From Chloroflexota bacterium (GTDB lineage Bacteria; Chloroflexota; Anaerolineae; Anaerolineales; Villigracilaceae), in NCBI GenBank assembly GCA_016235425.1, contig JACRLC010000082.1, positions 1-64,000 of the forward strand: a stretch of 64,000 nt of DNA, read 5' to 3'. Within the stretch, counting starts at the first letter, position 1. The number at the start of each line of letters is the position of its first letter. Shown piece after piece: positions 1 to 64,000 of the stretch. The position numbers and the translations under genes are program-made. The notes under the pieces are model-generated. The model saw only the letters and a program-made list of their open reading frames with translations. It was not told where the DNA came from and searched no databases.

Positions 1-111
1 ATAGAACAGAAGCCTAACGAATTGACCAGCGTGATGCGTCAGGAAATCCAACGCCTGAACGCTGTGTTTGAGTTTTACGAAACACCTTCGCCTTTTATGC
101 CTCTTGCTTGA
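1..111 (+). CDS. C-terminal end of an unrecognised protein (cut by window edge)
   Basis: Frame 1 is open from the first base to a TGA at 109-111 and encodes the last 36 residues of a protein (ending ...ETPSPFMPLA). I do not recognise the family from so little sequence. A stretch reading VMRQEIQRLN is probably helical. There is no good downstream partner: the next 300 bases hold no convincing gene. Confidence 0.4.
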   Translation: MEQKPNELTSVMRQEIQRLNAVFEFYETPSPFMPLA

Positions 112-417
112 TGGAAAAAACTTTTCTGGAGAACTATATCGTCCGAAGATCATGATGTAGGGTAAGAGTTTTATCCGAACAATGCCGGAGGTAATCCGTG
201 AATTTTTGGGGGATACAGAATAAGATGTTACGGAATAATCCGTGTCCACACTTCCCGGCCCATTCCAGCGTTTCATATAAGTTATTCCTTTTCTCACTGA
301 CCAATTTAAGCGTGGCGAGAAGGCCCAGGTCCCAATCGTTCGTCTTGGAGAAGCCGCACGGTTATAAAGGTGCTTGTATGCCGCTTGTCTATGCCTATAA
401 TGAAGGATGGAGGACAA
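112..417. other. No intact gene; probably decayed sequence
   Basis: I see no convincing gene here. Short frames are broken by stops. One 28-codon frame after a TAA near 279 reads like the C-terminal tail of a protein (contains VPIVRLGEAARL, then TAA) without a start, so this may be gene debris. No hairpin terminator or clear promoter was found. Confidence 0.35.
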
Positions 418-531
418 ATGTCAGACGTCTTTTTGGCATTGGAGCAACGCAGTCTACAGAATGAAGCACGCGCGTTTGCACGCCAGGGCGCACCGTTCCA
501 TTGTTGCTCGATATGGATACCGAAAAGGTGT
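418..531 (+). pseudogene. Possible acyl-CoA dehydrogenase N-terminal remnant
   Basis: An ATG at 418 has an excellent ribosome binding site (GGAGG at 409-413, 4-nt gap). It starts a frame reading LEQRSLQNEARAFAR, which resembles the N-terminus of acyl-CoA dehydrogenases (a -RxFAR- helix). After a frame change near 490 the neighbouring frame continues with PLLLDMDTEKVY, again plausible for that family, and then stops making sense. The first frame runs without a stop into the methyltransferase at 532. Inference: a truncated gene start left in front of, and in frame with, the methyltransferase. The alternative is a true long N-terminus of the methyltransferase, which its lipoprotein signal argues against. 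Confidence 0.3.
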
Positions 532-1341
532 ATGAGCAAGATAAGTTTAGAAGGCAAATTGTGCTTCTTCGCATTGACGATAATCCTATTGACAGGTTGT
601 GGTTCTCGCGAGGTCCCGGTTCAAGCCACAGCCTCTGCAATCCCTGCAACCACTGCAATCTCATCAACTGAGGATGATACCTTTACCCAGGCACGGCTTG
701 AGCTTGTGAAGAACTACATCGCGGGCGCTGGCATTACAAACGAGGATGTGCTTCGGTCAATGCGCACTGTGCCTCGACATAAATTCGTCCCGTCTGATTA
801 TCTTGATCAGGCCTATGAAGATCATGCCCTCCCCATTGGATACGGGCAGACCATTTCGCAGCCGTACATTGTTGCGTGGATGACCGAGCTTCTGGAACTC
901 CAACCCGGCGAAAAGGTTTTGGAAATCGGCACGGGTTCGGGCTATCAGGCGGCTATCCTGGCCGAATTGGGCTATGTGGACATCTACACCATGGAGATCG
1001 TCCCCGAGCTGGCCGAGAGCGCTGCAGCGCGTTTGCAGGATTTGGGGTACGCCAATGTGCGCGTCAAACAAGGGGATGGCTATTACGGCTGGCCGGAATA
1101 CGCGCCCTTCGATGCCATCATCGTCACCGCCGCGCCCGATCATCTTCCGGCCCCGCTCGTCGAACAACTAACCTATGGCGGCCGGCTGGTGATTCCAATT
1201 GGCCCGCAAGGGTGGTTTCAGAACTTGTGGAAGTTCGTCAAAGAAGAAGGGGGATTGAAAGCCTACAACATGGGCGGCGTCGGCTTCGTGCCGTTCACCG
1301 GTCCCGGCGTTGAAGCATATCAGGCCACGCCCACGCCATGA
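532..1341 (+). CDS. pcm: Protein-L-isoaspartate O-methyltransferase, lipoprotein form
   Basis: The family repairs isoaspartyl residues by transferring a methyl group from S-adenosylmethionine. The 269-residue product has the family signature GYGQTISQPYIVA (about 102-115) and the SAM-binding motif VLEIGTGSGYQAAIL (about 129-143). I chose ATG 532 because it opens a type II signal peptide, MSKISLEGK then a hydrophobic stretch, ending in the lipobox LLTGC with the lipidated Cys at 23. Most family members are cytosolic and about 210 residues, so this copy should sit outside the membrane. A frame-compatible ATG at 418 with a stronger ribosome binding site exists but would bury the signal peptide. 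The 3' end overlaps the convergent minus-strand gene by 47 bp. Confidence 0.88.
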   Translation: MSKISLEGKLCFFALTIILLTGCGSREVPVQATASAIPATTAISSTEDDTFTQARLELVKNYIAGAGITNEDVLRSMRTVPRHKFVPSDYLDQAYEDHALPIGYGQTISQPYIVAWMTELLELQPGEKVLEIGTGSGYQAAILAELGYVDIYTMEIVPELAESAAARLQDLGYANVRVKQGDGYYGWPEYAPFDAIIVTAAPDHLPAPLVEQLTYGGRLVIPIGPQGWFQNLWKFVKEEGGLKAYNMGGVGFVPFTGPGVEAYQATPTP

Positions 1342-3763
1342 TCCACGCGCCCGCGTAACAAAACGCGCCAAGCCTGAGCACCCAACTGAAGCCGAACGTC
1401 AAAGCCAGCAGGGCCGATAGAATGGACGCAACTACGGATGCCGCGCCGTTCACCGCCCACACCCATGAGACACTACCGCCCTGCGCCTCATTTCCTGGAC
1501 CCGCGTCCTGCTCCCGTTTTATCGAGCGAATCCCTGCCGGGAAAGGGATGCCCATCAGCAAGCCGAGCGGGGAAAGAACGAGGGTGGTCAGACCAAGCCG
1601 GATGGTCAGAGGCAGGCCGAGGGTCCAGGCAAAGAGGCGGGGAAGCAGTAGAGGCGCGGCAAAGATCAGGATCACGAGAGTCGCCAGGGAAGGTCGCAGT
1701 GGAATCCGGTCACTCCATCGGCTTCCCAATCCAGAAAAGAACAGCAGGGAGAATAAGACCGTGGTGACAGCATAGGCAGGGTTGCCAAGGTAGAGAATGA
1801 AATGCTGGAGCAACGGAATTTCCACGAACAGAAAAGCGAAACCGATTAAGCCAAAGTAAAGCAGGTTGCGAAGCGGAAACGGCGAGGCGGCGCTTCGATT
1901 TGTGCGCTTCCAGATCGCAACCGGCAAAAGAATCAGGGCAGTGGCAAGGATGATTGCAAGGATGAGCAATGCCACGATGACGAAGTAACCCGCGCCGCCA
2001 AAGGGCTGCCAGGCCTTTCCGAATTCGGCAATGACCCGCGGCGCCTGTGTCCATTTGAAAAAATGCCCGAAGAAGGGATGATCATCGGTGGGCGGGCGGA
2101 TATCGTAGTCGTAGTTGTCGTAGAACGTTTTGCGGGGACTGGAATTGAGGAGACTCAGATAGGTTTGGTAATACTTTGATTCAGGCAGGATGTTGTACTG
2201 GTTGGTTTCATCGGCTCGAACGTCGGGCGCGTAGGTCAGATCAAAGGCGCGCTCGGTGAGGAAGGCGCGAATGGAAGACAATTCGTCGGGAGTGAATGCG
2301 CCGTTTTTGACGAGGATGGCTGCTGTGTTGAAACCGCGAAAGGCGACGATTTGCGCGCGTGGATCGGCGTTGTTATTTTCCAAGGCCGTAACCGCCAGCG
2401 CGAAGAGACGCAGGTCTTCGCTGGGCGGATCCTGCAGCCAGCGCGTGGCAACCAGCAATCCACCAGAATTTAGATGTGCCAGCGCGTCGCTGAATGATTC
2501 GACAGTGTAGCGATAGTCTTCAGCCAGTGTGTACGCGCCTGAGCGCACTGGATGAAATGACGATGCCAGAGAAAGAACGATCACATCGTATTTCGATTGC
2601 GTGCGGCGAAGATAACTGCGATCGGACTCCACAGAAACCTGAACGCGCGGATCGTCATATATTGGCGCGGCACCTTCGGCAATGAGGGGATTGATCTCGA
2701 TTGCTGTGATCTGCCCTGAACTGAGCGCGAGGGCAGTCAGAACGTCGAGGCCGCCGCGCGGTTCAAGGATCAGTACATTGGCCTAGGGTCGGAGATGAAG
2801 CGCAGCTGCATTGGGCAGGTAACTGACGAAGCCAGAGTTTGTCCCAGGTTGGAGGATTGGGCTGAGGTCGTCGCCGTCCACCAGCAAGCCATCCAATGAG
2901 GGAAGCGGTTGCAGATAACGATAGCTGAGTCCAGGCAGTGAATGGATGCCGCTGCTCCGTACCACGTCAACGCGTGAGAAGGCATTCCACTCGCGATGGA
3001 TCACGTCCGCGCCGGGATATTGCAGGGCATACGATAGGCTTTTGTACGGCGAGATGTGAAGTTCAAGGAAAGCGAAAGAGGGTTTGCCAGTGAAACGCAA
3101 GCCGAGATCGAGGAGAGAGAAAAGGAATAATGCGGATGTCACGAGAACGAGAGAATTTGAGAATTGGTGAAGACGAAAAGAGGAAGCGATGCCAGCCAAT
3201 GAAGCCAGGGCGATGCTCAACGTCACCATCCCTTCCCCGCCGAGGAGCGGAGGAGCAACCAGCGCGAGGACGCAACCCGTTGCTGAACCAAACAGGTTGA
3301 CCGCGTAGGTAATTCCAGCAGATCGAGGGAAGACGCCCAACAAAAATCCAACTGCCATACCGCTGAAGAAGAACGGAGAGGCGAGGGCGATGTAGTGCAG
3401 GATGAGAATCCAAACCTGCCTGCGATCCCAGGCAATGCTGAAGGAATCAAAGGGCAGATGGTTGGTCAGTAAATATGCCGCAAGAATGCTGATCCCAGTT
3501 GCAAATGCCAACTGGCTCAAACGTTGTTTTGGGTTTCCGTTTTGGAGTGCCGGGAATATCGTCAACGCCGTGCCGCTGGCCCCAAAGCCAAGCAGGGCAA
3601 TACTGACGATCATGAAGGCAAAATGATAGAACTGCGCCACCGAAAAAAGGCGCGTCAGATTGATCTCAAAGGCCAGTGTGGCGGCCGAGAGCAGAAAGAG
3701 ACTCAACCAGATGACACGTTTGTCACTAGGCTTCAAGGAGGATGAGCCGTTTGTCAATTTCAT
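1295..3763 (-). pseudogene. Spermidine-synthase-like membrane protein broken by an in-frame TAG
   Basis: Read through, this frame encodes about 822 residues: an N-terminal block of membrane helices, a Rossmann SAM/aminopropyl-transferase-like core and a C-terminal block of helices, as in large bacterial membrane-bound spermidine-synthase-like proteins. A single TAG at 2783-2785 (codon 327) interrupts it just before the nucleotide-binding motif (NVLILEPRGGLDVLTAL). Both halves stay in the same frame and both read as normal protein, so one substitution (or a sequencing error) explains the break. A GTG at 2630-2632 could restart only part of the core. ATG 3763 is preceded by AGGAG with a 7-nt gap and overlaps the upstream small gene by 38 bp, suggesting coupling. 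The exact substrate is unknown. Confidence 0.8.
2783..2785 (-). other. Premature in-frame amber codon
   Basis: On the minus strand the reading is CTC CGA CCC TAG GCC AAT GTA CTG. Sequence on both sides continues the same protein in the same frame. No other in-frame stop occurs between 3763 and 1297. Confidence 0.85.
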
Positions 3764-3920
3764 TCTCCCGCTCCTGCTCGCAGGCTTTGTAGAGATCATA
3801 GCGATCCAGGAGCGAAGGTGAAATTTTCAACTCACGGCACATCTTTTCCACTGCCCGTTTCAATTCTTTGGGATTGACATCATACAAGGTTCGAGGTCTC
3901 CGATTTTTCTTTTTCCACAT
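3726..3920 (-). CDS. Small hypothetical protein (64 aa)
   Basis: I do not recognise the family. The 64-residue product is highly charged (starts MWKKKNRRPRTLYDVN, ends ERENEIDKRLILLEA) and looks soluble and helical, with no signal or membrane segment. ATG 3920 is chosen over upstream starts because it has GAGGT before it and lies 7 nt after the stop of the preceding 81-residue gene. Its 3' end overlaps the start of the spermidine-synthase-like gene by 38 bp, so the three genes are probably co-translated downstream of the V-ATPase D subunit. Confidence 0.6.
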   Translation of the reverse strand: MWKKKNRRPRTLYDVNPKELKRAVEKMCRELKISPSLLDRYDLYKACEQERENEIDKRLILLEA

Positions 3921-3927
3921 GGTTACC

Positions 3928-4173
3928 TCATTCGCCAGTATACGCGTCATGAAGTTCCTGGAGGAAATGTGCTCTTTCTTCCAACTCGGCAAGTTTGCCG
4001 GAAGCATAGGTTGACGCTTCCTTCATGAGTTGTTTGACTTCTTCCCCCGGTAGTTTCTTCAAATCTTCCAGCGTGTATCCTTTGCCTTTTAGATATGCCT
4101 CAATGAGCGTCTTCTCCAAAGCGGCATGGATATCTTCCGCAATCGGCTGACCGTTATTTTTATTCGTTGACAT
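3928..4173 (-). CDS. Small hypothetical protein (81 aa)
   Basis: Unrecognised 81-residue acidic protein, predicted helical, with a central segment KGYTLEDLKKLPGEEVKQL and a C-terminal AELEERAHFLQELH that could form a short coiled coil. It has no signal peptide or membrane segment. ATG 4173 has a strong ribosome binding site (GGAGG, 5-nt gap) lying immediately after the subunit D stop codon, so it belongs to the tail of the V-ATPase operon. The position suggests, but does not prove, a link to the ATPase. Confidence 0.65.
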   Translation of the reverse strand: MSTNKNNGQPIAEDIHAALEKTLIEAYLKGKGYTLEDLKKLPGEEVKQLMKEASTYASGKLAELEERAHFLQELHDAYTGE

Positions 4174-4183
4174 GAGCCACCTC

Positions 4184-4831
4184 CTATTTGGGCCTGTCCA
4201 TCTCTCGTTTCCGTTCCAGGGAGCGCTTCACCAATTTTAGTCGAAAATGATCGGCGCGTTCGCGTTCATCCAAAGCCATCTGAATGAAATCCCGTTCCGC
4301 TTCGAGGCGCGGGATCAAAAAATGATCGAGCGCGTTCAACCGCCTCGACGTACGCTGGATTTCATCGCCCAGGCGTGTGAGGCGCAGTTCAGTATCAGCC
4401 AGTTGGATGATGGCTTCGACCTCTCTTTCAAAAGCGGAGGCGGTTTCATCAATGGCGATCGAAGTGCCAACGATGGAATAACCTCTTCCCAGCAATGAAC
4501 GGGCGGCGCTCTTCTGTTCGATATGCGGGACTCTCACCCCCATCACGCTTCTGGTCGTGACCTCGAGGCTGAATCCCCCACGAGAGGCCAGCGCGGCCGA
4601 GCGAACAGACTCCGCGCCTGCCATTGCCTCCGTCCGCGCAAGAGTCTGGCTGGCATTGGCAGCGGAGACCTGAAGCGCGTCCGAGCGTTCCAACGCGGTA
4701 TCCGCGGTTCGCATGAACTCCTTCATCAAAGCCGTGCGCTTTTGTTCCAGCAAATCACGACCCTGACTCGCCAGAGCGATTTGCGCCTTGCGGGCTAAAA
4801 GTTCCATGCGGGTGACTGAAACGTTGCTCAT
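4184..4831 (-). CDS. ntpD: V-type ATP synthase subunit D
   Basis: Central-stalk subunit that couples rotation of the c-ring to the A3B3 head. The 215-residue product has the family N-terminus (VSVTRMELLARKAQIALASQ), a long helical coiled coil and a C-terminal helix rich in Glu/Arg, as expected for a stalk. I place the start at ATG 4831 because family homology begins there. An in-frame ATG at 4870 would add 13 residues encoded entirely by a palindromic repeat. The ribosome binding site at 4831 is weak (CAGGT), perhaps because the repeat at 4843-4898 displaced the original one. Last of the nine ATPase genes in transcription order. Confidence 0.92.
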   Translation of the reverse strand: MSNVSVTRMELLARKAQIALASQGRDLLEQKRTALMKEFMRTADTALERSDALQVSAANASQTLARTEAMAGAESVRSAALASRGGFSLEVTTRSVMGVRVPHIEQKSAARSLLGRGYSIVGTSIAIDETASAFEREVEAIIQLADTELRLTRLGDEIQRTSRRLNALDHFLIPRLEAERDFIQMALDERERADHFRLKLVKRSLERKREMDRPK

Positions 4832-4842
4832 ATCTTTTACCT

Positions 4843-4898
4843 GTACCGCGACATTTATGCCGCTGGCCATTGCAAGGGCGACATGAATGTCGCATTAC
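4843..4898. repeat. Twin-palindrome repeat, copy 1 (degenerate), B/D junction
   Basis: Two 21-nt arms (4843-4863 and 4878-4898) are imperfect inverted copies, each itself nearly palindromic around ACATTTATG / ACATGAATG. The same element occurs in perfect form at 8752-8806. Here it overlaps the stop codon of subunit B (TAA at 4895-4897) and lies directly in front of subunit D. Confidence 0.8.
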
Positions 4899-6328
4899 AC
4901 TTTGCGCCTATGGTATTGCTCAATAAACTCCTGCGGAATCCGTTTGAGCAATTCGGCGGGCATGGGAGATAGCAACTCCCAGGCGTGGTCGAGCGTTTCG
5001 ACGATTTCGCGGTTGACCATCCCCTGTCCAACAAAAGTCTCTTCAAAGCGTTTGGCAAAATCCAGCACGCGGCGATCCTCCGCAGACAACGCCGCTTCAC
5101 CGATGATCGCCACCAGGCGGCGCAGGTCGCGGCCTTCTGCGTACAACGCATAGAGTTGGTCAGCAACCGAGCGGTGATCGGTGCGCGTCTTTCCCTGGCC
5201 GATCCCCTCGTTCATCAGCCGCGAGAGAGACGGCAAAACGTCAATCGGCGGGTAAATGCCCTTGCGATGCAGATCCCGGCTCAACACGATCTGGCCTTCG
5301 GTGATGTAGCCGGTCAGGTCTGGGATGGGATGCGTGATGTCGTCGTCGGGCATGGTGAGGATCACCAGTTGCGTCACCGAGCCAGGATTACCGCGGATGC
5401 GCCCGGAGCGCTCGTACAAACTTGCCAGGTCCGAATACATATACCCTGGATAGCCGCGCCTGCCCGGCACTTCCTCGCTGGCCGCGGCGATCTCGCGCAG
5501 AGCTTCGCAGTAATTGGTCATATCGGTCAGGATGACCAGCACGTGACGATGATGCGTGAATGCCAGATATTCCGCCGCGGTCAAAGCCGCGCGCGGGGTG
5601 AGCAGGCGTTCGATGGATGGGTCGTCGGCGCGGTTGATGAACAACACGGTGCGGTCCATCGCGTCACTGGCGCGGAACTGATCCATGAAGAAGGATGTCT
5701 CACGCTGGGTAATCCCCATCGCGGCGAAGACCACTGCGAAGGGTTCGCTGCCTTTGCCTTCTGCCTTTTCTGTGTTATCGCCGCCAACCACGCGCGCTTG
5801 AGACGCAATTTGCGCGGCGAGTTCATTTGCAGGCAGGCCCGCGCCGGAAAAGATGGGAAGTTTCTGCCCGCGCGTCAGTGTATTCAATCCGTCAATCGCT
5901 GAGACGCCCGTCTGGATAAATTCGCTGGGATGTGTCCGCATCGAAGGGTTGATGGGCAGGCCGTTGATGTCGAGCGATCTCTCGGGGATGATGGGCGGGC
6001 CGCCGTCAATGGGCTGGCCGGACCCATTCAGGACGCGTCCCAGCATCGAAAGCGAAACGCCAAGGCGGGCTACATCACCAGTGAAGCGAACGCGCGTCGT
6101 ATCGAGGTCCAGTCCCGAAGTCCCGATAAAGATGCGGACCATGCAGCGCTGCCGATCCACCTCCATGACCTGTCCCAGCCGCACTTCACCATCGGGGCCA
6201 ATGACTTCCACAATCTCGTTGTACGCGACATCCGCAGTACGTTCGACGAAGAGCAACGGCCCTCTGATCTGGGAGAGTGTCCGATACTCGGTGGTCAACA
6301 GGCGGGGGAGAGGCATCGTCTTGAGCAT
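4895..6328 (-). CDS. ntpB: V-type ATP synthase subunit B
   Basis: Non-catalytic nucleotide-binding subunit of the A3B3 head. The 477-residue length is normal for the family. It carries the beta-barrel N-terminus ([17 protein letters not shown]), a degenerate P-loop region ([16 protein letters not shown]) without the Walker lysine, and the conserved [16 protein letters not shown] and [21 protein letters not shown] segments. ATG 6328 is chosen because it lies 1 nt past the subunit A stop codon with GGGAG upstream; an in-frame codon at 6352 lies inside subunit A. The TAA stop is inside a palindromic repeat, so the last residues may have been shaped by that insertion. Confidence 0.95.
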
Positions 6329-6329
6329 C

Positions 6330-8117
6330 TCAGGCAACTCCCAAATCAGCAAAACTGAATTGCACGCGATCCATGATGGCCTTGATTTCTTTCTCGGCTG
6401 TTTCCATTTGGAATTCTTTCATGCGCGCGATGTCAGCAACAACCGATAATGCAGTCACGCGTTCCAGGGAAATTTTGGCATCCAGCGCGGCCTGTGTGCG
6501 ATGATAAAAATCCATGACCGCCTTGAGCATCCAGTAGGCCTTGTGGATCGAACAGTAACGATCCACATCGCGATACGCTGATTGCTGGAGGAAATCCTCG
6601 CGCAACATGCGGGCGATGGCTAACACGGCTCGTTCGCGTTCGGCCAGGGCGTCGGGGCCGACCAATTGAACGATTTCCAGCAGTTCGACTTCGCGTTGAA
6701 GCAGTGCCATGGCTTCACTGGATAACTCATCCCAATCGGTCGCCACTTCGCTCTCGAACCAATCGCTGAAATCGTAGAGCGAATAACTGCTCGTCCAGTT
6801 GATGGCGGGAAAGTGACGTCGGCGTGATAAATCGTAATCCAATGCCCAAAACGTGCTCGCCACGCGCATCGAGTTCTGGGTCACGGGTTCCGAAAAATCG
6901 CCGCCAGGAGGCGACACCGCCCCAACTACCGAGACCGAACCCATGCGTCCCTGCGTATCCGAAGCGCCGTGATTCCCCAAACAGATGATCCTGCCAGAGC
7001 GCTCGTAAAATTCCGCAAGGCGCGCCGCCAGATACGCTGGGTAGCCCTCTTCGCCTGGCATTTCCTCCAGCCGCCCTGAAATCTCGCGCAAGGCCTCGCC
7101 CCAGCGCGACGTGGAATCAGCCAGCATGAGCACGTCATAGCCCATGTCGCGGTAATACTCCGCAATGGTGATGCCCGTATAAATGCTGGCTTCCCGCGCC
7201 GCCACAGGCATGTTCGACGTGTTGGCGATCAGCACGGTGCGTTCCATCAACGGCGCGCCCGTACGCGGATCTTCCAGTTTTGGGAACTCCTCCAAAACCT
7301 CGGTCATCTCATTACCGCGCTCGCCGCATCCCACATAGACCACCACATCCGCATCTGCCCAGCGCGCGAGACTGTGTTCAGTCACAGTTTTTCCCGTCCC
7401 AAATCCGCCGGGGATGATCGCCGAACCTCCTTTGGCGACCGGGAAAAACGCGTCGATGATGCGCGTGCCTGTGAGCAGTGGTTCGCGCGGCGCGAGACGA
7501 GTCTGACATGGACGCGGCTGACGGACAGGCCAACGCTGGACAAGTGAAATCTCCCGATTGTTGACACCCGCCTCATCCCCCGACCTGATAACTGCCACCG
7601 TTTCATTGACAGTAAACTCCCCTGAGCGGATACTGACCACCCGTCCGCGTTGGTGAGGAGGAACCATGATGCGATGCTCAATTGTTTGCGACTCGGGAAC
7701 CACACCAAGAATATCGCCCGCGCCGACAACATCGCCAACAGAGACATGGGAAGTAAACTGCCAGCGTTTATCTTCAGGCAACGGCGACGCCTGCACGCCG
7801 CGCTGGATGAACTCACCACCCGTCTCAGCCAGGATTTCCAGTGGTCTCTGCAGGCCATCGTAAACCTGTCCCAGCAGGCCCGGCCCCAACCTGACAACCA
7901 GAGGAAGCCCTGTACTCTGAACTGGTTCTCCCACGCGAATGCCAGACGTATCTTCGTAGACCTGGATCGTAGTCAACCCCTCCGAAAGACGAATGACTTC
8001 TCCGATGAGTCCCAGTTCACCGACACGTACAACGTCATACAGACGGATATTTTCCAACCCCACCGCCCGCACAACAGGGCCTGCAATACGGATTACTTTG
8101 CCAATGTTATTGTTCAC
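6330..8117 (-). CDS. ntpA: V-type ATP synthase subunit A (catalytic)
   Basis: Catalytic ATP-binding subunit of the rotary head. At 595 residues it is full length. It shows the Walker A motif GGFGTGKT (Lys at 243), the [11 protein letters not shown] segment, the Walker B-like [20 protein letters not shown] and the family insertion domain after residue 110. The start is a GTG at 8117; no ATG gives a family-like N-terminus, and AAGGAAAG lies about 10 nt upstream. Unlike the other junctions, the gap to the upstream gene (subunit F) is 255 bp and is filled by a dispersed repeat, so A, B and D may depend on read-through. Confidence 0.96.
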
Positions 8118-8146
8118 TCGTCACTACTTTCCTTGCATTCAGTCAT

Positions 8147-8362
8147 TGCCCCGCCAAATTGCGGCGGGATTCCGAGGAGGGTTCGCGCTGAGCGGAGTGA
8201 GACAGCGCTCTCCCGTCGAACGCAGTCGAAGCGTCTCCCCGACGAAGCAATCCCCACGTCGAGGAGGAGATTGCTTCGCCGCCATCCTTCGACTGCGCTG
8301 CGCTCCGCTCACCTGTGCCTGCGCCCCAGGTGCAGGCAGGACGGCGGCTCGCAATAACGGTC
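8147..8362. repeat. Dispersed GC-rich repeat between subunits F and A
   Basis: The 255-bp F/A gap is almost filled by a composite repeat containing the words GCTGAGCGGAGTGAG, GCAGTCGAAGCG, CCTTCGACTGCG and CAGGTGCAGGCAGGA. Related words occur at 32165-32325 (intergenic), 48741-48768 (in front of clpC) and 53235-53490 (inside a coding region). No gene is present. Confidence 0.7.
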
Positions 8363-8372
8363 AAAACTCACA

Positions 8373-8723
8373 TTACTCCATGTCACTTTCTTCCTCACCT
8401 TTGAAAGTAATATGGAAACCAATCGCCCGTCGAATTAGCGCGGCGATGCGGTGTCTTTGGGATGCTTCCGGGCCTAGCGGCTCGCCGCCTGGAATCGCGA
8501 GATATGGCAGATGCTCGGAAGAGGCAAGGCGTTTCAAGAAGGCCGTGTCCATGTGGGCCAGCAAGCCGTCATCAATTGCCAGCAGGCCCACCTCGCCGGC
8601 AGTCATCCATTTCTCGATCAGCTCCTGGGCGCTTTCCACATCCTCAACGCCATGAGCATCCACCCCGGCCAATTGAAAACCAGGGACGAGGGCAGGTCGA
8701 GTGAGGACGAATAATTGACTCAC
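8373..8723 (-). CDS. V-type ATP synthase subunit F
   Basis: Small central-stalk subunit that regulates coupling. The 116-residue product fits the family (about 100-110 residues): an alpha/beta fold with VLTRPALVPGFQLAGVD at the start, EVGLLAIDDGLL and LPYLAIPGGEPLG. I chose the GTG at 8723 because it has GGAGG with a 7-nt gap and matches the family N-terminus. A longer in-frame start at 8876 would translate through the palindromic repeat at 8752-8806 and add 51 foreign residues. Gene order C-F-A is the usual bacterial one. Confidence 0.9.
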   Translation of the reverse strand: MSQLFVLTRPALVPGFQLAGVDAHGVEDVESAQELIEKWMTAGEVGLLAIDDGLLAHMDTAFLKRLASSEHLPYLAIPGGEPLGPEASQRHRIAALIRRAIGFHITFKGEEESDME

Positions 8724-8751
8724 AGTGAGACCTCCAACCGTAACGAGGGGC

Positions 8752-8806
8752 GTACCGCGACATTTATGTCGCCTTGCACTGCCGAGCGACATAAATGTCG
8801 CGGTAC
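8752..8806. repeat. Twin-palindrome repeat, copy 2 (perfect), C/F junction
   Basis: Perfect 21-bp inverted arms at 8752-8772 and 8786-8806 with a 13-nt spacer. Each arm contains a near-palindrome (GCGACATTTATGTCGC / GCGACATAAATGTCGC), so RNA from either strand can fold into one long stem or two short ones. A degenerate copy lies at 4843-4898. Both sit between ATPase genes. Confidence 0.9.
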
Positions 8807-8844
8807 AAATCTGCGCAAACGCTGCAATCGTTGAAGAGCAATAT

Positions 8845-9918
8845 TCATACCATCTCCAACTCCGCTCGAATGGCATCTGGTTTTAACCCAAGATTGATTC
8901 CCTGCGTGATCCAGCGAATGTTGCCGATTTCATTGATCTTCAACGCCACATAACCAAGAACCACGCCAATGCCCAGCGGGTCTTTTGCAATTTGTTCCGC
9001 CATCCATTCCAACCGGTAATGCTTTAGGTGTCTCTCGATATCGCTTAAGCGATTCGAATGAGTGTACGCTTCCAATCCAGCGCGCAATGCAGGTTCGAGG
9101 AACGTTCCTGAAAGAGTTTCTATAGCAGGGGCTACCATGTCCTGCCTGCAAGCGTTTGCAAGCAATTCAAATGGGATGTGCCCTGACCCGATAAATAGAT
9201 GCTCGATCTCGTCAGTGCCAAGCCGGTCACGGAGCAGGTCGCGCTCGTGCGGGAATTGGGCGAAACGCAGGACTGTCAACACATTGACCAGATCAGCCTC
9301 AAGTGCCAGGGCGTGAGACAGTGGGTCCACCATGCCTGTCTCGCTTCGCAAAGTTTGACGGGCCTCCTCGTAATACCACTGATCGAGGGCCAGTTCCATT
9401 TCGAATGTCTCTGCGCCTGGGGCCTCCGCCCGCACATTGAGAAGCGGCCAGGCGAACGAAAGGCCCATGCTTGCCAGCAGATCTATCGCCTCGCGCGGGT
9501 TGTTCAACTGGGTTAATTCGCGCAATGTGCTCATGCTCAATTCACCAATCGGCAGTAAGACAGTGAGAATATCGCCGGCGGGTACATTCTTCGAGATGCC
9601 GCGCAGGATCGCCTTGAGGTTGTGGATGTCATAAGTACGCAGGACGATGGCGGTCATCTTTCCAGCGCTTTCCATGTAAAAGCCGCGTATCTTCCCAACT
9701 GTGTTAACGAGATCAGTTCTCAGGGCCTCGTCAATGCACTGCATACCGGTGGCACGCGTCAGGGCGGTCTCGACCGATTTCTGGTAAACGGTTTTGGTCA
9801 AGGCCGCGATCAATCCCTGCAGACTGCCAGTCTCTGCCAGCGTTTCCAGTTCATGGCTGGAAAGCAGTCTTGATTTCATCACGTGCAAGCGCGCATTGCC
9901 ATAATCGTAATCAGGCAT
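8845..9918 (-). CDS. ntpC: V-type ATP synthase subunit C
   Basis: Funnel-shaped subunit (V0 d/AC39 family) joining the c-ring to the central stalk. The 357-residue length is normal. The N-terminus DYDYGNARLHVMKSRLL and the repeated helical units with conserved LRTYDIHNLKAILRG are family features. ATG 9918 has GAGGAA upstream. The spacing to subunit E is unusual: an 88-bp palindromic element (9939-10026) fills the junction and runs into the subunit E coding end. Confidence 0.92.
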   Translation of the reverse strand: MPDYDYGNARLHVMKSRLLSSHELETLAETGSLQGLIAALTKTVYQKSVETALTRATGMQCIDEALRTDLVNTVGKIRGFYMESAGKMTAIVLRTYDIHNLKAILRGISKNVPAGDILTVLLPIGELSMSTLRELTQLNNPREAIDLLASMGLSFAWPLLNVRAEAPGAETFEMELALDQWYYEEARQTLRSETGMVDPLSHALALEADLVNVLTVLRFAQFPHERDLLRDRLGTDEIEHLFIGSGHIPFELLANACRQDMVAPAIETLSGTFLEPALRAGLEAYTHSNRLSDIERHLKHYRLEWMAEQIAKDPLGIGVVLGYVALKINEIGNIRWITQGINLGLKPDAIRAELEMV

Positions 9919-9938
9919 GGAGTGTTTCCTCGGGCTGT

Positions 9939-10026
9939 GTGCGTCGCACCATGTTTAGCGGGAATGTTTCAAGCGGGAACCAGTCCCATTTCGTGGGACT
10001 CATCTCAGGGGGCAGGTGCGACGCAC
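9939..10026. repeat. 88-bp inverted-repeat element at the E/C junction
   Basis: Ends are perfect 12-bp inverted repeats (GTGCGTCGCACC at 9939-9950, GGTGCGACGCAC at 10015-10026), with an inner hairpin AGTCCCAT.TCGTGGGACT. The same termini and almost the same size (89 bp) are found at 14260-14348 inside the MFS gene. The subunit E stop codon (10005-10007) lies within the element, so the last codons of subunit E come from it. Confidence 0.85.
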
Positions 10027-10637
10027 TCACGGGTGTGTTTCTCCTCAGATTGCTCTTCCTCAAACAATGCGGCCAGGTGGCGGCGTAAAAACGCGGCCGC
10101 CCGCTCCAATCGGGACTCGAAGGTATTGATGACAACCACCCGGCCATCTTCACTTTTGGCGATCAGCCCGCCCCAGCAGTTCAGTTCGTAACTGACGGGC
10201 AGATCCAGATTCAAATCGTCGAGGATGTTTTTGAGCAATGTCCTGTCGCGCGGGTCGGCCAGGAGTTGAGCCTTGCCACCCGATGCGAGTTCGGTCAACG
10301 CTTCCTCGGTCAGCGTGCGCAACACTGCCGGGTAGGATAAATCAGAGCGAAGGGATGCGAGGCGTTCGCGCGCGCGGGTGATGGCAGTATCCACGAGGTC
10401 TTCCCTCACGTCGCCAACGATGCGCAAAGACTCCAGACGCGCTCGATGGAAAATCCGCGCGCGTTCCGCGATTGCTGGAGTGCTTGCAATGGTGCGGGCA
10501 TCTTCTTCGATCTGACGCGCTTCCATCCGCGCATGCGCCAGGATCTCGCTCACCTGAGATTGCATATTCTTCTCAATCTCTTGAACCTGCGCATCTCCTG
10601 AAGCGCGGATCTTCTCGAGGATGGCCTGCAAACTCAT
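10005..10637 (-). CDS. ntpE: V-type ATP synthase subunit E
   Basis: Peripheral-stalk subunit. The 210-residue product has a long N-terminal helix (ILEKIRASGDAQVQEIEKN...), heptad-like and charged, then the globular C-terminal domain with WGGLIAKSEDGRVVVINTFESRL, all typical. ATG 10637 is preferred over an in-frame codon at 10652 because it directly follows the subunit K stop. The C-terminal tail (TRECVAPAP) is encoded by a palindromic element, so the ancestral stop was probably nearby and the tail is acquired. Confidence 0.92.
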   Translation of the reverse strand: MSLQAILEKIRASGDAQVQEIEKNMQSQVSEILAHARMEARQIEEDARTIASTPAIAERARIFHRARLESLRIVGDVREDLVDTAITRARERLASLRSDLSYPAVLRTLTEEALTELASGGKAQLLADPRDRTLLKNILDDLNLDLPVSYELNCWGGLIAKSEDGRVVVINTFESRLERAAAFLRRHLAALFEEEQSEEKHTRECVAPAP

Positions 10638-10638
10638 C

Positions 10639-10881
10639 TTATTCGCCGCCAAGCAGTAACAGCATGGCCGCCACCGCGAAGCCCAGAATGACCATCGTTT
10701 CAGGGATGGCGATGAGCAGGATGATCATTCCCAGGGCCTCTGGTTTCTCGGCGATCACGCCAGCCCCGGCTGATCCGATCCGTCCTTGGGCCAGCCCCGT
10801 GCCGATGGCAGCCAGGCCAATCGCCAGTCCCGCGCCGATTGCAGTCAGTCCGGCTCCAATTGCAGTCAGGTCGAGCTCCAT
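10639..10881 (-). CDS. ntpK: V-type ATP synthase subunit K (c-ring)
   Basis: Membrane rotor subunit. The 80-residue product is a single two-helix hairpin, half the size of the four-helix form. Helix 1 is glycine-patterned (AIGAGLTAIGAGLAIGLAA), the loop reads AEKPEA, and helix 2 holds the ion-binding Glu in AIPETMVILG. A Gln just after the glycine-rich part of helix 1 (GLAQGRIG) aligns with the Gln that binds sodium in some c-subunits, so Na+ coupling is possible but unproven. ATG 10881 has an ideal ribosome binding site (AGGAGGTAAAAATG); a longer start at 10902 lacks support. Confidence 0.93.
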   Translation of the reverse strand: MELDLTAIGAGLTAIGAGLAIGLAAIGTGLAQGRIGSAGAGVIAEKPEALGMIILLIAIPETMVILGFAVAAMLLLLGGE

Positions 10882-10898
10882 TTTTACCTCCTTGTGAA

Positions 10899-12785
10899 TC
10901 ACAGGCGGCTTCTAAACGGCTCATAGGGCCTTCCGCCGCCTTCGTAAAATTTACGGAAGAACTCCACATAATGCAGACGTAAACTGTGGATCGTAGGGCT
11001 GAACATGCCCAGGACGAGATTCAGGGCATGGATCAAAATGGCGAGAATGGCGCCCACGATGACATTGCCCGCGATCCCAGCCACTTCGTTTGCCACTTTC
11101 GCAAGATAGACCGAGGCCAGTCCGATGGCCGCAATACGCAGATAAGAAAGGACATTACCGATCAGGGTGATGAATTCTATGGGCCCCATGATGACTCCCA
11201 GACAGCCCAGCGATGCGCTCAATAGCACGATGCCGATGATCACGGTGGCAATGGCAACATTCATGAATCCCTGAGGCAGGAAATCTGTCAACACGCCGAC
11301 CATGAAAAAGAGTCCGATCAAGCCCACAAGCATTCCGCCGCGCTCCAAGAGTTGGCTGCGGCTTCTGTCTTTAATAGCTTCCCACACGCCGAGGATCAAA
11401 CCCAACGTAATGTGAACAGCGCCAACCGCCACGCTCATGAGGAGCAGTCCCAACACGTGCTCTGAACTGGTGCGGTCAAACCATAGCGCGTGCAATCCAA
11501 AATATTCGCCCAGCGTGCCGAATGCCTCGCCGTATAAAAAGCCAAACAGGATTGACCAACCCGCTCCCATCGCCAGCACGATGAGAATGTCGCGGAGTAC
11601 TCCTGCTTTGAATCGGCGCAGAAATCCCAGGCTGAGCGCCAGAACCAGAATGCCATATCCCACGTCGCCAAGGATCATGCCGAAGAAGATGGGCAGGAAG
11701 AACGCCATCATGCGAGTCGGGTCAATGTGTCCGTAGCGCGGCAAGGCAAGCAGTTTGACCAGGCTTTCAAAGGGTTTAGCCGGTCTCGGATTTTGCAGGA
11801 CGACCGGCGCTCGTTTTTTCATTTCAGGCGTCATCTTCAATTTTTGGATGAGCACAGCATTGCCGACGTTTTCCCGAAGAGCCGTTTCAACTTTTTCGAT
11901 CTCTTTGACAGGAACCCAACCCGCCAGCACAAAGGTCAGGTCCGTTTCCCCAAACCGCGGCAATACGCGCGATGCTTCGATCTCATCCTGCAAGACAGCC
12001 CGCCAGACAGCCAGCTTTTCACACCATTGCATTGACAGTTCGCCCAGTTTGCGATTGATCTCTTTGATCTGTTCGGGGACGGATGCCATGCGGCGATACA
12101 GGGCCGTCAGGACAACATCGGGGGAGCCTTCTCCCAATTCGGCAGGCAGGCGCAGACGCGAGATGTCCTCGCGGCCCAGCAGGGCTTCAATCTCATTTGT
12201 GTATCTTTCAGGGAAGACGATCAGCATGGCGCGCGTGGAAACATCCACGTCGCTGGCTACCACCTCGGCAAGCCCATCGGTCAGATCGAACACACGCTTG
12301 CCCACGGTATCCAGAATGTCCATGTGCTCCCGGTTGACCAGGACGCCGACCGATCTATTCCCCGGTTCGCGTACAGAGATGGGAATGATCGGTAGCAGCT
12401 TGCGCAGAGTGGCTTCGTAACGCGGCAGGGAGGTCAGCTCGGATTCGAGCCGCTCGCGTTGGGAAGTGAGCGACTTTACCTCGGGCATAAGTTCTTCCAC
12501 GCCCGCGCGGGCCTCAATCAGGTAATTCCCCGAAGGAGAAATTGCGGGTTTCTGATGAACACCTCCCAGGGCATCCAGCAATCCTCCAAGGCGCGCGACA
12601 AGGAAACTGAGTTCCTCCTGTTGCCGAAGCGTGTCCCGATCCAGCGAGAGCGGGCGCGCCGAGACTTCGGGCAGGTCGGTCAGTTCTTCAATGTGCATAC
12701 ATCCCACCCGTCGTAATGTGTGGATCACAGCCTGCAGATTGACTTTAAGTCCCACGATCTCAACAGGGATCATTTCAAGATTCAT
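10899..12785 (-). CDS. ntpI: V-type ATP synthase subunit I
   Basis: Stator subunit (116-kDa/a-subunit family) that forms the ion half-channels. The 628 residues divide into a cytoplasmic part (about 1-340, ending near PFESLVKLLALPRYGHIDPT) and seven or eight membrane helices (about 350-600). The conserved late segment IEFITLIGNVLSYLRIAAIGLA contains the essential Arg, and a family tail FFRKFYEGGGRPYEPF ends the protein. ATG 12785 overlaps the upstream subunit gene by 11 bp, so translation is probably coupled. Confidence 0.95.
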   Translation of the reverse strand: MNLEMIPVEIVGLKVNLQAVIHTLRRVGCMHIEELTDLPEVSARPLSLDRDTLRQQEELSFLVARLGGLLDALGGVHQKPAISPSGNYLIEARAGVEELMPEVKSLTSQRERLESELTSLPRYEATLRKLLPIIPISVREPGNRSVGVLVNREHMDILDTVGKRVFDLTDGLAEVVASDVDVSTRAMLIVFPERYTNEIEALLGREDISRLRLPAELGEGSPDVVLTALYRRMASVPEQIKEINRKLGELSMQWCEKLAVWRAVLQDEIEASRVLPRFGETDLTFVLAGWVPVKEIEKVETALRENVGNAVLIQKLKMTPEMKKRAPVVLQNPRPAKPFESLVKLLALPRYGHIDPTRMMAFFLPIFFGMILGDVGYGILVLALSLGFLRRFKAGVLRDILIVLAMGAGWSILFGFLYGEAFGTLGEYFGLHALWFDRTSSEHVLGLLLMSVAVGAVHITLGLILGVWEAIKDRSRSQLLERGGMLVGLIGLFFMVGVLTDFLPQGFMNVAIATVIIGIVLLSASLGCLGVIMGPIEFITLIGNVLSYLRIAAIGLASVYLAKVANEVAGIAGNVIVGAILAILIHALNLVLGMFSPTIHSLRLHYVEFFRKFYEGGGRPYEPFRSRL

Positions 12786-13137
12786 TTGATCTCCCGCCTT
12801 CCTTCAGGCCAAGGACGATGCTTATGGCCTCCTGAATTGCCGCCTCCATGCGCGCCTGTCCCTTTCGGCTCAGGTCGGCAGCCTGATTGTGCGCACGCAC
12901 AAGAATGGTGCGCGCCTCCTCCTCGGCTTTGGAAACGATCCCTTTGCAATGAATCTGGCCTTCGCGGTTTCCAGCCTCCTGAGCCTGCTTTTTGAAAAGG
13001 GTGGACTGCGCGCGCGCATCGATCACGGTACGCTCAGATGCTTCGCGTACTGTTACGATTTTGCGTGTTATTTCTGCTTCCGCCAGGCGGATTTGGTCCA
13101 GTGGTGACAGCCCGGCAACGGATATTTGATCGGCCAT
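12775..13137 (-). CDS. V-type ATP synthase subunit H/G (peripheral stalk)
   Basis: First gene of the ATPase operon. The 120-residue product is almost entirely a charged helix (residues about 15-105, rich in Glu/Arg/Ala), like the coiled-coil G/H subunit that pairs with subunit E in the peripheral stalk. The assignment rests on shape and on position before subunit I, since sequence is poorly conserved in this family. ATG 13137 has GGAGGAA about 8 nt upstream. An in-frame codon at 13197 gives an unlikely N-terminus. Confidence 0.82.
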   Translation of the reverse strand: MADQISVAGLSPLDQIRLAEAEITRKIVTVREASERTVIDARAQSTLFKKQAQEAGNREGQIHCKGIVSKAEEEARTILVRAHNQAADLSRKGQARMEAAIQEAISIVLGLKEGGRSNES

Positions 13138-13331
13138 AAAGCGATTCCTCCGCCCGAACAGGCATGTTGGAATAATCAGCCAACCGTTTCGCTGCATCGG
13201 GCATCTGGGTTATTTTGGTGGTTTTTCCCGCTTGAGGATTGTGATGCGGAATACCTCTCAGCTTTCAGGGCGGCTTTTGAAGTAGATGAAAGAGGCTAAC
13301 ACTCACTTGCGGCAGGCATCCTTCTAATATC

Positions 13332-13360
13332 AGTTTAGCACAGGCACGGCTGCGATTCAA
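13332..13360 (-). promoter_or_regulatory. Candidate promoter of the V-ATPase operon
   Basis: On the minus strand: TTGAAT (13355-13360), a 17-nt spacer, then an extended -10 TGC-TAAACT (TAAACT at 13332-13337). Predicted start near 13325 leaves a leader of about 190 nt before subunit H/G. No other good match lies between the repeat element and the gene. Confidence 0.4.
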
Positions 13361-13460
13361 TAAAGTACGCTAACACAATTTGGTTGCCCAGCGGCCCTAG
13401 AGTCCAGCAAGGATTTGCCCCGTGGGGACATATCAGGCCTACGAGCATAAATAATCATAT

Positions 13461-13597
13461 GGGTGTGTTTCATTTCAGTTGAAACCGTCCCGCCCCGTCC
13501 TGGCCCGGACGGGACAGGGAAGGTTGGCTAAAACGACCGAAATTTCCCCGCAAAACCTTCGGGACGTTCTTTCTTTCAACCCATTTGAAACGCACCC
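13461..13597. mobile_element. 137-bp MITE-like element with 9-bp target duplication
   Basis: The element has imperfect inverted ends of about 24 bp (starting GGGTGTGTTTCA and ending TTTGAAACGCACCC). It is flanked immediately on both sides by the perfect 9-bp direct repeat TAATCATAT (13452-13460 and 13598-13606). It encodes nothing and sits upstream of the ATPase promoter in the 516-bp gap between the ATPase operon and the MFS gene. The parent transposon is not in this window. Confidence 0.8.
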
Positions 13598-13653
13598 TAA
13601 TCATATACCATTGTCCGTAACCAAAAAATTAATCGGATGAAACACGGAAAGGA

Positions 13654-14970
13654 TTATGCGTACTCACTCACCGGTGTTTGCTTCCGTAATCTGAACAGAC
13701 TGACCAGCAACCCGAGCGCTAACGTCGCCGCGCCGCTGTAGAATGGATATTCGATGTTGATGTCGTAGATGTAGCCTCCCCAAAGCGGACCAACCACGCG
13801 GCCCAGGCTTGTCATCGCGCTGTTCAATCCCATGACCGTGCCCTGATGCTCGCCCGCGAAAGCCGAGATGTATGAGTTCAGCGCGGGACCAATCAATGCA
13901 AGTGTAAGAATGAAAAATCCCAGGGCAAGAAGAGTGGTTATGTAATCAAAAGCCAAAGCCACCAGGACAAAACCAATCGCTCCTCCAAACAGGCCAAGAC
14001 GGATCAGAGTTAACTCACCAAGTTTTTTTGATAATGGACCAGTTAATCCACCCTGAACCAAGATAAGCACGATTCCCATCACCATCCAAATTGCACCAAC
14101 CTGTTTGGTGTTGAAGGCGAACTTATCCACAACGTACAGGCCAATCATGCCTTGAAAGTTGGTCATGCCGAAACTCATGATGAATATCAGCAGGAGCAGG
14201 ATCCCCGCGGGGCTGAGGAGGACACGCAGGTAGATGTCGCGGGTACGCGGACGCGGAGGGTGCGTCGCACCTGACTTGGCAGAATCAGCCTTATCGTTTG
14301 GATTCTCCCGATTAGGCGGAGCCGATTCATCTGTCAGGTGCGACGCACTCGTGTTAAACGGAACCAACTCACCCGTCGAGGATGAGGCGGGTTTTGATTC
14401 AGGCAAAAGAAAAATAACCAAAAGTAGCGCAAGGAAAGCAAGCCCTGATCCAACAAAAAATGGCAGGGACAGCGAATCCGTGGAAAGCAATCCGCCCATG
14501 AGTGGACCGAGGATCACTCCCACACCGACCATTGCGCCGAGTTGTCCCATGCCTTTGCTTTTTTCTTTTTGCGGGGTGTTATCGCCAATGTATGCCATCG
14601 CCGTGGGCATCGTTGCCGAGGAGAGAATGCCAGAGAGCGAACGGGCGATGAAGAGCATGACGAAAGTGTTGGCGAGACCGAACATGAAGAGCGTGACGGC
14701 ATAGCCAAGCACGCCGATGGCGAGGATGGGCTTGCGCCCGTAGCGGTCGGACAGGATGCCCCAGATGGGCGCGCAGACGAGTTGCATGAGCGAGTAGGTG
14801 GACATGAGCCAGCCGAGTTCGGTGCCGCCCGCGCCGAGTTTCTCGATGTAGAATGGCATGATGGGCATGACCATCCCGTAGCCCAACATCACCACGAGCA
14901 GGGTGAACGAGAGGATGAAAAGATTCTTGCGGCTGGCTGTGTTCATGGTGCGACCAATTTTTGTTGCCAT
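13654..14970 (-). CDS. MFS drug/metabolite exporter, TetA-like
   Basis: A 12-helix major facilitator of the DHA1/TetA type, likely exporting a small compound with proton antiport. The 438-residue product has motif A between helices 2 and 3 (GILSDRYGRKP), a glycine/proline-rich helix 5 (LGAMVGVGVILGPLMGG) and symmetric halves. The central cytoplasmic loop is extended by about 30 residues encoded by an 89-bp palindromic element (14260-14348), inserted in frame without breaking the protein. ATG 14970 is chosen for fit; no start has a strong ribosome binding site, and ATG 14946 is possible. It is the last gene of the run headed by the TetR gene. Confidence 0.85.
   Translation of the reverse strand: MATKIGRTMNTASRKNLFILSFTLLVVMLGYGMVMPIMPFYIEKLGAGGTELGWLMSTYSLMQLVCAPIWGILSDRYGRKPILAIGVLGYAVTLFMFGLANTFVMLFIARSLSGILSSATMPTAMAYIGDNTPQKEKSKGMGQLGAMVGVGVILGPLMGGLLSTDSLSLPFFVGSGLAFLALLLVIFLLPESKPASSSTGELVPFNTSASHLTDESAPPNRENPNDKADSAKSGATHPPRPRTRDIYLRVLLSPAGILLLLIFIMSFGMTNFQGMIGLYVVDKFAFNTKQVGAIWMVMGIVLILVQGGLTGPLSKKLGELTLIRLGLFGGAIGFVLVALAFDYITTLLALGFFILTLALIGPALNSYISAFAGEHQGTVMGLNSAMTSLGRVVGPLWGGYIYDINIEYPFYSGAATLALGLLVSLFRLRKQTPVSEYA
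14260..14348. repeat. 89-bp inverted-repeat element inside the MFS coding region
   Basis: Perfect 16-bp inverted ends (GTGCGTCGCACCTGAC at 14260-14275 and its complement at 14333-14348). Termini and size match the element at 9939-10026, but the interior differs. Its length is not a multiple of 3, yet the reading frame is kept, so the net insertion must include a few extra bases. Confidence 0.85.
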
Positions 14971-14995
14971 GACATCAGGGATGATGCACTGTGAG

Positions 14996-15238
14996 TTACT
15001 TCTTCTTTGATTTATTGAACATATCAACAACGGCGAGAAGCACCCCGACTCCCATCAAGCCATAGCCAATGAACCTGTTGTCGCCAAAGAGGATTCCTGC
15101 CAGTACAAACGCGAACGCAAAACTGGCTAATGGCGTGAGCCTTTTTTCTTTTCCATTCTTCGCCACAAAAAAGACAAGAACGGCGATAACCGCTAAAACT
15201 ACAATGGACACTGCAATCCAGATTTGTGAGATATTCAT
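14996..15238 (-). CDS. Small membrane protein (80 aa)
   Basis: I do not recognise the family. Three hydrophobic segments (about 5-26, 36-50 and 56-71) separated by a basic loop (NGKEKR) and ending in a lysine-rich tail (NKSKKK) indicate a small integral membrane protein. ATG 15238 has AGGAG with a 5-nt gap. It lies between the dikinase and MFS genes in the TetR-headed run. A long hairpin (15252-15284) precedes it. Confidence 0.65.
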   Translation of the reverse strand: MNISQIWIAVSIVVLAVIAVLVFFVAKNGKEKRLTPLASFAFAFVLAGILFGDNRFIGYGLMGVGVLLAVVDMFNKSKKK

Positions 15239-15251
15239 GGGAACTCCTTTC

Positions 15252-15284
15252 AGGTGACTGTCATCTTCGAGATGACAGTCACCT
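15252..15284 (-). terminator. Strong hairpin between dikinase and small membrane gene
   Basis: Perfect 14-bp stem (AGGTGACTGTCATC / GATGACAGTCACCT) with a 5-nt loop. No T-run follows on the minus strand, so it is more likely an mRNA-stability or attenuation hairpin than a simple intrinsic terminator. Confidence 0.5.
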
Positions 15285-15292
15285 TATCTTGC

Positions 15293-17938
15293 TCAATTCA
15301 GTGTGACCGTCCCCGCGCTTCCATCCACGGTGATAGTCTGTCCATCCTGGATGCGGCGCGTACCGCTGCCTGTTGCCAGCACGGCGGGGATTCCATACTC
15401 GCGCGCGACGATGGAACTGTGACTCAACGGTCCGCCGATGTCGGTGACGATTGCAGATGCCATCGTGAACAGCGGAGTCCATGCGGGGGTGGTGATGACG
15501 GCCACCAGCACATCCCCTGGTTTCATTTTGTTGAAGTCTTCGGGGGCGAACATTACACACGCCGTTGCCGTGACTTTGCCCGCGCTGGCACCCAAGCCTT
15601 TAAGAACGTTGCCAGACATGTTTTCCCTGTTCCAAGGAATCAGCTTTGCCCAGCCCGACTTCTCTGGCAACATGGCGGGCGGGACAAGTTTCATCTGCTC
15701 GCGCCATTCGGCTTTGCGTGCGGGAGCTTTATCTGAGTAATTCGGCAGTTTCTCGCTTCGCTCAAGCATGGATGCGAGTTCGTTCACTTCATCTTCCACA
15801 AGCCAGTAGATATCTTCTGCATTTTCAATCGCGCCGTTGCCAACGAAGCGTTGACCCAACTCACCCAACATGCGGCGGACGATGGTATGTCCCATGCCCA
15901 TATCGGCAAGGCTGTCTTCGCGCGCGGGACCCGTATCCATTGCCCATTTGAGGGCTTTGTCGAACCAGCGATTCGGAATTAATTTGAAGCGGTTGCGAAT
16001 CTTTTGCAAAGTCTGTTCGCGCTTTTCGACAACTTCACGCTGGCGTGCGTACGGGTCACTGCCTTTGCCTTCCGCATACATTTTGATTGAATCGAGAATC
16101 AACTTTGGTATCTCGGCGGGGGTTGGGTTCATGAAGTCGAACTCAAAAGATGTGTGCCCGAACTCGTCGGAATGTTTTTCAAGGCGGGACTTGAACTCGT
16201 CCCATTCTTGGGCAGGAATCGTTTCGGGATGAGAATCTGCCTTTAACGCGGCGACCAGTTCCTCGGTCGGAGTACGAAACGTGAGGTCGCGCAAAGCAGG
16301 ATGTTCGCGAATCCACATCCCCAAATCGAACAGCGATTTTTCGGCGCGCAGTGGCACGGTCTCAAGTCCGAATAAAAGCGTCTCCGCTTTTGGTTCGTCT
16401 TTGCGGCTGACCATTTTGTAAACGCCTGTGAAAATGAGTTCGCTGCTGCTGGCGCTGGGCAATGTGCTGGATTGAATGACGGTGTAATATTTTCCTGCGG
16501 CATACATCACGGCGCGCACACCTTCGAGCAATTCGGAGGGCGAAAGGTTCTCAGCTTGTTTCTTTTCCCAGGGCGTGATCGCATTTGCAAAAATCGCGCG
16601 CGCTTCAAGCCAGCGTTCTTTGCTCCGCCCGAACATGAGACCCAAACTGGTGAAGGTAACTTTTATCATCGCCCACATGAACTTCGCGCTCATGAGGAAG
16701 CCAAAGTACACGTAGCCGTTGATGACGCGGTATTGATACTCCGCCTCCAGCAAGTCTATGCCGCCCATAAAGTCGCCCAGCTCGGCGGTGGCTTTGTTGA
16801 CTGGACGCAGTCCCAGCGTGCCAAACAACGGCGACACCGCATTCGGTAAATGTTCCGCAAGACTGCCGCGCGCCATCATCAACTTGGGACGAGGCAGAGT
16901 CCACTGGACGGGTTCGGGCGGTAGCGCGGTGATGGGGCGTGACTGCACGACGTAAAAATTATCCTCACCCCTAGCCCCTCTCCCGGAGGGAGAGGGGGAC
17001 ACGACGTAACACCATTCAATATCCTGTGGACTGCCATAAAAGGATTCGATCCTGCGCGCGATGTTGACGAGTTCGATCACCTGCGCTTCATTCATGACCT
17101 GTGAGCTGCGCCGCGCATCGTTGAGTGATTCCTCCCTCGTGCCTGATTCCGTCAACACCGTGATGACGGTTTTTTCCGCCACGTCAACTTTTTTCACTTT
17201 GCCTGTGGCTTTGTCCACGACGATAATATCAGGCGATACGAGTCCGCCAACGATGGCCTCACCGAGTCCCCACGCGGCGTTGATGACCATCTCATCGCGT
17301 CTGCCATTCATTGGGTTGGCAGTGAACAAAATTCCCGCGGCTTCGGCATTCACCATCTCCTGCGCGACGACCGCCAGCGCAACGGTGTTTTGGTCAATAT
17401 TGTTTTTGATGCGATAGGCGATGGCGCGCGCAGTCCACAACGATGCCCAGCATTTTTTGACTGCTTCGAGCAAGGCTTCTTCGCCGCGAATGTTGAGGAA
17501 AGTTTCCTGTTGTCCCGCGAAGGATGCTTCGGGCAGGTCTTCGGCGGTGGCGGAGGAGCGAACGGCGACCAAAATCCCCTCACCCCAACCCCTCTCCCGC
17601 TGGGAGAGGGGCAAGGGGTGAGGGAGTGCCGCGTAGGCTTCGGTGATTGTGGCGGCAAGGTCGGTGGGGATTTGTGCATCAGCAAAGAATCTGCCGATTG
17701 TCACAGAGACAGTTTCGAGTGTAGCGGGAAGCGTTGCGTCCACATCCTTCAACGCGGCGAGAATTTTTGTCTGCAATTGATTCGCTTCAATGAAAGCGCG
17801 ATAGGCTTCCGTCGTGATGTGGAATCCATCGGGGATGGGGAATCCCGCATTGATCATTTTTGCAAGCGACATGCCCTTGCCGCCGACGGTTTCGAGGTTG
17901 GCTTGCGAGTCTGAGAGGGGGAGGGTAAATGGTTTCAT
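15293..17938 (-). CDS. PEP-synthase-like dikinase (ATP-grasp plus phosphohistidine domain)
   Basis: The 881-residue protein has an N-terminal ATP-grasp domain of the PEP synthase/PPDK type (ETVGGKGMSLAKM near 17, VRSSATAEDLPEASFAGQ), a middle helical domain of about 400 residues and a C-terminal swivelling domain with the catalytic His (GGPLSHSSIVARE, His840). The C-terminal PEP/pyruvate TIM barrel of true PEP synthase is absent. This order is that of rifampicin phosphotransferase-type enzymes, so it may phosphorylate an unknown small molecule. Two palindromic repeats are translated inside it, one just before VRSSA and one in the segment before QSRPIT. ATG 17938 follows the upstream stop by 3 nt with AAGGAG. 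Confidence 0.82.
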   Translation of the reverse strand: MKPFTLPLSDSQANLETVGGKGMSLAKMINAGFPIPDGFHITTEAYRAFIEANQLQTKILAALKDVDATLPATLETVSVTIGRFFADAQIPTDLAATITEAYAALPHPLPLSQRERGWGEGILVAVRSSATAEDLPEASFAGQQETFLNIRGEEALLEAVKKCWASLWTARAIAYRIKNNIDQNTVALAVVAQEMVNAEAAGILFTANPMNGRRDEMVINAAWGLGEAIVGGLVSPDIIVVDKATGKVKKVDVAEKTVITVLTESGTREESLNDARRSSQVMNEAQVIELVNIARRIESFYGSPQDIEWCYVVSPSPSGRGARGEDNFYVVQSRPITALPPEPVQWTLPRPKLMMARGSLAEHLPNAVSPLFGTLGLRPVNKATAELGDFMGGIDLLEAEYQYRVINGYVYFGFLMSAKFMWAMIKVTFTSLGLMFGRSKERWLEARAIFANAITPWEKKQAENLSPSELLEGVRAVMYAAGKYYTVIQSSTLPSASSSELIFTGVYKMVSRKDEPKAETLLFGLETVPLRAEKSLFDLGMWIREHPALRDLTFRTPTEELVAALKADSHPETIPAQEWDEFKSRLEKHSDEFGHTSFEFDFMNPTPAEIPKLILDSIKMYAEGKGSDPYARQREVVEKREQTLQKIRNRFKLIPNRWFDKALKWAMDTGPAREDSLADMGMGHTIVRRMLGELGQRFVGNGAIENAEDIYWLVEDEVNELASMLERSEKLPNYSDKAPARKAEWREQMKLVPPAMLPEKSGWAKLIPWNRENMSGNVLKGLGASAGKVTATACVMFAPEDFNKMKPGDVLVAVITTPAWTPLFTMASAIVTDIGGPLSHSSIVAREYGIPAVLATGSGTRRIQDGQTITVDGSAGTVTLN
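16956..16999. repeat. In-frame palindromic repeat with flanking 10-bp direct repeats
   Basis: The GC-rich near-palindrome (CCTCACCCCTAG...AGGGAGAGGGGGA) is flanked by the direct repeat CACGACGTAA at 16946-16955 and 17000-17009, as a target-site duplication would leave. In protein it adds SPSPSGRGARGEDNF between two copies of YVV. Confidence 0.75.
17575..17625. repeat. In-frame palindromic repeat in the ATP-grasp domain
   Basis: A near-perfect palindrome (CCCCTCACCCC ... GGGGTGAGGG) related to the one at 16956. It is translated as about 17 residues (LPHPLPLSQRERGWGEG) immediately before the conserved VAVRSSATAED. Confidence 0.8.
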
Positions 17939-17941
17939 GGA

Positions 17942-19579
17942 TCACTCCTTGCGATTCAAAATTTCGACCAAGCCCTGCGCGCCATCCACGCGGACGCGGT
18001 CGCCCGTTTGCAAGAGTTTTGTGGCGTTGAGACATCCCACCACCGCGGGGATGCCCAACTCGCGGGCGACGATGGCGGCATGGGAAAGCGGCGCGCCGAC
18101 ATCGGTGACAACCGCCGCGGCGCGCGGGAAGATGGGCGTCCAGCCGACGTTGGTTGTAACGGCAACCAGAATTTCACCCGCTTGTAATTGCGCCCCCTGC
18201 TCGGGGGAATGAAGCACGCGCACCTGTCCTTCGGCGCGACCAGCGGAACCAGGCAAACCTTGGATCGTATTCGTGAATTGTTTTTTGATCACCTGCTTTG
18301 GATCATAGATGTCCGTCGGGCGATTTGGATCAGCCGCCCACACAAAGGGATCGAAGCACCCCACGATGATCGTCGGATAGGGCGGCAGTGCGTTGTACTT
18401 TTTGTAAGTTTCCTTGCGGGCAGGGATGAACGCGATTTTGCTTTTTTGCCCTTTAAGAAGTTCGATCACCTCATCGTATTCGAGGAAAAAGATGTCGTTT
18501 CCCAAATCGTTCAATTCACCCGCGCGCAGGGCGAACTCGCGCGCAACCCACACCAGGCGAATACTTTCCGACCGCCCCTTCTCGCGCAGGCAGGTCAGCC
18601 TTGCCGCTTCTTTCAATCTTTTGAGGAGGATGTTGTAATCTCTCGGAGAAGACTCACGTAAACGATCAAGAGCCGCCTCATATTTTGCGCGTTGTTCCGC
18701 GAGCAGGGCATCCACATCCGCTGGCAATTTGCTGAGTCCTTCTATTTGTTCTTCGATCCAATTCGGATTCTCCGCTGGACGCGGTGATGAAATCTCGGCT
18801 TCGTGTGGGCAGCGATGACCGTACTGCAATATGTATTCGTCGCGGCTCATCAGCCCGCGCCTGACCCGGTCAAGCCCAACGACGGGACCGAGGCTGGCAA
18901 GCAAGCCTTCTTCTCCGCTGACATTGGACAGAAGTGCAACGGTATCTTCCGCGCCGGCCCGTTTGAGCAGGTCGCGGCGCAATTTGCTCACCACCTCCGA
19001 CTGCGACATGGCCGGACTCACCATCCACCAAAAGCATTCAATAAATCTCGGGTAAAGAAAGGTTTGGGCCCAATCAAGAAGTTCTTCCCTGCTTCGTTCA
19101 TGCACCCTGCGGCGTTCTGTCTCGCACCAGGTTAGGTTCCCGGCGACGCGCGGCTCCATGTTCTTTATTGTCTTGCGAACTGCGCTCATGATTCTCAGCG
19201 CGTTGCGAAGCACAAGGAAGCGATCTGAAAAACCAAATGGGATCAACGGGACATCCCATTCCCCCACAGAGTTTGAGTCAACCCCGTACAACTCTGCGCT
19301 GGCCGCGTCGAAGGTTTTGAGCCCGAGCGCACGAAATGCCGTTGCTCCCACGCTTCCGTTGTTGTAGGCGCGGCCGCAAATATTCCCGACTGGCGGATAA
19401 CCAGGCAGCATAATCATTTGATCGAAGCTGGATCGTATTGCCGACCACGTGTATGGCGTCATTACGTCTGGCACAGCCTCACGCGTGTTGACGCTCGACC
19501 AGAGATAGTCGCCTGTGAGGGAATCGTTCCACTCGCCGGTGGTTGGGTTGCAGCCTGGGATATAGGCAGTTTTCATTTG
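17942..19579 (-). CDS. Dikinase-like protein lacking the ATP-grasp domain
   Basis: The 545-residue product matches the middle and C-terminal parts of dikinase-type proteins: an N-terminal segment with GEWNDSLTGDYLW, a long helical region, and the phosphohistidine swivel domain (GAPLSHAAIVAREL, His500). It has no ATP-binding domain, so it cannot be charged alone. The next gene, 3 nt downstream, encodes a full dikinase that could phosphorylate it in trans. A comparable split exists in phenylphosphate synthase (known from Thauera). ATG 19579 has GGAGG with a 9-nt gap; a TTG at 19597 is less likely. The substrate is unknown. Confidence 0.78.
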   Translation of the reverse strand, partial: QMKTAYIPGCNPTTGEWNDSLTGDYLWSSVNTREAVPDVMTPYTWSAIRSSFDQMIMLPGYPPVGNICGRAYNNGSVGATAFRALGLKTFDAASAELYGVDSNSVGEWDVPLIPFGFSDRFLVLRNALRIMSAVRKTIKNMEPRVAGNLTWCETERRRVHERSREELLDWAQTFLYPRFIECFWWMVSPAMSQSEVVSKLRRDLLKRAGAEDTVALLSNVSGEEGLLASLGPVVGLDRVRRGLMSRDEYILQYGHRCPHEAEISSPRPAENPNWIEEQIEGLSKLPADVDALLAEQRAKYEAALDRLRESSPRDYNILLKRLKEAARLTCLREKGRSESIRLVWVAREFALRAGELNDLGNDIFFLEYDEVIELLKGQKSKIAFIPARKETYKKYNALPPYPTIIVGCFDPFVWAADPNRPTDIYDPKQVIKKQFTNTIQGLPGSAGRAEGQVRVLHSPEQGAQLQAGEILVAVTTNVGWTPIFPRAAAVVTDVGAPLSHAAIVARELGIPAVVGCLNATKLLQTGDRVRVDGAQGLVEILNRKE

Positions 19580-19598
19580 GGAGTTCCTCCGTGTCAAA

Positions 19599-20306
19599 TC
19601 ACCACAGGCCGGGAATTAGGCGGTAACAAACTTGTCGGGCGTAATCCGCGTAGCCGGGAAGTTCGGTTTGCAAGGTTTTGTCTTCCAATGCAGTGCGGAT
19701 GACAAATGCAATGATTGTCAGAATGGCAGGGATGAAAGCCCACCACGAGCCAAACAGCAACGGCTGACCCAGACAGCCGATAACATTGCCGAAATATCCG
19801 GGATGGCGGACGAGGTGATAGGGTCCACGCTTTGCAACCTGATGACCGTCCTGAATGCGTACGCTTTCGGAGAAAAAGGGGTTGGACGCCATCGCCCAAA
19901 GAAAGATTACTCCCCAGATTACAAAAAGGATGATGCCTGCGATATGCCATCCAAGCGGAATTGTCCCTGTCCAGTCCCAGCGTTCATCCAACCCGGCAAT
20001 GATCATGATGAAGATGGCAAATAGACCGGCAACCGAGGCCAGCCAGATATCCCAGCGTTTGGCGCCCGACTGGCGCAAGCCCCCGGCGCGGTCCGCAAGC
20101 AGCGCGGGGTTGATGGGTACAAGAACGACGACATGCGCCGCCATGAAGAGGGTCAACAGAATCATGTACACCCAGCCCCACAGCCAATCCCATTTGCCGG
20201 CGGCGAGGATGAGCAGGGCGGAATAAGCGAGCATTCCGAGGAACGCGCCGCGGATCCAGGAGAATATTTTGCGCTTGATTTCAGGGGTTATCAATTTGGT
20301 TTGCAT
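19599..20306 (-). CDS. Isoprenylcysteine methyltransferase-like membrane protein
   Basis: The 235-residue integral membrane protein has about six helices and the ICMT/PEMT-like signature GPYHLVRHPGYFGN (about 160-173) followed by a C-terminal acidic/aromatic segment (ELPGYADYARQ), which bind S-adenosylmethionine in this superfamily. Bacterial members methylate lipids or small molecules, and the substrate cannot be told here. It lies directly downstream of the TetR gene and 19 nt before the ATP-grasp-less dikinase gene, so co-transcription with the dikinase pair is likely. Confidence 0.75.
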   Translation of the reverse strand: MQTKLITPEIKRKIFSWIRGAFLGMLAYSALLILAAGKWDWLWGWVYMILLTLFMAAHVVVLVPINPALLADRAGGLRQSGAKRWDIWLASVAGLFAIFIMIIAGLDERWDWTGTIPLGWHIAGIILFVIWGVIFLWAMASNPFFSESVRIQDGHQVAKRGPYHLVRHPGYFGNVIGCLGQPLLFGSWWAFIPAILTIIAFVIRTALEDKTLQTELPGYADYARQVCYRLIPGLW

Positions 20307-20338
20307 GTTTCGCTCTGAATATAAAAGCGGATCGACAA

Positions 20339-20932
20339 TCAGACTTGTAATCCCTTCAAGAAAATATCCAGCGTTTCTTTGAGCATTTCCTGCGGAGTCC
20401 CGGTGGGGCGCGATGCAAAAACGACTGGCGCCATAATGTGGACGAGTAGTCGCGCCGCCAGCAAGGGATCAACTTTTCGAAATGCGCCTTCACGAATCCC
20501 TTCTTCAATCAATCCTCTAAGCAGATCCTGATATGCGTAGCGACCATTCTGGATTCGTTTCTGGCTTTCCAACTTAAGTCGTTGAGCCTCGATGGATAAC
20601 TTCAGGAACAGGTTTTTGTTTTCCACAAGAAATTCGAGGTGCATCTCCATGATCTGTCTTAATCGTTGATCGGCATCCATGTTTTGCAGGGCGATCCTCT
20701 GAGCTTCTGCGGTCAAATCATTCAACTGATCCTCGAAAAAATAGATTAATATCTCGTCCTTGGTTTTGAAGTAGTCATACAGTGTGGATTTTCCCAACCC
20801 CGCCGCCTCCGCGATCTCACGCATGGATGTTTCCTGAAATCCCTTTTTGAGAAAGACATTCACAACCTTGTGAAAAATCTCGTGGCGTCGCTTTTCCTGC
20901 TCTTCTTCGGTGAGGGGGGTGCCTTTGGGCAT
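20339..20932 (-). CDS. TetR/AcrR family repressor
   Basis: The 197-residue protein has a typical N-terminal helix-turn-helix (FLKKGFQETSMREIAEAAGLGKSTLYDYFKTKDE in outline, residues about 27-60) and a helical ligand-binding C-terminus. ATG 20932 has AGGAG with a 6-nt gap. It heads the minus-strand run of ICMT-like, two dikinase-like, small membrane and MFS genes, and probably controls all of them in response to an exported or modified compound. A near-perfect inverted repeat covers its own -10 region (20961-20996), implying autoregulation. Confidence 0.88.
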   Translation of the reverse strand: MPKGTPLTEEEQEKRRHEIFHKVVNVFLKKGFQETSMREIAEAAGLGKSTLYDYFKTKDEILIYFFEDQLNDLTAEAQRIALQNMDADQRLRQIMEMHLEFLVENKNLFLKLSIEAQRLKLESQKRIQNGRYAYQDLLRGLIEEGIREGAFRKVDPLLAARLLVHIMAPVVFASRPTGTPQEMLKETLDIFLKGLQV

Positions 20933-20960
20933 GGGATACTCCTGAAAGTGGACTGAAAAC

Positions 20961-20996
20961 GACCAGCGTTCGCTTTTATTGTAGCGAATACCGGTC
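20961..20996 (-). promoter_or_regulatory. Candidate TetR operator overlapping its promoter
   Basis: Inverted arms GACCAGCGTTCGCT (20961-20974) and AGCGAATACCGGTC (20983-20996) match at 11 of 14 positions around an 8-nt centre. On the minus strand a -10-like TACAAT (20978-20983) lies in that centre, so repressor binding would block initiation. Confidence 0.55.
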
Positions 20997-21090
20997 GCTT
21001 TTATATCCCTCTGGGGAGGGGTTTTCCATCTCCTTGCGGTATGAGGATATAAGCTTCCCTTGAGGATTATCGTTCTGTGCTTTGTCGAAC

Positions 21091-21131
21091 ACGAAAAACA
21101 TGTCCGATTGTGTTCATCCCTGCCCTTGCGG
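21091..21131 (+). repeat. 41-bp sequence shared with 27646-27686 (ComM-like remnant)
   Basis: 39 of 41 bases match the copy at 27646. In the plus frame it reads MSDCVHPCPCGYY, echoing the conserved NPCPCGYYG segment of ComM/YifB-type Mg-chelatase-like ATPases. It ends at a TGA soon after, so it is only debris. The rest of the 300-bp gap (20933-21232) shows nothing else. Confidence 0.5.
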
Positions 21132-21232
21132 TTATTACATAATATGATACTCTCTTCTCACCGACTTCATCGCCGGTTGCGTCTTGTAAATGTGAGTCCT
21201 GGTTTTGCCCCAGTGCTGAGCCAGCGCGGGAC

Positions 21233-21952
21233 TTACATGCTCCTGGTGGTTGAACCCGGCCCGATAGCAGCATATGCGAGCGCCGAGGGTGTGCGGCATC
21301 CAACGATGGCCGGAGCTTCATGGATCAACTCATCGTTCTCAAGGGCCTCTACTATGAAAAGCGCGTAGTCTATGCGGCGCGTCATATTGCTCTCGAGGAT
21401 GGGATCACCTACGTGCCGACTCCACACAGGCAGGCCCTGGCTCTCACCCTCTTCAAGGTCGCTCCCACGCACGACCGTCCACCGGGTCTCGCTGGCAAAC
21501 ACCCGCCGGCACGCTTCCACCTGGTCGTCAATGTCCACGACGGGAATAAGCCGCGTGAGCCAGCGGGCCAACTTCTCCTCTGCTTTAAAGGACGGCGGAT
21601 ACACATCCTTGCCGTCACGTGTGATATGCCAGCCGCAGGAGAATATAAGGCGCGCGCCCAGACGCGCGTGGTCGAGGACCGCCTGGGCCGTTCCCGACGA
21701 GTAGTGGTGAGCTCCCCAAGGGACCAGCACAGTGAGCACTCCATCACACCCTGAGACAGCCTTCTTGATAACCTCGCGATCGTCCGTAGCGCCGGGAATG
21801 ACAGTGATCCGCCCTTTGAACACGTCAAGTTTACCTACGCTCCGCTCCCGACAGACGCCAACTATCTCATAGCCCCGGTCAAGCGCGTGCTGCACCATGT
21901 ACCTGCCGAGCTTCCCAGAGGCCCCGACAATGCAAACTTTCATCGAATGCAT
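21233..21952 (-). CDS. NAD(P)-binding protein, NmrA/SDR-like
   Basis: The 239-residue protein opens with a Rossmann nucleotide-binding motif (CIVGASGKLGRYMVQHAL, GxSGxxG type, about residue 7-24), followed by GATDDREVIKKAVSGCDGVLTVL, as in atypical short-chain dehydrogenases that sense or reduce with NAD(P)H. The classic YxxxK pair is not evident, which fits the NmrA-like group. ATG 21952 has GAGGTGA upstream (in-frame ATG 21943 also possible). It lies 13 nt after a DUF4386 gene and is probably co-transcribed with it. Confidence 0.75.
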   Translation of the reverse strand: MHSMKVCIVGASGKLGRYMVQHALDRGYEIVGVCRERSVGKLDVFKGRITVIPGATDDREVIKKAVSGCDGVLTVLVPWGAHHYSSGTAQAVLDHARLGARLIFSCGWHITRDGKDVYPPSFKAEEKLARWLTRLIPVVDIDDQVEACRRVFASETRWTVVRGSDLEEGESQGLPVWSRHVGDPILESNMTRRIDYALFIVEALENDELIHEAPAIVGCRTPSALAYAAIGPGSTTRSM

Positions 21953-21965
21953 ATCTCACCTCTCC

Positions 21966-22625
21966 TCAGCCGGCCTCAACTGAAGCCGGTTTTTGATCCT
22001 TTACACCCTTAATCAAAAGCCACAAGAGAAGTAAGACTTCCCCAATAAATGTGAACGTGACAATATTTGTATCATAGTTGGGCAAAAGAAATTTGCCAAA
22101 ACTATCGATTAGATAACCTAAACCTGCAATTATCAATAAGACGCCCAGAATTCTGGGAATATAACCCGACTTGAATACCAAATAGCCGAGGGGAAATAAC
22201 CAAAGACCCCAAAATATCTGCGCGATAAGAACTCCGTAATTGTGTAAGTTGAGAAAGGATATCACTTGAGAGTGTTCAGCACTACTTAAAAGCGGCAGGA
22301 CAGCAAATTGGTTGAGCATATTGAGGCAAGTTATAGGGACACTGGCAACAACGAGTATAACCATCAGACTAGCCTGGTCCTTGTCCACTGATTTGAGAAG
22401 CATGTATAGATAATAGACCAAAAACAAGAAACTAATTTGACCAACGAGATCGCTCACAAAACTGATACGAAATAGCGTTTCAGAAGCCGTAATATTACTG
22501 ACTGTTGCTGCTGCGTCTCCGGTCACAATAAGACTTAAGCGAACAAAATGCGGGAAACCACTGCATACTGCGAGAATTAGATATAGGAACCCTGCGATTC
22601 TTGCGATCCTTTTGTTTGAATTCAT
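21966..22625 (-). CDS. DUF4386-type membrane protein
   Basis: The 219-residue protein has six or so hydrophobic helices and the DUF4386 pattern: KRIARIAGFLYLILAV at the N-terminus, an early ASETLFRISFVSDLVGQ, and later LFPLGYLVFKSGYIPRILGVLLIIAGLGYL. No function is established for the family. ATG 22625 has AGGAG with a 6-nt gap. Two tandem 15-bp repeats (22648-22677) lie just upstream and may control it. The base composition is more AT-rich than neighbouring genes, hinting at separate origin. Confidence 0.8.
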   Translation of the reverse strand: MNSNKRIARIAGFLYLILAVCSGFPHFVRLSLIVTGDAAATVSNITASETLFRISFVSDLVGQISFLFLVYYLYMLLKSVDKDQASLMVILVVASVPITCLNMLNQFAVLPLLSSAEHSQVISFLNLHNYGVLIAQIFWGLWLFPLGYLVFKSGYIPRILGVLLIIAGLGYLIDSFGKFLLPNYDTNIVTFTFIGEVLLLLWLLIKGVKDQKPASVEAG

Positions 22626-22647
22626 TTTTTACTCCTTTTCTTTGAAC

Positions 22648-22677
22648 AGTGTTGGTAAGTTCAGTGTTGGTAAGTTC
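22648..22677. repeat. Two perfect tandem 15-bp repeats upstream of the DUF4386 gene
   Basis: AGTGTTGGTAAGTTC occurs twice head to tail (22648-22662, 22663-22677), 23 bp upstream of the DUF4386 start. It could be a regulator-binding iteron or a recent duplication. Confidence 0.6.
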
Positions 22678-22743
22678 CTTTGAACTGGATTTGAGTTACG
22701 TTGAGTTTTATCTGTTGCTTGAAATCATTTCTCCATTGAATGT

Positions 22744-22971
22744 TCAGGCAGGATCATCTTCGGCATCGTAAGAGAAGACCTCTCCCAAAGGTACACCGAA
22801 GACCAGGGCAATCCGAAAAGCCAGTTCCAGAGAGGGGGAGTATTTGGCGCTTTCGATGGCAATGATGGTTTGCCGCGTCACGCCCACTTTTACAGCCAGT
22901 TGTTCCTGGGTCATTTCGTTGTGGTGAAAACGTAATTTCCGAATGTTGTTCCGAACCTGGCGCTTTTCCAT
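22744..22971 (-). CDS. XRE-family transcriptional regulator (75 aa)
   Basis: Minimal Cro/C1-type helix-turn-helix protein: [21 protein letters not shown] forms the DNA-binding unit (about 20-40), followed by [15 protein letters not shown]. This is the YozG/short-XRE type often paired with a membrane protein. ATG 22971 has AAGGGGG upstream and lies 2 nt past the stop of the membrane gene, so the pair is translated together. It probably regulates its own operon through the inverted repeat at 23461-23497. Confidence 0.85.
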
Positions 22972-22972
22972 T

Positions 22973-23425
22973 TTAGAACCCCCTTCGATAAAAATAGAGC
23001 TGTGAAATATCCCCAATGATCTCCGCCGCGATCGAAAAGAAGATGATCAGGCTGAACATCACCAGGGGCGGCTGACCAAAGACAAAGGTAAGCATGGCGA
23101 GCAGGACACCAACGGAAAACGTAATATAAGAAGCCCTTATGCCTTTTAACCCGATCAACTTATCACGCTCGTCTTCGATGAAGCGTTCCTCCTGTTCTGT
23201 TCCTGTTTTGATGGCATGGACGATGCTGAGCAAAATGTTGGTGAGAATACTGCCAATAATATTTATAATGATGGCCGCCGCGATGACGATTACCCAAAGG
23301 CTGAAGACCCTGGTTGAAACCAATCCGCCTGCCTGATGCATTTGAAACAAATTGACCAGATAGTACCCAACGATCAGTAGGTGAGTCACTAAAGAAACGG
23401 TGATGTTTTTTTCCTGATAAGACAT
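22973..23425 (-). CDS. Four-helix membrane protein paired with XRE regulator
   Basis: The 150-residue protein has four membrane segments (about 10-30, 42-68, 97-115 and 118-140) and a conserved cytoplasmic acidic loop ([19 protein letters not shown]) between helices 2 and 3. Proteins with this DERD-type loop are commonly encoded beside small XRE regulators; their role is unknown. ATG 23425 has AGGAG with a 7-nt gap. Transcription starts from the strong promoter at 23479-23507. Confidence 0.72.
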
Positions 23426-23460
23426 GTTTTTACTCCTTTGTCTGCTTATGCTTACTTCTA

Positions 23461-23507
23461 GTATGTTTTGATATACATATAGTAAATCAAAACATACATA
23501 ATGTCAA
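23461..23507 (-). promoter_or_regulatory. Sigma-70 promoter with overlapping perfect operator
   Basis: On the minus strand TTGACA (23502-23507), a 17-nt spacer and TACTAT (23479-23484) make a near-consensus promoter. A perfect 12-bp inverted repeat, GTATGTTTTGAT (23461-23472) and ATCAAAACATAC (23486-23497), brackets the -10 box, a natural site for the XRE protein. Confidence 0.75.
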
Positions 23508-23574
23508 GTATAGCTTACATTCAATATTAAGATAAATCCCCGAATTGATGAGTGCGCAAGCGCTGCTGTGAAAT

Positions 23575-23604
23575 AAAAAAAACGGCCGCGCAAGCACGGT
23601 CGTT
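23575..23604 (-). terminator. Intrinsic terminator after the oxidoreductase gene
   Basis: On the minus strand an 8-bp stem (AACGACCG / CGGCCGTT, one G-U pair) with an 8-nt loop is followed by a run of eight T. It lies 42 bp past the oxidoreductase stop. Confidence 0.75.
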
Positions 23605-23645
23605 CTTATTGATTTCTGTTCGCTCCTTGCTGTCAACGCAACGCT

Positions 23646-24635
23646 TTATCGGGCTTTTTCGTTTTGCGTCACTATAATGATCACTTTTCCCCTGGCGTGC
23701 CCTGCTCCAAGATACCGGAGAGCTTCAGGAACCTCCCTTAACGGGTATCGTTTATCGATAACTGGTACAACTTTACCCGCTTCCAGAAGTTCTTTGATCA
23801 GAACCAAATCTTTTTGGTTAGCTTTCGCTGATAGGGCTCCCAGCTTCTTGCCTTTGCTTTGTGACATCCAGGGCCCTAGGAGCAGAGCCTGGAACATTTG
23901 AGCCTGGGAACCTCCAGCCATGACATAAATACCCCTGGGACATAATGCCCGCTTGTAATCTAAAATCGAATGATATCCGTTCGCTGCCAGAATCAGATCA
24001 TACTGCTGTCCATTTTGGGTGAAATCTTCTTTGGTGTAGTCAATGACCTGGTCTGCCCCAATCGAGCGCGCTATGTCCAAATTCTGCGTGCTACACACGG
24101 CAGTGACTTCAGCCCCAAACGATTTGGCAATCTGCACTGCAAACGTCCCCACCCCGCCAGATGCCCCATTGATCAAAACCTTTTGCCCTGGACGAATTTG
24201 CCCTTGATCACGCAAACCCTGCAGGGCAGTGACAGCCGCCAATGGCACAGCCGCGGCTTGCTCGAACGATAGATTAGCCGGTTTCAGCACCAAGTCACTT
24301 TCAGGAACAGAAACATATTCGGCAAAACTGCCATTCCCATGTCCGAAAACATCCCCGAAGACCTCATCGCCCAGCTGAAACTGCTTGACGTTTCTTCCAA
24401 TTGCTTCAACCCGCCCGGCTACGTCAGCGCCGAGGATTGTGTATTTTGGTTTGAGCAGCCCCATGGCAAGGCGAACCAGGAATATGTCAGCGGTCAGGAG
24501 ATGCCAATCAGCCGCATTGACGGATGCCGCATAAATTTTTATCAAGACTTCATCATCCCTGGGAGTAGGTTTTTCCACCTCTTTGAGCTGAAGAACATCC
24601 GGCGGCCCGTATTTTGCGTATACCATTGCTTTCAT
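23646..24635 (-). CDS. Zinc-independent quinone oxidoreductase-like (MDR family)
   Basis: NAD(P)-dependent medium-chain reductase of the QOR type. The 329 residues give an N-terminal GroES-like fold (MVYAKYGPPDVLQLKEV, GADVAGRVEAIG) and a Rossmann domain with INGASGGVGTFAVQIAK (about 153-169). Catalytic zinc ligands of alcohol dehydrogenases are not present, fitting a quinone/enone reductase. ATG 24635 overlaps the TAA of the preceding gene (AAC TAAATG), so the two genes are coupled. Confidence 0.85.
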   Translation of the reverse strand: MKAMVYAKYGPPDVLQLKEVEKPTPRDDEVLIKIYAASVNAADWHLLTADIFLVRLAMGLLKPKYTILGADVAGRVEAIGRNVKQFQLGDEVFGDVFGHGNGSFAEYVSVPESDLVLKPANLSFEQAAAVPLAAVTALQGLRDQGQIRPGQKVLINGASGGVGTFAVQIAKSFGAEVTAVCSTQNLDIARSIGADQVIDYTKEDFTQNGQQYDLILAANGYHSILDYKRALCPRGIYVMAGGSQAQMFQALLLGPWMSQSKGKKLGALSAKANQKDLVLIKELLEAGKVVPVIDKRYPLREVPEALRYLGAGHARGKVIIIVTQNEKAR

Positions 24636-25085
24636 TTAGTTTTCCTCCTGCGTAGACCACTTCCATGCATACCAGACAATCAGTAAAGTAAGCGTAATTT
24701 CTACAATACTAAAGGATATATAGTAAGCCCAAGTCTCCCCAATCAAATTACTAATATTGACAAGAGTGTACAGTACGCCCAAGATGATGTTTGCCCAGCG
24801 ATTTACTTTAGCCTTCAATGCTATGGACAGGAAAACCATAACAGCAGGAATGATCATCATTATTGAAGCCACTAACAACGAACCTTGAGTCACTGGAAAA
24901 GGACCCATTAATCCTTCTATCATTTCCTCTACCTGACCCGGCCTAAATAATGAAAGTATGTCAGCGTATATGTACAATAACATCATAGTTGCCCATAATG
25001 CCGAAAGCTTTATCTTTATATTTATCTTCACATCTTCCATTTCGGCGGTCTTTTTGATTGAATTCATTGTTTCTTTGGTAGTCAT
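24636..25085 (-). CDS. DUF6326-type membrane protein
   Basis: The 149-residue protein begins with a charged tail, then four hydrophobic helices, with the pattern KLSALWATMMLLYIYADILSLF and PG.VEEMIEG typical, as far as I recall, of DUF6326. The function is unknown. ATG 25085 has AGGAG about 9 nt upstream. It shares a transcript with the oxidoreductase downstream (stop and start overlap). Confidence 0.7.
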   Translation of the reverse strand: MTTKETMNSIKKTAEMEDVKINIKIKLSALWATMMLLYIYADILSLFRPGQVEEMIEGLMGPFPVTQGSLLVASIMMIIPAVMVFLSIALKAKVNRWANIILGVLYTLVNISNLIGETWAYYISFSIVEITLTLLIVWYAWKWSTQEEN

Positions 25086-25122
25086 CGTTTTTTTCTCCTT
25101 TGAACTTCATTCCAAGCGACGG

Positions 25123-25153
25123 GGATCAGCCCCGCATGAGGCTGATCCTTTTT
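25123..25153. terminator. Hairpin between two minus-strand genes
   Basis: Perfect 9-bp stem (GGATCAGCC / GGCTGATCC, 8-nt loop). The five-T run lies on the plus-strand side, so for the minus-strand gene ending at 25167 this is a hairpin without a proper U-tract. Confidence 0.4.
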
Positions 25154-25166
25154 AGTTGCTGTTGGA

Positions 25167-26294
25167 TTATTTGGTTTCAATCATTGCGGGGGCAACCGCC
25201 TCCAACGCTTTCAATTCACGATAGGTCAGCGTCCAGACACTCGACTGGTAAGTCTGGCCCCAGCCGCCCACCAGGAAAATCGGTGAGAAAGTCACAACGA
25301 AGAAGAACGGCAGTCCGATGATCAGCGCGAAAATCCAAGGCCAGTAATCTGGGGCAGAGAACAGGGTGGCGACTCCGGCAGTCAACAGGGAGGGTACAAT
25401 CGCCACAAGCACGCCGCCCACTGCAGTAAGAATCGAGACAATCAGCAAAGGGAAGATCAGGATGAAGAAGGCGATGGCCCAGACAATTCTGACCCCAATC
25501 ATCACGAGCCACATCAAGCCAACGCTTTTCCAGTTGCGCTTCACCAGAGAGGTTGCCAACCTCAGCGATTCCATCACGCCAGTCCCTTCGAGGACAGCCA
25601 TCCGCCAAGCAAAGTCACGCAGCAGAAGCAGCACAACCATCAGAATAGCGGTGATGAATATAAACAGGAAGGACAAGCCAATCCCAGCGACGAGGCTGTT
25701 GATGAGCGCCGATTCCACGCCGCTCAAAGCGGCGGAGATGATCCACCAGGCAACCAAGCCCAGGATGACGAACAGAACCAGCGCCGGGATATGCACGACA
25801 AGGTTGATCAGGAACAGCCGCCATGAAGCGCGCGACCAGCCGTACTTCCAACCCTGCCGGAAACCAACCTTGACATCTGTCTGCTCGTACTCGTCCACCA
25901 TGCGGATGGTCGCAGTCTCAGCGACATAGCGCAGGATGGCTGTCACAATGCTGAAGATCAGGATCACAATAACCAAGGCGATTGCCGCAGAGATTCCCAT
26001 CCGGAATTCGACAGGGTACTCGGCGCGCAGTTGTTGAATTCCCTCGTTGATCTGCCGAAAAGCATCATTCAATTTCTCTGAGGGGGTACTGCCGCGCAGA
26101 CCTTCCCAATCACCCGGAGCCTGTATGCCGGGTTGCTGGTTGTTGTTATTTCCATCGTTGGCGGAATAACGGTTATTGTTGCCAAAGTTGTTGCCGCCCA
26201 TGGCCAGAGCCAGGATGAAACCGAAAATCCACAGAGTTCGGTAGCTCCAGAGGATATGCCAGGAACGCTTGAGAATTTTTGAAATATCTAACAT
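25167..26294 (-). CDS. Multi-pass membrane protein of unknown function
   Basis: The 375-residue protein has about six membrane segments, an Asn-rich low-complexity loop after helix 1 (GGNNFGNNNRYSANDGNNNN) and the pattern WSYRTLWIFGFILAL near the N-terminus. Large bacterial membrane proteins of this shape occur widely in Chloroflexota and Actinobacteria without known role. ATG 26294 has AGGAG with an 8-nt gap. It follows the ECF sigma/anti-sigma pair and may belong to its regulon. Confidence 0.65.
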   Translation of the reverse strand: MLDISKILKRSWHILWSYRTLWIFGFILALAMGGNNFGNNNRYSANDGNNNNQQPGIQAPGDWEGLRGSTPSEKLNDAFRQINEGIQQLRAEYPVEFRMGISAAIALVIVILIFSIVTAILRYVAETATIRMVDEYEQTDVKVGFRQGWKYGWSRASWRLFLINLVVHIPALVLFVILGLVAWWIISAALSGVESALINSLVAGIGLSFLFIFITAILMVVLLLLRDFAWRMAVLEGTGVMESLRLATSLVKRNWKSVGLMWLVMIGVRIVWAIAFFILIFPLLIVSILTAVGGVLVAIVPSLLTAGVATLFSAPDYWPWIFALIIGLPFFFVVTFSPIFLVGGWGQTYQSSVWTLTYRELKALEAVAPAMIETK

Positions 26295-26343
26295 GGTACA
26301 CACTCCTTTTGATTTGTTGCCTTATATTCGAATGGTTGCTTCA

Positions 26344-26973
26344 TCAAGATTGCGGAACCGCGCTTGCAGGGATCGCCTGGTTGGACTGACGCCACCACCA
26401 GGAAGCCAGCCAACCCAAATACAGCGTTGCGAAAAGCACCTGCCAGATAAAACGACTCGTCATATCCTGGATAAACAAGCTGAGATCGTTGAGCGCGGAC
26501 AAAATGAATTTGCCAGTAAAGCCGAGCTGTCCGCCAAAAAGATCCATAGCCAGCGAGAACCATCTGGTTTGGAGCGGATTGCCCTGCAACCAGGATAAAC
26601 CATTGTCAAGCAAGCCAGTCTCAGAGACGGTAAAAATCACTGAACTGAGCGAGAACGTAATCTGGAAAAAGAGCCATACTCCCAGCGCGCCAACCGGGAT
26701 CAGCCACCAGCCGATTTCGAGAGCTTTACGGGGGCGAGAATGCTCGGGCCGGCGAGGCAGGTTCAAGGTCAGGTTGGCGACGAAGCGCCCGGTGGGGAGA
26801 AATTCACCCGTGGGAGCCGTCTCATGTAAAAGCGCGGAGAGATTCCGCATCTGCTCCAGTTTTGCCTGACATTCATCACACTCTGCCAGATGTTTTTCCA
26901 CCTGGCGTAACTGCGCATCAGGCAATTCACCATCAAGATATGCATTGAGCCATGGGGTAATATGCTTAACCAT
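26344..26973 (-). CDS. Anti-sigma factor with zinc-binding domain
   Basis: The 209-residue protein has an N-terminal ZAS-type zinc motif, His28-x3-Cys32-x2-Cys35 (EKHLAECDEC), that binds the partner sigma factor, then a linker and hydrophobic segments near 90-112 and 180-200 that anchor it in the membrane. ATG 26973 has GGAG with a 7-nt gap and overlaps the sigma gene stop by 8 bp (ATGGTTAA). A TTG at 26979 is a weaker choice. Release from the membrane would free the sigma factor. Confidence 0.85.
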   Translation of the reverse strand: MVKHITPWLNAYLDGELPDAQLRQVEKHLAECDECQAKLEQMRNLSALLHETAPTGEFLPTGRFVANLTLNLPRRPEHSRPRKALEIGWWLIPVGALGVWLFFQITFSLSSVIFTVSETGLLDNGLSWLQGNPLQTRWFSLAMDLFGGQLGFTGKFILSALNDLSLFIQDMTSRFIWQVLFATLYLGWLASWWWRQSNQAIPASAVPQS

Positions 26974-27541
26974 TTGCAATCTCCATGTTGATCAATTGGG
27001 GCGCCAATAATTCTCTAAGGCGGTCTCGGGCATAATTCAAACGCGACATGACCGTGCCAAGCGGAATATTGAGCGTGGCGGCAATTTCCTGATACGAAAG
27101 CCCGCCATATTCGCGCAGTGTCAGGACGCTTCGGTTGGCTTCTGTCAGCGACAGGATGGCTTGCTGGACGGCAAAAGCGCGCTCTTTTTCTAAAAGTACG
27201 ATTTCAGGTCCGGCTAACGAGTCTGGCATCGAAAGGGTTTCGAGATCAACCGGGGGCGTTTTGGGTTCGCGCCGTAAGACATCCAGGGCCGCGTTGACCG
27301 CAATACGATATATCCAGTTACGCAGGGAAGTGCCGGGGCGAAAAGAAGGCAAGTGTAACCAGGCCTGGATGAAAGCATCCTGGGCTGCATCTTCCGCCAG
27401 TTCCACATCGCCGCACATGCGATAGACTACGTTGACAACACCGGGATGGTGGTGGCGGACAAGTTCTCCAAAGGCGTCACGATCGCCTTTTTGCGCTTTA
27501 GCAATGAGGATCGCTTCCGTTTCTGCGTATGGACTTGTCAC
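26966..27541 (-). CDS. ECF-type RNA polymerase sigma factor
   Basis: The 191-residue protein has sigma region 2 (GELVRHHHPGVVNVVYRMCGDVELAEDAAQDAFIQAW in outline, about 24-60) and region 4 (LTLREYGGLSYQEIAATLNIPLGTVMSRLNYARDRL, about 140-175), with no region 3, as in ECF sigma factors. The start is GTG 27541 with AAGGA upstream. Overlap with the anti-sigma gene shows they form a pair. The signal sensed cannot be told. Confidence 0.93.
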   Translation of the reverse strand: MTSPYAETEAILIAKAQKGDRDAFGELVRHHHPGVVNVVYRMCGDVELAEDAAQDAFIQAWLHLPSFRPGTSLRNWIYRIAVNAALDVLRREPKTPPVDLETLSMPDSLAGPEIVLLEKERAFAVQQAILSLTEANRSVLTLREYGGLSYQEIAATLNIPLGTVMSRLNYARDRLRELLAPQLINMEIANG

Positions 27542-27645
27542 TTACTATTCCTTTTTTTCACTTTCACCTAGTTAACGGAATGTACGTTGATTTTATTCGG
27601 TGGTTGTAGAGGGTATTTTCGGTAGTGGCTTTTTCTAAAAGGAGC

Positions 27646-27870
27646 ACGAAAAATATGTCCGATTGTGTTCATCCCTGCCCCTGCGGGCATTTCGGAAACC
27701 TACAAAAAGCCTGCACGTGTACTCCTGCTGTCGTTACCAAATACCAATGGTGCAGCCATCGCCCGGGTTCTGCAGGCCGGATGAGCCTGCTGAATATTCT
27801 TCGATCTGGCCGGTGGTTGTCCCTGTCAAGCAGGACACGCCGACGATCTTGTTTAATGCTATACTGAAAA
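27646..27870 (+). pseudogene. Remnant of a ComM/YifB-like Mg-chelatase family gene
   Basis: The plus frame from 27655 reads HPCPCGHFGNLQKACTC then TPAVVTKYQ, closely matching the conserved Cys-rich segment of ComM/YifB ATPases (NPCPCGYYGD...C.C). Just after, the frame loses similarity, and neither a P-loop nor the rest of the gene is present. The first 41 bp repeat at 21091-21131. The remainder of the 400-bp gap between the ECF sigma and the hybrid kinase shows nothing else recognisable. Confidence 0.5.
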
Positions 27871-27941
27871 TTGTAAATGCTTGATATTTGAACAAGCCAG
27901 TCAATGGGTTGCACCTTTTCCCTCCGGGGTGGAGGAAGAGT

Positions 27942-30900
27942 ATGAAGCATGAAACTAATTCCCATCATCAGGATGAAATCGAAACCCTCCGTCAGCAGGT
28001 TGACGAAGCGCACGCCAAATTGCAACAGCGCAACGCCGAACTGGCCCTCATCAACATCGTACAGCGGGGATTAGCCGCCAAGTTGGACTTCCAGTCCATC
28101 GTGAATTTGGTCGGCGACAAACTGCGCGAAGTATTCAACGCACCCGACCTCTCCATTGGATGGTACGAAGAAAAAGCCAATCTGATCCATTATCTTTACG
28201 CCTACGAACATGGCAAACGGCTCACCATTCCATCTCAACCTCCGCAACCGGGTGGGCGATTTGAAATGATGCGGAAAAGCCGCCAGCCGTCCGTGCTAAA
28301 CACTGCCGCCGATTTTGCCAACGCAAACGTCGTCGCGGTCCCCGGCACGGACCAGAGCCTATCCATCGTCTCCGTCCCCATCATCAGCGGGGACCGCGTC
28401 CTCGGAGCCATCGGCCTCGAAAACCACGAACGCGAAAACGCCTACGGCGAATCCGAGATCCGCCTGCTGACCACCGCCGCCGAGTCGCTAGGCTCCGCCC
28501 TCGAAAACGCGAGCCTCTTCGATGAAACCCAGCGCCTGCTCAAGGAGACGGAACAACGCAACGCCGAACTGGCAATCATCAACAGCGTGCAGGAGGAATT
28601 GGCATCCAAACTGGACGCGCAGGCCATTTACGAATTGATCGGGGAAAAAGTGCGCGAGGTGTTCCACGTGCAGGTCGTGGACATTGTGATCCACGATCCA
28701 GCCACAAATTTGATCTCCATGCCCTATTCTTACGAAAAAGACGACCGCAGCGTCATCGCCCCGCGGGAGCCTTACGGGTTCCGACTGCACGTCATCAACA
28801 GCCGCGAGCCGTTGCTGATCAACGAGAAATTCGTGGAACTGGCGTCTCAATACGACAACCCGCTTCTCACCGGGGCCTGGCCAAAATCGGCGTTATTCGT
28901 GCCGATGCTGGTTGAAGAAAAAGTAAAAGGCATCATCTCGATCCAGGATCTCGACCGGGAGAATGCCTACAACGACTCCGACGTGCGCCTCCTGCAAACG
29001 CTTGCCAACGCCATGAGCGTGGCGCTCGAAAGCGCGCGCCTCTTCGATGAGACCCAGCGGTTGTTGAAAGAAGCCGAACAGCGCAGCGCCGAACTTGCCA
29101 TCATCAACAGCGTGCAGGAAGGACTGGCGTCCAAATTGGAAATGCAAGACATCTACGATTTGGTCGGAGACAAAATCCGCGAGATATTCGATGCCAATAC
29201 TGTTACCCTTGTCACTTTCGATCTTGATAAAAAAATAATGCACCCGCACTATGCCATCGAGAAGGGCCAGCGATTGTTGATCAAGCCAACTCCCATTCCT
29301 GAAATATATAAGGAGTTCATTCGGCGGGGCCAGCCGCTCTTGATTAACAACAACCTGGCCGAATATGCCGCAGGGATTGACCCGGATTTCAAACCGCTCG
29401 CGGGCGAAATGCCCAAGAGCGTGTTGGCTGTGCCGTTGATTATGAACGGAGAAGTACGCGGCGTCATCAGCCTGCAAAATGTAGACCGAGAGAACGCCTT
29501 CAACGAATCGGATATGCGCCTTTTGCAGACGCTTGCCAACAGCATGAATGTTGCCCTCGAGAACGCCCGCCTCTTCGACGAGACCCAGCGCCTGCTCAAG
29601 GAGACGGAACAACGCGCCGCCGAACTCGCCACCGTCAACACTGTCAGTTCCGCTCTCGTCAGCGAACTCGATTTGAGCGCGCTCATCGAACTTGTTGGAG
29701 AGCAAATCCGCTCTGTGTTCGAGGCCGACATTGCATATGTCGCTTTATTGGACAGGGAAAGCAATATCATCAACTTTCCCTATCAATATGGACAACAGCT
29801 CGAGCCGATCCAATTGGGGCAAGGTCTTACCAGCAAGATCATTCAAAGCGGCCAGCCTCTGCTCATCAATCAGGAACTGGAGCGGCAACGTCAGCAGTTG
29901 GGTGTCATCCTTGTTGGCAGGCAGGCGCGTTCTTACCTCGGCGTCCCGATTTTCGTCAGCGGCGAAGCGATCGGTGTGGTTAGCGTGCAAAGCACGACGC
30001 GGGAAGGCGTATTTACAGAAGACGATCAGCGCTTGCTCAGCACGATTGCGGCAAACGTAGGTGTGGCCATACAAAACGCGCGCCTCTTTGATGAGACCAA
30101 ACGTCAGGAGCAGGTTTCCCGGGAAGCTCAGCGCCGCCTGGCTGACATCATCAATTTCCTGCCGGACGCCACACTGGTGATTGACGGTGAAGACAGGGTA
30201 ATTGCCTGGAATCGCGCCATCGAAGAGATGACTGGCATCCCGGCGAACGCCATGCTGGGCAAAGACAATTATGAATATGCCGTTCCCTTCTATGGCGAGC
30301 GACGCCCGATCCTCATTGACCTGGTGCTCTTATCGCGCGAAGAGATCGAGAAGAAGTACGCGCACATCCAATGGACAGGGGGAATCCTGACAGGAGAGGC
30401 ATATACGCCGGCGCTGAAAGACGGCGCGCGCTATTTGTATGCCACTGCTTCGGCCTTGCACGATGCAAAGGGCAATGTCGTGGGCGCCATCGAAACGATC
30501 CGCGATATCACTGAGCGCAAACACACCGAAGTGGAACTGAACGAGGCCAAAGCGGCGGCAGAGCAGGCCAATCACGCCAAGAGCGCCTTCCTGGCGACCA
30601 TGAGTCATGAGATCCGCACCCCCATGAATGCCGTCATCGGCATGAGCGGCCTCCTGCTGGATACGCCGCTCAATAACGAACAACGCGAGTACGCCGAGAC
30701 CATCCGTAACTCAGGCGATGCCTTGCTGGCCGTGATCAACGACATCCTGGACTTCAGCAAAATCGAGGCTGGGAAGATGGACTTGGAGCGTCATCCCTTT
30801 GATTTGCGCGAGTGCGTCGAATCCGCTCTGGACCTGATAGCTGGCCGCGCCGTCGAAAAGAACCTCGACCTGGCCTATATTTTCGAAGACAATGTTCCTG

Positions 30901-32126
30901 CCGGCCTGTGCGGTGATGTTACCCGCTTGCGCCAGATCCTGCTCAACCTGTTCAGCAACGCGATCAAATTCACGGAAAAAGGGGAAGTCGTGCTGACAGT
31001 AACGAAGGGCAGGAAAAAAGATGAACTGCTCTTCAGCGTACGCGATACCGGCATCGGCATCCCACCCGACCGCATGGACGCTTTGTTCCAATCCTTCAGC
31101 CAGGCAGATTCGTCAACCACCCGAAGATACGGCGGCACCGGCCTTGGGCTTGCCATCAGTAGAAGGTTAGTCGAAATGATGGGTGGCGGCATCCAGGTCC
31201 AGAGTGAGGGCGTGCCCGGAAAAGGTTCCACGTTCTCCTTTACGATTCATGCCGAGCCTGCCAAAGTTCCCAGCCGAATGACACGGAAAGACATCAGCAA
31301 GTTGGAGGAAATCCTGCATGGCAGGCGCCTGCTGATTGTGGATGACAATCCCACCAACCGCCGCATCCTGCATTTGCAAACGCAGAAGTGGGGCATGAAA
31401 CCGCGCGATACCGGATCCCCAAGCCAGGCTTTGAAGTGGCTGAAAGCGGGTGAGCATTTTGATCTAGCCATCCTCGACATGCACATGCCCGAGATGGATG
31501 GAGTCGATCTTGCCCAGGCCATCCGCAAACTGCCGAATGGTAAATCCATGCCTCTGGCAATGCTCAGTTCACTGGGCCGGCGCGAGTCTCGCATCGAGGA
31601 GGCCAGCTTTGCCGCCCACCTTCACAAACCGCTCAAACCTTCCCAACTTTTCGATGCTCTGGTGGGCATCTTTGCCACTTCGATTCCTGATGAGAAAATC
31701 AAACCATCCGGCGAAAAGTCCCAGTTCGATCCTGAGATGGGCAAGCGCCATCCACTGCGCATCCTGTTGGCGGAGGATAACCTCACCAACCAACGAGTGG
31801 CTCTTCGCATTCTGGAGCAATCTGGTTATCGTGCCGATATCGCCTCCAATGGAAAAGAGACGCTCGAATCAGTCGCCCGCCAGCCGTATGACGTGATTTT
31901 GATGGATGTGCAAATGCCGGAGTTGGATGGCCTGGAAGCCACCCGCCGGGTACTTGCCCGCTGGCCGAAGAAGAAGGATCGTCCCCACATCATTGCCATG
32001 ACGGCGGATGCAATGGAAAGTGACCGTGAGATGTGTCTCGCCGCCGGCATGGACGACTACGTCGCCAAGCCCATTCGCGTCCCTGAGTTGATGGAGGCCT
32101 TGGGAAAGGTTAAGGCGCGAAAATGA
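27942..32126 (+). CDS. Hybrid sensor histidine kinase, four GAF, PAS and two receiver domains
   Basis: A soluble 1394-residue sensor. The order is four GAF modules (about 33-195, 200-370, 380-545 and 555-715) joined by near-identical linkers (LFDETQRLLKETEQR...AELAIINSVQE), a PAS domain (about 727-860), HisKA with phospho-acceptor His889 (ATMSHEIRTPMNAVIG), an ATPase domain (NLFSNAIKF, DTGIGIPP, GGTGLGLAIS) and two receivers with Asp1179 and Asp1322. There is no membrane segment, so it senses cytoplasmic or diffusible signals. ATG 27942 has GGAGG with a 6-nt gap. The HPt and phosphatase genes downstream complete a phosphorelay. The repeated linkers suggest GAF duplication in place. Confidence 0.93.
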   Translation: MKHETNSHHQDEIETLRQQVDEAHAKLQQRNAELALINIVQRGLAAKLDFQSIVNLVGDKLREVFNAPDLSIGWYEEKANLIHYLYAYEHGKRLTIPSQPPQPGGRFEMMRKSRQPSVLNTAADFANANVVAVPGTDQSLSIVSVPIISGDRVLGAIGLENHERENAYGESEIRLLTTAAESLGSALENASLFDETQRLLKETEQRNAELAIINSVQEELASKLDAQAIYELIGEKVREVFHVQVVDIVIHDPATNLISMPYSYEKDDRSVIAPREPYGFRLHVINSREPLLINEKFVELASQYDNPLLTGAWPKSALFVPMLVEEKVKGIISIQDLDRENAYNDSDVRLLQTLANAMSVALESARLFDETQRLLKEAEQRSAELAIINSVQEGLASKLEMQDIYDLVGDKIREIFDANTVTLVTFDLDKKIMHPHYAIEKGQRLLIKPTPIPEIYKEFIRRGQPLLINNNLAEYAAGIDPDFKPLAGEMPKSVLAVPLIMNGEVRGVISLQNVDRENAFNESDMRLLQTLANSMNVALENARLFDETQRLLKETEQRAAELATVNTVSSALVSELDLSALIELVGEQIRSVFEADIAYVALLDRESNIINFPYQYGQQLEPIQLGQGLTSKIIQSGQPLLINQELERQRQQLGVILVGRQARSYLGVPIFVSGEAIGVVSVQSTTREGVFTEDDQRLLSTIAANVGVAIQNARLFDETKRQEQVSREAQRRLADIINFLPDATLVIDGEDRVIAWNRAIEEMTGIPANAMLGKDNYEYAVPFYGERRPILIDLVLLSREEIEKKYAHIQWTGGILTGEAYTPALKDGARYLYATASALHDAKGNVVGAIETIRDITERKHTEVELNEAKAAAEQANHAKSAFLATMSHEIRTPMNAVIGMSGLLLDTPLNNEQREYAETIRNSGDALLAVINDILDFSKIEAGKMDLERHPFDLRECVESALDLIAGRAVEKNLDLAYIFEDNVPAGLCGDVTRLRQILLNLFSNAIKFTEKGEVVLTVTKGRKKDELLFSVRDTGIGIPPDRMDALFQSFSQADSSTTRRYGGTGLGLAISRRLVEMMGGGIQVQSEGVPGKGSTFSFTIHAEPAKVPSRMTRKDISKLEEILHGRRLLIVDDNPTNRRILHLQTQKWGMKPRDTGSPSQALKWLKAGEHFDLAILDMHMPEMDGVDLAQAIRKLPNGKSMPLAMLSSLGRRESRIEEASFAAHLHKPLKPSQLFDALVGIFATSIPDEKIKPSGEKSQFDPEMGKRHPLRILLAEDNLTNQRVALRILEQSGYRADIASNGKETLESVARQPYDVILMDVQMPELDGLEATRRVLARWPKKKDRPHIIAMTADAMESDREMCLAAGMDDYVAKPIRVPELMEALGKVKARK

Positions 32127-32164
32127 TTAACTCACCTTACACCCCAATCGTGATTCCCTCCCGA

Positions 32165-32325
32165 AGGACATCGGGACGATGCGAGCGGAGCGAAGGGTCC
32201 CTACCGCTGAAATACGAGATGCTTCGCGGAGTTTATCCTGCCTGCACCTGGCGCCCTGTCCTGGCCGCCAGGACAGGCAGGCACAGGTGAGCGAAGTCGA
32301 AGGGCTCAGCATGACACTGCATAAG
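32165..32325. repeat. Dispersed GC-rich repeat between kinase and HPt genes
   Basis: The 220-bp gap is mostly repeat. In reverse orientation it shares CCTTCGACT, GCTCACCTGTGCCTGC and CAGGTGCAGGCAGGA with the copy at 8147-8362, and contains a hairpin CCTGTCCTGGC/GCCAGGACAGG. Confidence 0.65.
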
Positions 32326-32346
32326 GTGAGTAATAAGGAGGAGACC

Positions 32347-32691
32347 ATGTCTGAGTCTGTGATTGACCGGGCTGTTTTCGACGGCTTGAAGGAATCGGTC
32401 GGGACAGATTACATCGCAGAACTGGTTGACGCTTTTTTGGAGGAAGCGCCCACATTGATCGCTCAACTCCGACCGGCTCTTACTGCGGGGGATATGGAAA
32501 CCTTCCGGCGTGCCGCGCATTCGGTCAAATCCAACGCCGCCACTTTCGGCGCGACGCGTCTCTTCGAATTGGCAAAGGAATTGGAATTCATGGCACGAGA
32601 GAATCGCCTGGGGGAAATCGGTGGCAGGCTCGAGGTCCTGGAAGAAGCGTTTGGGCGTGTTGCCGGAGCGTTGAAGAAATTGCGCACATGA
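32347..32691 (+). CDS. HPt phosphotransfer protein
   Basis: The 114-residue four-helix histidine phosphotransfer protein has the signature RRAAHSVKSNAATFGA with the phospho-accepting His58 and the following helix ELAKELEFMAREN. It has no output domain. ATG 32347 has AAGGAGG with a 6-nt gap. It would carry phosphate between the hybrid kinase (upstream) and the receiver of the phosphatase gene, which it overlaps by 4 bp (ATGA). Confidence 0.9.
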   Translation: MSESVIDRAVFDGLKESVGTDYIAELVDAFLEEAPTLIAQLRPALTAGDMETFRRAAHSVKSNAATFGATRLFELAKELEFMARENRLGEIGGRLEVLEEAFGRVAGALKKLRT

Positions 32692-33863
32692 CCACTGAAC
32701 CGGATCATCTGCTTGTCGTTGACGACAATAAAGTCAACCGTATGTTGCTCATCCACAGCCTGGAGGAGCAGGGTCATTGCGTCGTCTCCGCAGTGAACGG
32801 CTGCGAGGCGCTCGAATTGCTGCGAACCAGCCACTTCGATTTGGTGCTGTTGGATATCGAGATGCCGGAAATGGATGGCTACCAGGTCCTTTCCGCCATG
32901 AAACAGGATGTTCAACTGCGTCACATACCGGTGATCATGGTCACATCGGTGGATGAAGTCGAAAGCGCCGTTCGCTGTATTGAAATGGGAGCCGAGGATT
33001 ATTTGCCCAAACCCTTCAACCCCGTTCTGTTGCGAGCACGTATCGGTGCGAGTCTCGATAAGAAACATCTAAGGGATAAGGAACAGGTCTATCTTAAGAG
33101 CCTGGAAAGGGAACTGGAAATCGGACGCGAAATTCAGGCGGGATTCCTGCCTGCCGACCTGCCACATGCCCCTGGTTGGGAGATCGCCGCCTCGCTCAAA
33201 TCTGCCAAAGAGGTGGCGGGCGATTTCTATGATGCGTTCTATCTGGAATCGGAGCAGAAGATCTGTCTCGTCATTGCCGATGTCTGCGACAAGGGCGTTG
33301 GCGCGGCTCTTTTCATGACGCTTTTCCGTAGTCTGCTCCGCTTTACGATAGAGGCAACTCACACTTTTGGAGAACGTTCTTCCGCATCCAAGCTGAAATA
33401 TGCTGCGGCCCTGACCAACAATTACATCGCCAATACCCATGGCGAGACTGGTATGTTCGCCACTATTTTCTTTGGGTTGCTCGATCCCGTTGACGGGACA
33501 CTCGCGTATATCAACGCCGGACATGAAAACCCGCTGGTGGTGAACTCCAATGGGGTGTCCGCAAGCCTGAAAAAGACTGGTCCAGCGGTTGGCGCGATCC
33601 CGGATGTGCATTTTATTGTCCAGGAGGTTCAGTTGCATGCCGGCGAACTGTTCTTCGCGTTCACTGATGGCGCTCCAGATGCCCTCAACCCTGCGGGGAT
33701 CTCCTTTGGCCGGGAGCGTTTAATCTCATTACTGAACAATCATACTTCCGCTGAAACTCTTTTAGCCGGCATGGACGCACAGTTCAATGAATATATTGCG
33801 GAAGCGGAACAGTTTGATGATATTACACTGCTTGCCGTTCGCCGGTTGTCTCACCCACAATGA
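32688..33863 (+). CDS. Response regulator with RsbU/SpoIIE-type phosphatase output
   Basis: The 391-residue protein joins a receiver domain (Asp56 in LVLLDIEMPEMDG, Lys in LPKPFNP) to a PP2C-type serine phosphatase (about 145-385) with the metal-site motifs AGDFYD, VIADVCDKGVGAALFM, YINAGHENPL and FTDGAPDA. Such proteins dephosphorylate anti-anti-sigma factors. No such partner is encoded nearby. The start overlaps the HPt stop by 4 bp, so the three genes form one transcript and likely one pathway. Confidence 0.92.
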   Translation: MTTEPDHLLVVDDNKVNRMLLIHSLEEQGHCVVSAVNGCEALELLRTSHFDLVLLDIEMPEMDGYQVLSAMKQDVQLRHIPVIMVTSVDEVESAVRCIEMGAEDYLPKPFNPVLLRARIGASLDKKHLRDKEQVYLKSLERELEIGREIQAGFLPADLPHAPGWEIAASLKSAKEVAGDFYDAFYLESEQKICLVIADVCDKGVGAALFMTLFRSLLRFTIEATHTFGERSSASKLKYAAALTNNYIANTHGETGMFATIFFGLLDPVDGTLAYINAGHENPLVVNSNGVSASLKKTGPAVGAIPDVHFIVQEVQLHAGELFFAFTDGAPDALNPAGISFGRERLISLLNNHTSAETLLAGMDAQFNEYIAEAEQFDDITLLAVRRLSHPQ

Positions 33864-33890
33864 ACCGATAATATCGCCAGCAAGACACTA

Positions 33891-34161
33891 CTGGTGATTA
33901 CCCACAAGTCCGTATCCGTCATTCGAAACCTCAAAGCCAGAGCATTTTGCCGCGAATTTACCCTTCGGGTACGATGCCGCTAATTCACGCGGATTTTTAA
34001 AACCAATTCGCGAAAACCTGTCCTGAGCCGTTGGGTTGAGCCTGCCGCCCGTCCTGGTGTTCGGGCCAGGGAAACCTTGTCGAAGGATTCGTGAAATTCG
34101 CGGCTGAGGTTTTGCTTTCTTCTCTGAATTGGCGGGGACAAAAGATGTGGGTAATCACCAG
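33891..34161. mobile_element. 271-bp element with perfect 16-bp inverted ends
   Basis: Fills most of the 456-bp gap before ytxH. The ends are CTGGTGATTACCCACA (33891-33906) and its exact complement (34146-34161). Weaker inner inverted similarity continues (AACCTCA, GCCGCGAATTT). No coding sequence and no clear target duplication were found. The remaining flanks (33864-33890, 34162-34319) show nothing else. Confidence 0.7.
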
Positions 34162-34319
34162 GACTACTTTCATGCGGCCACCGTTTCGAAGCTTTGTTCG
34201 TCGCTTCGCGCACAGATTACACATGAGCCAATATTTTTGTTTTACACAAGAAGCAGTATAATAATTTTGAACGAACATCATTCCAATAACCCATCACACT
34301 TGAGTGAAGGAGAAACGCA

Positions 34320-34544
34320 ATGCGACGAATGTTTGGATTTTTAATCGGAATTCTGGTAGGCGCGCTTGTTGGTTCAACAGTGGCTTTGCTCATGGCTCCC
34401 GAATCCGGAGAAAACCTACGCAATCAATTGCGCGAGCGCGGACAAAGCTTCCTTGGCGACGTGCGCCACGCGGCCGATTCACGCCGCATTGAACTGCAAA
34501 ACAGGCTGGAGACATTGCGCGCGCCGCGCGAGGGGCAGGCATAG
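34320..34544 (+). CDS. YtxH-domain protein (74 aa)
   Basis: A small protein with one N-terminal membrane-associated segment (FGFLIGILVGALVGSTVALLMAP, in outline) followed by the YtxH signature APESGENLRNQLRERGQ and a charged helix. The family is linked to stress responses, with no known activity. ATG 34320 has AAGGAG with an 8-nt gap. It stands alone between two repeat-rich gaps. Confidence 0.85.
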   Translation: MRRMFGFLIGILVGALVGSTVALLMAPESGENLRNQLRERGQSFLGDVRHAADSRRIELQNRLETLRAPREGQA

Positions 34545-34552
34545 TCAAGTAA

Positions 34553-34616
34553 AACGTAGACATGTAAACAGGTACACACGTAACACTTGTTTACTTGTTT
34601 ACTTGTTTACTTGCGT
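34553..34616. repeat. Short tandem CTTGTTTA repeats at a convergent gene end
   Basis: Three direct 8-bp units CTTGTTTA plus degenerate inverted forms (GTAAACAG) lie between ytxH and the glycosyltransferase. The array encodes the last residues (KQVNK) of the latter. Confidence 0.6.
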
Positions 34617-35805
34617 GCTCAATCACTTCCTCATAAAACTCCCCCGCCAACCCCATACAACGCGTGTATTCTGCACGCGCAGCAATCATAGCTTGATTCA
34701 GACTTGCGGCCTCGCGTCGCAGGTCTTCGCGTTCGAGGGCAATCAGGATGGCCGACGCGATGGCCTGCGGATCATTGGGATCCACAAGCAGGCCATTTTG
34801 CCCGGGCGTGATCCATTCGCGGATCGACTCAAGATCACCGGCAACGGGGAAGCATCCGCAAGCCATACCCTCGAGCAGGGTGTTCGGTGTGCCATCGTGA
34901 ATGCTTGGAGAAACCACCACTTGCGCGCCACGGAATAGTTCAGCCATTTGCTCGTGCGGCATGGGCGGATTTAGCTGCACGGCATGTTCGATCCCCAATT
35001 CCTTCGTCCATTGGATGGCTTGTGACTCCCCCGCCATTGTAGAGCAAACGAAACGCGCATCTGCCCTCTTTGCCAGCACGAGTGGAATGGACTTGAAGAA
35101 CGCGTCGTTGCAAACGTAGGCGCGAAAGCCGCGCGGGTTGACGACAACAGGCTCGGTCACAGGTTTTTCGGGCGGATAAAACACGTCGGTGCGAATGCCA
35201 CCGTTGCCGGGCGTGACCAGGGTCGGTTTGCCCTCTTTCAATCCCCATTCATGCGCGAGGCGAATATCGCGCGCGCAATCGGCGTGAAGCGCGTCGGCGA
35301 TCATCATGCTCCTGCGCGTGCAGCGTTTCATCGGCAGTGAGGAGGGAGCATGAAGGGTAAAGTCGTTGCCCCAGACGGAGACCAACAGCGGAGGCGTTTC
35401 GACTGCGTTCCTCGCTTCGCTCACATCGTCCCGACGTTCTTTCGGGAACACGGAAGTTGCCAACATGCCTTCATAAGGAATCCGCATGGCGTGGATGAGG
35501 TCGGGTTGGGTCTCCTTAATGAAGGCGCGTAATTTTCGGGCGGCGCGGGGAATTGTCAAAGGGCCGAGAAAATGTCGGATGGCGGTACGCAGGCCGAGGG
35601 TCCGGGAGGAGGCGGTGCCTGGGATGGAGAAGCTTTTCTTTATCGCGCTGAATGCGACAGGCGTAAATTCAAGCCGCTTAAGCGGGAAGTCCACATCACA
35701 TTCAAAAGTGGAGGCGAGGTACACTTCGTCGCCGCGTTCGGCAAAATAACGGATCCAGTTGCGGGCAATCGGGGAACGTCCATCGGCAACAAAGAGCAGG
35801 CGCAT
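34591..35805 (-). CDS. Glycosyltransferase, GT4-like
   Basis: The 404-residue protein starts with LLFVADGRSPIARNWIRYFAERGDEVYLAS, a GT-B N-terminal fold, and has the C-terminal donor-site motif with GAQVVVSPSIHDGTPNTLLEGMACG (the EGMACG Glu-rich region of GT4). It transfers a sugar from an activated donor, likely to a lipid or surface glycan; the UDP-glucose dehydrogenase nearby could make a donor. ATG 35805 is chosen because it fits the family N-terminus. It lacks a ribosome binding site but has TATAAT 6 nt upstream, suggesting a leaderless mRNA. The C-terminus is made by short repeats. Confidence 0.83.
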   Translation of the reverse strand: MRLLFVADGRSPIARNWIRYFAERGDEVYLASTFECDVDFPLKRLEFTPVAFSAIKKSFSIPGTASSRTLGLRTAIRHFLGPLTIPRAARKLRAFIKETQPDLIHAMRIPYEGMLATSVFPKERRDDVSEARNAVETPPLLVSVWGNDFTLHAPSSLPMKRCTRRSMMIADALHADCARDIRLAHEWGLKEGKPTLVTPGNGGIRTDVFYPPEKPVTEPVVVNPRGFRAYVCNDAFFKSIPLVLAKRADARFVCSTMAGESQAIQWTKELGIEHAVQLNPPMPHEQMAELFRGAQVVVSPSIHDGTPNTLLEGMACGCFPVAGDLESIREWITPGQNGLLVDPNDPQAIASAILIALEREDLRREAASLNQAMIAARAEYTRCMGLAGEFYEEVIEHASKQVNK

Positions 35806-35811
35806 GGGGTC

Positions 35812-35850
35812 ATTATACTCATTGCCCGTATGGTTAAGCCGTAGTATATT
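35812..35850. promoter_or_regulatory. Divergent leaderless promoters
   Basis: The 51-bp gap holds two outward -10 boxes, each exactly 6 nt from an ATG: TATAAT for the glycosyltransferase (35812-35817, minus) and TATATT (35845-35850, plus), the latter with TTGCCC (35822-35827) at a 17-nt spacing. Neither gene has a ribosome binding site. Confidence 0.6.
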
Positions 35851-35856
35851 TGCGGC

Positions 35857-36231
35857 ATGAGCAAAGGGCGCATTCTCATTGTCGAAGATAATATGGATAC
35901 TTATGAGCTCATGCGGTTTATTCTGGAATTCAATGGGTATGAGACCTTCCTGGCTATGAATGGCCGCGATGGGGTGGACGCGGCGCGCATGCAGAAGCCG
36001 GACCTGATCCTGATGGACCTTGCCATGCCCGAAATGGATGGCTGGGAGGCGACACGCCGCATCAAACAGGACCCGATAACTGATTCCATTCCCCTGATCG
36101 CCGTCACCGCCCACGCATTGCCCGGCGACCGCGCCCGTGCGCTCGATGCAGGATGCGACGATTACATTTCCAAACCGATGGATCTTTCGGAACTGGTGAG
36201 GGCTGTGTACCTGGCTTTGAATAAGGAATAG
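35857..36231 (+). CDS. Single-domain response regulator
   Basis: The 124-residue receiver-only protein of the DivK/CheY type has acidic pocket EDN near 10, phospho-acceptor Asp54 (LILMDLAMPEMDG), Thr in VTAHALPGD and Lys in YISKPMD. With no output domain it must act by protein contact, perhaps as a partner of one of the histidine kinases in the window. TATATT lies 6 nt before ATG 35857 and no ribosome binding site is seen, so it is probably leaderless. Confidence 0.92.
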   Translation: MSKGRILIVEDNMDTYELMRFILEFNGYETFLAMNGRDGVDAARMQKPDLILMDLAMPEMDGWEATRRIKQDPITDSIPLIAVTAHALPGDRARALDAGCDDYISKPMDLSELVRAVYLALNKE

Positions 36232-36338
36232 GTTGGTGTTGAATTCCCAGCCAGAGATACACCTGCCATGCAAAAGTTTTATGATACAGTTATTTCAACT
36301 TGTGAAAAAATACACTAACTAATGCGAGGATTTTGATT

Positions 36339-37649
36339 ATGAAACAAATTTGTGTCGTTGGCGTTGGATACGTTGGGCTTGTGACAGCGGCCTGCTTCGC
36401 CGACCTGGGTAACCGCGTCATAGCGCTGGACGTGAACGAACAGCGCGTGGAAAATTTGAAGAAAGGCATCATGCCCATCTACGAGCCGGGACTGGAAGAA
36501 CTCGTAGCCCGCAACGTAAAGGCCGGAAGGATTTCGTTTACCACATCTTACAAAGACGCCCTGAAGGGCGCTGAATATGCTTTCATCGCCGTTGGAACTC
36601 CATCAGGCGTGAACGGTGAAGCAGACTTGCAATACGTGGCCGCGGCGGCTACATCGATTGCAAAGAATATGACTGCCCCACTGATCATCATCAACAAGTC
36701 CACGGTTCCGATCGGGACCGGGGACTGGGTGGCCGATATTGTGAAAGACGCCCAGCCCAAGCCAATCGAATTTTCAGTTGTCTCATGCCCCGAATTTTTG
36801 CGCGAAGGTTCAGCCATCGGTGACTTCCTGAGCCCGCACCGCACCGTGATCGGTTCGTTGGACAAGGAGGCCGCGAACAAAGTGGCGCAACTGCACCTGC
36901 CCCTGCGTGCGCCGATTTTGATCACCGACCTGCGCACCGCGGAAATGATCAAGTACGCCAGCAACGCGTTCCTTGCCACGAAGATTTCATTCATCAACGA
37001 AGTGGCCGAGATCTGCGAAGCCCTCGGTGCGGATGTGAAGGAAGTGGCCGCAGGCATGGGCTACGATGCGCGCATCAACCGTCACTTTCTGGATGCCGGT
37101 CTCGGATGGGGTGGTTCGTGCTTCCCGAAGGATGTGCAGGCGCTGGCTTACATGGCTAAGGAAAAAGGACTCAATCCCAAGATACTCGAGGGCGTGATGG
37201 AAATAAACTACGAGCGCCGCAAAGGCGCAGTCAAGCATACGGAAGCATTGCTTGGCGGGAGTCTGAAAGGCAAAACGGTTGGCCTGCTCGGTCTGGCCTT
37301 CAAGCCCAACACGGACGATATGCGCGACGCGCCCTCGATTGATATCGCGCAGGAATTGAACGCGGCGGGCGCAAAAGTACACGGCTATGACCCCGTCGCC
37401 ATTAATGTGGCGCGCTCGATCCTGCCCGCGGTTGAGTTCTTCGATAACCCGTACAAGATGGCGCAAGACTGCGACGCGCTGATCGTGGTAACGGAATGGA
37501 ACGAGTTCAAGCAACTCGACCTGGATAAGCTCAAAAGCCTGCTCAAGAAACCGGTCATCTTCGATGGCCGCAATATCTACGACCCGGCCATGATGAAAGC
37601 GATGGGCTTCATTTATCGCGGCGTCGGGCGCGGGTACGATGTGGATTAG
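36339..37649 (+). CDS. ugd: UDP-glucose 6-dehydrogenase
   Basis: Oxidises UDP-glucose to UDP-glucuronate with two NAD+, feeding polysaccharide synthesis. The 436-residue length is typical. It has the N-terminal Rossmann motif [19 protein letters not shown], the [11 protein letters not shown] segment, [10 protein letters not shown], the helix with [17 protein letters not shown], and the catalytic Cys261 in [11 protein letters not shown] 36339 has GAGGA with an 8-nt gap. It is followed by a strong intrinsic terminator. Confidence 0.96.
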
Positions 37650-37881
37650 TTCCGTAGTTTTGTAGCTGGGTAGTTCCATAGTTTTACAGGCTGACGTTTT
37701 GTGGTTTGTTTGTTGAGTGGTTGGATAGTCAGGTACAATACTCTGGCTATCCAACTTTTTTGCCTGAAATCCCCACCATAAAACTACTCAGCCACATAAT
37801 TACCAACCGCCCAACCGCCTAACACTCAACTATCTATCTATCAAACTACCCAACCATCAAACTACCTAACTAATTAACCAC
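37650..37881. repeat. Strand-skewed degenerate repeats around a terminator
   Basis: Left of the terminator the plus strand is G/T-rich (GTAGTTTTGTAGCTGGGTAG, GTTTGTTTGTTGAGTGGTTGG). Right of it about 110 bp are A/C-rich and nearly G-free (AACTACCCAACCATCAAACT). The two sides look like degenerate inverted copies of one short word. No gene is present. Confidence 0.5.
37720..37761 (+). terminator. Intrinsic terminator after UDP-glucose dehydrogenase
   Basis: 13-bp stem with one G-U or mismatch position (GTTGGATAGTCAG / CTGGCTATCCAAC), 10-nt loop, then TTTTTT. Confidence 0.85.
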
Positions 37882-38811
37882 ATGACTACTCCTCCCGTCT
37901 GCAACTATGAAGGCTCCGATTACCAGACCTCGTTCTGGGATCAGGGCGGACGCGCCTACGAAGACCAGGCCGAAGCCATCGCGCTGAAACGAATGCTCCC
38001 CAAAAGCGGAAATCTCATGCTCGAACTCGGTGCGGGCGCAGGCCGCAACACGCCGCGCTACGCCGGTTTCGAGCGCGTGGTCCTGCTGGATTATTCGACG
38101 ACTCAACTTCAACAGGCCCAGGAACGGCTCGGACGATCCGACCGCTACATTTACGCCGCGGCAGATATTTACCGCCTCCCCTTCCTGGACGGGCTGTTTG
38201 ACGCGGCCACGATGATCCGCGCCCTGCACCACATGGCCGACGCGCCGAAAGCCCTGGCACAGGTGCGGAACGTTTTACAGCCGAATGCAGTCTTTATCCT
38301 TGAATTCGCAAACAAACTTAACCTGAAGGCGATCTTCCGTTACCTGCTTGGCAGGCAGAAGTGGAGTCCGTTTGCCTTGGAGCCGGTTGAGTTTGTGGAA
38401 CTGAACTTCGACTTTCACCCGAAAGCGATCCGCAACTGGCTCGAAGAGCTGGGCTTCTCGATTGAAAAGACACTCACCGTATCGCATTTTCGGCTTGGAC
38501 TGCTGAAGAAGGTCATCCCCGCGAAAATACTGGCCGCGTTGGACGGAGTGTTCCAGCCGACGGGAAGGCTATTTCAGTTGACGCCGAGTGTGTTTGTGAA
38601 GTCAAAGGTCAAAGGCGATGCCCTGAGTTTATCGAAGGGTCAAAGGTCAGGTTCCATGGTTATCCCCGAAAAACCAGCCGCGTTTTTCAAATGTCCAGAG
38701 TGTGGAGGTACGGAGTTAATTGACATGGGCGATCATTTGAAATGCAGTCATTGCAACAGCCGCTGGGCGGTGCGCGACGGCATTTATGACTTCCGCGAAC
38801 AGTTGAAGTAA
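37882..38811 (+). CDS. SAM-dependent methyltransferase with C-terminal zinc ribbon
   Basis: The 309-residue protein has a class I methyltransferase domain (MLELGAGAGRNTPRY motif I near 45-59, LLDYS, AADIYRLPFLDGLFDAA, then RALHHM) and a C-terminal Trm112-like zinc ribbon with two Cys pairs (CPECGG and CSHCNSRW). The substrate is unknown. Between the two domains, a short repeat has been inserted in frame (38601-38649), translated as about 12 residues including LSLSKG. ATG 37882 has no ribosome binding site; the leader is A/C-rich and unstructured. Confidence 0.8.
   Translation: MTTPPVCNYEGSDYQTSFWDQGGRAYEDQAEAIALKRMLPKSGNLMLELGAGAGRNTPRYAGFERVVLLDYSTTQLQQAQERLGRSDRYIYAAADIYRLPFLDGLFDAATMIRALHHMADAPKALAQVRNVLQPNAVFILEFANKLNLKAIFRYLLGRQKWSPFALEPVEFVELNFDFHPKAIRNWLEELGFSIEKTLTVSHFRLGLLKKVIPAKILAALDGVFQPTGRLFQLTPSVFVKSKVKGDALSLSKGQRSGSMVIPEKPAAFFKCPECGGTELIDMGDHLKCSHCNSRWAVRDGIYDFREQLK
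38601..38649. repeat. In-frame repeat insertion with 11-bp direct repeats
   Basis: The direct repeat GTCAAAGGTCA at 38601-38611 and 38639-38649 brackets a 27-bp insert carrying CCTGAGTTTATCGAAGG, a word of the dispersed TCGA-type repeats seen elsewhere in the window. Confidence 0.65.
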
Positions 38812-38838
38812 AATGAACTTGAGCACGGGTCGGAGAAA

Positions 38839-39558
38839 ATGACGGCTCCAAAAGATTCCCTACCGAAAGTTCCTCCGTTCATTCAAAAGGATCCCGATCC
38901 TCCGCGTCACAATGGAGTGGATATGCGCGGCCTGCTCAGCGTGGGCATGATGATCATCAGCATGGGCGCGTTGACCGTATCCATGGGCGGCGCAGCGAAA
39001 TTGGTATTGGATGTTTTCAACGATGGGATGGTGAACAGCATGAACGGGGTATGGGCCAAGCTCATCCCGCTGAGCATGGCTTTTGTCTTCGGCTGGGGGG
39101 TGGCACTGGTCAGTATTCGCGGCTTTGGCAACCTGGTTTATCCCATCATCATCAAAATCTATGCCTGGTTATGCCTGGGCGCGGTGTGCATCCTGTATAT
39201 CAAGATTATCCAAAAACTATACCTTCAGAAGTATGATCCCCTGCATTTTTGGGCTTACCTGTTCATGCTTTTGGGCGGCCTGACGGTGCTGATCGCGCTT
39301 CACCTGTTGATCGAAGGCCACGACCTGCGCCCGTTCGCGATCCCGCCGTTGATCATCAGCGTGGTGCAATTGTTCGTAATCGTCTTTCGCTACGTCTTTA
39401 CGGAGGTTGAGAAGCCGCTGTATCTTTTCGGGGACATTGCCATTTTTTTCGTCATGATCTTTATCTCTGCGCTCATGCTGATGCACATCGGGATACTTGC
39501 ATCCCTGCGGGCACGGATTGATGGTATTTTTGACGGCAATGGAAACGGCTTTGAATAG
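38839..39558 (+). CDS. Six-helix membrane protein of unknown function
   Basis: I do not recognise the family. The 239-residue product has a proline-rich cytoplasmic start (PKVPPFIQKDPDPPRHNG) and about six hydrophobic segments spread from residue 30 to 225, so it is an integral membrane protein without visible catalytic motifs. ATG 38839 has GGAGAAA upstream. It ends at a bidirectional terminator. It may form one transcript with the methyltransferase 27 bp upstream. Confidence 0.7.
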   Translation: MTAPKDSLPKVPPFIQKDPDPPRHNGVDMRGLLSVGMMIISMGALTVSMGGAAKLVLDVFNDGMVNSMNGVWAKLIPLSMAFVFGWGVALVSIRGFGNLVYPIIIKIYAWLCLGAVCILYIKIIQKLYLQKYDPLHFWAYLFMLLGGLTVLIALHLLIEGHDLRPFAIPPLIISVVQLFVIVFRYVFTEVEKPLYLFGDIAIFFVMIFISALMLMHIGILASLRARIDGIFDGNGNGFE

Positions 39559-39572
39559 TTTAAACGGGAGAC

Positions 39573-39610
39573 AAAAGATCCTGCGTTGGATACTCAACGC
39601 AGGATCTTTT
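39573..39610. terminator. Bidirectional terminator between convergent genes
   Basis: Perfect 16-bp stem (AAAAGATCCTGCGTTG and complement) with a 6-nt loop, giving A-rich and T-rich flanks on both strands. It overlaps the stop codon of the minus-strand kinase. Confidence 0.9.
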
Positions 39611-42600
39611 ATTTTTCCTTCACCAGGGGTATCCGAATGAAGAAGGTGCTTCCGGGGCATTTTTCCTCATCCTGGCCGGGGCTTTCCACCCAGATATGTC
39701 CCTGCAGTGCGCGGACGATGCCGGCCGCGATTGCCAGTCCCAGCCCGGCGCCGCCGCCTTTGTAATTGGTGCGGCTGGAGGAATGCAATTCCACTTTCCC
39801 GAGCTGGTGCAGTTTCTCGAAAATGATCTTGTGATTGGCCGGGTCAATGCCGATGCCGGTGTCTTTGACGCGTATCTCGCCGCACAATCCCAGGTGTTCA
39901 TCCAGCACCGCTTCGGCAGACACGAGGATCGAGCCGCCATCGGGTGTGTATTTTATGGAGTTCACAACGACGTGATCGAGCGCTTTTTGCAGGAGTTCGG
40001 GATCAGCCATCAGCGGGGGTAATATTCGGATGGACGGATCCAGTTCAAGGGTCAGGCTGCGATGCGTGAGGTCTTCCGCATAATCCTTTTGAATGAGTCG
40101 CAGGATCGGGGCGAGGATCACGGGTTCGATGTGAGGCGTCACAACCTGGTTTTCGAGCCGCGCCACATCCAACATGCTGGTGACCACCTGTTGCAGGCGG
40201 TTCGTCCCCTGCATTACGCCGACAACAGCCTGCGAGAGCATCGGATTATTTTGAACGGAGGCGTCGGCTTTCAACATGCCGAGGTAGCCTTTGATGACCG
40301 TAAGCGGCGTGCGTAACTCGTGCGCGGCGACCTGGATAAATGCGGACTTGTTCTTGTCGTGTTTTTCGAGCGTTTGGTAGGCGTTGTTGAGTTCTTCCAC
40401 GCGCTGGGCCACCATGCGTTCCATCATCTGATTGAAGCCGGTCACTTCGCCGTAAAGACGGGCGTTCTCGAGCGCCACCGCCGCCTGCATGGCAAAGGTG
40501 GTTGCGAGCAGGGCATCATCTTCGTCAAAGGCGGTTTCGGCGCGGCTCAAAGCCAGCATACCGATGACGTTATCTTTTGAATACAGCGGAACGCCCAGCC
40601 ACGATTTATCGCGCGGGAGCCATTCGGGTTGAAGCCAGCCCTGCGTTGATCCCACGTCGCTGACGAGCAGGGTCTCGCCTTTGCGCGCCACGGTTTGATA
40701 AAAGTCCGAGCCGCGCAGTTTTAGTTTCAATTCGGAACGAGGCTCGTCGCCGGGCAGTCCGCTTTGGGCGGTGATGCGCGGCCTGCCATTGACATCTTCA
40801 ATGAACAGGAAACTGCGGTCGAACGGCAGGACTTGTTGCAGGTGTTCGAGGATTTGTTGTGGAAGTTTTTCGACGGTGTTCAGCGAAGAGAGGTGACGCC
40901 ACGAACGAGTCAACGCCTCCGCCGCCCGACGCCGGGCCTGCTCGGACTCAAACAGCTTTGCATTTTGCGCCGCGGCTTTTTCCGCCAAATCCCTGGCTTT
41001 CGCCAGCTCCACGGCGCGTTCACGCGCTTCGCTCAACAATCGTTCCACTTCCATCTGCGCCTGCTCGCGTTGTTGCACGAGCATCGTTCGCAAAAGCGCG
41101 CTGGAGACGAGATTCTTCACACGCACGTACACGTCCCAATCGGTCGGGCCCATCTCGGTCCACATGAAACCAAAGCGATTACGCGCCAACGAGAGCGGCA
41201 TGACCATGGCGGTGTACCGGTGATCTTCGGGGGTTTTCCCTCGTGGAACCAATCTTCCTGTTGCAAGCGCGGATTTCTCGCGCGGGATGTTGAAATTGCT
41301 GTCATCGTATTGCAGGAGCAGGCGATAACTTTCCGGCGGCGGCGAGGAGATCGAACCCGGCGCGCTGACGTCGCTGTAGAACATCACATACCAACTGTTG
41401 ATGCCCATGGCCGGGAAATGTTTGGAAATGGCTTCGCCGATCTCCTCCAGACTCATGGCGGGAGCCATTGAGAAACCGAACGCGCCCAATTTATCTTCCT
41501 GCTGTTCGAGCTGCAGTCTTCGATAGGCCTGCGCGCGCTGGGATAATTCGCCCGCCAGCATACGCGCCTGCTGGAAAAGATTTTCGGCGCGCAACATGGT
41601 CGTGTGACTGGCGATTCCACCCAGCGCATATTTGCGGAACGTGGATATGACGTTATTCCACGCGGTCATATCGTGTCCATTCCGCTGAAGCACTTCGATC
41701 ATGGACTGTATCATCTTGAGGAAGGCGTCACTGCTGTCGGTATCGCGCAGACTCGCCAGGAACACATCCCAGGTGCGGCCAAAGATATCGCGATACTGCT
41801 CGGCGGCGCGATCCAGCTCTTGAATACCCGCCGCGTTGAACAAGGCGCTGATGGCGGCAGCGCGTTTGTTCTGCAATTGTCCCGTGTGAGCAACTTCCTT
41901 GGGGAGCACCACTGCCCGCTGTACACTTTCAGGCAGGCATCCGCATGACCAGCGCACCACCAATTCGGTGGGCAAAACCGTCATGGGTTCCACATCCTCC
42001 CCCTCGATGCGTTCCATCAACGCCTTAAAGACCTTCCGCCCCGCCCCGTAGAAAGACTGATAGACCGTAGTCAGCGGCACGCCCATCAATTGGGCTTCGC
42101 GCACATCATCGAAGCCTGTCAGGGCAACCGAATCAGGTACTTGAATCCCGCGCTGTTGCAGGACTTCCAACGCGCCGAAGGCCATGCGATCATTGGCGGC
42201 GGCAATCGCCTGAAAACGGAGGCCGCGTTCGTCAATTAAAGTCTGCACGGCGGCGCGCCCGCTCTCAGGCGAGAAATCACCGTTCACCACCAGTTTTTCG
42301 TCGTATGGAATTTTATGAGCCTTAAGTTCTTCCCGGTAGGCCCTGAACCGGTCCTCCGCTTCCACCTGTCCGCTCACGCCGCGGATAAAAGCAATGGATT
42401 TGCAGCCATGCGCTTCGATCAAATGACGGATCACCGAGCGCATCCCGCCCACGTTGTCGGCCAGGAAGGTGGATATCCCCGGCGACTGGACCGCATACGA
42501 TACGATGGGCGCAGGCGCAAAATTTGCGCAAAACTTTTGGATCTCTTCGGGCGAAAGTTCGTATCCCATATCGGCGGTGAACAAAAAGCCGTCGAAACGG

Positions 42601-42818
42601 CCGCGGCGGGGCAGGTCATAAAGCCCGTATGAGGTTTCCTGGCCGTCCGCACTGATCGCCACAGGCTTTCCCCCTATAAAGCAAACAACGTTCACGTCAA
42701 AATCTTCAGCGGTATCGAGCACACCCGAGATGAATTCAGAACCCCACATGCGGCTGAGCTGTGCGCTGAACACGGCAACGGTCTTTCGTTCATGAGAGGA
42801 TGTTTTTGAAGATGCCAT
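39609..42818 (-). CDS. LacI-type ligand-binding domain fused to GAF and histidine kinase
   Basis: The 1069-residue soluble protein starts directly with a periplasmic-binding-protein fold of the LacI/GalR type (about 11-300; GFDDVREAQLMGVPLTTVYQ is typical), without the usual DNA-binding helix-turn-helix and without signal peptide or membrane segment. Then come a middle helical region, a GAF-like region, a coiled coil, a clear GAF domain (about 650-790), HisKA (AAHELRTPLTVIKG, His833) and an ATPase domain (NSIKYTPDGG, DTGIGIDP, GAGLGLAIAAG). It would couple a cytoplasmic sugar-like ligand to phosphorylation. No partner regulator is adjacent. ATG 42818 has no ribosome binding site but a -10 box close by. 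Confidence 0.88.
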   Translation of the reverse strand: MASSKTSSHERKTVAVFSAQLSRMWGSEFISGVLDTAEDFDVNVVCFIGGKPVAISADGQETSYGLYDLPRRGRFDGFLFTADMGYELSPEEIQKFCANFAPAPIVSYAVQSPGISTFLADNVGGMRSVIRHLIEAHGCKSIAFIRGVSGQVEAEDRFRAYREELKAHKIPYDEKLVVNGDFSPESGRAAVQTLIDERGLRFQAIAAANDRMAFGALEVLQQRGIQVPDSVALTGFDDVREAQLMGVPLTTVYQSFYGAGRKVFKALMERIEGEDVEPMTVLPTELVVRWSCGCLPESVQRAVVLPKEVAHTGQLQNKRAAAISALFNAAGIQELDRAAEQYRDIFGRTWDVFLASLRDTDSSDAFLKMIQSMIEVLQRNGHDMTAWNNVISTFRKYALGGIASHTTMLRAENLFQQARMLAGELSQRAQAYRRLQLEQQEDKLGAFGFSMAPAMSLEEIGEAISKHFPAMGINSWYVMFYSDVSAPGSISSPPPESYRLLLQYDDSNFNIPREKSALATGRLVPRGKTPEDHRYTAMVMPLSLARNRFGFMWTEMGPTDWDVYVRVKNLVSSALLRTMLVQQREQAQMEVERLLSEARERAVELAKARDLAEKAAAQNAKLFESEQARRRAAEALTRSWRHLSSLNTVEKLPQQILEHLQQVLPFDRSFLFIEDVNGRPRITAQSGLPGDEPRSELKLKLRGSDFYQTVARKGETLLVSDVGSTQGWLQPEWLPRDKSWLGVPLYSKDNVIGMLALSRAETAFDEDDALLATTFAMQAAVALENARLYGEVTGFNQMMERMVAQRVEELNNAYQTLEKHDKNKSAFIQVAAHELRTPLTVIKGYLGMLKADASVQNNPMLSQAVVGVMQGTNRLQQVVTSMLDVARLENQVVTPHIEPVILAPILRLIQKDYAEDLTHRSLTLELDPSIRILPPLMADPELLQKALDHVVVNSIKYTPDGGSILVSAEAVLDEHLGLCGEIRVKDTGIGIDPANHKIIFEKLHQLGKVELHSSSRTNYKGGGAGLGLAIAAGIVRALQGHIWVESPGQDEEKCPGSTFFIRIPLVKEK

Positions 42819-42825
42819 TCTGGTA

Positions 42826-42841
42826 AGTATACCGAATTATA
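42826..42841 (-). promoter_or_regulatory. -10 boxes in front of the LacI-kinase gene
   Basis: TATACT (42826-42831) lies 7 nt before the ATG and TATAAT (42836-42841) 17 nt before it, on the minus strand. No ribosome binding site is present, so a leaderless or near-leaderless transcript is possible. Confidence 0.45.
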
Positions 42842-42904
42842 TGACAGGTAACACCGCCTAAAAATGACAGTTTCGTAAAGAGGGATTGCAGAATTATTTC
42901 ACTT

Positions 42905-43732
42905 TCACAACCGCAATGACATTTGAAACTGCGAAAGTTTTTCCTTCTGGAAACCGGCACGTTCAAAGAGGCCGCCGATTTCCTCCGGGAATATTGCCGG
43001 GACGTGCCACTTCTTTTCCGGGAATGCCGCGAACAGGGATGTCAACAAACGCATGGCATTTCCTTTTCCACGCGCGTGCTGTTCCACGAGCAGGGAATAG
43101 AGGGTCACATCTTTCAGTTCGGGATTGGTGATGACAGCATAAGCCGCGTCCAGACGATATGCACGCGCAGGTGGAGTATGCTGCGCGATGCTTTCACCGG
43201 AGAGTTGCCACGGCAAATTGGGAATGCCGTGACAGGTGACCGCCTGCCCTGCTTCATGAAGATTGATTTCGCTCAATGGCTCGCCGGAAATGACCTGTGG
43301 ATCGACGGATGCAAATCCCACAAGGCGGCGCACCACCTCAAACCCGCTCTTGCGATACAACCGCACCCCCGCGTCGTTTTGCTCGATCACTTCCAGTGTC
43401 ATCCCGCGGTCTCCGCGCTGACGCGCCTCGCCAATCAATTGACTCATCATCCACGTTCCCGCGCCGCGATTGCGCGCGCCGAAAACAATGCCCATCGCGG
43501 CGAGCCGGCTGACCCAGCCGCGGCGCGCGATCAAAGCCACAGCAGACGGTTCGCCATCCTTCAACAACACGCGGCTCGCGGAAAGATCCGCACTATCGCG
43601 GCGTACCATCGTCAACAACGCGGCTTCATTGATCTGGATCGGCACAAAATAACCTTCAAAGCCGCGCGTCAACAGGTTCGCGAGAGCGGGTATGGAAAAC
43701 TCGATGGCAGGTTTTATTTCAAAGGAGGGCAT
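42905..43732 (-). CDS. Tandem GNAT-fold acetyltransferase-like protein
   Basis: The 275-residue protein has an N-terminal GNAT domain with the acetyl-CoA loop (FGARNRGAGTWMMSQLIGEA, about 83-102) and a partial second GNAT half with HARGKGNAMRLLTSL near 218-232. The acceptor is unknown. ATG 43732 lies 7 nt after the cupin stop, so the pair is likely co-transcribed. A poor ribosome binding site fits translational coupling. Confidence 0.82.
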   Translation of the reverse strand: MPSFEIKPAIEFSIPALANLLTRGFEGYFVPIQINEAALLTMVRRDSADLSASRVLLKDGEPSAVALIARRGWVSRLAAMGIVFGARNRGAGTWMMSQLIGEARQRGDRGMTLEVIEQNDAGVRLYRKSGFEVVRRLVGFASVDPQVISGEPLSEINLHEAGQAVTCHGIPNLPWQLSGESIAQHTPPARAYRLDAAYAVITNPELKDVTLYSLLVEQHARGKGNAMRLLTSLFAAFPEKKWHVPAIFPEEIGGLFERAGFQKEKLSQFQMSLRL

Positions 43733-43738
43733 CCTATG

Positions 43739-44062
43739 TTATGCCCGGATCATCGTGAGCAACATTTTGAATTTTTGCCGCGCCTTTAAAGCGTGCGGCT
43801 CATTCGCAGGCATGATGATCGCGTCGCCGGTTCCGAGAATAAAAGGCTGGCCGGAGATCGTCACCTCCGCTTCGCCCTCCAACACGTGTACCAGCGCGTC
43901 GAATGGCGCGGTGTGTTCGCTGAGTCCCTGTTCCTTGTCGAAGGCAAACAACGTTACATTGCCCGCGTCCGCCTTGGTGATCTGGCGGCTGACTACCGCG
44001 CCTTCCTGATAACCAGCCATTTCAGCCAGGCGCAAAACTTGTGATTTCGGTGGAGTTGACAT
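43739..44062 (-). CDS. Cupin-domain protein (107 aa)
   Basis: A single small beta-barrel with the two cupin motifs: HTAPFDALVHVLEGEAEVTI (motif 1, one His plus Glu) and PANEPHALKA (motif 2, His). Such small cupins bind a metal and act as isomerases, oxygenases or sensors; which applies is open. ATG 44062 has AAGGA with a 7-nt gap. Followed closely by the GNAT gene. Confidence 0.85.
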   Translation of the reverse strand: MSTPPKSQVLRLAEMAGYQEGAVVSRQITKADAGNVTLFAFDKEQGLSEHTAPFDALVHVLEGEAEVTISGQPFILGTGDAIIMPANEPHALKARQKFKMLLTMIRA

Positions 44063-44081
44063 GAGTTCCTTCTTGAAAGTG

Positions 44082-44110
44082 AGCAGGTCACACTTTGAGC
44101 GTGACCTGCT
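44082..44110 (-). terminator. Hairpin between protease and cupin genes
   Basis: Perfect 10-bp stem (AGCAGGTCAC / GTGACCTGCT, 9-nt loop) without a T-run on the minus strand. Terminator or processing site. Confidence 0.45.
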
Positions 44111-44114
44111 AGTG

Positions 44115-46115
44115 TTACTTGATTTCGATTTGATAAGTTGCGCTCTCGCGCGTGAAGCGCGTTGTTCCGCTCACCACAAGGAACGCCGTTTCGCCGCTCT
44201 TCAGCGAGATCGGGATTTCCGCCGTCTGGTCGTCGTTTACCGGGATCACCTGAACGCTTGAATCACTGCTGAGAACGAGAGACAGGCGGAAGGTCTGCGG
44301 GAGAACGTTTTGGACTCTCACGAATCCGTCGGCGGTCCAGCCTCCATCGTCCGCCTCAAAATCGGACTTGTAGTTGATCGCGTCAATTGAAACATCATCC
44401 AGCAACAAGCCTTCCCCGTTAACCGCCGCATCGGTGATGTATTCAAAACGGACAAACACCTTTTTGCCCGCGTACGCGGATAGATCGACGCTCTCCTCGA
44501 TCCAGTCGTTGGTCACGCCGTTGTAGCCCCAGCCGAAGGAATTTCCCGATGGATCTTCGGACGTGCCGGAAGGCGTGGTGATGATCTGCCACGTCTTGCC
44601 GTCCTCGGAGACTTCGAGATAGAGATAGTCGTAATCCGTTTCAAGGTCATACCAGGTGCGGAATGAAAGCGTCACCGGTCCGCTGGCTTGTGTGAAATCA
44701 AACTCGTGCGTGAGGGTCATGTCCGATTCATCGCCCTTGTTTGACCAGAAGGCATAGTCGCCGGAATACGCATCCGCCGGCAGAAGATTGGTGATGGTGG
44801 AACCAGTGAAGGACAAGGTGTAATCGCCCGGACATTCAATCGCGATGTAATCCACACCATATTGGTGAACGTTGCGTGTGACCACGCTTTGCGGACAGGT
44901 GGAAATCGTCTCGGTGGCCGTGGCGCGGTTGGCCCCAGGGTAATTATGGTAAATGTAACGTCCATCCTCCACCGAGTCATCCAGCAGGAGATTGGTCACT
45001 GCCCAGTCCATGAAGAAATCGTCGGCTGAGATCGGCTGTCCGGTCAGGGCGTCAACCGCATCAATTTCGCGCAAGACATTTTCCACGCTATCGAAGCCGT
45101 TGGCCGGGTCACGCACGAGCGCCTTGGTGGCATCCTCGCCGAAGCGGTCGAGGAAATACGTGAGATACAAAAAGCCTGCGCCGTAATGAGGCGTTGTGGC
45201 ATTCTGGTCATTCGGCCAGTCGTTGAGCTGCAGATCAGGATCGGAAATATAAAGCCAGTCGAAGCCGCCGGGATCATACTGGTTCAGGAATGCGGCCAGT
45301 TCGGAAGAACCTTCGTTCAACCACGAAGTTTCATTGAGGTCCTGGGACCAGTGGATCATGTGCTGGAATTCATGCGCCAGCACGCCGTAGGTAAATTCAT
45401 CTCCGAGATTGGTGTTATCGGAATTGAACAGGAACATTTCGTGCGCATTGGAATATTCGTGCGCCAGCGGGTGGACTTCATCCGCAGAGGAAAAATATCC
45501 CGCAATCGACATGCCCAGCCCGCCTGCATAAAGGATATAAATGTGCTCGTCACTATCAATGCCGGGCGACCATTCACTGCCAAAGAACTCACGGTTGGTT
45601 GGATAAATTTTGGTCTCGAAGGCATCCGCAAGCGACTTCAACTCGCCCTCATCGTACGTCACGCCGTCTTCCACCCAGAAATACACGTGAGGCGTAACGT
45701 AACGCAGGGTGGCGTTCACTTCAAAATTCTCATTGGTTTCAACATTGGAAACCCAGAACGTATCCGTTTCATCAACCGTGCGCGGCGCGGCAGGCGCGGC
45801 CAGCGTTTTTGGAATATCACATTTGCCTTCCAAACGGCAGGCAAGTTCGGCCGGTTCATTCGGAGGGACGATCGTATTTTCAAGGATTTCAACCGTGCCT
45901 ATTGAATTGGCGTCAATCGGCGGACGCGTCAAAGCCGGCGCGGGCGTAGCCGTTCCCTCGTCAAAAGGAAAATCGGGGGCATCGGCTGTCGGTGCAGCCT
46001 GGTTGAAGGAATAAAAGATGTACCCGCCAAGCCCAACAACGATAAGACAGATACAACACAGAGCCACAACGATGCCGCCTACGAGCGCTGTCATTGCAGG
46101 TTTTGAACTTTCCAT
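44115..46115 (-). CDS. Membrane-anchored zinc metalloprotease, M6-like
   Basis: The 666-residue protein has an N-terminal signal anchor (about 10-35, TALVGGIVVALCCICLIVVG), a Pro/Thr-rich spacer, a protease domain with HEFQH at 248-252 and the downstream WLNEGSSELAAF giving a third ligand (gluzincin type), and a C-terminal beta-rich region with an immune-inhibitor-A-like domain (LSFRTWYDLETDYDYLYLEVS). It should act outside the cell. ATG 46115 has AGGAGG with a 4-nt gap; in-frame sequence further upstream lacks features. Specificity is unknown. Confidence 0.87.
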   Translation of the reverse strand: MESSKPAMTALVGGIVVALCCICLIVVGLGGYIFYSFNQAAPTADAPDFPFDEGTATPAPALTRPPIDANSIGTVEILENTIVPPNEPAELACRLEGKCDIPKTLAAPAAPRTVDETDTFWVSNVETNENFEVNATLRYVTPHVYFWVEDGVTYDEGELKSLADAFETKIYPTNREFFGSEWSPGIDSDEHIYILYAGGLGMSIAGYFSSADEVHPLAHEYSNAHEMFLFNSDNTNLGDEFTYGVLAHEFQHMIHWSQDLNETSWLNEGSSELAAFLNQYDPGGFDWLYISDPDLQLNDWPNDQNATTPHYGAGFLYLTYFLDRFGEDATKALVRDPANGFDSVENVLREIDAVDALTGQPISADDFFMDWAVTNLLLDDSVEDGRYIYHNYPGANRATATETISTCPQSVVTRNVHQYGVDYIAIECPGDYTLSFTGSTITNLLPADAYSGDYAFWSNKGDESDMTLTHEFDFTQASGPVTLSFRTWYDLETDYDYLYLEVSEDGKTWQIITTPSGTSEDPSGNSFGWGYNGVTNDWIEESVDLSAYAGKKVFVRFEYITDAAVNGEGLLLDDVSIDAINYKSDFEADDGGWTADGFVRVQNVLPQTFRLSLVLSSDSSVQVIPVNDDQTAEIPISLKSGETAFLVVSGTTRFTRESATYQIEIK

Positions 46116-46215
46116 ATCGCCTCCTGGCAAAAATATTTTCCAATCGTACCGCAAATGTATGAATATGGGGTTAGGAATTTGGATGGATTGGATGAAAGCG
46201 GCTTCGATAGGATGC

Positions 46216-46245
46216 AAAAAAAGACGGCAGAAATTTCTGCCGTCT
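46216..46245 (-). terminator. Intrinsic terminator of clpC
   Basis: A perfect 24-nt palindrome (AGACGGCAGAAA and complement) followed on the minus strand by seven T, 5 bp past the clpC stop. Confidence 0.9.
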
Positions 46246-46250
46246 CAATG

Positions 46251-48716
46251 TTACGCGTCCACGTGCTGTTTCGTTTTTTTCGCATGCTTCTCGACGCGGA
46301 AAACGATCTTTTCCTGGCCCACGTCCACGACCACAACCGCGCCTTCTTTAAACTTGCCGCCGAGCAGCTCCACCGAAAGCGGACTCTCGACATGCTTTTG
46401 AACGGCTCTGCGAAGCGGACGCGCGCCGAAGGCGGGATCATACCCTTCCCTGGCGAGCCAGGCCCGCGCCGCATCCGTCAATTGGACCGTGATGTCGTGC
46501 TCGTTTAATCGGTCCTGTACTTCCTTCATTTGGAGCACCACGATCTGTTCCATCTGTTCCAGTGAAAGCGGCGAGAACATGATGATCTCGTCGATACGGT
46601 TGAGGAATTCGGGACGGAAAGCGCCCTTCAAAGCCTTTTCGATCTTATCGTGCGATTCGCGCTCTTCGTTATCCGATTTTTGGGTGAGGAAGCCGAGGGT
46701 GCCGCCTTTTTTCACATATTCGGTGCCCAGGTTCGAGGTCATGATGAGAACCGTATTGCGGAAATCCACAACGTTGCCCTGACCATCCGTCATGCGTCCG
46801 TCATCCAAAATCTGCAACAGCGCGTTCCAAACTTCGGGATGGGCCTTTTCGATCTCGTCGAACAACATCACGCGGTAGGGTCTGCGGCGAACGGCTTCGG
46901 TCAACTGGCCGCCTTCCTCATAGCCGACGTATCCGGGAGGCGCACCGAACAAACGCGAGACCGTGTGCTGTTCGCGATACTCGGACATGTCAATGCGGAC
47001 GAGGGCCTCTTCATCATCGAACATGAACCACGCCAGCGCTTTCGCCAACTCGGTCTTGCCGACGCCGGAAGGACCGATGAAGATAAACGAACCAATTGGG
47101 CGTGACGGGTCCTTCAAACCGGAACGCGCCCGGCGGATCGCATCGGAGATGGCATGGATGGCTTCCTCCTGGCCGATGATGCGCTCGTGCAAACGCGCTT
47201 CCATGTGCAGGAGTTTCTCGGCCTCGGTCTCCATCATCTGTGTGACGGGGATACCCGTCCATTGATGCACGACCGATGCAATATCATCCACATCCACCAC
47301 TTCATCGAGCTGGTGTTCCACTTCCCATTTGTCGCGTCGTTCAGTGTATTCCTGCTCAAGACGCAAACGCTCGGCTTTTTTCTGCGCGGCGCGTTCGTAA
47401 TCGCGTTCGAGGCCTGCCTGCTCCTCTTCCGCATGAAGGCGGTCAACATCCGTCTTCATGGCTTTGAGATCGGGCGGCATGGAATACAGCGCTACGCGCA
47501 GTTTTGCGGCGGCTTCGTCCATCAGGTCAATGGCTTTATCCGGCAGGTGACGGTCGGTGACATAACGATCCGCCAGGCGGGCCGCGGCCACGAGCGCCTC
47601 ATCCGCAAAGTGGACTTTGTGATGCGCTTCGTAACGGTCGCGCAAGCCCTGCAGCATCTTGATCGTATCTTCCACGCTCGGCTCTTCCACGTAAATGGGG
47701 GCAAACCGGCGTTCGAGCGCGGCGTCTTTTTCGATGTGCTTGTGGAATTCATCTAATGTCGTCGCGCCGATGCACTGTAGTTCGCCGCGAGCGAGCGCGG
47801 GCTTGAGCATATTGCTTGCATCCATCGCGCCCTGCGCCGCGCCCGCGCCGACCACGGTATGCAATTCGTCAATCATCAAAATGACATCGCCTTTGGCGCG
47901 TTGCACTTCCTCCATCACGGCTTTCAATCGCTCTTCAAACTCACCGCGGAAGCGTGACCCGGCTATCATCGAGCCCAGATCGAGCGCCACCACCTTCTTG
48001 CCGGAGAGAATTTCAGGCACATCGTTTGTAGCTATCTTTTGGGCCAAGCCTTCTGCAATGGCAGTCTTGCCCACGCCCGCCTCACCGATCAGCACCGGGT
48101 TGTTCTTGGTGCGGCGTGAAAGGATTTGGATGAGCCGCAGGATTTCATTGTCGCGGCCAATCACGGGGTCCAGTTTGCCTTCGCGGGCAAGCTGGGTCAG
48201 GTCACGCGAATATTTTTCGAGCGTGCGATAGCGCGTCTCGGCCTGCGGATCGGTCACGCGCTGTCCGCCGCGTAAATCCTGAATGGCGTCAAAGACCCGG
48301 TCGCGCGTGAGACCGGCGGACTCCAGAATACGCGCCGCGGGCGTGTTGCGCTCGGTGAGGATGGCGAGAAAGATGTGCTCGGTGGAGATGTATTCGTCTT
48401 TGAGGCGGTTGGCTTCCTCGTTCGCAAGGTCAATAATTCGCTTCACACGCGGCGTGATAAAGATTTGTCCTGCGCCGCCGCCGAAGATATTGGCTTTGGG
48501 GCTGGCGCGCAGGGTGGCGTCGAGGCGTTCGGTCAGGGCCTCGGCGTTTACATTAAGTTTCTCCAGAATCTGGGGAATCACCCCGCCGGGCTGTTCGATC
48601 AACGCCAGCAGGATGTGTTCGGTGTCTATTTGGTTGTGTCCGTAACGCTGGATGATTTCCGCCGCTCGCTGGGCGGCCTCCTGCGCTCTCTCGGTAAAAC
48701 GATCAAATCGCATCAT
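46251..48716 (-). CDS. clpC: ClpC-type AAA+ unfoldase
   Basis: Class I Clp ATPase that unfolds substrates for ClpP. The 821 residues include a double N-domain ([23 protein letters not shown] and second repeat [11 protein letters not shown]), AAA-1 with Walker A GEAGVGKT, a central UVR-like coiled coil ([18 protein letters not shown]), AAA-2 with Walker [10 protein letters not shown] and Walker [11 protein letters not shown], and a C-terminal small domain. ATG 48716 has GGAGG with an 8-nt gap. A palindromic element sits in the upstream region. No ctsR/mcsA/mcsB genes accompany it. Confidence 0.95.
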
Positions 48717-48730
48717 AAGATTATCCTCCG

Positions 48731-48778
48731 TAGGACAAAATGACACCCTTCGACAGGCTCAGGACGGGTTTTGTCCTA
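48731..48778. repeat. 48-bp palindromic element upstream of clpC
   Basis: Perfect 10-bp ends TAGGACAAAA / TTTTGTCCTA surround CCCTTCGACAGGCTCAGGAC, a word of the dispersed TCGA-type repeat. It may lie in the clpC leader. Confidence 0.7.
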
Positions 48779-48854
48779 CACATGCGGGCATTATAACAAA
48801 ATTGGGATTGGCAGATTGTCTACGGGGCATAAGAGAAGTGTAAGATTTAACGGC

Positions 48855-48860
48855 TATAAT
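48855..48860 (+). promoter_or_regulatory. -10 box of a leaderless GNAT gene
   Basis: TATAAT ends 6 nt before ATG 48867 with the spacer TGCCGC, nearly the same layout as TATATT-TGCGGC-ATG at 35845. There is no ribosome binding site and the -35 is weak. Confidence 0.5.
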
Positions 48861-48866
48861 TGCCGC

Positions 48867-49847
48867 ATGGCATCCATCAGCATCCCGGCACGCGGCGAGG
48901 CTCACGCCAACCTGCGTCCCCTCAACATCCTGCGCGACCTGCCTCACGTGGCCGATCTCATCGAGCTTTGCTTCTCATCCACGATGGACAGCGAGAGCCA
49001 GCAATACATCAAGGACATGCGCCGCGCCGGGCATGACAATTCATACCTGCAATGGATCAGCCGCACCGCCGAAACCACCTCCCTGCCGCTCACCGGGTAT
49101 GTTTGGGAGGAAGACGGCAAAATCGTGGGCAACGCCAGCCTCATTCCTTTTAAGCACAAAAAACAGCGCGTTTATCTCATCGCCAACGTGGCCGTCAACC
49201 CGGATTTTCGCCGCCGCGGCATCGCACGCGCCCTCACCGAACGCGCCATGATCCATGCCCGCGAAAAGAAGGCGGATTCAGTCTGGCTTCACGTCCGCGA
49301 TGACAACCCGGGCGCGGTCAAACTTTATACGGACCTCGGCTTCGTCGAACGCGCGCGGCGCACCTCCTGGCAGTCTTCGGGAGACGCCACCGCGCCTCAA
49401 CTGCAGACCGACATTTCCGTCACAAAGCGGCATTCACGCTGGTGGTTCACCCAGCAAAACTGGCTCTCCCGCCTCTACCCGGACCATTTGGCCTGGCACC
49501 GTAACTGGGGCTTCAACGCCCTTCGGCCGGGTCTGTGGAACTGGTTCTATTTATTATTCGTGGACATGAACATCTGTCAATGGGCGGCGGTAAAAGGAGA
49601 GAAGCTGGAGGCCGCGCTTTCGTGGGTCCCTTCGGGGCGGGCAGAATCCATTTTCATCGCGGCAGGCCCACGGTCCGACCCCGATGCGGTGACTGCGCTG
49701 CTGTTGCACATCCGGCGCGTCCTGTTCTACAATAGATATTTGTCGCTCGAATTTCCGTCAGGAGAATTCGACCAGGCCATCCAAAAGGCGGGTTTCAAAT
49801 CCATGCGAACATTGATCTGGATGGAAACCGGTAAAGCAACCTCGTGA
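48867..49847 (+). CDS. GNAT-family acetyltransferase
   Basis: The 326-residue protein has an N-terminal GNAT domain with the acetyl-CoA site VAVNPDFRRRGIARALTERA (about 110-129) and the following NPGAVKLYTDLGF, and a C-terminal half of about 150 residues with aromatic-rich segments (HRNWGFNALRPGLWNWFYLL). The acceptor is unknown. ATG 48867 is chosen because the region upstream is non-coding and a TATAAT ends 6 nt before it, implying a leaderless transcript. Confidence 0.8.
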   Translation: MASISIPARGEAHANLRPLNILRDLPHVADLIELCFSSTMDSESQQYIKDMRRAGHDNSYLQWISRTAETTSLPLTGYVWEEDGKIVGNASLIPFKHKKQRVYLIANVAVNPDFRRRGIARALTERAMIHAREKKADSVWLHVRDDNPGAVKLYTDLGFVERARRTSWQSSGDATAPQLQTDISVTKRHSRWWFTQQNWLSRLYPDHLAWHRNWGFNALRPGLWNWFYLLFVDMNICQWAAVKGEKLEAALSWVPSGRAESIFIAAGPRSDPDAVTALLLHIRRVLFYNRYLSLEFPSGEFDQAIQKAGFKSMRTLIWMETGKATS

Positions 49848-49881
49848 GTTCTTCTGCGTATTACTATCGAAAGGAGATAGA

Positions 49882-50256
49882 ATGACAAAATTCTTTTTGC
49901 GTTGGGCAATTAACGTGATCGGGATTTACATCGCAGTGTTGATCGTCCCCGGAATTGATTTCACCGGCGAATGGACGGGGTTTTTGTGGCTGGCGCTTAT
50001 CATGGGTTTGCTGAATGCACTGGTGCGTCCCCTGCTTAAACTTCTCACCTGCCCGCTGATCGTGTTGACCCTGGGCTTGTTCACATTGTTGATCAACACC
50101 TTTATCTTCATGCTCACTACAAATATCGGCCAATCCTTCGGCATCGGTGTTGCGGTGGATGGGTTTTGGTCCGCGTTCCTCGGCGGGCTGGTCGTCAGCG
50201 TTGTGAGCATCGTTCTCACACTGATCTTGAAGGACGAGTTGAAGGGGAGAAAGTAA
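49882..50256 (+). CDS. PF04020-type membrane protein (phage holin family 4-like)
   Basis: The 124-residue protein has four membrane helices with the family pattern RWAINVIGIYIAVLIVPGI near the start and LNALVRPLLKLLTCPLIVLTLG in the middle. Despite the family name it is a chromosomal housekeeping-type membrane protein, with no phage genes nearby. ATG 49882 has AAGGAG with a 6-nt gap. It ends at a bidirectional terminator. Confidence 0.9.
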   Translation: MTKFFLRWAINVIGIYIAVLIVPGIDFTGEWTGFLWLALIMGLLNALVRPLLKLLTCPLIVLTLGLFTLLINTFIFMLTTNIGQSFGIGVAVDGFWSAFLGGLVVSVVSIVLTLILKDELKGRK

Positions 50257-50273
50257 AAGGAAAGACAGCAAAC

Positions 50274-50313
50274 AAAAAGGTGACAGTCATTCCAAAGATG
50301 CTGTCACCTTTTT
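50274..50313. terminator. Bidirectional terminator
   Basis: 13-bp perfect stem (AAAAAGGTGACAG / CTGTCACCTTTTT, 14-nt loop) between convergent genes. It abuts the stop codon of the minus-strand membrane gene. Confidence 0.88.
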
Positions 50314-51968
50314 TATTTAATGTGCAAAGCCGAGGCAGCCAACATTGTGTAAATCAAGCCGGAATTATTTGCCAGCAAAAGTGAGAGGAACACAAGCAGG
50401 GTGACCTGAAACCACCTGTGAGCAGAGAGTTCCTTCCAGGCAAGCGCGAGAAAAAAGACAACGGCATATGTCCAGTTGGCCGAATACAAAAATACATCTT
50501 TGCCGTAGCGGAGATGAAGAGCAAGATTGAAGAGAACGATCAGGATGAAAGCGAGGGGAAAGGCATTGTCTTCCTTTTTCAAGTTCTTCAAGAAAAGCAA
50601 GCCGCCGAGGACAAGCAGGGCCAGCCAGAAAAAAGCGGCGACCAACCCAGGCAGGGTTTCATATTCGCTCAATTGCAGGGGATCCGCTTTGAATATCCAA
50701 ACTTTCAGGAAGGGAATTTCCTCCTGCAAAAGGAGCGGATCGGGTGCGACAATGCTGTGAAAGGCCATCACGCGTACGACCGCCAGGGCACGATCCACGC
50801 TGGGAGAAAAAGTATTGTCCGCTTCGGCATTCAAACTGGATAGGTCGAAGAAGTATGGGTTTGCATCCGGGTAAATGAAATTGTTCAGCAAAGTAAGCGG
50901 GATGGTAAAGAGGGCAACGAGAAGACCGTATTTGATCCATCGCTTAAAATCGCGTTTGACAACAATAAAGCCGATCATGGTTTGGGCAAAGTTCGTGAGC
51001 GTGATCCCAATGGCGGCAAGGCCCACGAGAACAAAAGCAAGCAACGATTGGCCGCGGCCTGCGCCGGAATCGACTTTAGGCTTCAGCAACAGCACAAAGA
51101 AAAATATCTGCACAGCGGCGAGGAAGATGTATGTTTCGATCAGGGAGCCGAAAACCAGGTGCGCGGCGGAAGCGCCAAGAATGGAGGCGATCAATAAGGC
51201 ATACAATGAATTACCACTCGTTCTCTTCACAAAATGCCAGGCAAGGAACACGCACAGCGCGCCCACCCACGCGGCGAGGAGAAACGCGGCGGACAGTCTG
51301 TCTCCCTTCAAAAAAAATGAAACAAACGCCACAAGCGGGCGGATCAACAACAGCACAAAGGGATGTACCGAGCGCCAATAATAATCGTGCCAGTTTTCGG
51401 TGGTAAAACGCAAACGCCAGAGCAAACCATCTGAATCAAAGAAAATATCGTCCACATCGAAGACGGGGCGGTTGAAAATGGAAGCAAGGATCAGGTAAAC
51501 AGAAAAGAAGAAAGCCGCGGCGGCGAGGCCGGGTAAATTTTCATCCAGGAATTTGAAGAGCCTCGTTCGTTCTATTTCCCTCTGTTTGACCATGCCCAAC
51601 GTCCAGGACAGGGCGGGCAGGGCAATAAGACTGCCGATCCCAAAAGCTGCGAATTGGTTTTCTTCCAGCAGAAAATATCCCGCGTCAAACAAACGATGGA
51701 ACCGGCCCGCCATCCCAAACATTGCAGCAACGAAGACGAGCAGAACGCTGAATAAAATGAGCGCAAGGGAAAAATCACCGCGCCGGTTTTTGGCAAGCCA
51801 TCCCGCCCGGCCAAGCAAGTGATACAAAAACAGCCCCACACCCATCTGGAATAAAAACGCGAGCAAAACGATTTCAAGCGGCGCGGCATAAAAATTACCC
51901 AGAAATCCGGACAAAAAAAAGTTGATGGGGATAACCAACGCCCACGCCAGGGACAAACGAGGATTCAT
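50313..51968 (-). CDS. GT-C-like multi-helix membrane protein, paralog 1
   Basis: The 551-residue protein has about 13 membrane helices. After helices near 160-175 an outside loop carries an acidic motif (DVDDIFFDSD) followed by VHPFVLLLIRPLVAF; later come GSLIETYIF and SANWTYAVVFFLAL. This layout (acidic residues in the first large loop, many helices) suggests a GT-C glycosyltransferase using a lipid-linked donor, but no family is certain. It shares these motifs with the next two genes, so the three are tandem paralogs. ATG 51968 is used; a TTG at 51977 is in frame. Confidence 0.72.
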   Translation of the reverse strand: MNPRLSLAWALVIPINFFLSGFLGNFYAAPLEIVLLAFLFQMGVGLFLYHLLGRAGWLAKNRRGDFSLALILFSVLLVFVAAMFGMAGRFHRLFDAGYFLLEENQFAAFGIGSLIALPALSWTLGMVKQREIERTRLFKFLDENLPGLAAAAFFFSVYLILASIFNRPVFDVDDIFFDSDGLLWRLRFTTENWHDYYWRSVHPFVLLLIRPLVAFVSFFLKGDRLSAAFLLAAWVGALCVFLAWHFVKRTSGNSLYALLIASILGASAAHLVFGSLIETYIFLAAVQIFFFVLLLKPKVDSGAGRGQSLLAFVLVGLAAIGITLTNFAQTMIGFIVVKRDFKRWIKYGLLVALFTIPLTLLNNFIYPDANPYFFDLSSLNAEADNTFSPSVDRALAVVRVMAFHSIVAPDPLLLQEEIPFLKVWIFKADPLQLSEYETLPGLVAAFFWLALLVLGGLLFLKNLKKEDNAFPLAFILIVLFNLALHLRYGKDVFLYSANWTYAVVFFLALAWKELSAHRWFQVTLLVFLSLLLANNSGLIYTMLAASALHIK

Positions 51969-51979
51969 CGATCTCAATT

Positions 51980-53662
51980 TTAGCCGCCCTGAGAAATGAA
52001 CGGGGAAACCGTTTCAAGGATAAAAGCAAAAAACTGCCACTGGTTATATGCCAGCAAAATTAGGAACAAGGATAATCCCGCCTGAAACCAGCGATTCTTT
52101 GCCAGTGGAGCAAGGCCAAGCGCGACGAAAAATACCAGCGCGTATGTCCAATCCGGCGAATAGAGGAATGGTTCGTAGCCGTAGTTCAGGTGAAGCGCGA
52201 AGTTGAAGATGAGGCACAACGCGAATGCCAGCGCGAGGTCCGCTTTGCGGGTGCGGGTGAGATTCCACGCGAACAAAATCCCTGCAACGAGCAATAACAC
52301 AGCCCAAGCCATCACAAGGATATTTCCGAGGCCGTTGTAGGAACTGAACAGAAAACCATCCGGTGAAATCTTGAAGAAATTGAAGCGCGGGAAGGTTCCT
52401 CCCACTTCGGCAGTGAAGACGAACGGACGCGGCGCAATGACGCTGTAAAGCAATATCGTGCGGATGAGCAGCATCACGCGTCCAATTGCCCTCCACGCCG
52501 GGTCTTGAAAAATGGATATGGCAAATTCCTCTTCCGCCTGCGCATCGGACGGGAGGAAGAAAAGCCTGCTGGAGGGATACCAGGCGGCATGGGTCATGCT
52601 GAGAAGCACACCGATGGAAACGGCCAGCCCGCCAAAACGGATCATGTCCTTCCAGCGGGGACGGGAAACGACAAAGCCAATGAAGCTTTGGATGAAATTT
52701 GTGAGCGTAATGCCGAAGGTCAACAAGCCAAGGGCAGCCAGGGGACCGGTCGCTTCTTTGTGCGTTTGGAGCAGGAGGAAGAACGCGATCAACGCGGCGG
52801 CGGAGAAGATATAGGATTCGACAATCGAGCCGAAGACAAGGTGGGAAGTGGAAAGTCCCAGCAATGCGGCGACCAGGAAAGCATAGACGCGATCCTGAAA
52901 CTGGTTCCTGATGAATGCCCAGGCGAGGAAGACACACAGCCCGCCCGCGAGGGTGTTGAGCAGAATGGCTGTGAGCGCAAAATTACGCGTGAAGAGATTG
53001 ACCACCCAACCCAGCGGACGAAAGACAAAATACGCAAATGGATGCGGACCGCGCATTTCCATCTCGTATCCATCGGGGGCGGAGATGCGCGTCATCCAGG
53101 AGGAGTTATCGGCGTCGAGGTAGTTGTCAACCGTGTCGATTGCGGGGTTGTTGAAACGCAGGCCGAAATAGGTATAAACGATGATGAAACCCAAGGCTAG
53201 GAGGAGGCCGGGCCATTGCTCACGGAGAAATGACGATCGCCACTTTGAAAAGCTCGGTGTCCGCTCAAGATGGATGGCTTCGCGCTGAGCGGAGGGAGGA
53301 CGCGTTCTCCGTCCAAACGTAGTCGAAGCGCGTGTAACTTGCAAAGCTAAAAATTGTATGAAACCGTCCTTCGACTGCGCTCCGCTCCGCTCAGGACGAA
53401 TTTTCGACTGCCACTTCGACGAGCTCAGTGTCCGCTCAGGACGAATTTTTGACTGCCGCTTCGACGAGCTCAGTGTCCGCTCAGGACGAAAATATCCAAG
53501 CCATTCAAAGGTCAAATAACCGGCGGCGGCGGTGGGAAAAAAGACGAGCAGAATTTGATCAGGAAGCGGGCGTTCGAGCAGATTCAAAAAGGGGATATTA
53601 AACGCAAAGGCCAGCGCCAGTCCAATCAGGGTGCTGAGGAAAAGCCTGAGGGGGAGATTCAT
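51980..53662 (-). CDS. GT-C-like multi-helix membrane protein, paralog 2 with repeat insertion
   Basis: The 560-residue paralog of its neighbours has the shared loop (NPAIDTVDNYLDADNSSW), HPFAYFVFRPLGWVV and the C-terminal YSPDWTYALVFFVALGL. Between helix 2 and helix 3 about 85 residues are encoded by inserted repeats (53235-53490), rich in Arg/Ser/Lys, which should lie on the cytoplasmic side. ATG 53662 is preferred; in-frame sequence further upstream (to 53734) overlaps the preceding gene. No ribosome binding site is obvious, and coupling to paralog 3 is possible. Confidence 0.72.
   Translation of the reverse strand: MNLPLRLFLSTLIGLALAFAFNIPFLNLLERPLPDQILLVFFPTAAAGYLTFEWLGYFRPERTLSSSKRQSKIRPERTLSSSKWQSKIRPERSGAQSKDGFIQFLALQVTRASTTFGRRTRPPSAQREAIHLERTPSFSKWRSSFLREQWPGLLLALGFIIVYTYFGLRFNNPAIDTVDNYLDADNSSWMTRISAPDGYEMEMRGPHPFAYFVFRPLGWVVNLFTRNFALTAILLNTLAGGLCVFLAWAFIRNQFQDRVYAFLVAALLGLSTSHLVFGSIVESYIFSAAALIAFFLLLQTHKEATGPLAALGLLTFGITLTNFIQSFIGFVVSRPRWKDMIRFGGLAVSIGVLLSMTHAAWYPSSRLFFLPSDAQAEEEFAISIFQDPAWRAIGRVMLLIRTILLYSVIAPRPFVFTAEVGGTFPRFNFFKISPDGFLFSSYNGLGNILVMAWAVLLLVAGILFAWNLTRTRKADLALAFALCLIFNFALHLNYGYEPFLYSPDWTYALVFFVALGLAPLAKNRWFQAGLSLFLILLAYNQWQFFAFILETVSPFISQGG
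53235..53490. repeat. Translated repeat array inside paralog 2
   Basis: Contains a 45-bp tandem unit (starts 53406 and 53451; 15 codons, TLSSSK.QSKIRPE) preceded by a segment matching the intergenic repeat at 8147-8362 (CGCTGAGCGGAG, GTAGTCGAAGCG). The whole block stays in frame. Confidence 0.8.
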
Positions 53663-53693
53663 TTTGTGAAACGGAAGCAGGTTTGAGGTCCGA

Positions 53694-55751
53694 TCAAGAA
53701 GCGCCGTAGAAGGGAGCGAGTCCGCGCATGACAACGAAGAGGAACCAAAGGTTGTTGACCATCAACATCAGCAGGAAAATCGTCAAAACAGATTCAAACC
53801 AGCGCTTCCCGGCGAGGTTTGCAAATGCGAGCGCCGCGAAGAAAACCAGCGCGTACGTCCAGTAGGGTGTGTAGAGGAAGAGTTCCGTGCCGTAGTTCAT
53901 GTGCAGGAGATAGTTGAATGCGAGAATGCCCAACAAGCCCAACATGAGCGGCAAATGCGGCGATGAACGCAGGTTTTTGAAGAATTGGAAAAAGGCACCG
54001 GCAAGCAACAGGAGCCAGAGGGCAAGGGGGACATACGCGAGACCGTCGTACCAGGCGTAGATGTGGTCGTGGGCGTCGTAGGTCTTGAGGTCAATGATGG
54101 GATCGGTGGTCTTGCGCGTGTAATCTTCGATGGGCGTGGGAGCCACAACCCCGTAGAGAAACATGGTACGCCCGACGATTCCCGTTTTTTCAACGATGCG
54201 TTCCGGCGAGTCTTTGTAAATGGGTTTTGAAAAGCGCGCTTCAAAGGCAAGGTCTGCCGGGACGAAGAAGAAGGTCTGGTTGCCGGGATAAAGCACGCTG
54301 ACAAAGGCCGTGAGCGCGATGCCTGCCGCGAGGACAACAACGCCATAATAGACGAGCTTCCAAAAACCGAATTTCTTGAAGAACAGTGCGATCATGCCTT
54401 GCGCGATGTTGGTAAGCGTGACACCGAAAACAAGCAGGCCGGCAGGCACAAGCACGGAAAAACGTTTTTCATCGGCCTGAACGAGGAGCAGGAAGAAGAT
54501 CAGCGAGGTCATGCCAAAGACGTAGGTCTCGGTAAGCGAACCGAAGAGCAGGTGCGCGGCAGCTGCACCGAGGAGTAATGCAAAGAGGAAGGCGTAAGTC
54601 TCTTTTTGCGTGGCGCGCTTGATGAACATCCATGCCATTAACACACACAGCGCACTCATCGCGGCAATGACGATCATGGGCGCAAGATACCATTTATCGG
54701 CCATGAACAATCCCACAAAAGCGACGAGAGGGCGCAGGGTGATCAACACCAGCGGATGCACGGCGCGGTTGACATCATGCCCTTCGGGCAGGCCGAGAAT
54801 GGACATCCACGGGCCTGCGTCCGCTTCAAAGACGATGCTGTTGATGCTGAAGGTCGGGTGGTTGAGGGCGCGCGCAAGGATCAGGTTGACAAGGAAGAAC
54901 ATGCCCGCCGCGTACAGGCCAGGAAGGTTTTCTTTTATGAAGGTGAAAACGCGCGTCTGTTTGAAAGACTCGTACAGCCCACGCGCTTCGAATTGCTCCA
55001 GGGCGGCCAATCCCCACGCGCCCGCCACCAGCGCTCCGGCAAAGAAGATACCGGTCAACGGTGCGGAGATCAAAATATACTCCATGAAAAACACTGATGG
55101 GAATTGCGCGCTGGCAAACACGATCGCGACGAAGAATACAGGCAGGGCAAATACCAGCAAAACGTTCAATCCACTGCTGAGGAAACCGTCACGAAAAGAA
55201 TGCGCGGCGCGGCGGACGAGATAAAATCCGCAGACACTGCCTGCCAGGGTCAAAAGCACGGTGAACAGAAGCACGTTGAACGGCTTTACCAATACGCCGT
55301 CCAAAAAGCCGACCGATAAATAGGCAAAGATCAAACTCAGGATGAACCCGATCAGGTAATGTGTCATGGAGTGCCCGGCGCGCATCCGTTCGACGGCGGG
55401 CGCGGCGGGAAGCATGAATCCCCAAAGCACCACCGCCACGGCAAACATGCCAAGATAATACACGCGTGAAACCGCGCCCGGTAAAACAGCCACGATTGCG
55501 CCGAGCACTGCCGCCAGAGCGAAAGCGGCCAGCACACCGACCTGTCTCTGTTTCAGCCAATTCCAAACTGCCGGGAAAGCCTGGAACAAAATAAATGCGA
55601 TGGCAAGCGCGGGCACTGCCACCAGAAAAGCGCGGTCGCTGAGTGTTTTGTAACCCGAATAATCAAAGTAAATGACCGCCGCGGAAAAACTGGCGATAAG
55701 CGCGAGAAATAAACTCACCCCCGCCCTGAACGCAAACTGCAGCACTTTCAT
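53694..55751 (-). CDS. GT-C-like multi-helix membrane protein, paralog 3
   Basis: The largest paralog (685 residues) has about 16 helices: an extra N-terminal block of six or seven helices, then the region shared with the other two, including NHPTFSINSIVFEADAGPW, VHPLVLITLRPLVAFVGL, GSLTETYVFG, LTNIAQGMIA and YTPYWTYALVFFAALAF. It is probably a membrane glycosyltransferase or related polyprenyl-sugar enzyme (inference from fold-like features only). ATG 55751 opens the first helix (MKVLQFAFRAGVSLFLALI). It is the first gene of the three-gene run. Confidence 0.72.
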   Translation of the reverse strand: MKVLQFAFRAGVSLFLALIASFSAAVIYFDYSGYKTLSDRAFLVAVPALAIAFILFQAFPAVWNWLKQRQVGVLAAFALAAVLGAIVAVLPGAVSRVYYLGMFAVAVVLWGFMLPAAPAVERMRAGHSMTHYLIGFILSLIFAYLSVGFLDGVLVKPFNVLLFTVLLTLAGSVCGFYLVRRAAHSFRDGFLSSGLNVLLVFALPVFFVAIVFASAQFPSVFFMEYILISAPLTGIFFAGALVAGAWGLAALEQFEARGLYESFKQTRVFTFIKENLPGLYAAGMFFLVNLILARALNHPTFSINSIVFEADAGPWMSILGLPEGHDVNRAVHPLVLITLRPLVAFVGLFMADKWYLAPMIVIAAMSALCVLMAWMFIKRATQKETYAFLFALLLGAAAAHLLFGSLTETYVFGMTSLIFFLLLVQADEKRFSVLVPAGLLVFGVTLTNIAQGMIALFFKKFGFWKLVYYGVVVLAAGIALTAFVSVLYPGNQTFFFVPADLAFEARFSKPIYKDSPERIVEKTGIVGRTMFLYGVVAPTPIEDYTRKTTDPIIDLKTYDAHDHIYAWYDGLAYVPLALWLLLLAGAFFQFFKNLRSSPHLPLMLGLLGILAFNYLLHMNYGTELFLYTPYWTYALVFFAALAFANLAGKRWFESVLTIFLLMLMVNNLWFLFVVMRGLAPFYGAS

Positions 55752-55796
55752 TCAACAATTCTCCAAATTGCCCTTCGACTTCTTCAGGGCATAGAA

Positions 55797-56804
55797 TCAA
55801 TTCTCATTCGCCGCCTGATATAACCCCGGCAAATCGCCCGCTGAAGCGGACATGCGCGCGGCGCGCACGATAGCCTGTGACAACGCCTCCGCCGCGAACG
55901 CGCCGACCGTTGAAATGTCGGCCTGGTGACCGCCAGTGGCGAGCGCGAAAACCGCATCGCCATCCAACATGGTATGCGCCGGGCGGACGGCGCGCGCGAT
56001 GCCATCCTGCGCCATCTGCGCGACCTTCGTCATCTCGGTCTTATTCAGCGACGCGTTGACCGCGACCACGCCGATGACTGTATTTGCCTTCGTCGCAAAG
56101 TTCAGCACCGTGCGTCCGAGGAACGTTTTCATCAATTCCATCGTGTCGGCGAAATAATTCGACGCGCCAAACTGCATCGGGCCAACCTTTGCGGACCTCA
56201 CACCCGCGATGATCCCGCCGGTCTTTGGATCGACGACATCGCCAAACGCGTTGACCACGACCAGCGCGCCAACGATGAGCCCCTTACCGATGGAAATACT
56301 TGCGCTTCCAATCCCGGACTTCATGGCCTGCTTCTGCCCAAAAATCTTTCCCACACTCGCGCCTGATCCTGCCCCCGCGTTGCCCTCGGCCACTGCCTGT
56401 TTCGAGGCGTTCGCGCAAGCCGCATAGCCCATCTCTGCCGTGGGACGAATGTCCGCGCGGCCAAGGCTCAAGTCATACAGAATCGCCGAAGGGACAATCG
56501 GCACGCGCGCCGCGCCCGTGTTGAATCCGATCTTGTGTTCTTCGAGATAGCGCATCGCACCGGAGGCGGCGTCCAGGCCGTAAGCCGATCCGCCCGCGAG
56601 CATCACTGCATGGACCTTTTCGACGAGATTGACCGGGTCGAGCAGGTCGGTCTCGCGCGTGCCGGGCGCGCCGCCGCGCACGTCCACGCCTGCGGACGCG
56701 CCTTTGCGGCAGATGACAACCGTGCAGCCGGTGAGGGCTTCGTCATCCTGCGCGTGGCCTACTTCGATACCGGGTACGTCGGTGATGGAGTTGTTGAGTT
56801 TCAT
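55797..56804 (-). CDS. P1 family peptidase (DmpA/NylC-like)
   Basis: The 335-residue Ntn-hydrolase-fold protein has the family start NSITDVPGIEVGHAQD, GGAPGTRETDLLDP, VHAVMLAGGSAYGLDAASG and the later VGALVVVNAFGDVVDP region near the self-cleavage site. Family members cut N-terminal residues or amide oligomers after autoproteolysis; the substrate here is unknown. ATG 56804 matches the family start. Its upstream region is a palindromic element and lacks a ribosome binding site. Confidence 0.88.
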   Translation of the reverse strand: MKLNNSITDVPGIEVGHAQDDEALTGCTVVICRKGASAGVDVRGGAPGTRETDLLDPVNLVEKVHAVMLAGGSAYGLDAASGAMRYLEEHKIGFNTGAARVPIVPSAILYDLSLGRADIRPTAEMGYAACANASKQAVAEGNAGAGSGASVGKIFGQKQAMKSGIGSASISIGKGLIVGALVVVNAFGDVVDPKTGGIIAGVRSAKVGPMQFGASNYFADTMELMKTFLGRTVLNFATKANTVIGVVAVNASLNKTEMTKVAQMAQDGIARAVRPAHTMLDGDAVFALATGGHQADISTVGAFAAEALSQAIVRAARMSASAGDLPGLYQAANEN

Positions 56805-56810
56805 GGCGAA

Positions 56811-56867
56811 ATATTGGAGTCCAATATCTCCCGACATTGGATCGAAATCTGGAGATTTCGGACTCCA
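56811..56867. repeat. Double-palindrome element before the P1 peptidase gene
   Basis: Two near-palindromes, ATATTGGAGTCCAATAT (56811-56827) and CGAAATCTGGAGATTTCG (56843-56860), plus outer inverted ends TGGAGTCC / GGACTCCA (56815-56822, 56860-56867). Same two-hairpin design as the elements in the ATPase operon, different sequence. Confidence 0.7.
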
Positions 56868-56871
56868 GAGT

Positions 56872-57054
56872 CTATCTCAAACTGCGCGCGAGTTCGATAA
56901 ACTCAGTCCATTCTTCTTCAAAAAAATGCACGGTGACGTTGTTGAGTTCGATGTGATAGGTGGTCTCGCCATCGGGTTCTTCGGCTTTCCAAACGAGAAA
57001 GTTCTCGGTCTCGGCCAGGGTCTCGGTACGGGGTTCGCTGTTATTGTTGGACAT
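56872..57054 (-). CDS. Small hypothetical protein (60 aa)
   Basis: Unrecognised acidic protein of 60 residues with alternating beta-like segments (ENFLVWKAEEPDGETTYHIELNN read in part) and a helical end (EEEWTEFIELARSLR). There is no membrane segment. ATG 57054 has AGGAG with a 6-nt gap. It lies 45 bp downstream of the AI-2E transporter gene and may share its transcript. Confidence 0.68.
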   Translation of the reverse strand: MSNNNSEPRTETLAETENFLVWKAEEPDGETTYHIELNNVTVHFFEEEWTEFIELARSLR

Positions 57055-57099
57055 GGGGTTCTCCTTGGTGGGTTTTAACGGAAATAACAAAAGGGTGGA

Positions 57100-58314
57100 T
57101 TATTTATCTTTAGCGCGCTTCAGGCGAAGGGTCCTCAGGAAGCGGCGGATGGGAACGAGAAAACGCGATCCCGGAGGCGGAGGCGGTTGGCGAAGTTCCT
57201 TTTCGGGCCACGGGTCGAGGTCCAGCAATTTCCGCATGGTGTATTGCCAGAAGAGCGCCACAGTGGCGAGGATGGGCGCGGCTACTACAACGCCGAGAAT
57301 GCCCAGCAGGTTGGCCGCAACGATGGCCGCCACCAGGACCGCCGCGGGATGCACTTTGAGGGCGCTCGATAGAATGCGCGGGGACACGAAGTTATCGAAG
57401 ATTTGATCCACGATGAGCGCGAGGACCAGGACGAGCAATGTGTAATAGAGCGGTTCGAGGCCGAACAATTTGTACTCTTGAAAATAGGCCACCAGAACCA
57501 GAACCAGCCAGTTAAGCGCCGGGCCAACGTACGGCACGAAACGCGCCAGCCCCGCCAGGAAGGCAAGGCCGATGGCATAACGCACACCGAGAACGCTCAA
57601 GAGGACGGTGTAAACACTGACTGCAAGGAAGAAGATGATGATCTGCCCGCGCAGGAAGGCGTTCCAGATGCGGCCAAGTTCGCGGCCTAGGCGTTCAAAA
57701 TCATGTTTATAGCCGGGGATTTCAACGTTGATGATGCGGTCGCGTAATCCTCCGCTTTCAGCCATTACGAAATAAGAGACGAGCAGGACGAAGAGCATCC
57801 AACCGAGGAAGTTGGCCGCGCTCCCGGCTACAGTGCCAAGTAAAGTCCCGGTGCGGCTCAAGAGCGGCTGGATCATGCCAAGCACCTGACTGCTGAGGTC
57901 TTTTAGATCGAGAGCGCTAAAGTCAATTCTAAACGGGCCGAATTGATAAACCTGCCCGGAGAATTGCTCGATCAATAGCGGGAGTCTCTTCAAGCCGTCC
58001 TGCACGATGGTAACCACACTTTGCACTTGCTGGACCAATCCAACCCCGCCGAGTGTAAGCAGACCAAGCAACAAGACAATGATCAATAAATAGATCACGC
58101 CCACGGAAGCATTCCACGAAAAATGCAGTCTGCGCTGGAGAAAACCGGCAATCGGATGAAGCAAATACGCCAGGACCAGCGAGATCAAAAGCGGGCTGAT
58201 AATGAACTGGAATTTGATCAGCAGGGCGGCAACGACCGCGACAATGGTCAGCGCAATAACCAGTTTTGTGGTTGATCCCCAGGATGGGGAACCCGGTGTT
58301 TGTGGTTCAGTCAT
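57100..58314 (-). CDS. AI-2E family transporter
   Basis: The 404-residue membrane protein of the AI-2E/PerM family has two N-terminal helices, a long amphipathic cytoplasmic stretch (QQVQSVVTIVQDGLKRL...), then the conserved helical core with RGQIIIFFLA, FVPYVGPALNW and the final VVAAPILATVALFW. Members move varied small molecules or ions; the substrate is not predictable. The C-terminal tail is Pro-rich and basic. ATG 58314 lacks a clear ribosome binding site. Confidence 0.9.
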   Translation of the reverse strand: MTEPQTPGSPSWGSTTKLVIALTIVAVVAALLIKFQFIISPLLISLVLAYLLHPIAGFLQRRLHFSWNASVGVIYLLIIVLLLGLLTLGGVGLVQQVQSVVTIVQDGLKRLPLLIEQFSGQVYQFGPFRIDFSALDLKDLSSQVLGMIQPLLSRTGTLLGTVAGSAANFLGWMLFVLLVSYFVMAESGGLRDRIINVEIPGYKHDFERLGRELGRIWNAFLRGQIIIFFLAVSVYTVLLSVLGVRYAIGLAFLAGLARFVPYVGPALNWLVLVLVAYFQEYKLFGLEPLYYTLLVLVLALIVDQIFDNFVSPRILSSALKVHPAAVLVAAIVAANLLGILGVVVAAPILATVALFWQYTMRKLLDLDPWPEKELRQPPPPPGSRFLVPIRRFLRTLRLKRAKDK

Positions 58315-58382
58315 ATTAATGTGTCCGTATAAGTTGTCTCATTTGATTTTAGCCAAAGATGATTGATTTTACAATATTAAAC

Positions 58383-58415
58383 AAAAATACCCCGCGAGTT
58401 CTGCTCGCGGGGTAT
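58383..58415 (-). terminator. Intrinsic terminator of the FHA gene
   Basis: 12-bp perfect stem (ATACCCCGCGAG / CTCGCGGGGTAT, 5-nt loop) followed on the minus strand by TTTTT, 13 bp past the FHA stop. Confidence 0.88.
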
Positions 58416-58427
58416 GGAATATATCGG

Positions 58428-58985
58428 CTAAGGGCAGCCTGCAATGAATGGGAAGAACACACACCAGCGATAGGTCGCGTCCACCCAGGAGAAGAAACCC
58501 ACGCAGGCACAAATGAATAGAAGCACACCCGCACCGATGAAGATGGGCAACATATTGGTCTTCTTCGCAGGAACGGCAGGAGCAGGTGTGTAACCGGGGC
58601 TGGCGGTCTGCACAGGAGCAGGCGGAGGAGGAGGAGCCACACGCGCCGATTTGCGCGAGGAGGCAATGGTGGCGCCGGGGTCCATATTGATGGCGTCATA
58701 CATCAGCACGATCTGCTCGCCAAGGGAAACAACATCTCCAGGTTTCAATACCACCGGCCCAGCCAGTCGTTGTCCGTTTACGAAACTGCCGTTTGTGGAA
58801 CCCAGATCTTCGAGTACGTATTTCCCGCCCTGAAAAGTGAGGCGGGCATGCCTGCGGGAAACTTCTGCGTCGTTAATCGCCACACCATTGGATGAATCAC
58901 GACCGATGGTAAGCTGATCGCCTTCCAGAGGAAAGGTCACACCGGGCGTGGGGCCTGACCGCATCACGAATTGAAACTGAGACAT
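58428..58985 (-). CDS. FHA-domain protein with C-terminal membrane segment
   Basis: The 185-residue protein has an N-terminal FHA phosphothreonine-binding domain (GRDSSNG, SRRHARL, LGSTNGSFVNGQ), a Pro/Ala-rich linker and one membrane segment near 145-168 (MLPIFIGAGVLLFICACVGFF). It probably anchors a phosphoprotein complex at the membrane. No Ser/Thr kinase is in the window. ATG 58985 has GGAGGAG with a 4-nt gap. It stands as a single-gene unit with its own terminator. Confidence 0.87.
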   Translation of the reverse strand: MSQFQFVMRSGPTPGVTFPLEGDQLTIGRDSSNGVAINDAEVSRRHARLTFQGGKYVLEDLGSTNGSFVNGQRLAGPVVLKPGDVVSLGEQIVLMYDAINMDPGATIASSRKSARVAPPPPPAPVQTASPGYTPAPAVPAKKTNMLPIFIGAGVLLFICACVGFFSWVDATYRWCVFFPFIAGCP

Positions 58986-59076
58986 CTTCTCCTCCAAAAT
59001 CAAAAGTGATTTTGCCTAGTTTAAGGGCTTCATGCAAAAAAGTCAAATCCAACAAATTGGGGATGCCAGTGTTGGG

Positions 59077-60285
59077 TCAATCGCGGCGCGTTTGCGTTCT
59101 GGTGTGCCTGGGCAGGATCACTGTAAAAACCGTCCCCACCCCCACTTTGCTCTTGACTTCCATGCGTCCGGCATGTCCCTGAACGATCTGTTTGCAAATG
59201 GACAGTCCCAGCCCCGTGCCCAGGGCCCTGGATTCGTGCTCGCGTACCCGATAAAACTTCTGGAACAAATGCGGCAGTGATTCTTCAGGAATGCCCACGC
59301 CCGTATCCTGCACATAAATCGACATTTCGGACTCGGTCGCTTCGGCCCGCACCATCACGGTTCCATTCGGACGGTTGTATTTGATGGCATTGCTGATTAA
59401 ATTCAACAGGACCTGTTTGATCTTGTCGCGGTCAGCCTCGAGCAGGGGAAGCCCCTCCGGCGATTCAATTCGGACCTGGATATTGTCTTCCACTGCTTTG
59501 GAAGTCATCACATCCTTGCATTCGTACATCAAGTCCGCGATGCTGAAACTTGACTTGCGGAATTGCACGCGCCCCGATTCCAACCTTGCCAGGTCGAGGA
59601 ATGACGAAGCCAGCGCATTGAGCCGCATCGTTTCCCCGTGAATATTGTTGATGATCTGGTCACGCTGTTCCTGAGACATCTCCGGCCGCAGAAGCAAATA
59701 AGTGGCGGTGCTCAGCGAGGCAAGCGGCGTACGCAACTCGTGGACAAATTCCGAGATCAAATCCGATTGCTGGAACAGGCGCGCGTTTTCAATCGCCACA
59801 GCCGCCTGCGCCCCCAGCACCAGGAGCAGGGATTCGTCGGCGTCGGTAAATTTTCCCTTTTGTTTGTTGATGGTTTCCAGCACGCCCACGATCTTATTCT
59901 TCGTGATCAACGGCACGCCTAGAATGGACTCAGTGGAAAATCCCGTGGCCTGCTCCACTTCACCGAAGAAGCGCGGGTCGTCATGCACGTTGGTGATCCG
60001 CACCGGCTTGCGATTATTCAAGATCCATCCCGCAATACTCCCCTCCAACGGAACGATAATCCCGCGGCGCGTCGGTTCATCTATGTTGGTGGAAACCTGG
60101 AAATATAACTGGCGCGCGGCGTCATCGTACAAAAGGATTGACGCCGCCTCGGAACCGCTCACTTCAGCCGCGGCGTGGACAATGCGCGAAAGCAGGACAT
60201 CCAGATCGAGGGTGGAAGCAAGATCGCGGGCAATATCGATCAGGCGGCGATAACCGTCGAGCCGCTCGGTTTTGATCTCAGCCAT
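59077..60285 (-). CDS. GAF-domain sensor histidine kinase
   Basis: The 402-residue soluble kinase has a GAF domain (about 20-165, GSIAGWILNNRKPVRI and ILGVPLITKNKIVGVLE), HisKA with His182 (SEFVHELRTPLASLS) and an ATPase domain (NLISNAIKYNRPNG, DTGVGIPEE, GTGLGLSICKQ). It has no membrane segment. ATG 60285 overlaps the sirtuin stop by 8 bp (ATGGCTGA). Because the receiver of the first operon gene is co-expressed, that protein is a likely phosphotransfer partner. Confidence 0.92.
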   Translation of the reverse strand: MAEIKTERLDGYRRLIDIARDLASTLDLDVLLSRIVHAAAEVSGSEAASILLYDDAARQLYFQVSTNIDEPTRRGIIVPLEGSIAGWILNNRKPVRITNVHDDPRFFGEVEQATGFSTESILGVPLITKNKIVGVLETINKQKGKFTDADESLLLVLGAQAAVAIENARLFQQSDLISEFVHELRTPLASLSTATYLLLRPEMSQEQRDQIINNIHGETMRLNALASSFLDLARLESGRVQFRKSSFSIADLMYECKDVMTSKAVEDNIQVRIESPEGLPLLEADRDKIKQVLLNLISNAIKYNRPNGTVMVRAEATESEMSIYVQDTGVGIPEESLPHLFQKFYRVREHESRALGTGLGLSICKQIVQGHAGRMEVKSKVGVGTVFTVILPRHTRTQTRRD

Positions 60286-61054
60286 GCAATGCTCTTTCTG
60301 CAATTGCGGGAATGATGTCGGCTACGTTTTCCATAATCGCTACATCCGCGCGCACATTCAAATATGTGGGGGAGTTATTGACAATGATCAAGTGCGCGCC
60401 GCGGTCGAGCGCCTGCATCGGCAGGCCTGCCACAGGCAGTACTTCAAGAGACGAACCGGCAACCAGCATCAGGTCGCACTGGCGGGCATCACGCTGGGCA
60501 TGCAGCCATGCGGATTGCGGCAACTGCTCGCCAAAAAGGATCACATCAGGCTTGAGCACACTCCCGCACTTTGGGCAATGAGGGATCTCTCCCTTTTCCA
60601 CGAACAGCGTGAGGTACGAAGCCGCGTCCACCTGATGATAACACTGTGAGCAGGTCAGTGTGAGCATGGTACCGTGCATTTCTATTACATTTTTTGAACC
60701 TGCTTTTTGGTGAAGCGCATCTATATTCTGTGTGATGATCGTCTGGATGCAACCCGCCTGTTCCAGTTCCGCCAGCGCAAAATGCGCGGGGTTGGGTTGG
60801 GCACAAAAAATCTGACTTGCCAGCGGGCGAAACCACTGAAAGAATTTCTCCGGCGCGATGCGAAAGGTGTTGAGCGAAGCAACCTCCAGCGGCTCATCGC
60901 GGGACCATAGACCCGTCCCCTCCGAACGAAAATCGGGAATCCCCGAAGGCGTGGAAAGACCGGCGCCCGTCAGCACAACAGCGCGCTTGGCCTGGCGGAA
61001 CAAGTCCGCCGCAAACTCAATTGCAGTCTGCGTCTGGGGAGAGAAAAAAGTCAT
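60278..61054 (-). CDS. Sirtuin, NAD-dependent protein deacylase
   Basis: The 258-residue Sir2 protein has the NAD site GAGLSTPSGIPDFRS, the catalytic segment TQNIDALHQKAGS with EMHGT, a four-Cys zinc site (CSQC and CPKC) and the C-terminal SSLEVLPVAGLP and VNNSPT. It removes acyl groups from lysines using NAD+. Its start overlaps the preceding regulator gene by 4 bp (ATGA) and its stop overlaps the kinase start, which ties acylation control to a two-component pair in an unusual arrangement. Confidence 0.93.
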   Translation of the reverse strand: MTFFSPQTQTAIEFAADLFRQAKRAVVLTGAGLSTPSGIPDFRSEGTGLWSRDEPLEVASLNTFRIAPEKFFQWFRPLASQIFCAQPNPAHFALAELEQAGCIQTIITQNIDALHQKAGSKNVIEMHGTMLTLTCSQCYHQVDAASYLTLFVEKGEIPHCPKCGSVLKPDVILFGEQLPQSAWLHAQRDARQCDLMLVAGSSLEVLPVAGLPMQALDRGAHLIIVNNSPTYLNVRADVAIMENVADIIPAIAERALHG

Positions 61055-62211
61055 CGCGCCTTTTCGCGCTCAAGGATCAAATCTGCAATTTTCAGGAACT
61101 GCTGGGAGGTAATATTGGTCGGCTGGCAAACAACAGCCGGTGTCTGCATACGCGCCGCCTGAAGGAATAATTCGGGCGCGGGCGTAAGCGTAATGGAAAT
61201 CGAATGCCCAAGCCTGTCCTGCACCTGGCCCCAGGGCATCTGCGCTTCGGAACGGACGCGATTGTTGAGCACCGCGATGATCCCCTTGCGGTTGATTCCC
61301 ATCGCGGATATCTCATCGATCAAAAACTTGGATTGTTGAATGGTGTTCGGCGCACCTTCCAAAACCACGATACGCTCGTGACACATCGGAAGGATTTTTT
61401 GCACAAATAGCGGCAGACCAACCCCAAGGTCCAGGACAACGAAGCGAGCCAGTGCCGCAAGGCGCGTCACCAGCACTTCGTAATTGTTCACTTTCGAGGT
61501 TAGAGCAACTTCACGCGGGTTTTCAGAAGCCAGTAAAAGTTTCAATCCCGAACTATGCGGAGATAATGACGCCTGTACCTTTTCACGCGTCACTTCCACC
61601 GGGCTTCCCTGCAAAATCTCGGTCAAGGATTTTTGATTCGGCGCGCCGAGGTCCAATCCCAATGTGCCTTGTCCCGGAGTCAACTCAGCCAGGATCACAT
61701 CAGCCTGCGAACGGGTAAAGAGACTGGCCGCCAGGTTCGCCGCAATCGAGGAAACACCCAACCCGCCGCGTGGACCCAGCACACCAATCACAAAACCATG
61801 CTGTTCGAGCGTCGCTGTGGTAATCTCGGTATCTTTTGGAACTGCACGCGCCAGCAAAGCCTTGACGTGCGCCTGCAATTCGGTGGGATGAGTTGGCTTG
61901 GTAAGATAATCATCCGCCCCCACCTCGAAGCCGGTCACCTTATCGTCCAACTGCGTTTTAGCAGTAAACATCAGAATCGGTGTGGAAACGGTAGCCGGGT
62001 TTTTTCGCAGACGGCGGGTCACTTCGTAACCATCCATGTCCGGCATCATCACATCTAAAAGAATTAAATCGGGTCTTTCTTCCAGCGCCTTGGTCAGCCC
62101 CTGTTCGCCATTCGTAGCCGCGCTAATTTGATACCCCTGCCGTTGCAACATCAGACCGACAAGTCTCAGAGTATCAAGATCATCATCAATGATAAGGATT
62201 TTTTCGGCCAT
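61051..62211 (-). CDS. Response regulator fused to TadZ/CpaE-like ATPase domain
   Basis: The 386-residue protein joins an N-terminal receiver (Asp53 in LILLDVMMPDMDG, YLTKPTHPTEL) to a MinD/ParA-like domain (about 145-380). The P-loop is atypical, reading GPRGGLGVSSIAANLA, where the usual catalytic Lys is missing, as in TadZ/CpaE localisation proteins. Such proteins place Tad pili or other polar machinery. No tad/cpa genes are nearby. ATG 62211 has GAGGCAAAA upstream, and in-frame sequence further up is non-coding. First gene of a three-gene overlapping operon. Confidence 0.88.
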   Translation of the reverse strand: MAEKILIIDDDLDTLRLVGLMLQRQGYQISAATNGEQGLTKALEERPDLILLDVMMPDMDGYEVTRRLRKNPATVSTPILMFTAKTQLDDKVTGFEVGADDYLTKPTHPTELQAHVKALLARAVPKDTEITTATLEQHGFVIGVLGPRGGLGVSSIAANLAASLFTRSQADVILAELTPGQGTLGLDLGAPNQKSLTEILQGSPVEVTREKVQASLSPHSSGLKLLLASENPREVALTSKVNNYEVLVTRLAALARFVVLDLGVGLPLFVQKILPMCHERIVVLEGAPNTIQQSKFLIDEISAMGINRKGIIAVLNNRVRSEAQMPWGQVQDRLGHSISITLTPAPELFLQAARMQTPAVVCQPTNITSQQFLKIADLILEREKAR

Positions 62212-62294
62212 TTTTGCCTCGATAGGTTGTGTACAGTCTAGCACAAAGGTCAGTTTCGGGCAAGATTTCCAACGAAATGTCAATCGTCCTATGC

Positions 62295-62300
62295 TATAAT
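62295..62300 (+). promoter_or_regulatory. Extended -10 promoter of ssrA
   Basis: TGC-TATAAT, with a weak -35, about 36 nt before the mature tmRNA. The transcribed leader holds a hairpin (AGCACGGGA / TCCCTGTGCT, 62309-62331), a likely 5' processing site. Confidence 0.6.
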
Positions 62301-62335
62301 GCAAATCCAGCACGGGAAAAGTCCCTGTGCTTTCC

Positions 62336-62714
62336 GGGGATGACAGGCTTCGACGGGAGAGGCTGGTCCCGGAATGCGAGCCGAGCGCGCGCCGAACTCG
62401 TAAAATCAGCGCAAACCTTAAGTGCCAACCGCACTTCCTACGCTGCTATGCCCCTCGCTGCATAAGCGAAACATAACAGTACAGTCTCCTCGATGAGGCT
62501 GCGTCCACCGGCCCCGTTCTCCACCCGGTGACGGACTGGGCGAAACAATGATGGAGTGCCGCGCATGACTCTGCTAAATGCGCCTAAGACCAGCAGATGG
62601 CTGCTGGGTTACCTGCCCGCCGAGATCCCAGTGGTGACAAACTTCGGCAGGCTACGCTCGTAGATTTCCGAGGGTCGATTCTTTCGGACGCGGGTTCGAT
62701 TCCCGCCATCTCCA
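62336..62714 (+). ncRNA. ssrA: Transfer-messenger RNA (tmRNA)
   Basis: Rescues stalled ribosomes. The 5' end GGGGATGACAGGCTTCGACG and the 3' end with a T-arm (GGTTCGATTCC) and CATCTCC pair to form the tRNA-like acceptor stem (7 bp, one G-U). The tag reading frame runs 62424-62462 (GCC start, ANRTSYAAMPLAA) with a TAA stop at 62463, ending in the degradation signal LAA. The genome does not encode CCA (ACAC follows), so it must be added. Length is about 379 nt. It is flanked by a promoter and a strong hairpin downstream. Confidence 0.96.
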
Positions 62715-62720
62715 CACTTG

Positions 62721-62749
62721 TTCGACCAGCAGTATAACTGCTGGTCGAA
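62721..62749 (+). terminator. Hairpin after tmRNA
   Basis: Perfect 13-bp stem (TTCGACCAGCAGT and complement) with a 3-nt loop, starting 7 nt past the tmRNA. The U-tract is poor, so it may terminate weakly or protect the 3' end. Confidence 0.6.
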
Positions 62750-62768
62750 ATCGTTTAAACGGAGCATT

Positions 62769-63515
62769 ATGAAAAAAATCTTCCTGATTGGACTTCTCGC
62801 CCTCACAGCCGCCTGCCAAACAGCGACATCCACCCTCGCGCCTGAATCCACCCCAACCGCCCCGCCTCAGACTCCGACCATGCCTGCCACCGTTCCCCCT
62901 GCTCCCACCTTCACCCCAACATCTCTCCCAACCCCCGTCCCACAATATTTCACCGATGAATTTGACTCAACGCTCGGCGCGTGGTCTTCCTTCCTCACCA
63001 GCGGCGAGACATCTCCACAAATTGGCTTTGAAAACGGTTCCCTGCAACTGGCATTTTCATCGCCTCACACCTGGTTTTATGCAATTCACAACGCGCACGA
63101 TTACGAGACAGCTCACCTGGACGCAAAATTCAACAGTTCAGGCAACCAGCCGGTAACCACCGGCTTGATATGTAACTATAGTGAAGCAAACGGATGGCTT
63201 GAATACAATTTTTCCACTGATGGAACCTACAATATTCTGCGCGGCCAATGGGTTGCGACAGGGATTGCCCAATATCTACCCGTCATAAATGATGGCTCTG
63301 AATATCTCACACCGGAAAGAACCGATTACGAGATCGGCATTACCTGTGAGCCAAAGACCCTCTGGCTTTACATCAACGGCAAACTCTTCCGCAAACTGGA
63401 CATATCCCATTTTGAACTAACGGGTGGAAAAGTCGGCATCGCCGCGGCGGTATTCGAGAATGTACCCGTCACCGCATATTTTGAATGGTTTAAAGTAAGC
63501 AAGCCAACTGAATAA
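62769..63515 (+). CDS. Lipoprotein with LamG/concanavalin-like domain, paralog 1
   Basis: The 248-residue protein begins with a type II signal peptide (MKKIFLIGLLALTAAC; Cys16 lipidated), a Pro/Thr/Ala-rich spacer to about 75, then a beta-rich domain starting QYFTDEFDSTLGAWSSFLTSG and containing LWLYINGKLFRKLD, which resembles jelly-roll carbohydrate-binding folds (DUF1080/LamG-like, inference). It should be anchored outside. ATG 62769 has GGAG with a 4-nt gap. It is paralogous to the next gene. Confidence 0.8.
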   Translation: MKKIFLIGLLALTAACQTATSTLAPESTPTAPPQTPTMPATVPPAPTFTPTSLPTPVPQYFTDEFDSTLGAWSSFLTSGETSPQIGFENGSLQLAFSSPHTWFYAIHNAHDYETAHLDAKFNSSGNQPVTTGLICNYSEANGWLEYNFSTDGTYNILRGQWVATGIAQYLPVINDGSEYLTPERTDYEIGITCEPKTLWLYINGKLFRKLDISHFELTGGKVGIAAAVFENVPVTAYFEWFKVSKPTE

Positions 63516-63555
63516 TTCAATGATTCACCCATTCCGCAGGTACTTCAATTCACTG

Positions 63556-63561
63556 TATAAT
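63556..63561 (+). promoter_or_regulatory. -10 box of the second lipoprotein gene
   Basis: TATAAT 50 bp before ATG 63612, with a weak -35. The leader contains the ribosome binding site GGAGG. Confidence 0.4.
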
Positions 63562-63611
63562 TTATGCGGCTTACGTCGAATCCCTTCCCGAAAGGATTTA
63601 CGGAGGATACC

Positions 63612-64000
63612 ATGTCAAGACATACTGGTCCTTGGGGAATAATCTTCTTTCTACCCGCCACACTTGCGATCATCCTGGCCTGTTCCATATCAGTCCCAAC
63701 TCCCAATAACCCTCCAGCTTACGATCCCACGGTGGCCGCGCTTGAGTTCCAGGCTACGGCCATGTCATTGCAATTGACACAAGCCGCTGTTGGCGCACAG
63801 GCTGTACCCACACAACCGCCTCCCATCCAGCCAACTGTCTCATCCGAGCCATTACCAACTTTGCCGTCCTCCACCGCAGCTGCAACACCGGTTGCAGAGG
63901 CACAAAGGTTTTTTACAGAAGAATTCAATACGGATGTAATAAACTGGACTACTTTCCTGACCAGTGGCCAGAAGAGTGTCCTCGAGCAGTATGTCAAGAA
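63612..64000 (+). CDS. Lipoprotein, paralog 2 (cut by window edge)
   Basis: The frame is open from ATG 63612 to the window end (at least 129 residues). It has a signal peptide with a lipobox (LAIILAC, Cys24), a Pro/Thr/Ala-rich spacer and FFTEEFNTDVINWTTFLTSG, which parallels the domain start of the preceding lipoprotein. A tandem duplication is therefore likely. GGAGG with a 5-nt gap precedes the ATG. The C-terminal domain lies outside the window. Confidence 0.78.
   Translation, partial: MSRHTGPWGIIFFLPATLAIILACSISVPTPNNPPAYDPTVAALEFQATAMSLQLTQAAVGAQAVPTQPPPIQPTVSSEPLPTLPSSTAAATPVAEAQRFFTEEFNTDVINWTTFLTSGQKSVLEQYVK

Follow-up and report, generated by a model that had tools for sequence, protein, structure and literature searches.

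Does a V/A-ATPase operon whose gene junctions are studded with palindromes use them to set RNA stability and subunit stoichiometry, or does it simply tolerate them? The question is raised by a 64,000-nt stretch of a Chloroflexota genome (the window), which carries nine subunit genes on its minus strand, arranged H-I-K-E-C-F-A-B-D. Profile matches above the curated NCBIfam cut-offs identify subunits A (6330–8117, NF003220), B (4895–6337, NF003235) and D (4184–4831, TIGR00309), the starts of D and of B (a TTG codon overlapping A) being set by homology. The other six subunits match NCBIfam profiles at E ≤1.3e-5, all below the cut-offs: C (8845–9918; TIGR02923, E 1.7e-46), E (10005–10637; NF002629, E 2.8e-24), F (8373–8723, GTG start; NF002577, E 3.2e-6), H (12775–13137; TIGR02926, E 1.3e-5), I (10899–12785; NF004430, E 2.7e-105) and K (10639–10881; NF004913, E 9e-15). 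Their identities are also backed by gene order and by homology to relatives. The gaps between the genes are −11 nt at H/I, 17 at I/K, 1 at K/E, 86 at E/C, 121 at C/F, 255 at F/A, −8 at A/B and 63 at B/D. An RNA-family search of the window returned tmRNA only.

The first-pass annotation had placed palindromic elements at four junctions and upstream of the operon, and folding and repeat matches confirm all of them, at B/D (4843–4893), F/A (8142–8344), C/F (8752–8806), E/C (9939–10026) and upstream of H (13453–13602). Predicted RNA folding, compared with dinucleotide shuffles, gave z scores of −6.7 for C/F, −5.1 for the upstream element, −4.3 for E/C and −3.0 for B/D, the weakest fold being that of F/A (z −2.3 over the 150 nt that were folded; 9 of 200 shuffles did as well). 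The spacers at all four element-bearing junctions recur at other sites in the genome sample, and the upstream element also has matches elsewhere in the genome. Nine of the 22 operon spacers tried had no match in the sample of this genome, one match was to operon coding DNA, and a reversed decoy control gave 0 matches for all 22. The A/B, K/E and H/I junctions are free of elements, as had also been claimed. The description of the elements as five different and unrelated ones holds in that several families are represented, but B/D and C/F share a single family.

This shared family, family 0, consists of hairpins that form tagged inverted pairs with linkers of 4–22 nt. The C/F element is a REPIN-like pair with 21-nt perfect inverted arms and a 13-nt linker, each arm containing its own hairpin (8757–8772 and 8786–8801), and the B/D element is an inverted pair (arms 4848–4863 and 4878–4893) with a GTAC tag. 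There are 63 family-0 arms in this genome; a cluster of 22 in the sample comprises 15 intergenic, 6 mixed and 1 genic copies, and 19 of the 120 genomes from the taxonomic family contain exact pairs. The tag at the foot of the hairpin is degenerate, GTA being followed by A, G or C (GTAA in 32, GTAG in 24 and GTAC in 21 of 174 contexts, a count that takes every hairpin on both strands). In relatives, family-0 hairpins flank the locus of a REP-associated tyrosine transposase (RAYT), on both sides in G313 and G280 and on one side in G265; this is one locus common to the three genomes, split over frames in two, and its score of 73.3 bits falls short of the NCBIfam cut-off, 80. This genome yielded no Y1 gene with family 0 on its flanks, and the cognate RAYT has presumably been lost from it; no HUH ORF lies within the 2.5–2.8 kb examined at the family-0 pairs of G016 and G355 and the hairpin array of G420.

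With these features, family 0, found at C/F and B/D, is REP/REPIN-like. As far as the available parts of the sources describe GTAG-type REPs, REPINs (BIMEs) and REPtrons with their RAYT/TnpA-REP (PMC3733652, PMC6006769), family 0 shares with them the tagged hairpin, inverted pairs, high copy number, a mostly intergenic location, patchy spread, hairpins matching in sequence beside RAYT (in the relatives) and the existence of genomes without a RAYT of their own. It differs in that its tag is not strictly GTAG, its RAYT falls below the cut-off and its transposition is putative.

At E/C lies a repeat of 88 bp whose ends read GTGCGTCGCAC and GTGCGACGCAC; it extends into the 3′ end of gene E and supplies the last codons and stop codon (10005–10007) of that gene. 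Its family comprises repeats of 86–91 bp with self-palindromic ends, of which there are 15 exact copies in this genome and 102 in G024. The copies observed here are mostly intergenic, and one (14260–14348) lies in frame within a transporter gene. The E/C element has the terminal inverted repeats, fixed size and many copies that are traits of MITEs, and both the E/C and upstream elements are, like MITEs, short and non-coding with inverted ends and many copies. The E/C element differs from MITEs in that a target-site duplication was seen in none of 25 copies, no mobiliser or parent transposon was found and the ends are themselves palindromes. The copy in the transporter gene and that at the end of subunit E are also reminiscent of the RPE-type palindromes of Rickettsia, which are described as lying in frame in genes in the part of the source available (PMC3733652); the likeness is one of position, and most E/C copies are intergenic.

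Repeat clustering showed that the F/A spacer is a mosaic of five repeat clusters (1, 12, 13, 27 and 48), for which no mobiliser was found; part of it (8178–8345) and the C/F element had no match among 72,556 plasmid records. The upstream element is a 150-nt inverted repeat with GGGTGYGTTTC ends that encloses a family-5 hairpin (13484–13570). Hairpins of family 5 lie on both sides of a RAYT gene in one relative, G304, the protein scoring 80 bits at an NCBIfam cut-off of 80, and this family also appears REP/REPIN-like, with its link to RAYT in that one relative.

The palindromes are quite likely tolerated insertions of several dispersed mobile-repeat families, and no selected function specific to this operon has to be invoked. 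In the genome sample, dispersed repeats occupy 64 of the 195 co-directional junctions, or 64 of the 135 where the gap is at least 30 nt, a rate taken from 20 contig starts (set B) that may be repeat-rich, since assemblies break at repeats, and from a simple gene caller (78.6% coding) that missed some genes. In set A, chosen at family-0 matches, 78 of 216 junctions carry a repeat; in all, 0.79 of the 5.0 Mb genome was sampled. The operon, with a repeat at four of its eight junctions, does not depart from the genome rate (P=0.25; P=0.52 with the three junctions scored when the density caller extended D over the B/D element), and its repeat density is ordinary for this genome. The first-pass annotation had named, as the refuting outcome, relatives with the same elements equally dense at random intergenic sites and no transcript effect; at the DNA level, similar repeats do occur at a similar density in ordinary junctions, and relatives lack the elements or carry unrelated spacers.

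The principal alternative is that the hairpins act on the mRNA, blocking exonucleases or placing cleavage sites, such that subunits are made in unequal amounts, the single-copy stalk subunits C, F and D differing from the multi-copy A, B and K. The strong predicted RNA hairpins are consistent with such a role, whereas the equal rate at other junctions argues against it, as does a run of 13 genes containing this genome's second V-ATPase operon, where only 1 of 12 junctions carries a repeat. A further test of this proposal is provided by relatives, in which gene starts were placed by homology and the G375 B/D gap (−226) was dropped from the comparison. Most of the element-bearing junctions of this operon are tight in relatives, C/F being a 4-nt overlap (−4) in 10 of 15 operons, which looks like the ancestral state. 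Where they are open, the spacers are seldom alike between genomes: an all-against-all comparison of the 22 spacers gave a between-genome match at the same junction, at E 0.001, only at C/F (here and in G291), the remaining between-genome matches being family-0 pairs and one 21-nt stretch. One junction outside the operon is occupied by family 0 in G291 and by family 3 in this genome. The presence/absence comparison that the first-pass annotation had proposed finds the elements absent from relatives or their spacers unrelated, which counts against an action on the mRNA. Among the 60 largest repeat clusters, 34 have matches in 0.44 Mb taken from relatives (none in the decoy), a set gathered partly through family 0 and Y1 genes, which inflates the counts for families 0, 22 and 34; 2 of the 60 match 80 distant loci (1.37 Mb; reversed decoy 1 of 60).

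At C/F, the hairpin core is, unexpectedly, inverted in G291 relative to this genome. The arms differ at 1 of 32 positions and the flanks at 17 of 76 (P=0.02), which could reflect constraint on the hairpin and would favour a role in the mRNA. Some compensatory changes in family-0 arms point the same way; however, in 22 variant arms, some of which are probably not true arms, there are 19 broken and 10 wobble pairs to set against the 9 compensated ones. A 42-codon open frame on the minus strand (8720–8848) runs through the C/F insert, its start overlapping the stop of C and its stop the start of F, and is also open in G291. The frequency of such frames is not above chance genome-wide, and a translational relay through inserts does not hold up as a general rule: it would apply to 5 of 111 junctions with a repeat, where 4.9 are expected, and to 5 of 121 without one, where 5.5 are. 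The C/F and E/C junctions of this operon are two of the five repeat-bearing relay junctions.

Junction openings are unevenly spread over the operon, indicating that tolerance is not uniform. Gaps of at least 45 nt occur at none of the A/B (15 operons), K/E (15) or H/I (11) junctions, giving some support to the earlier remark that tightly packed junctions stay free; that A/B never opens was unexpected. The number of independent openings, 9–12, is a judgement, and the associated P of 0.001–0.006 (0.01–0.06 without this genome's own) is post hoc. In distant V-ATPases from named genomes, used as a yardstick, such gaps occur at A/B in 5 of 73 cases and at K/E in 14 of 30, and the frequent opening of K/E weakens a general coupling rule for that pair. 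Although the limitation of openings to certain junctions is also compatible with action on the mRNA, we consider that explanation improbable, and the sequence comparisons lend no support to selection for an effect on RNA stability or stoichiometry.

DNA-site roles have been proposed for REPs (PMC3733652, in the part available), and the near-perfect palindromes might bind protein or influence supercoiling or chromosome structure; the occupation of such junctions by several unrelated families speaks against this reading, which is rated very improbable. Termination or attenuation of transcription within the operon by GC-rich stems between genes is hardly credible, as terminator-like sites between 4100 and 13700 number 7 against 9.5 expected in shuffles and none of the 7 (a GC-rich hairpin, then a T run) lies inside an element.

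Tolerated insertion, by contrast, fits both the similar density at ordinary junctions and the relatives that lack the elements or have unrelated spacers. On this reading, gene junctions in this genome and its relatives gain dispersed repeats and exchange them over time; the two families tied in relatives to RAYTs of the HUH type (that of C/F and B/D, and that of the upstream element) may do so by RAYT-driven single-strand transposition. The insertions would be nearly neutral, persisting because little is lost when the start-stop overlaps that precede C, F, A and D are pulled apart, and A/B would stay coupled, as would K/E and H/I in this lineage. It is conceivable, if rather unlikely, that the insertions together probe gene coupling in the operon like a naturally occurring mutational scan, and that REPIN cores can flip at their site from one lineage to another, C/F being an instance. 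Unrelated spacers have repeatedly opened the junctions preceding C, F, A and D but not A/B, K/E or H/I, and insertion tolerance would then report the subunit pairs that need joint production.

The case turns a suggestive picture of a single operon into a general statement on junction repeats. As a third of the co-directional junctions in the sample carry dispersed repeats, a background rate is needed before an intergenic hairpin is taken to be regulatory. The lineage yields a collection of RAYTs matched to hairpin families, and comparing relatives offers a route to finding out at which operon junctions coupling has to be kept.

The V/A-type ATPase operon lies at 4184-13137 on the minus strand, with the gene order H-I-K-E-C-F-A-B-D. 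By profile match, subunits A, B and D score above the curated cut-offs of their families, and the remaining six give family matches at an E value of 1.3e-5 or better, yet below the cut-offs. The gaps between neighbouring genes are −11 nt (H/I), 17 nt (I/K), 1 nt (K/E), 86 nt (E/C), 121 nt (C/F), 255 nt (F/A), −8 nt (A/B) and 63 nt (B/D). Consistent with the first-pass annotation, palindromes are present in all four wide gaps (E/C, C/F, F/A and B/D) and in the space upstream of H, while the tight junctions A/B, K/E and H/I are free of elements. RNA folding of the palindromes is better than that of shuffled sequences, F/A being the weakest. All four spacers have matches elsewhere in the genome sample (a reversed decoy gave none), and so does the upstream element. 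The view that the elements are mutually unrelated holds only in part. When repeats from a 0.79-Mb sample of this genome were clustered, the C/F and B/D elements fell into a single cluster (family 0; 22 members), the upstream hairpin into family 5 (10 members) and the E/C element into a two-member cluster, with the F/A spacer spanning five clusters. The sample contains 95 clusters of short dispersed repeats, the large ones mostly intergenic and palindromic by eye. The window also carries a tmRNA gene at 62336-62717 (Rfam RF00023).

Dispersed short repeats are a general feature of this genome, and the repeat density of the operon is within its ordinary rate. In 20 stretches at contig starts (0.32 Mb), a dispersed repeat occurs at 64 of 195 co-directional junctions, or at 64 of the 135 with a gap of at least 30 nt; the operon, with repeats at 4/8 junctions, does not differ significantly from the 64/195 background (P=0.25). 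Denser gene runs exist, with repeats at 6/6 and 6/7 junctions, and a 23-gene run has none. The genome also encodes a second, diverged V-ATPase (G000:C76:11911-15029; subunit A 57% identical), and the 13-gene run that includes its operon displays a repeat at 1/12 junctions.

The comparison with relatives covered 15 operons of this type, some incomplete and that of the relative G006 in two pieces. G006 has narrow gaps throughout, with none of its eight junctions exceeding 16 nt. C/F is an ATGA overlap in ten of the 15 operons, 1 nt in two and 44 nt in one; the 121-nt gap is limited to this genome and the relative G291, both of which carry a family-0 pair there. Gaps of at least 45 nt occur at E/C in four of 15 operons (this genome, G291, G304 and G063), at F/A in 2/15, at B/D in 6/13 and at I/K in 8/15, the last not including this genome. 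When the 22 spacers of at least 45 nt were compared all against all, C/F was the only junction whose spacers matched between genomes. At B/D, G291 likewise carries a family-0 pair, although the B/D spacers of the two genomes give no direct match at E 0.001; a single 21-nt stretch is shared by the G291 F/A and G304 E/C spacers. Thirteen of the spacers have matches in the sample of this genome, in one case (I/K of the relative G375) to operon coding DNA only. As the other nine have no match in this sample, and the I/K spacers of G291 and G304 have few partners in their own genomes (one, weak, in G291; two in G304), the repeat nature of the spacers is not proven in every case. Outside the operon, 15 family-0 loci of G291 were checked against the sample of this genome and two orthologous sites were aligned: the first is occupied by family 3 in this genome and by family 0 in G291, the second by a pair in this genome and a single hairpin in G291. 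One repeat family takes the place of another at the same junctions, both inside and outside this operon. The first-pass annotation had offered two readings, that the elements set RNA stability and subunit stoichiometry or that they are simply tolerated. A possible selected role of the former kind finds no support in these DNA comparisons, while tolerance is supported by the ordinary repeat density and by the replacement of families at junctions.

Unexpectedly, the core of the C/F pair itself has undergone inversion in place in one lineage. In the comparison with G291, its 13-nt linker matches at 11/13 positions inverted and 4/13 forward, and the 45-nt core (8757-8801 versus G291:C6:44894-44938) at 42 inverted and 35 forward. 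The two differ at 1/32 arm positions compared with 17/76 flank positions (P=0.02), a contrast that leaves room for hairpin constraint or for homogenisation by a mobiliser. In both genomes the insert (8720-8848 here) is a 42-codon open frame overlapping the stop of C and the start of F; in the genome sample, such relays through inserts occur no more often than expected by chance.

Family 0 combines a GTA(A/G/C) tag with the hairpin GCGACATnnATGTCGC, commonly as an inverted pair, with 63 arms in this genome. Exact pairs were found in 19 of 120 genomes belonging to the family, among them this one, and in 2/301 of a phylum sample, the two being this genome and another member of its family. REPs are an already known kind of element, and family 0 shares the architecture of REPINs and REPtrons (PMC3733652, PMC6006769). 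A gene for a REP-associated tyrosine transposase (RAYT) is flanked by family-0 hairpins on both sides in the relatives G313 and G280 and on one side in G265; all three have the same neighbouring gene, indicating one ancestral locus. In G280 and G265 the RAYT gene is divided between two frames, and the G313 protein scores 73.3 bits against REP_Tyr_transpos (cut-off 80). By our reading, like hairpins stand on both sides of 15 of the 18 related RAYT loci and on one side of the other three, the hairpin sequences varying from locus to locus. This genome encodes one RAYT of the same clade, with a hairpin different from family 0, and four other Y1 genes; family 0 was seen flanking none of the five. 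Near family-0 pairs in G016 and G355 no HUH ORF was found, and another RAYT, in G304, is flanked by family 5. A 2025 survey already includes three Chloroflexota among genomes scanned for REPs (PMC12306157). A limited search of titles and abstract openings on REP/RAYT/REPIN, Chloroflexota and V-type ATPase returned no description of these families or this operon.

The E/C element is one of a group of 86-91 bp repeats that enclose a variable core between the ends GTGCGTCGCAC and GTGCGACGCAC. Such repeats are present in 30/120 genomes of the family, with 15 exact copies in this genome and 102 in the relative G024. The G024 copies of the GTGCGTCGCAC element are of fixed length, with self-palindromic ends and a variable core. 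In contrast to a classical MITE, of which target duplication is expected, none of 25 copies examined displayed one and, on this test, the element is not a classical MITE. In this genome the last codons and stop of gene E come from the element. An 89-bp copy at 14260-14348 lies in frame within the Major Facilitator gene at 13654-14970 (Pfam MFS_1), in a part that is rich in polar residues.

By our own judgement, the junctions E/C, C/F, F/A and B/D, which overlap in G006, have opened perhaps 9-12 times. All gaps at A/B (15 operons), K/E (15) and H/I (11) stay below 45 nt. Among distant V-ATPases, A/B is likewise seldom open (5/73), and K/E is open in 14/30. A coupling requirement at A/B is plausible, while one at K/E, a junction often open in the distant enzymes, would be lineage-specific.
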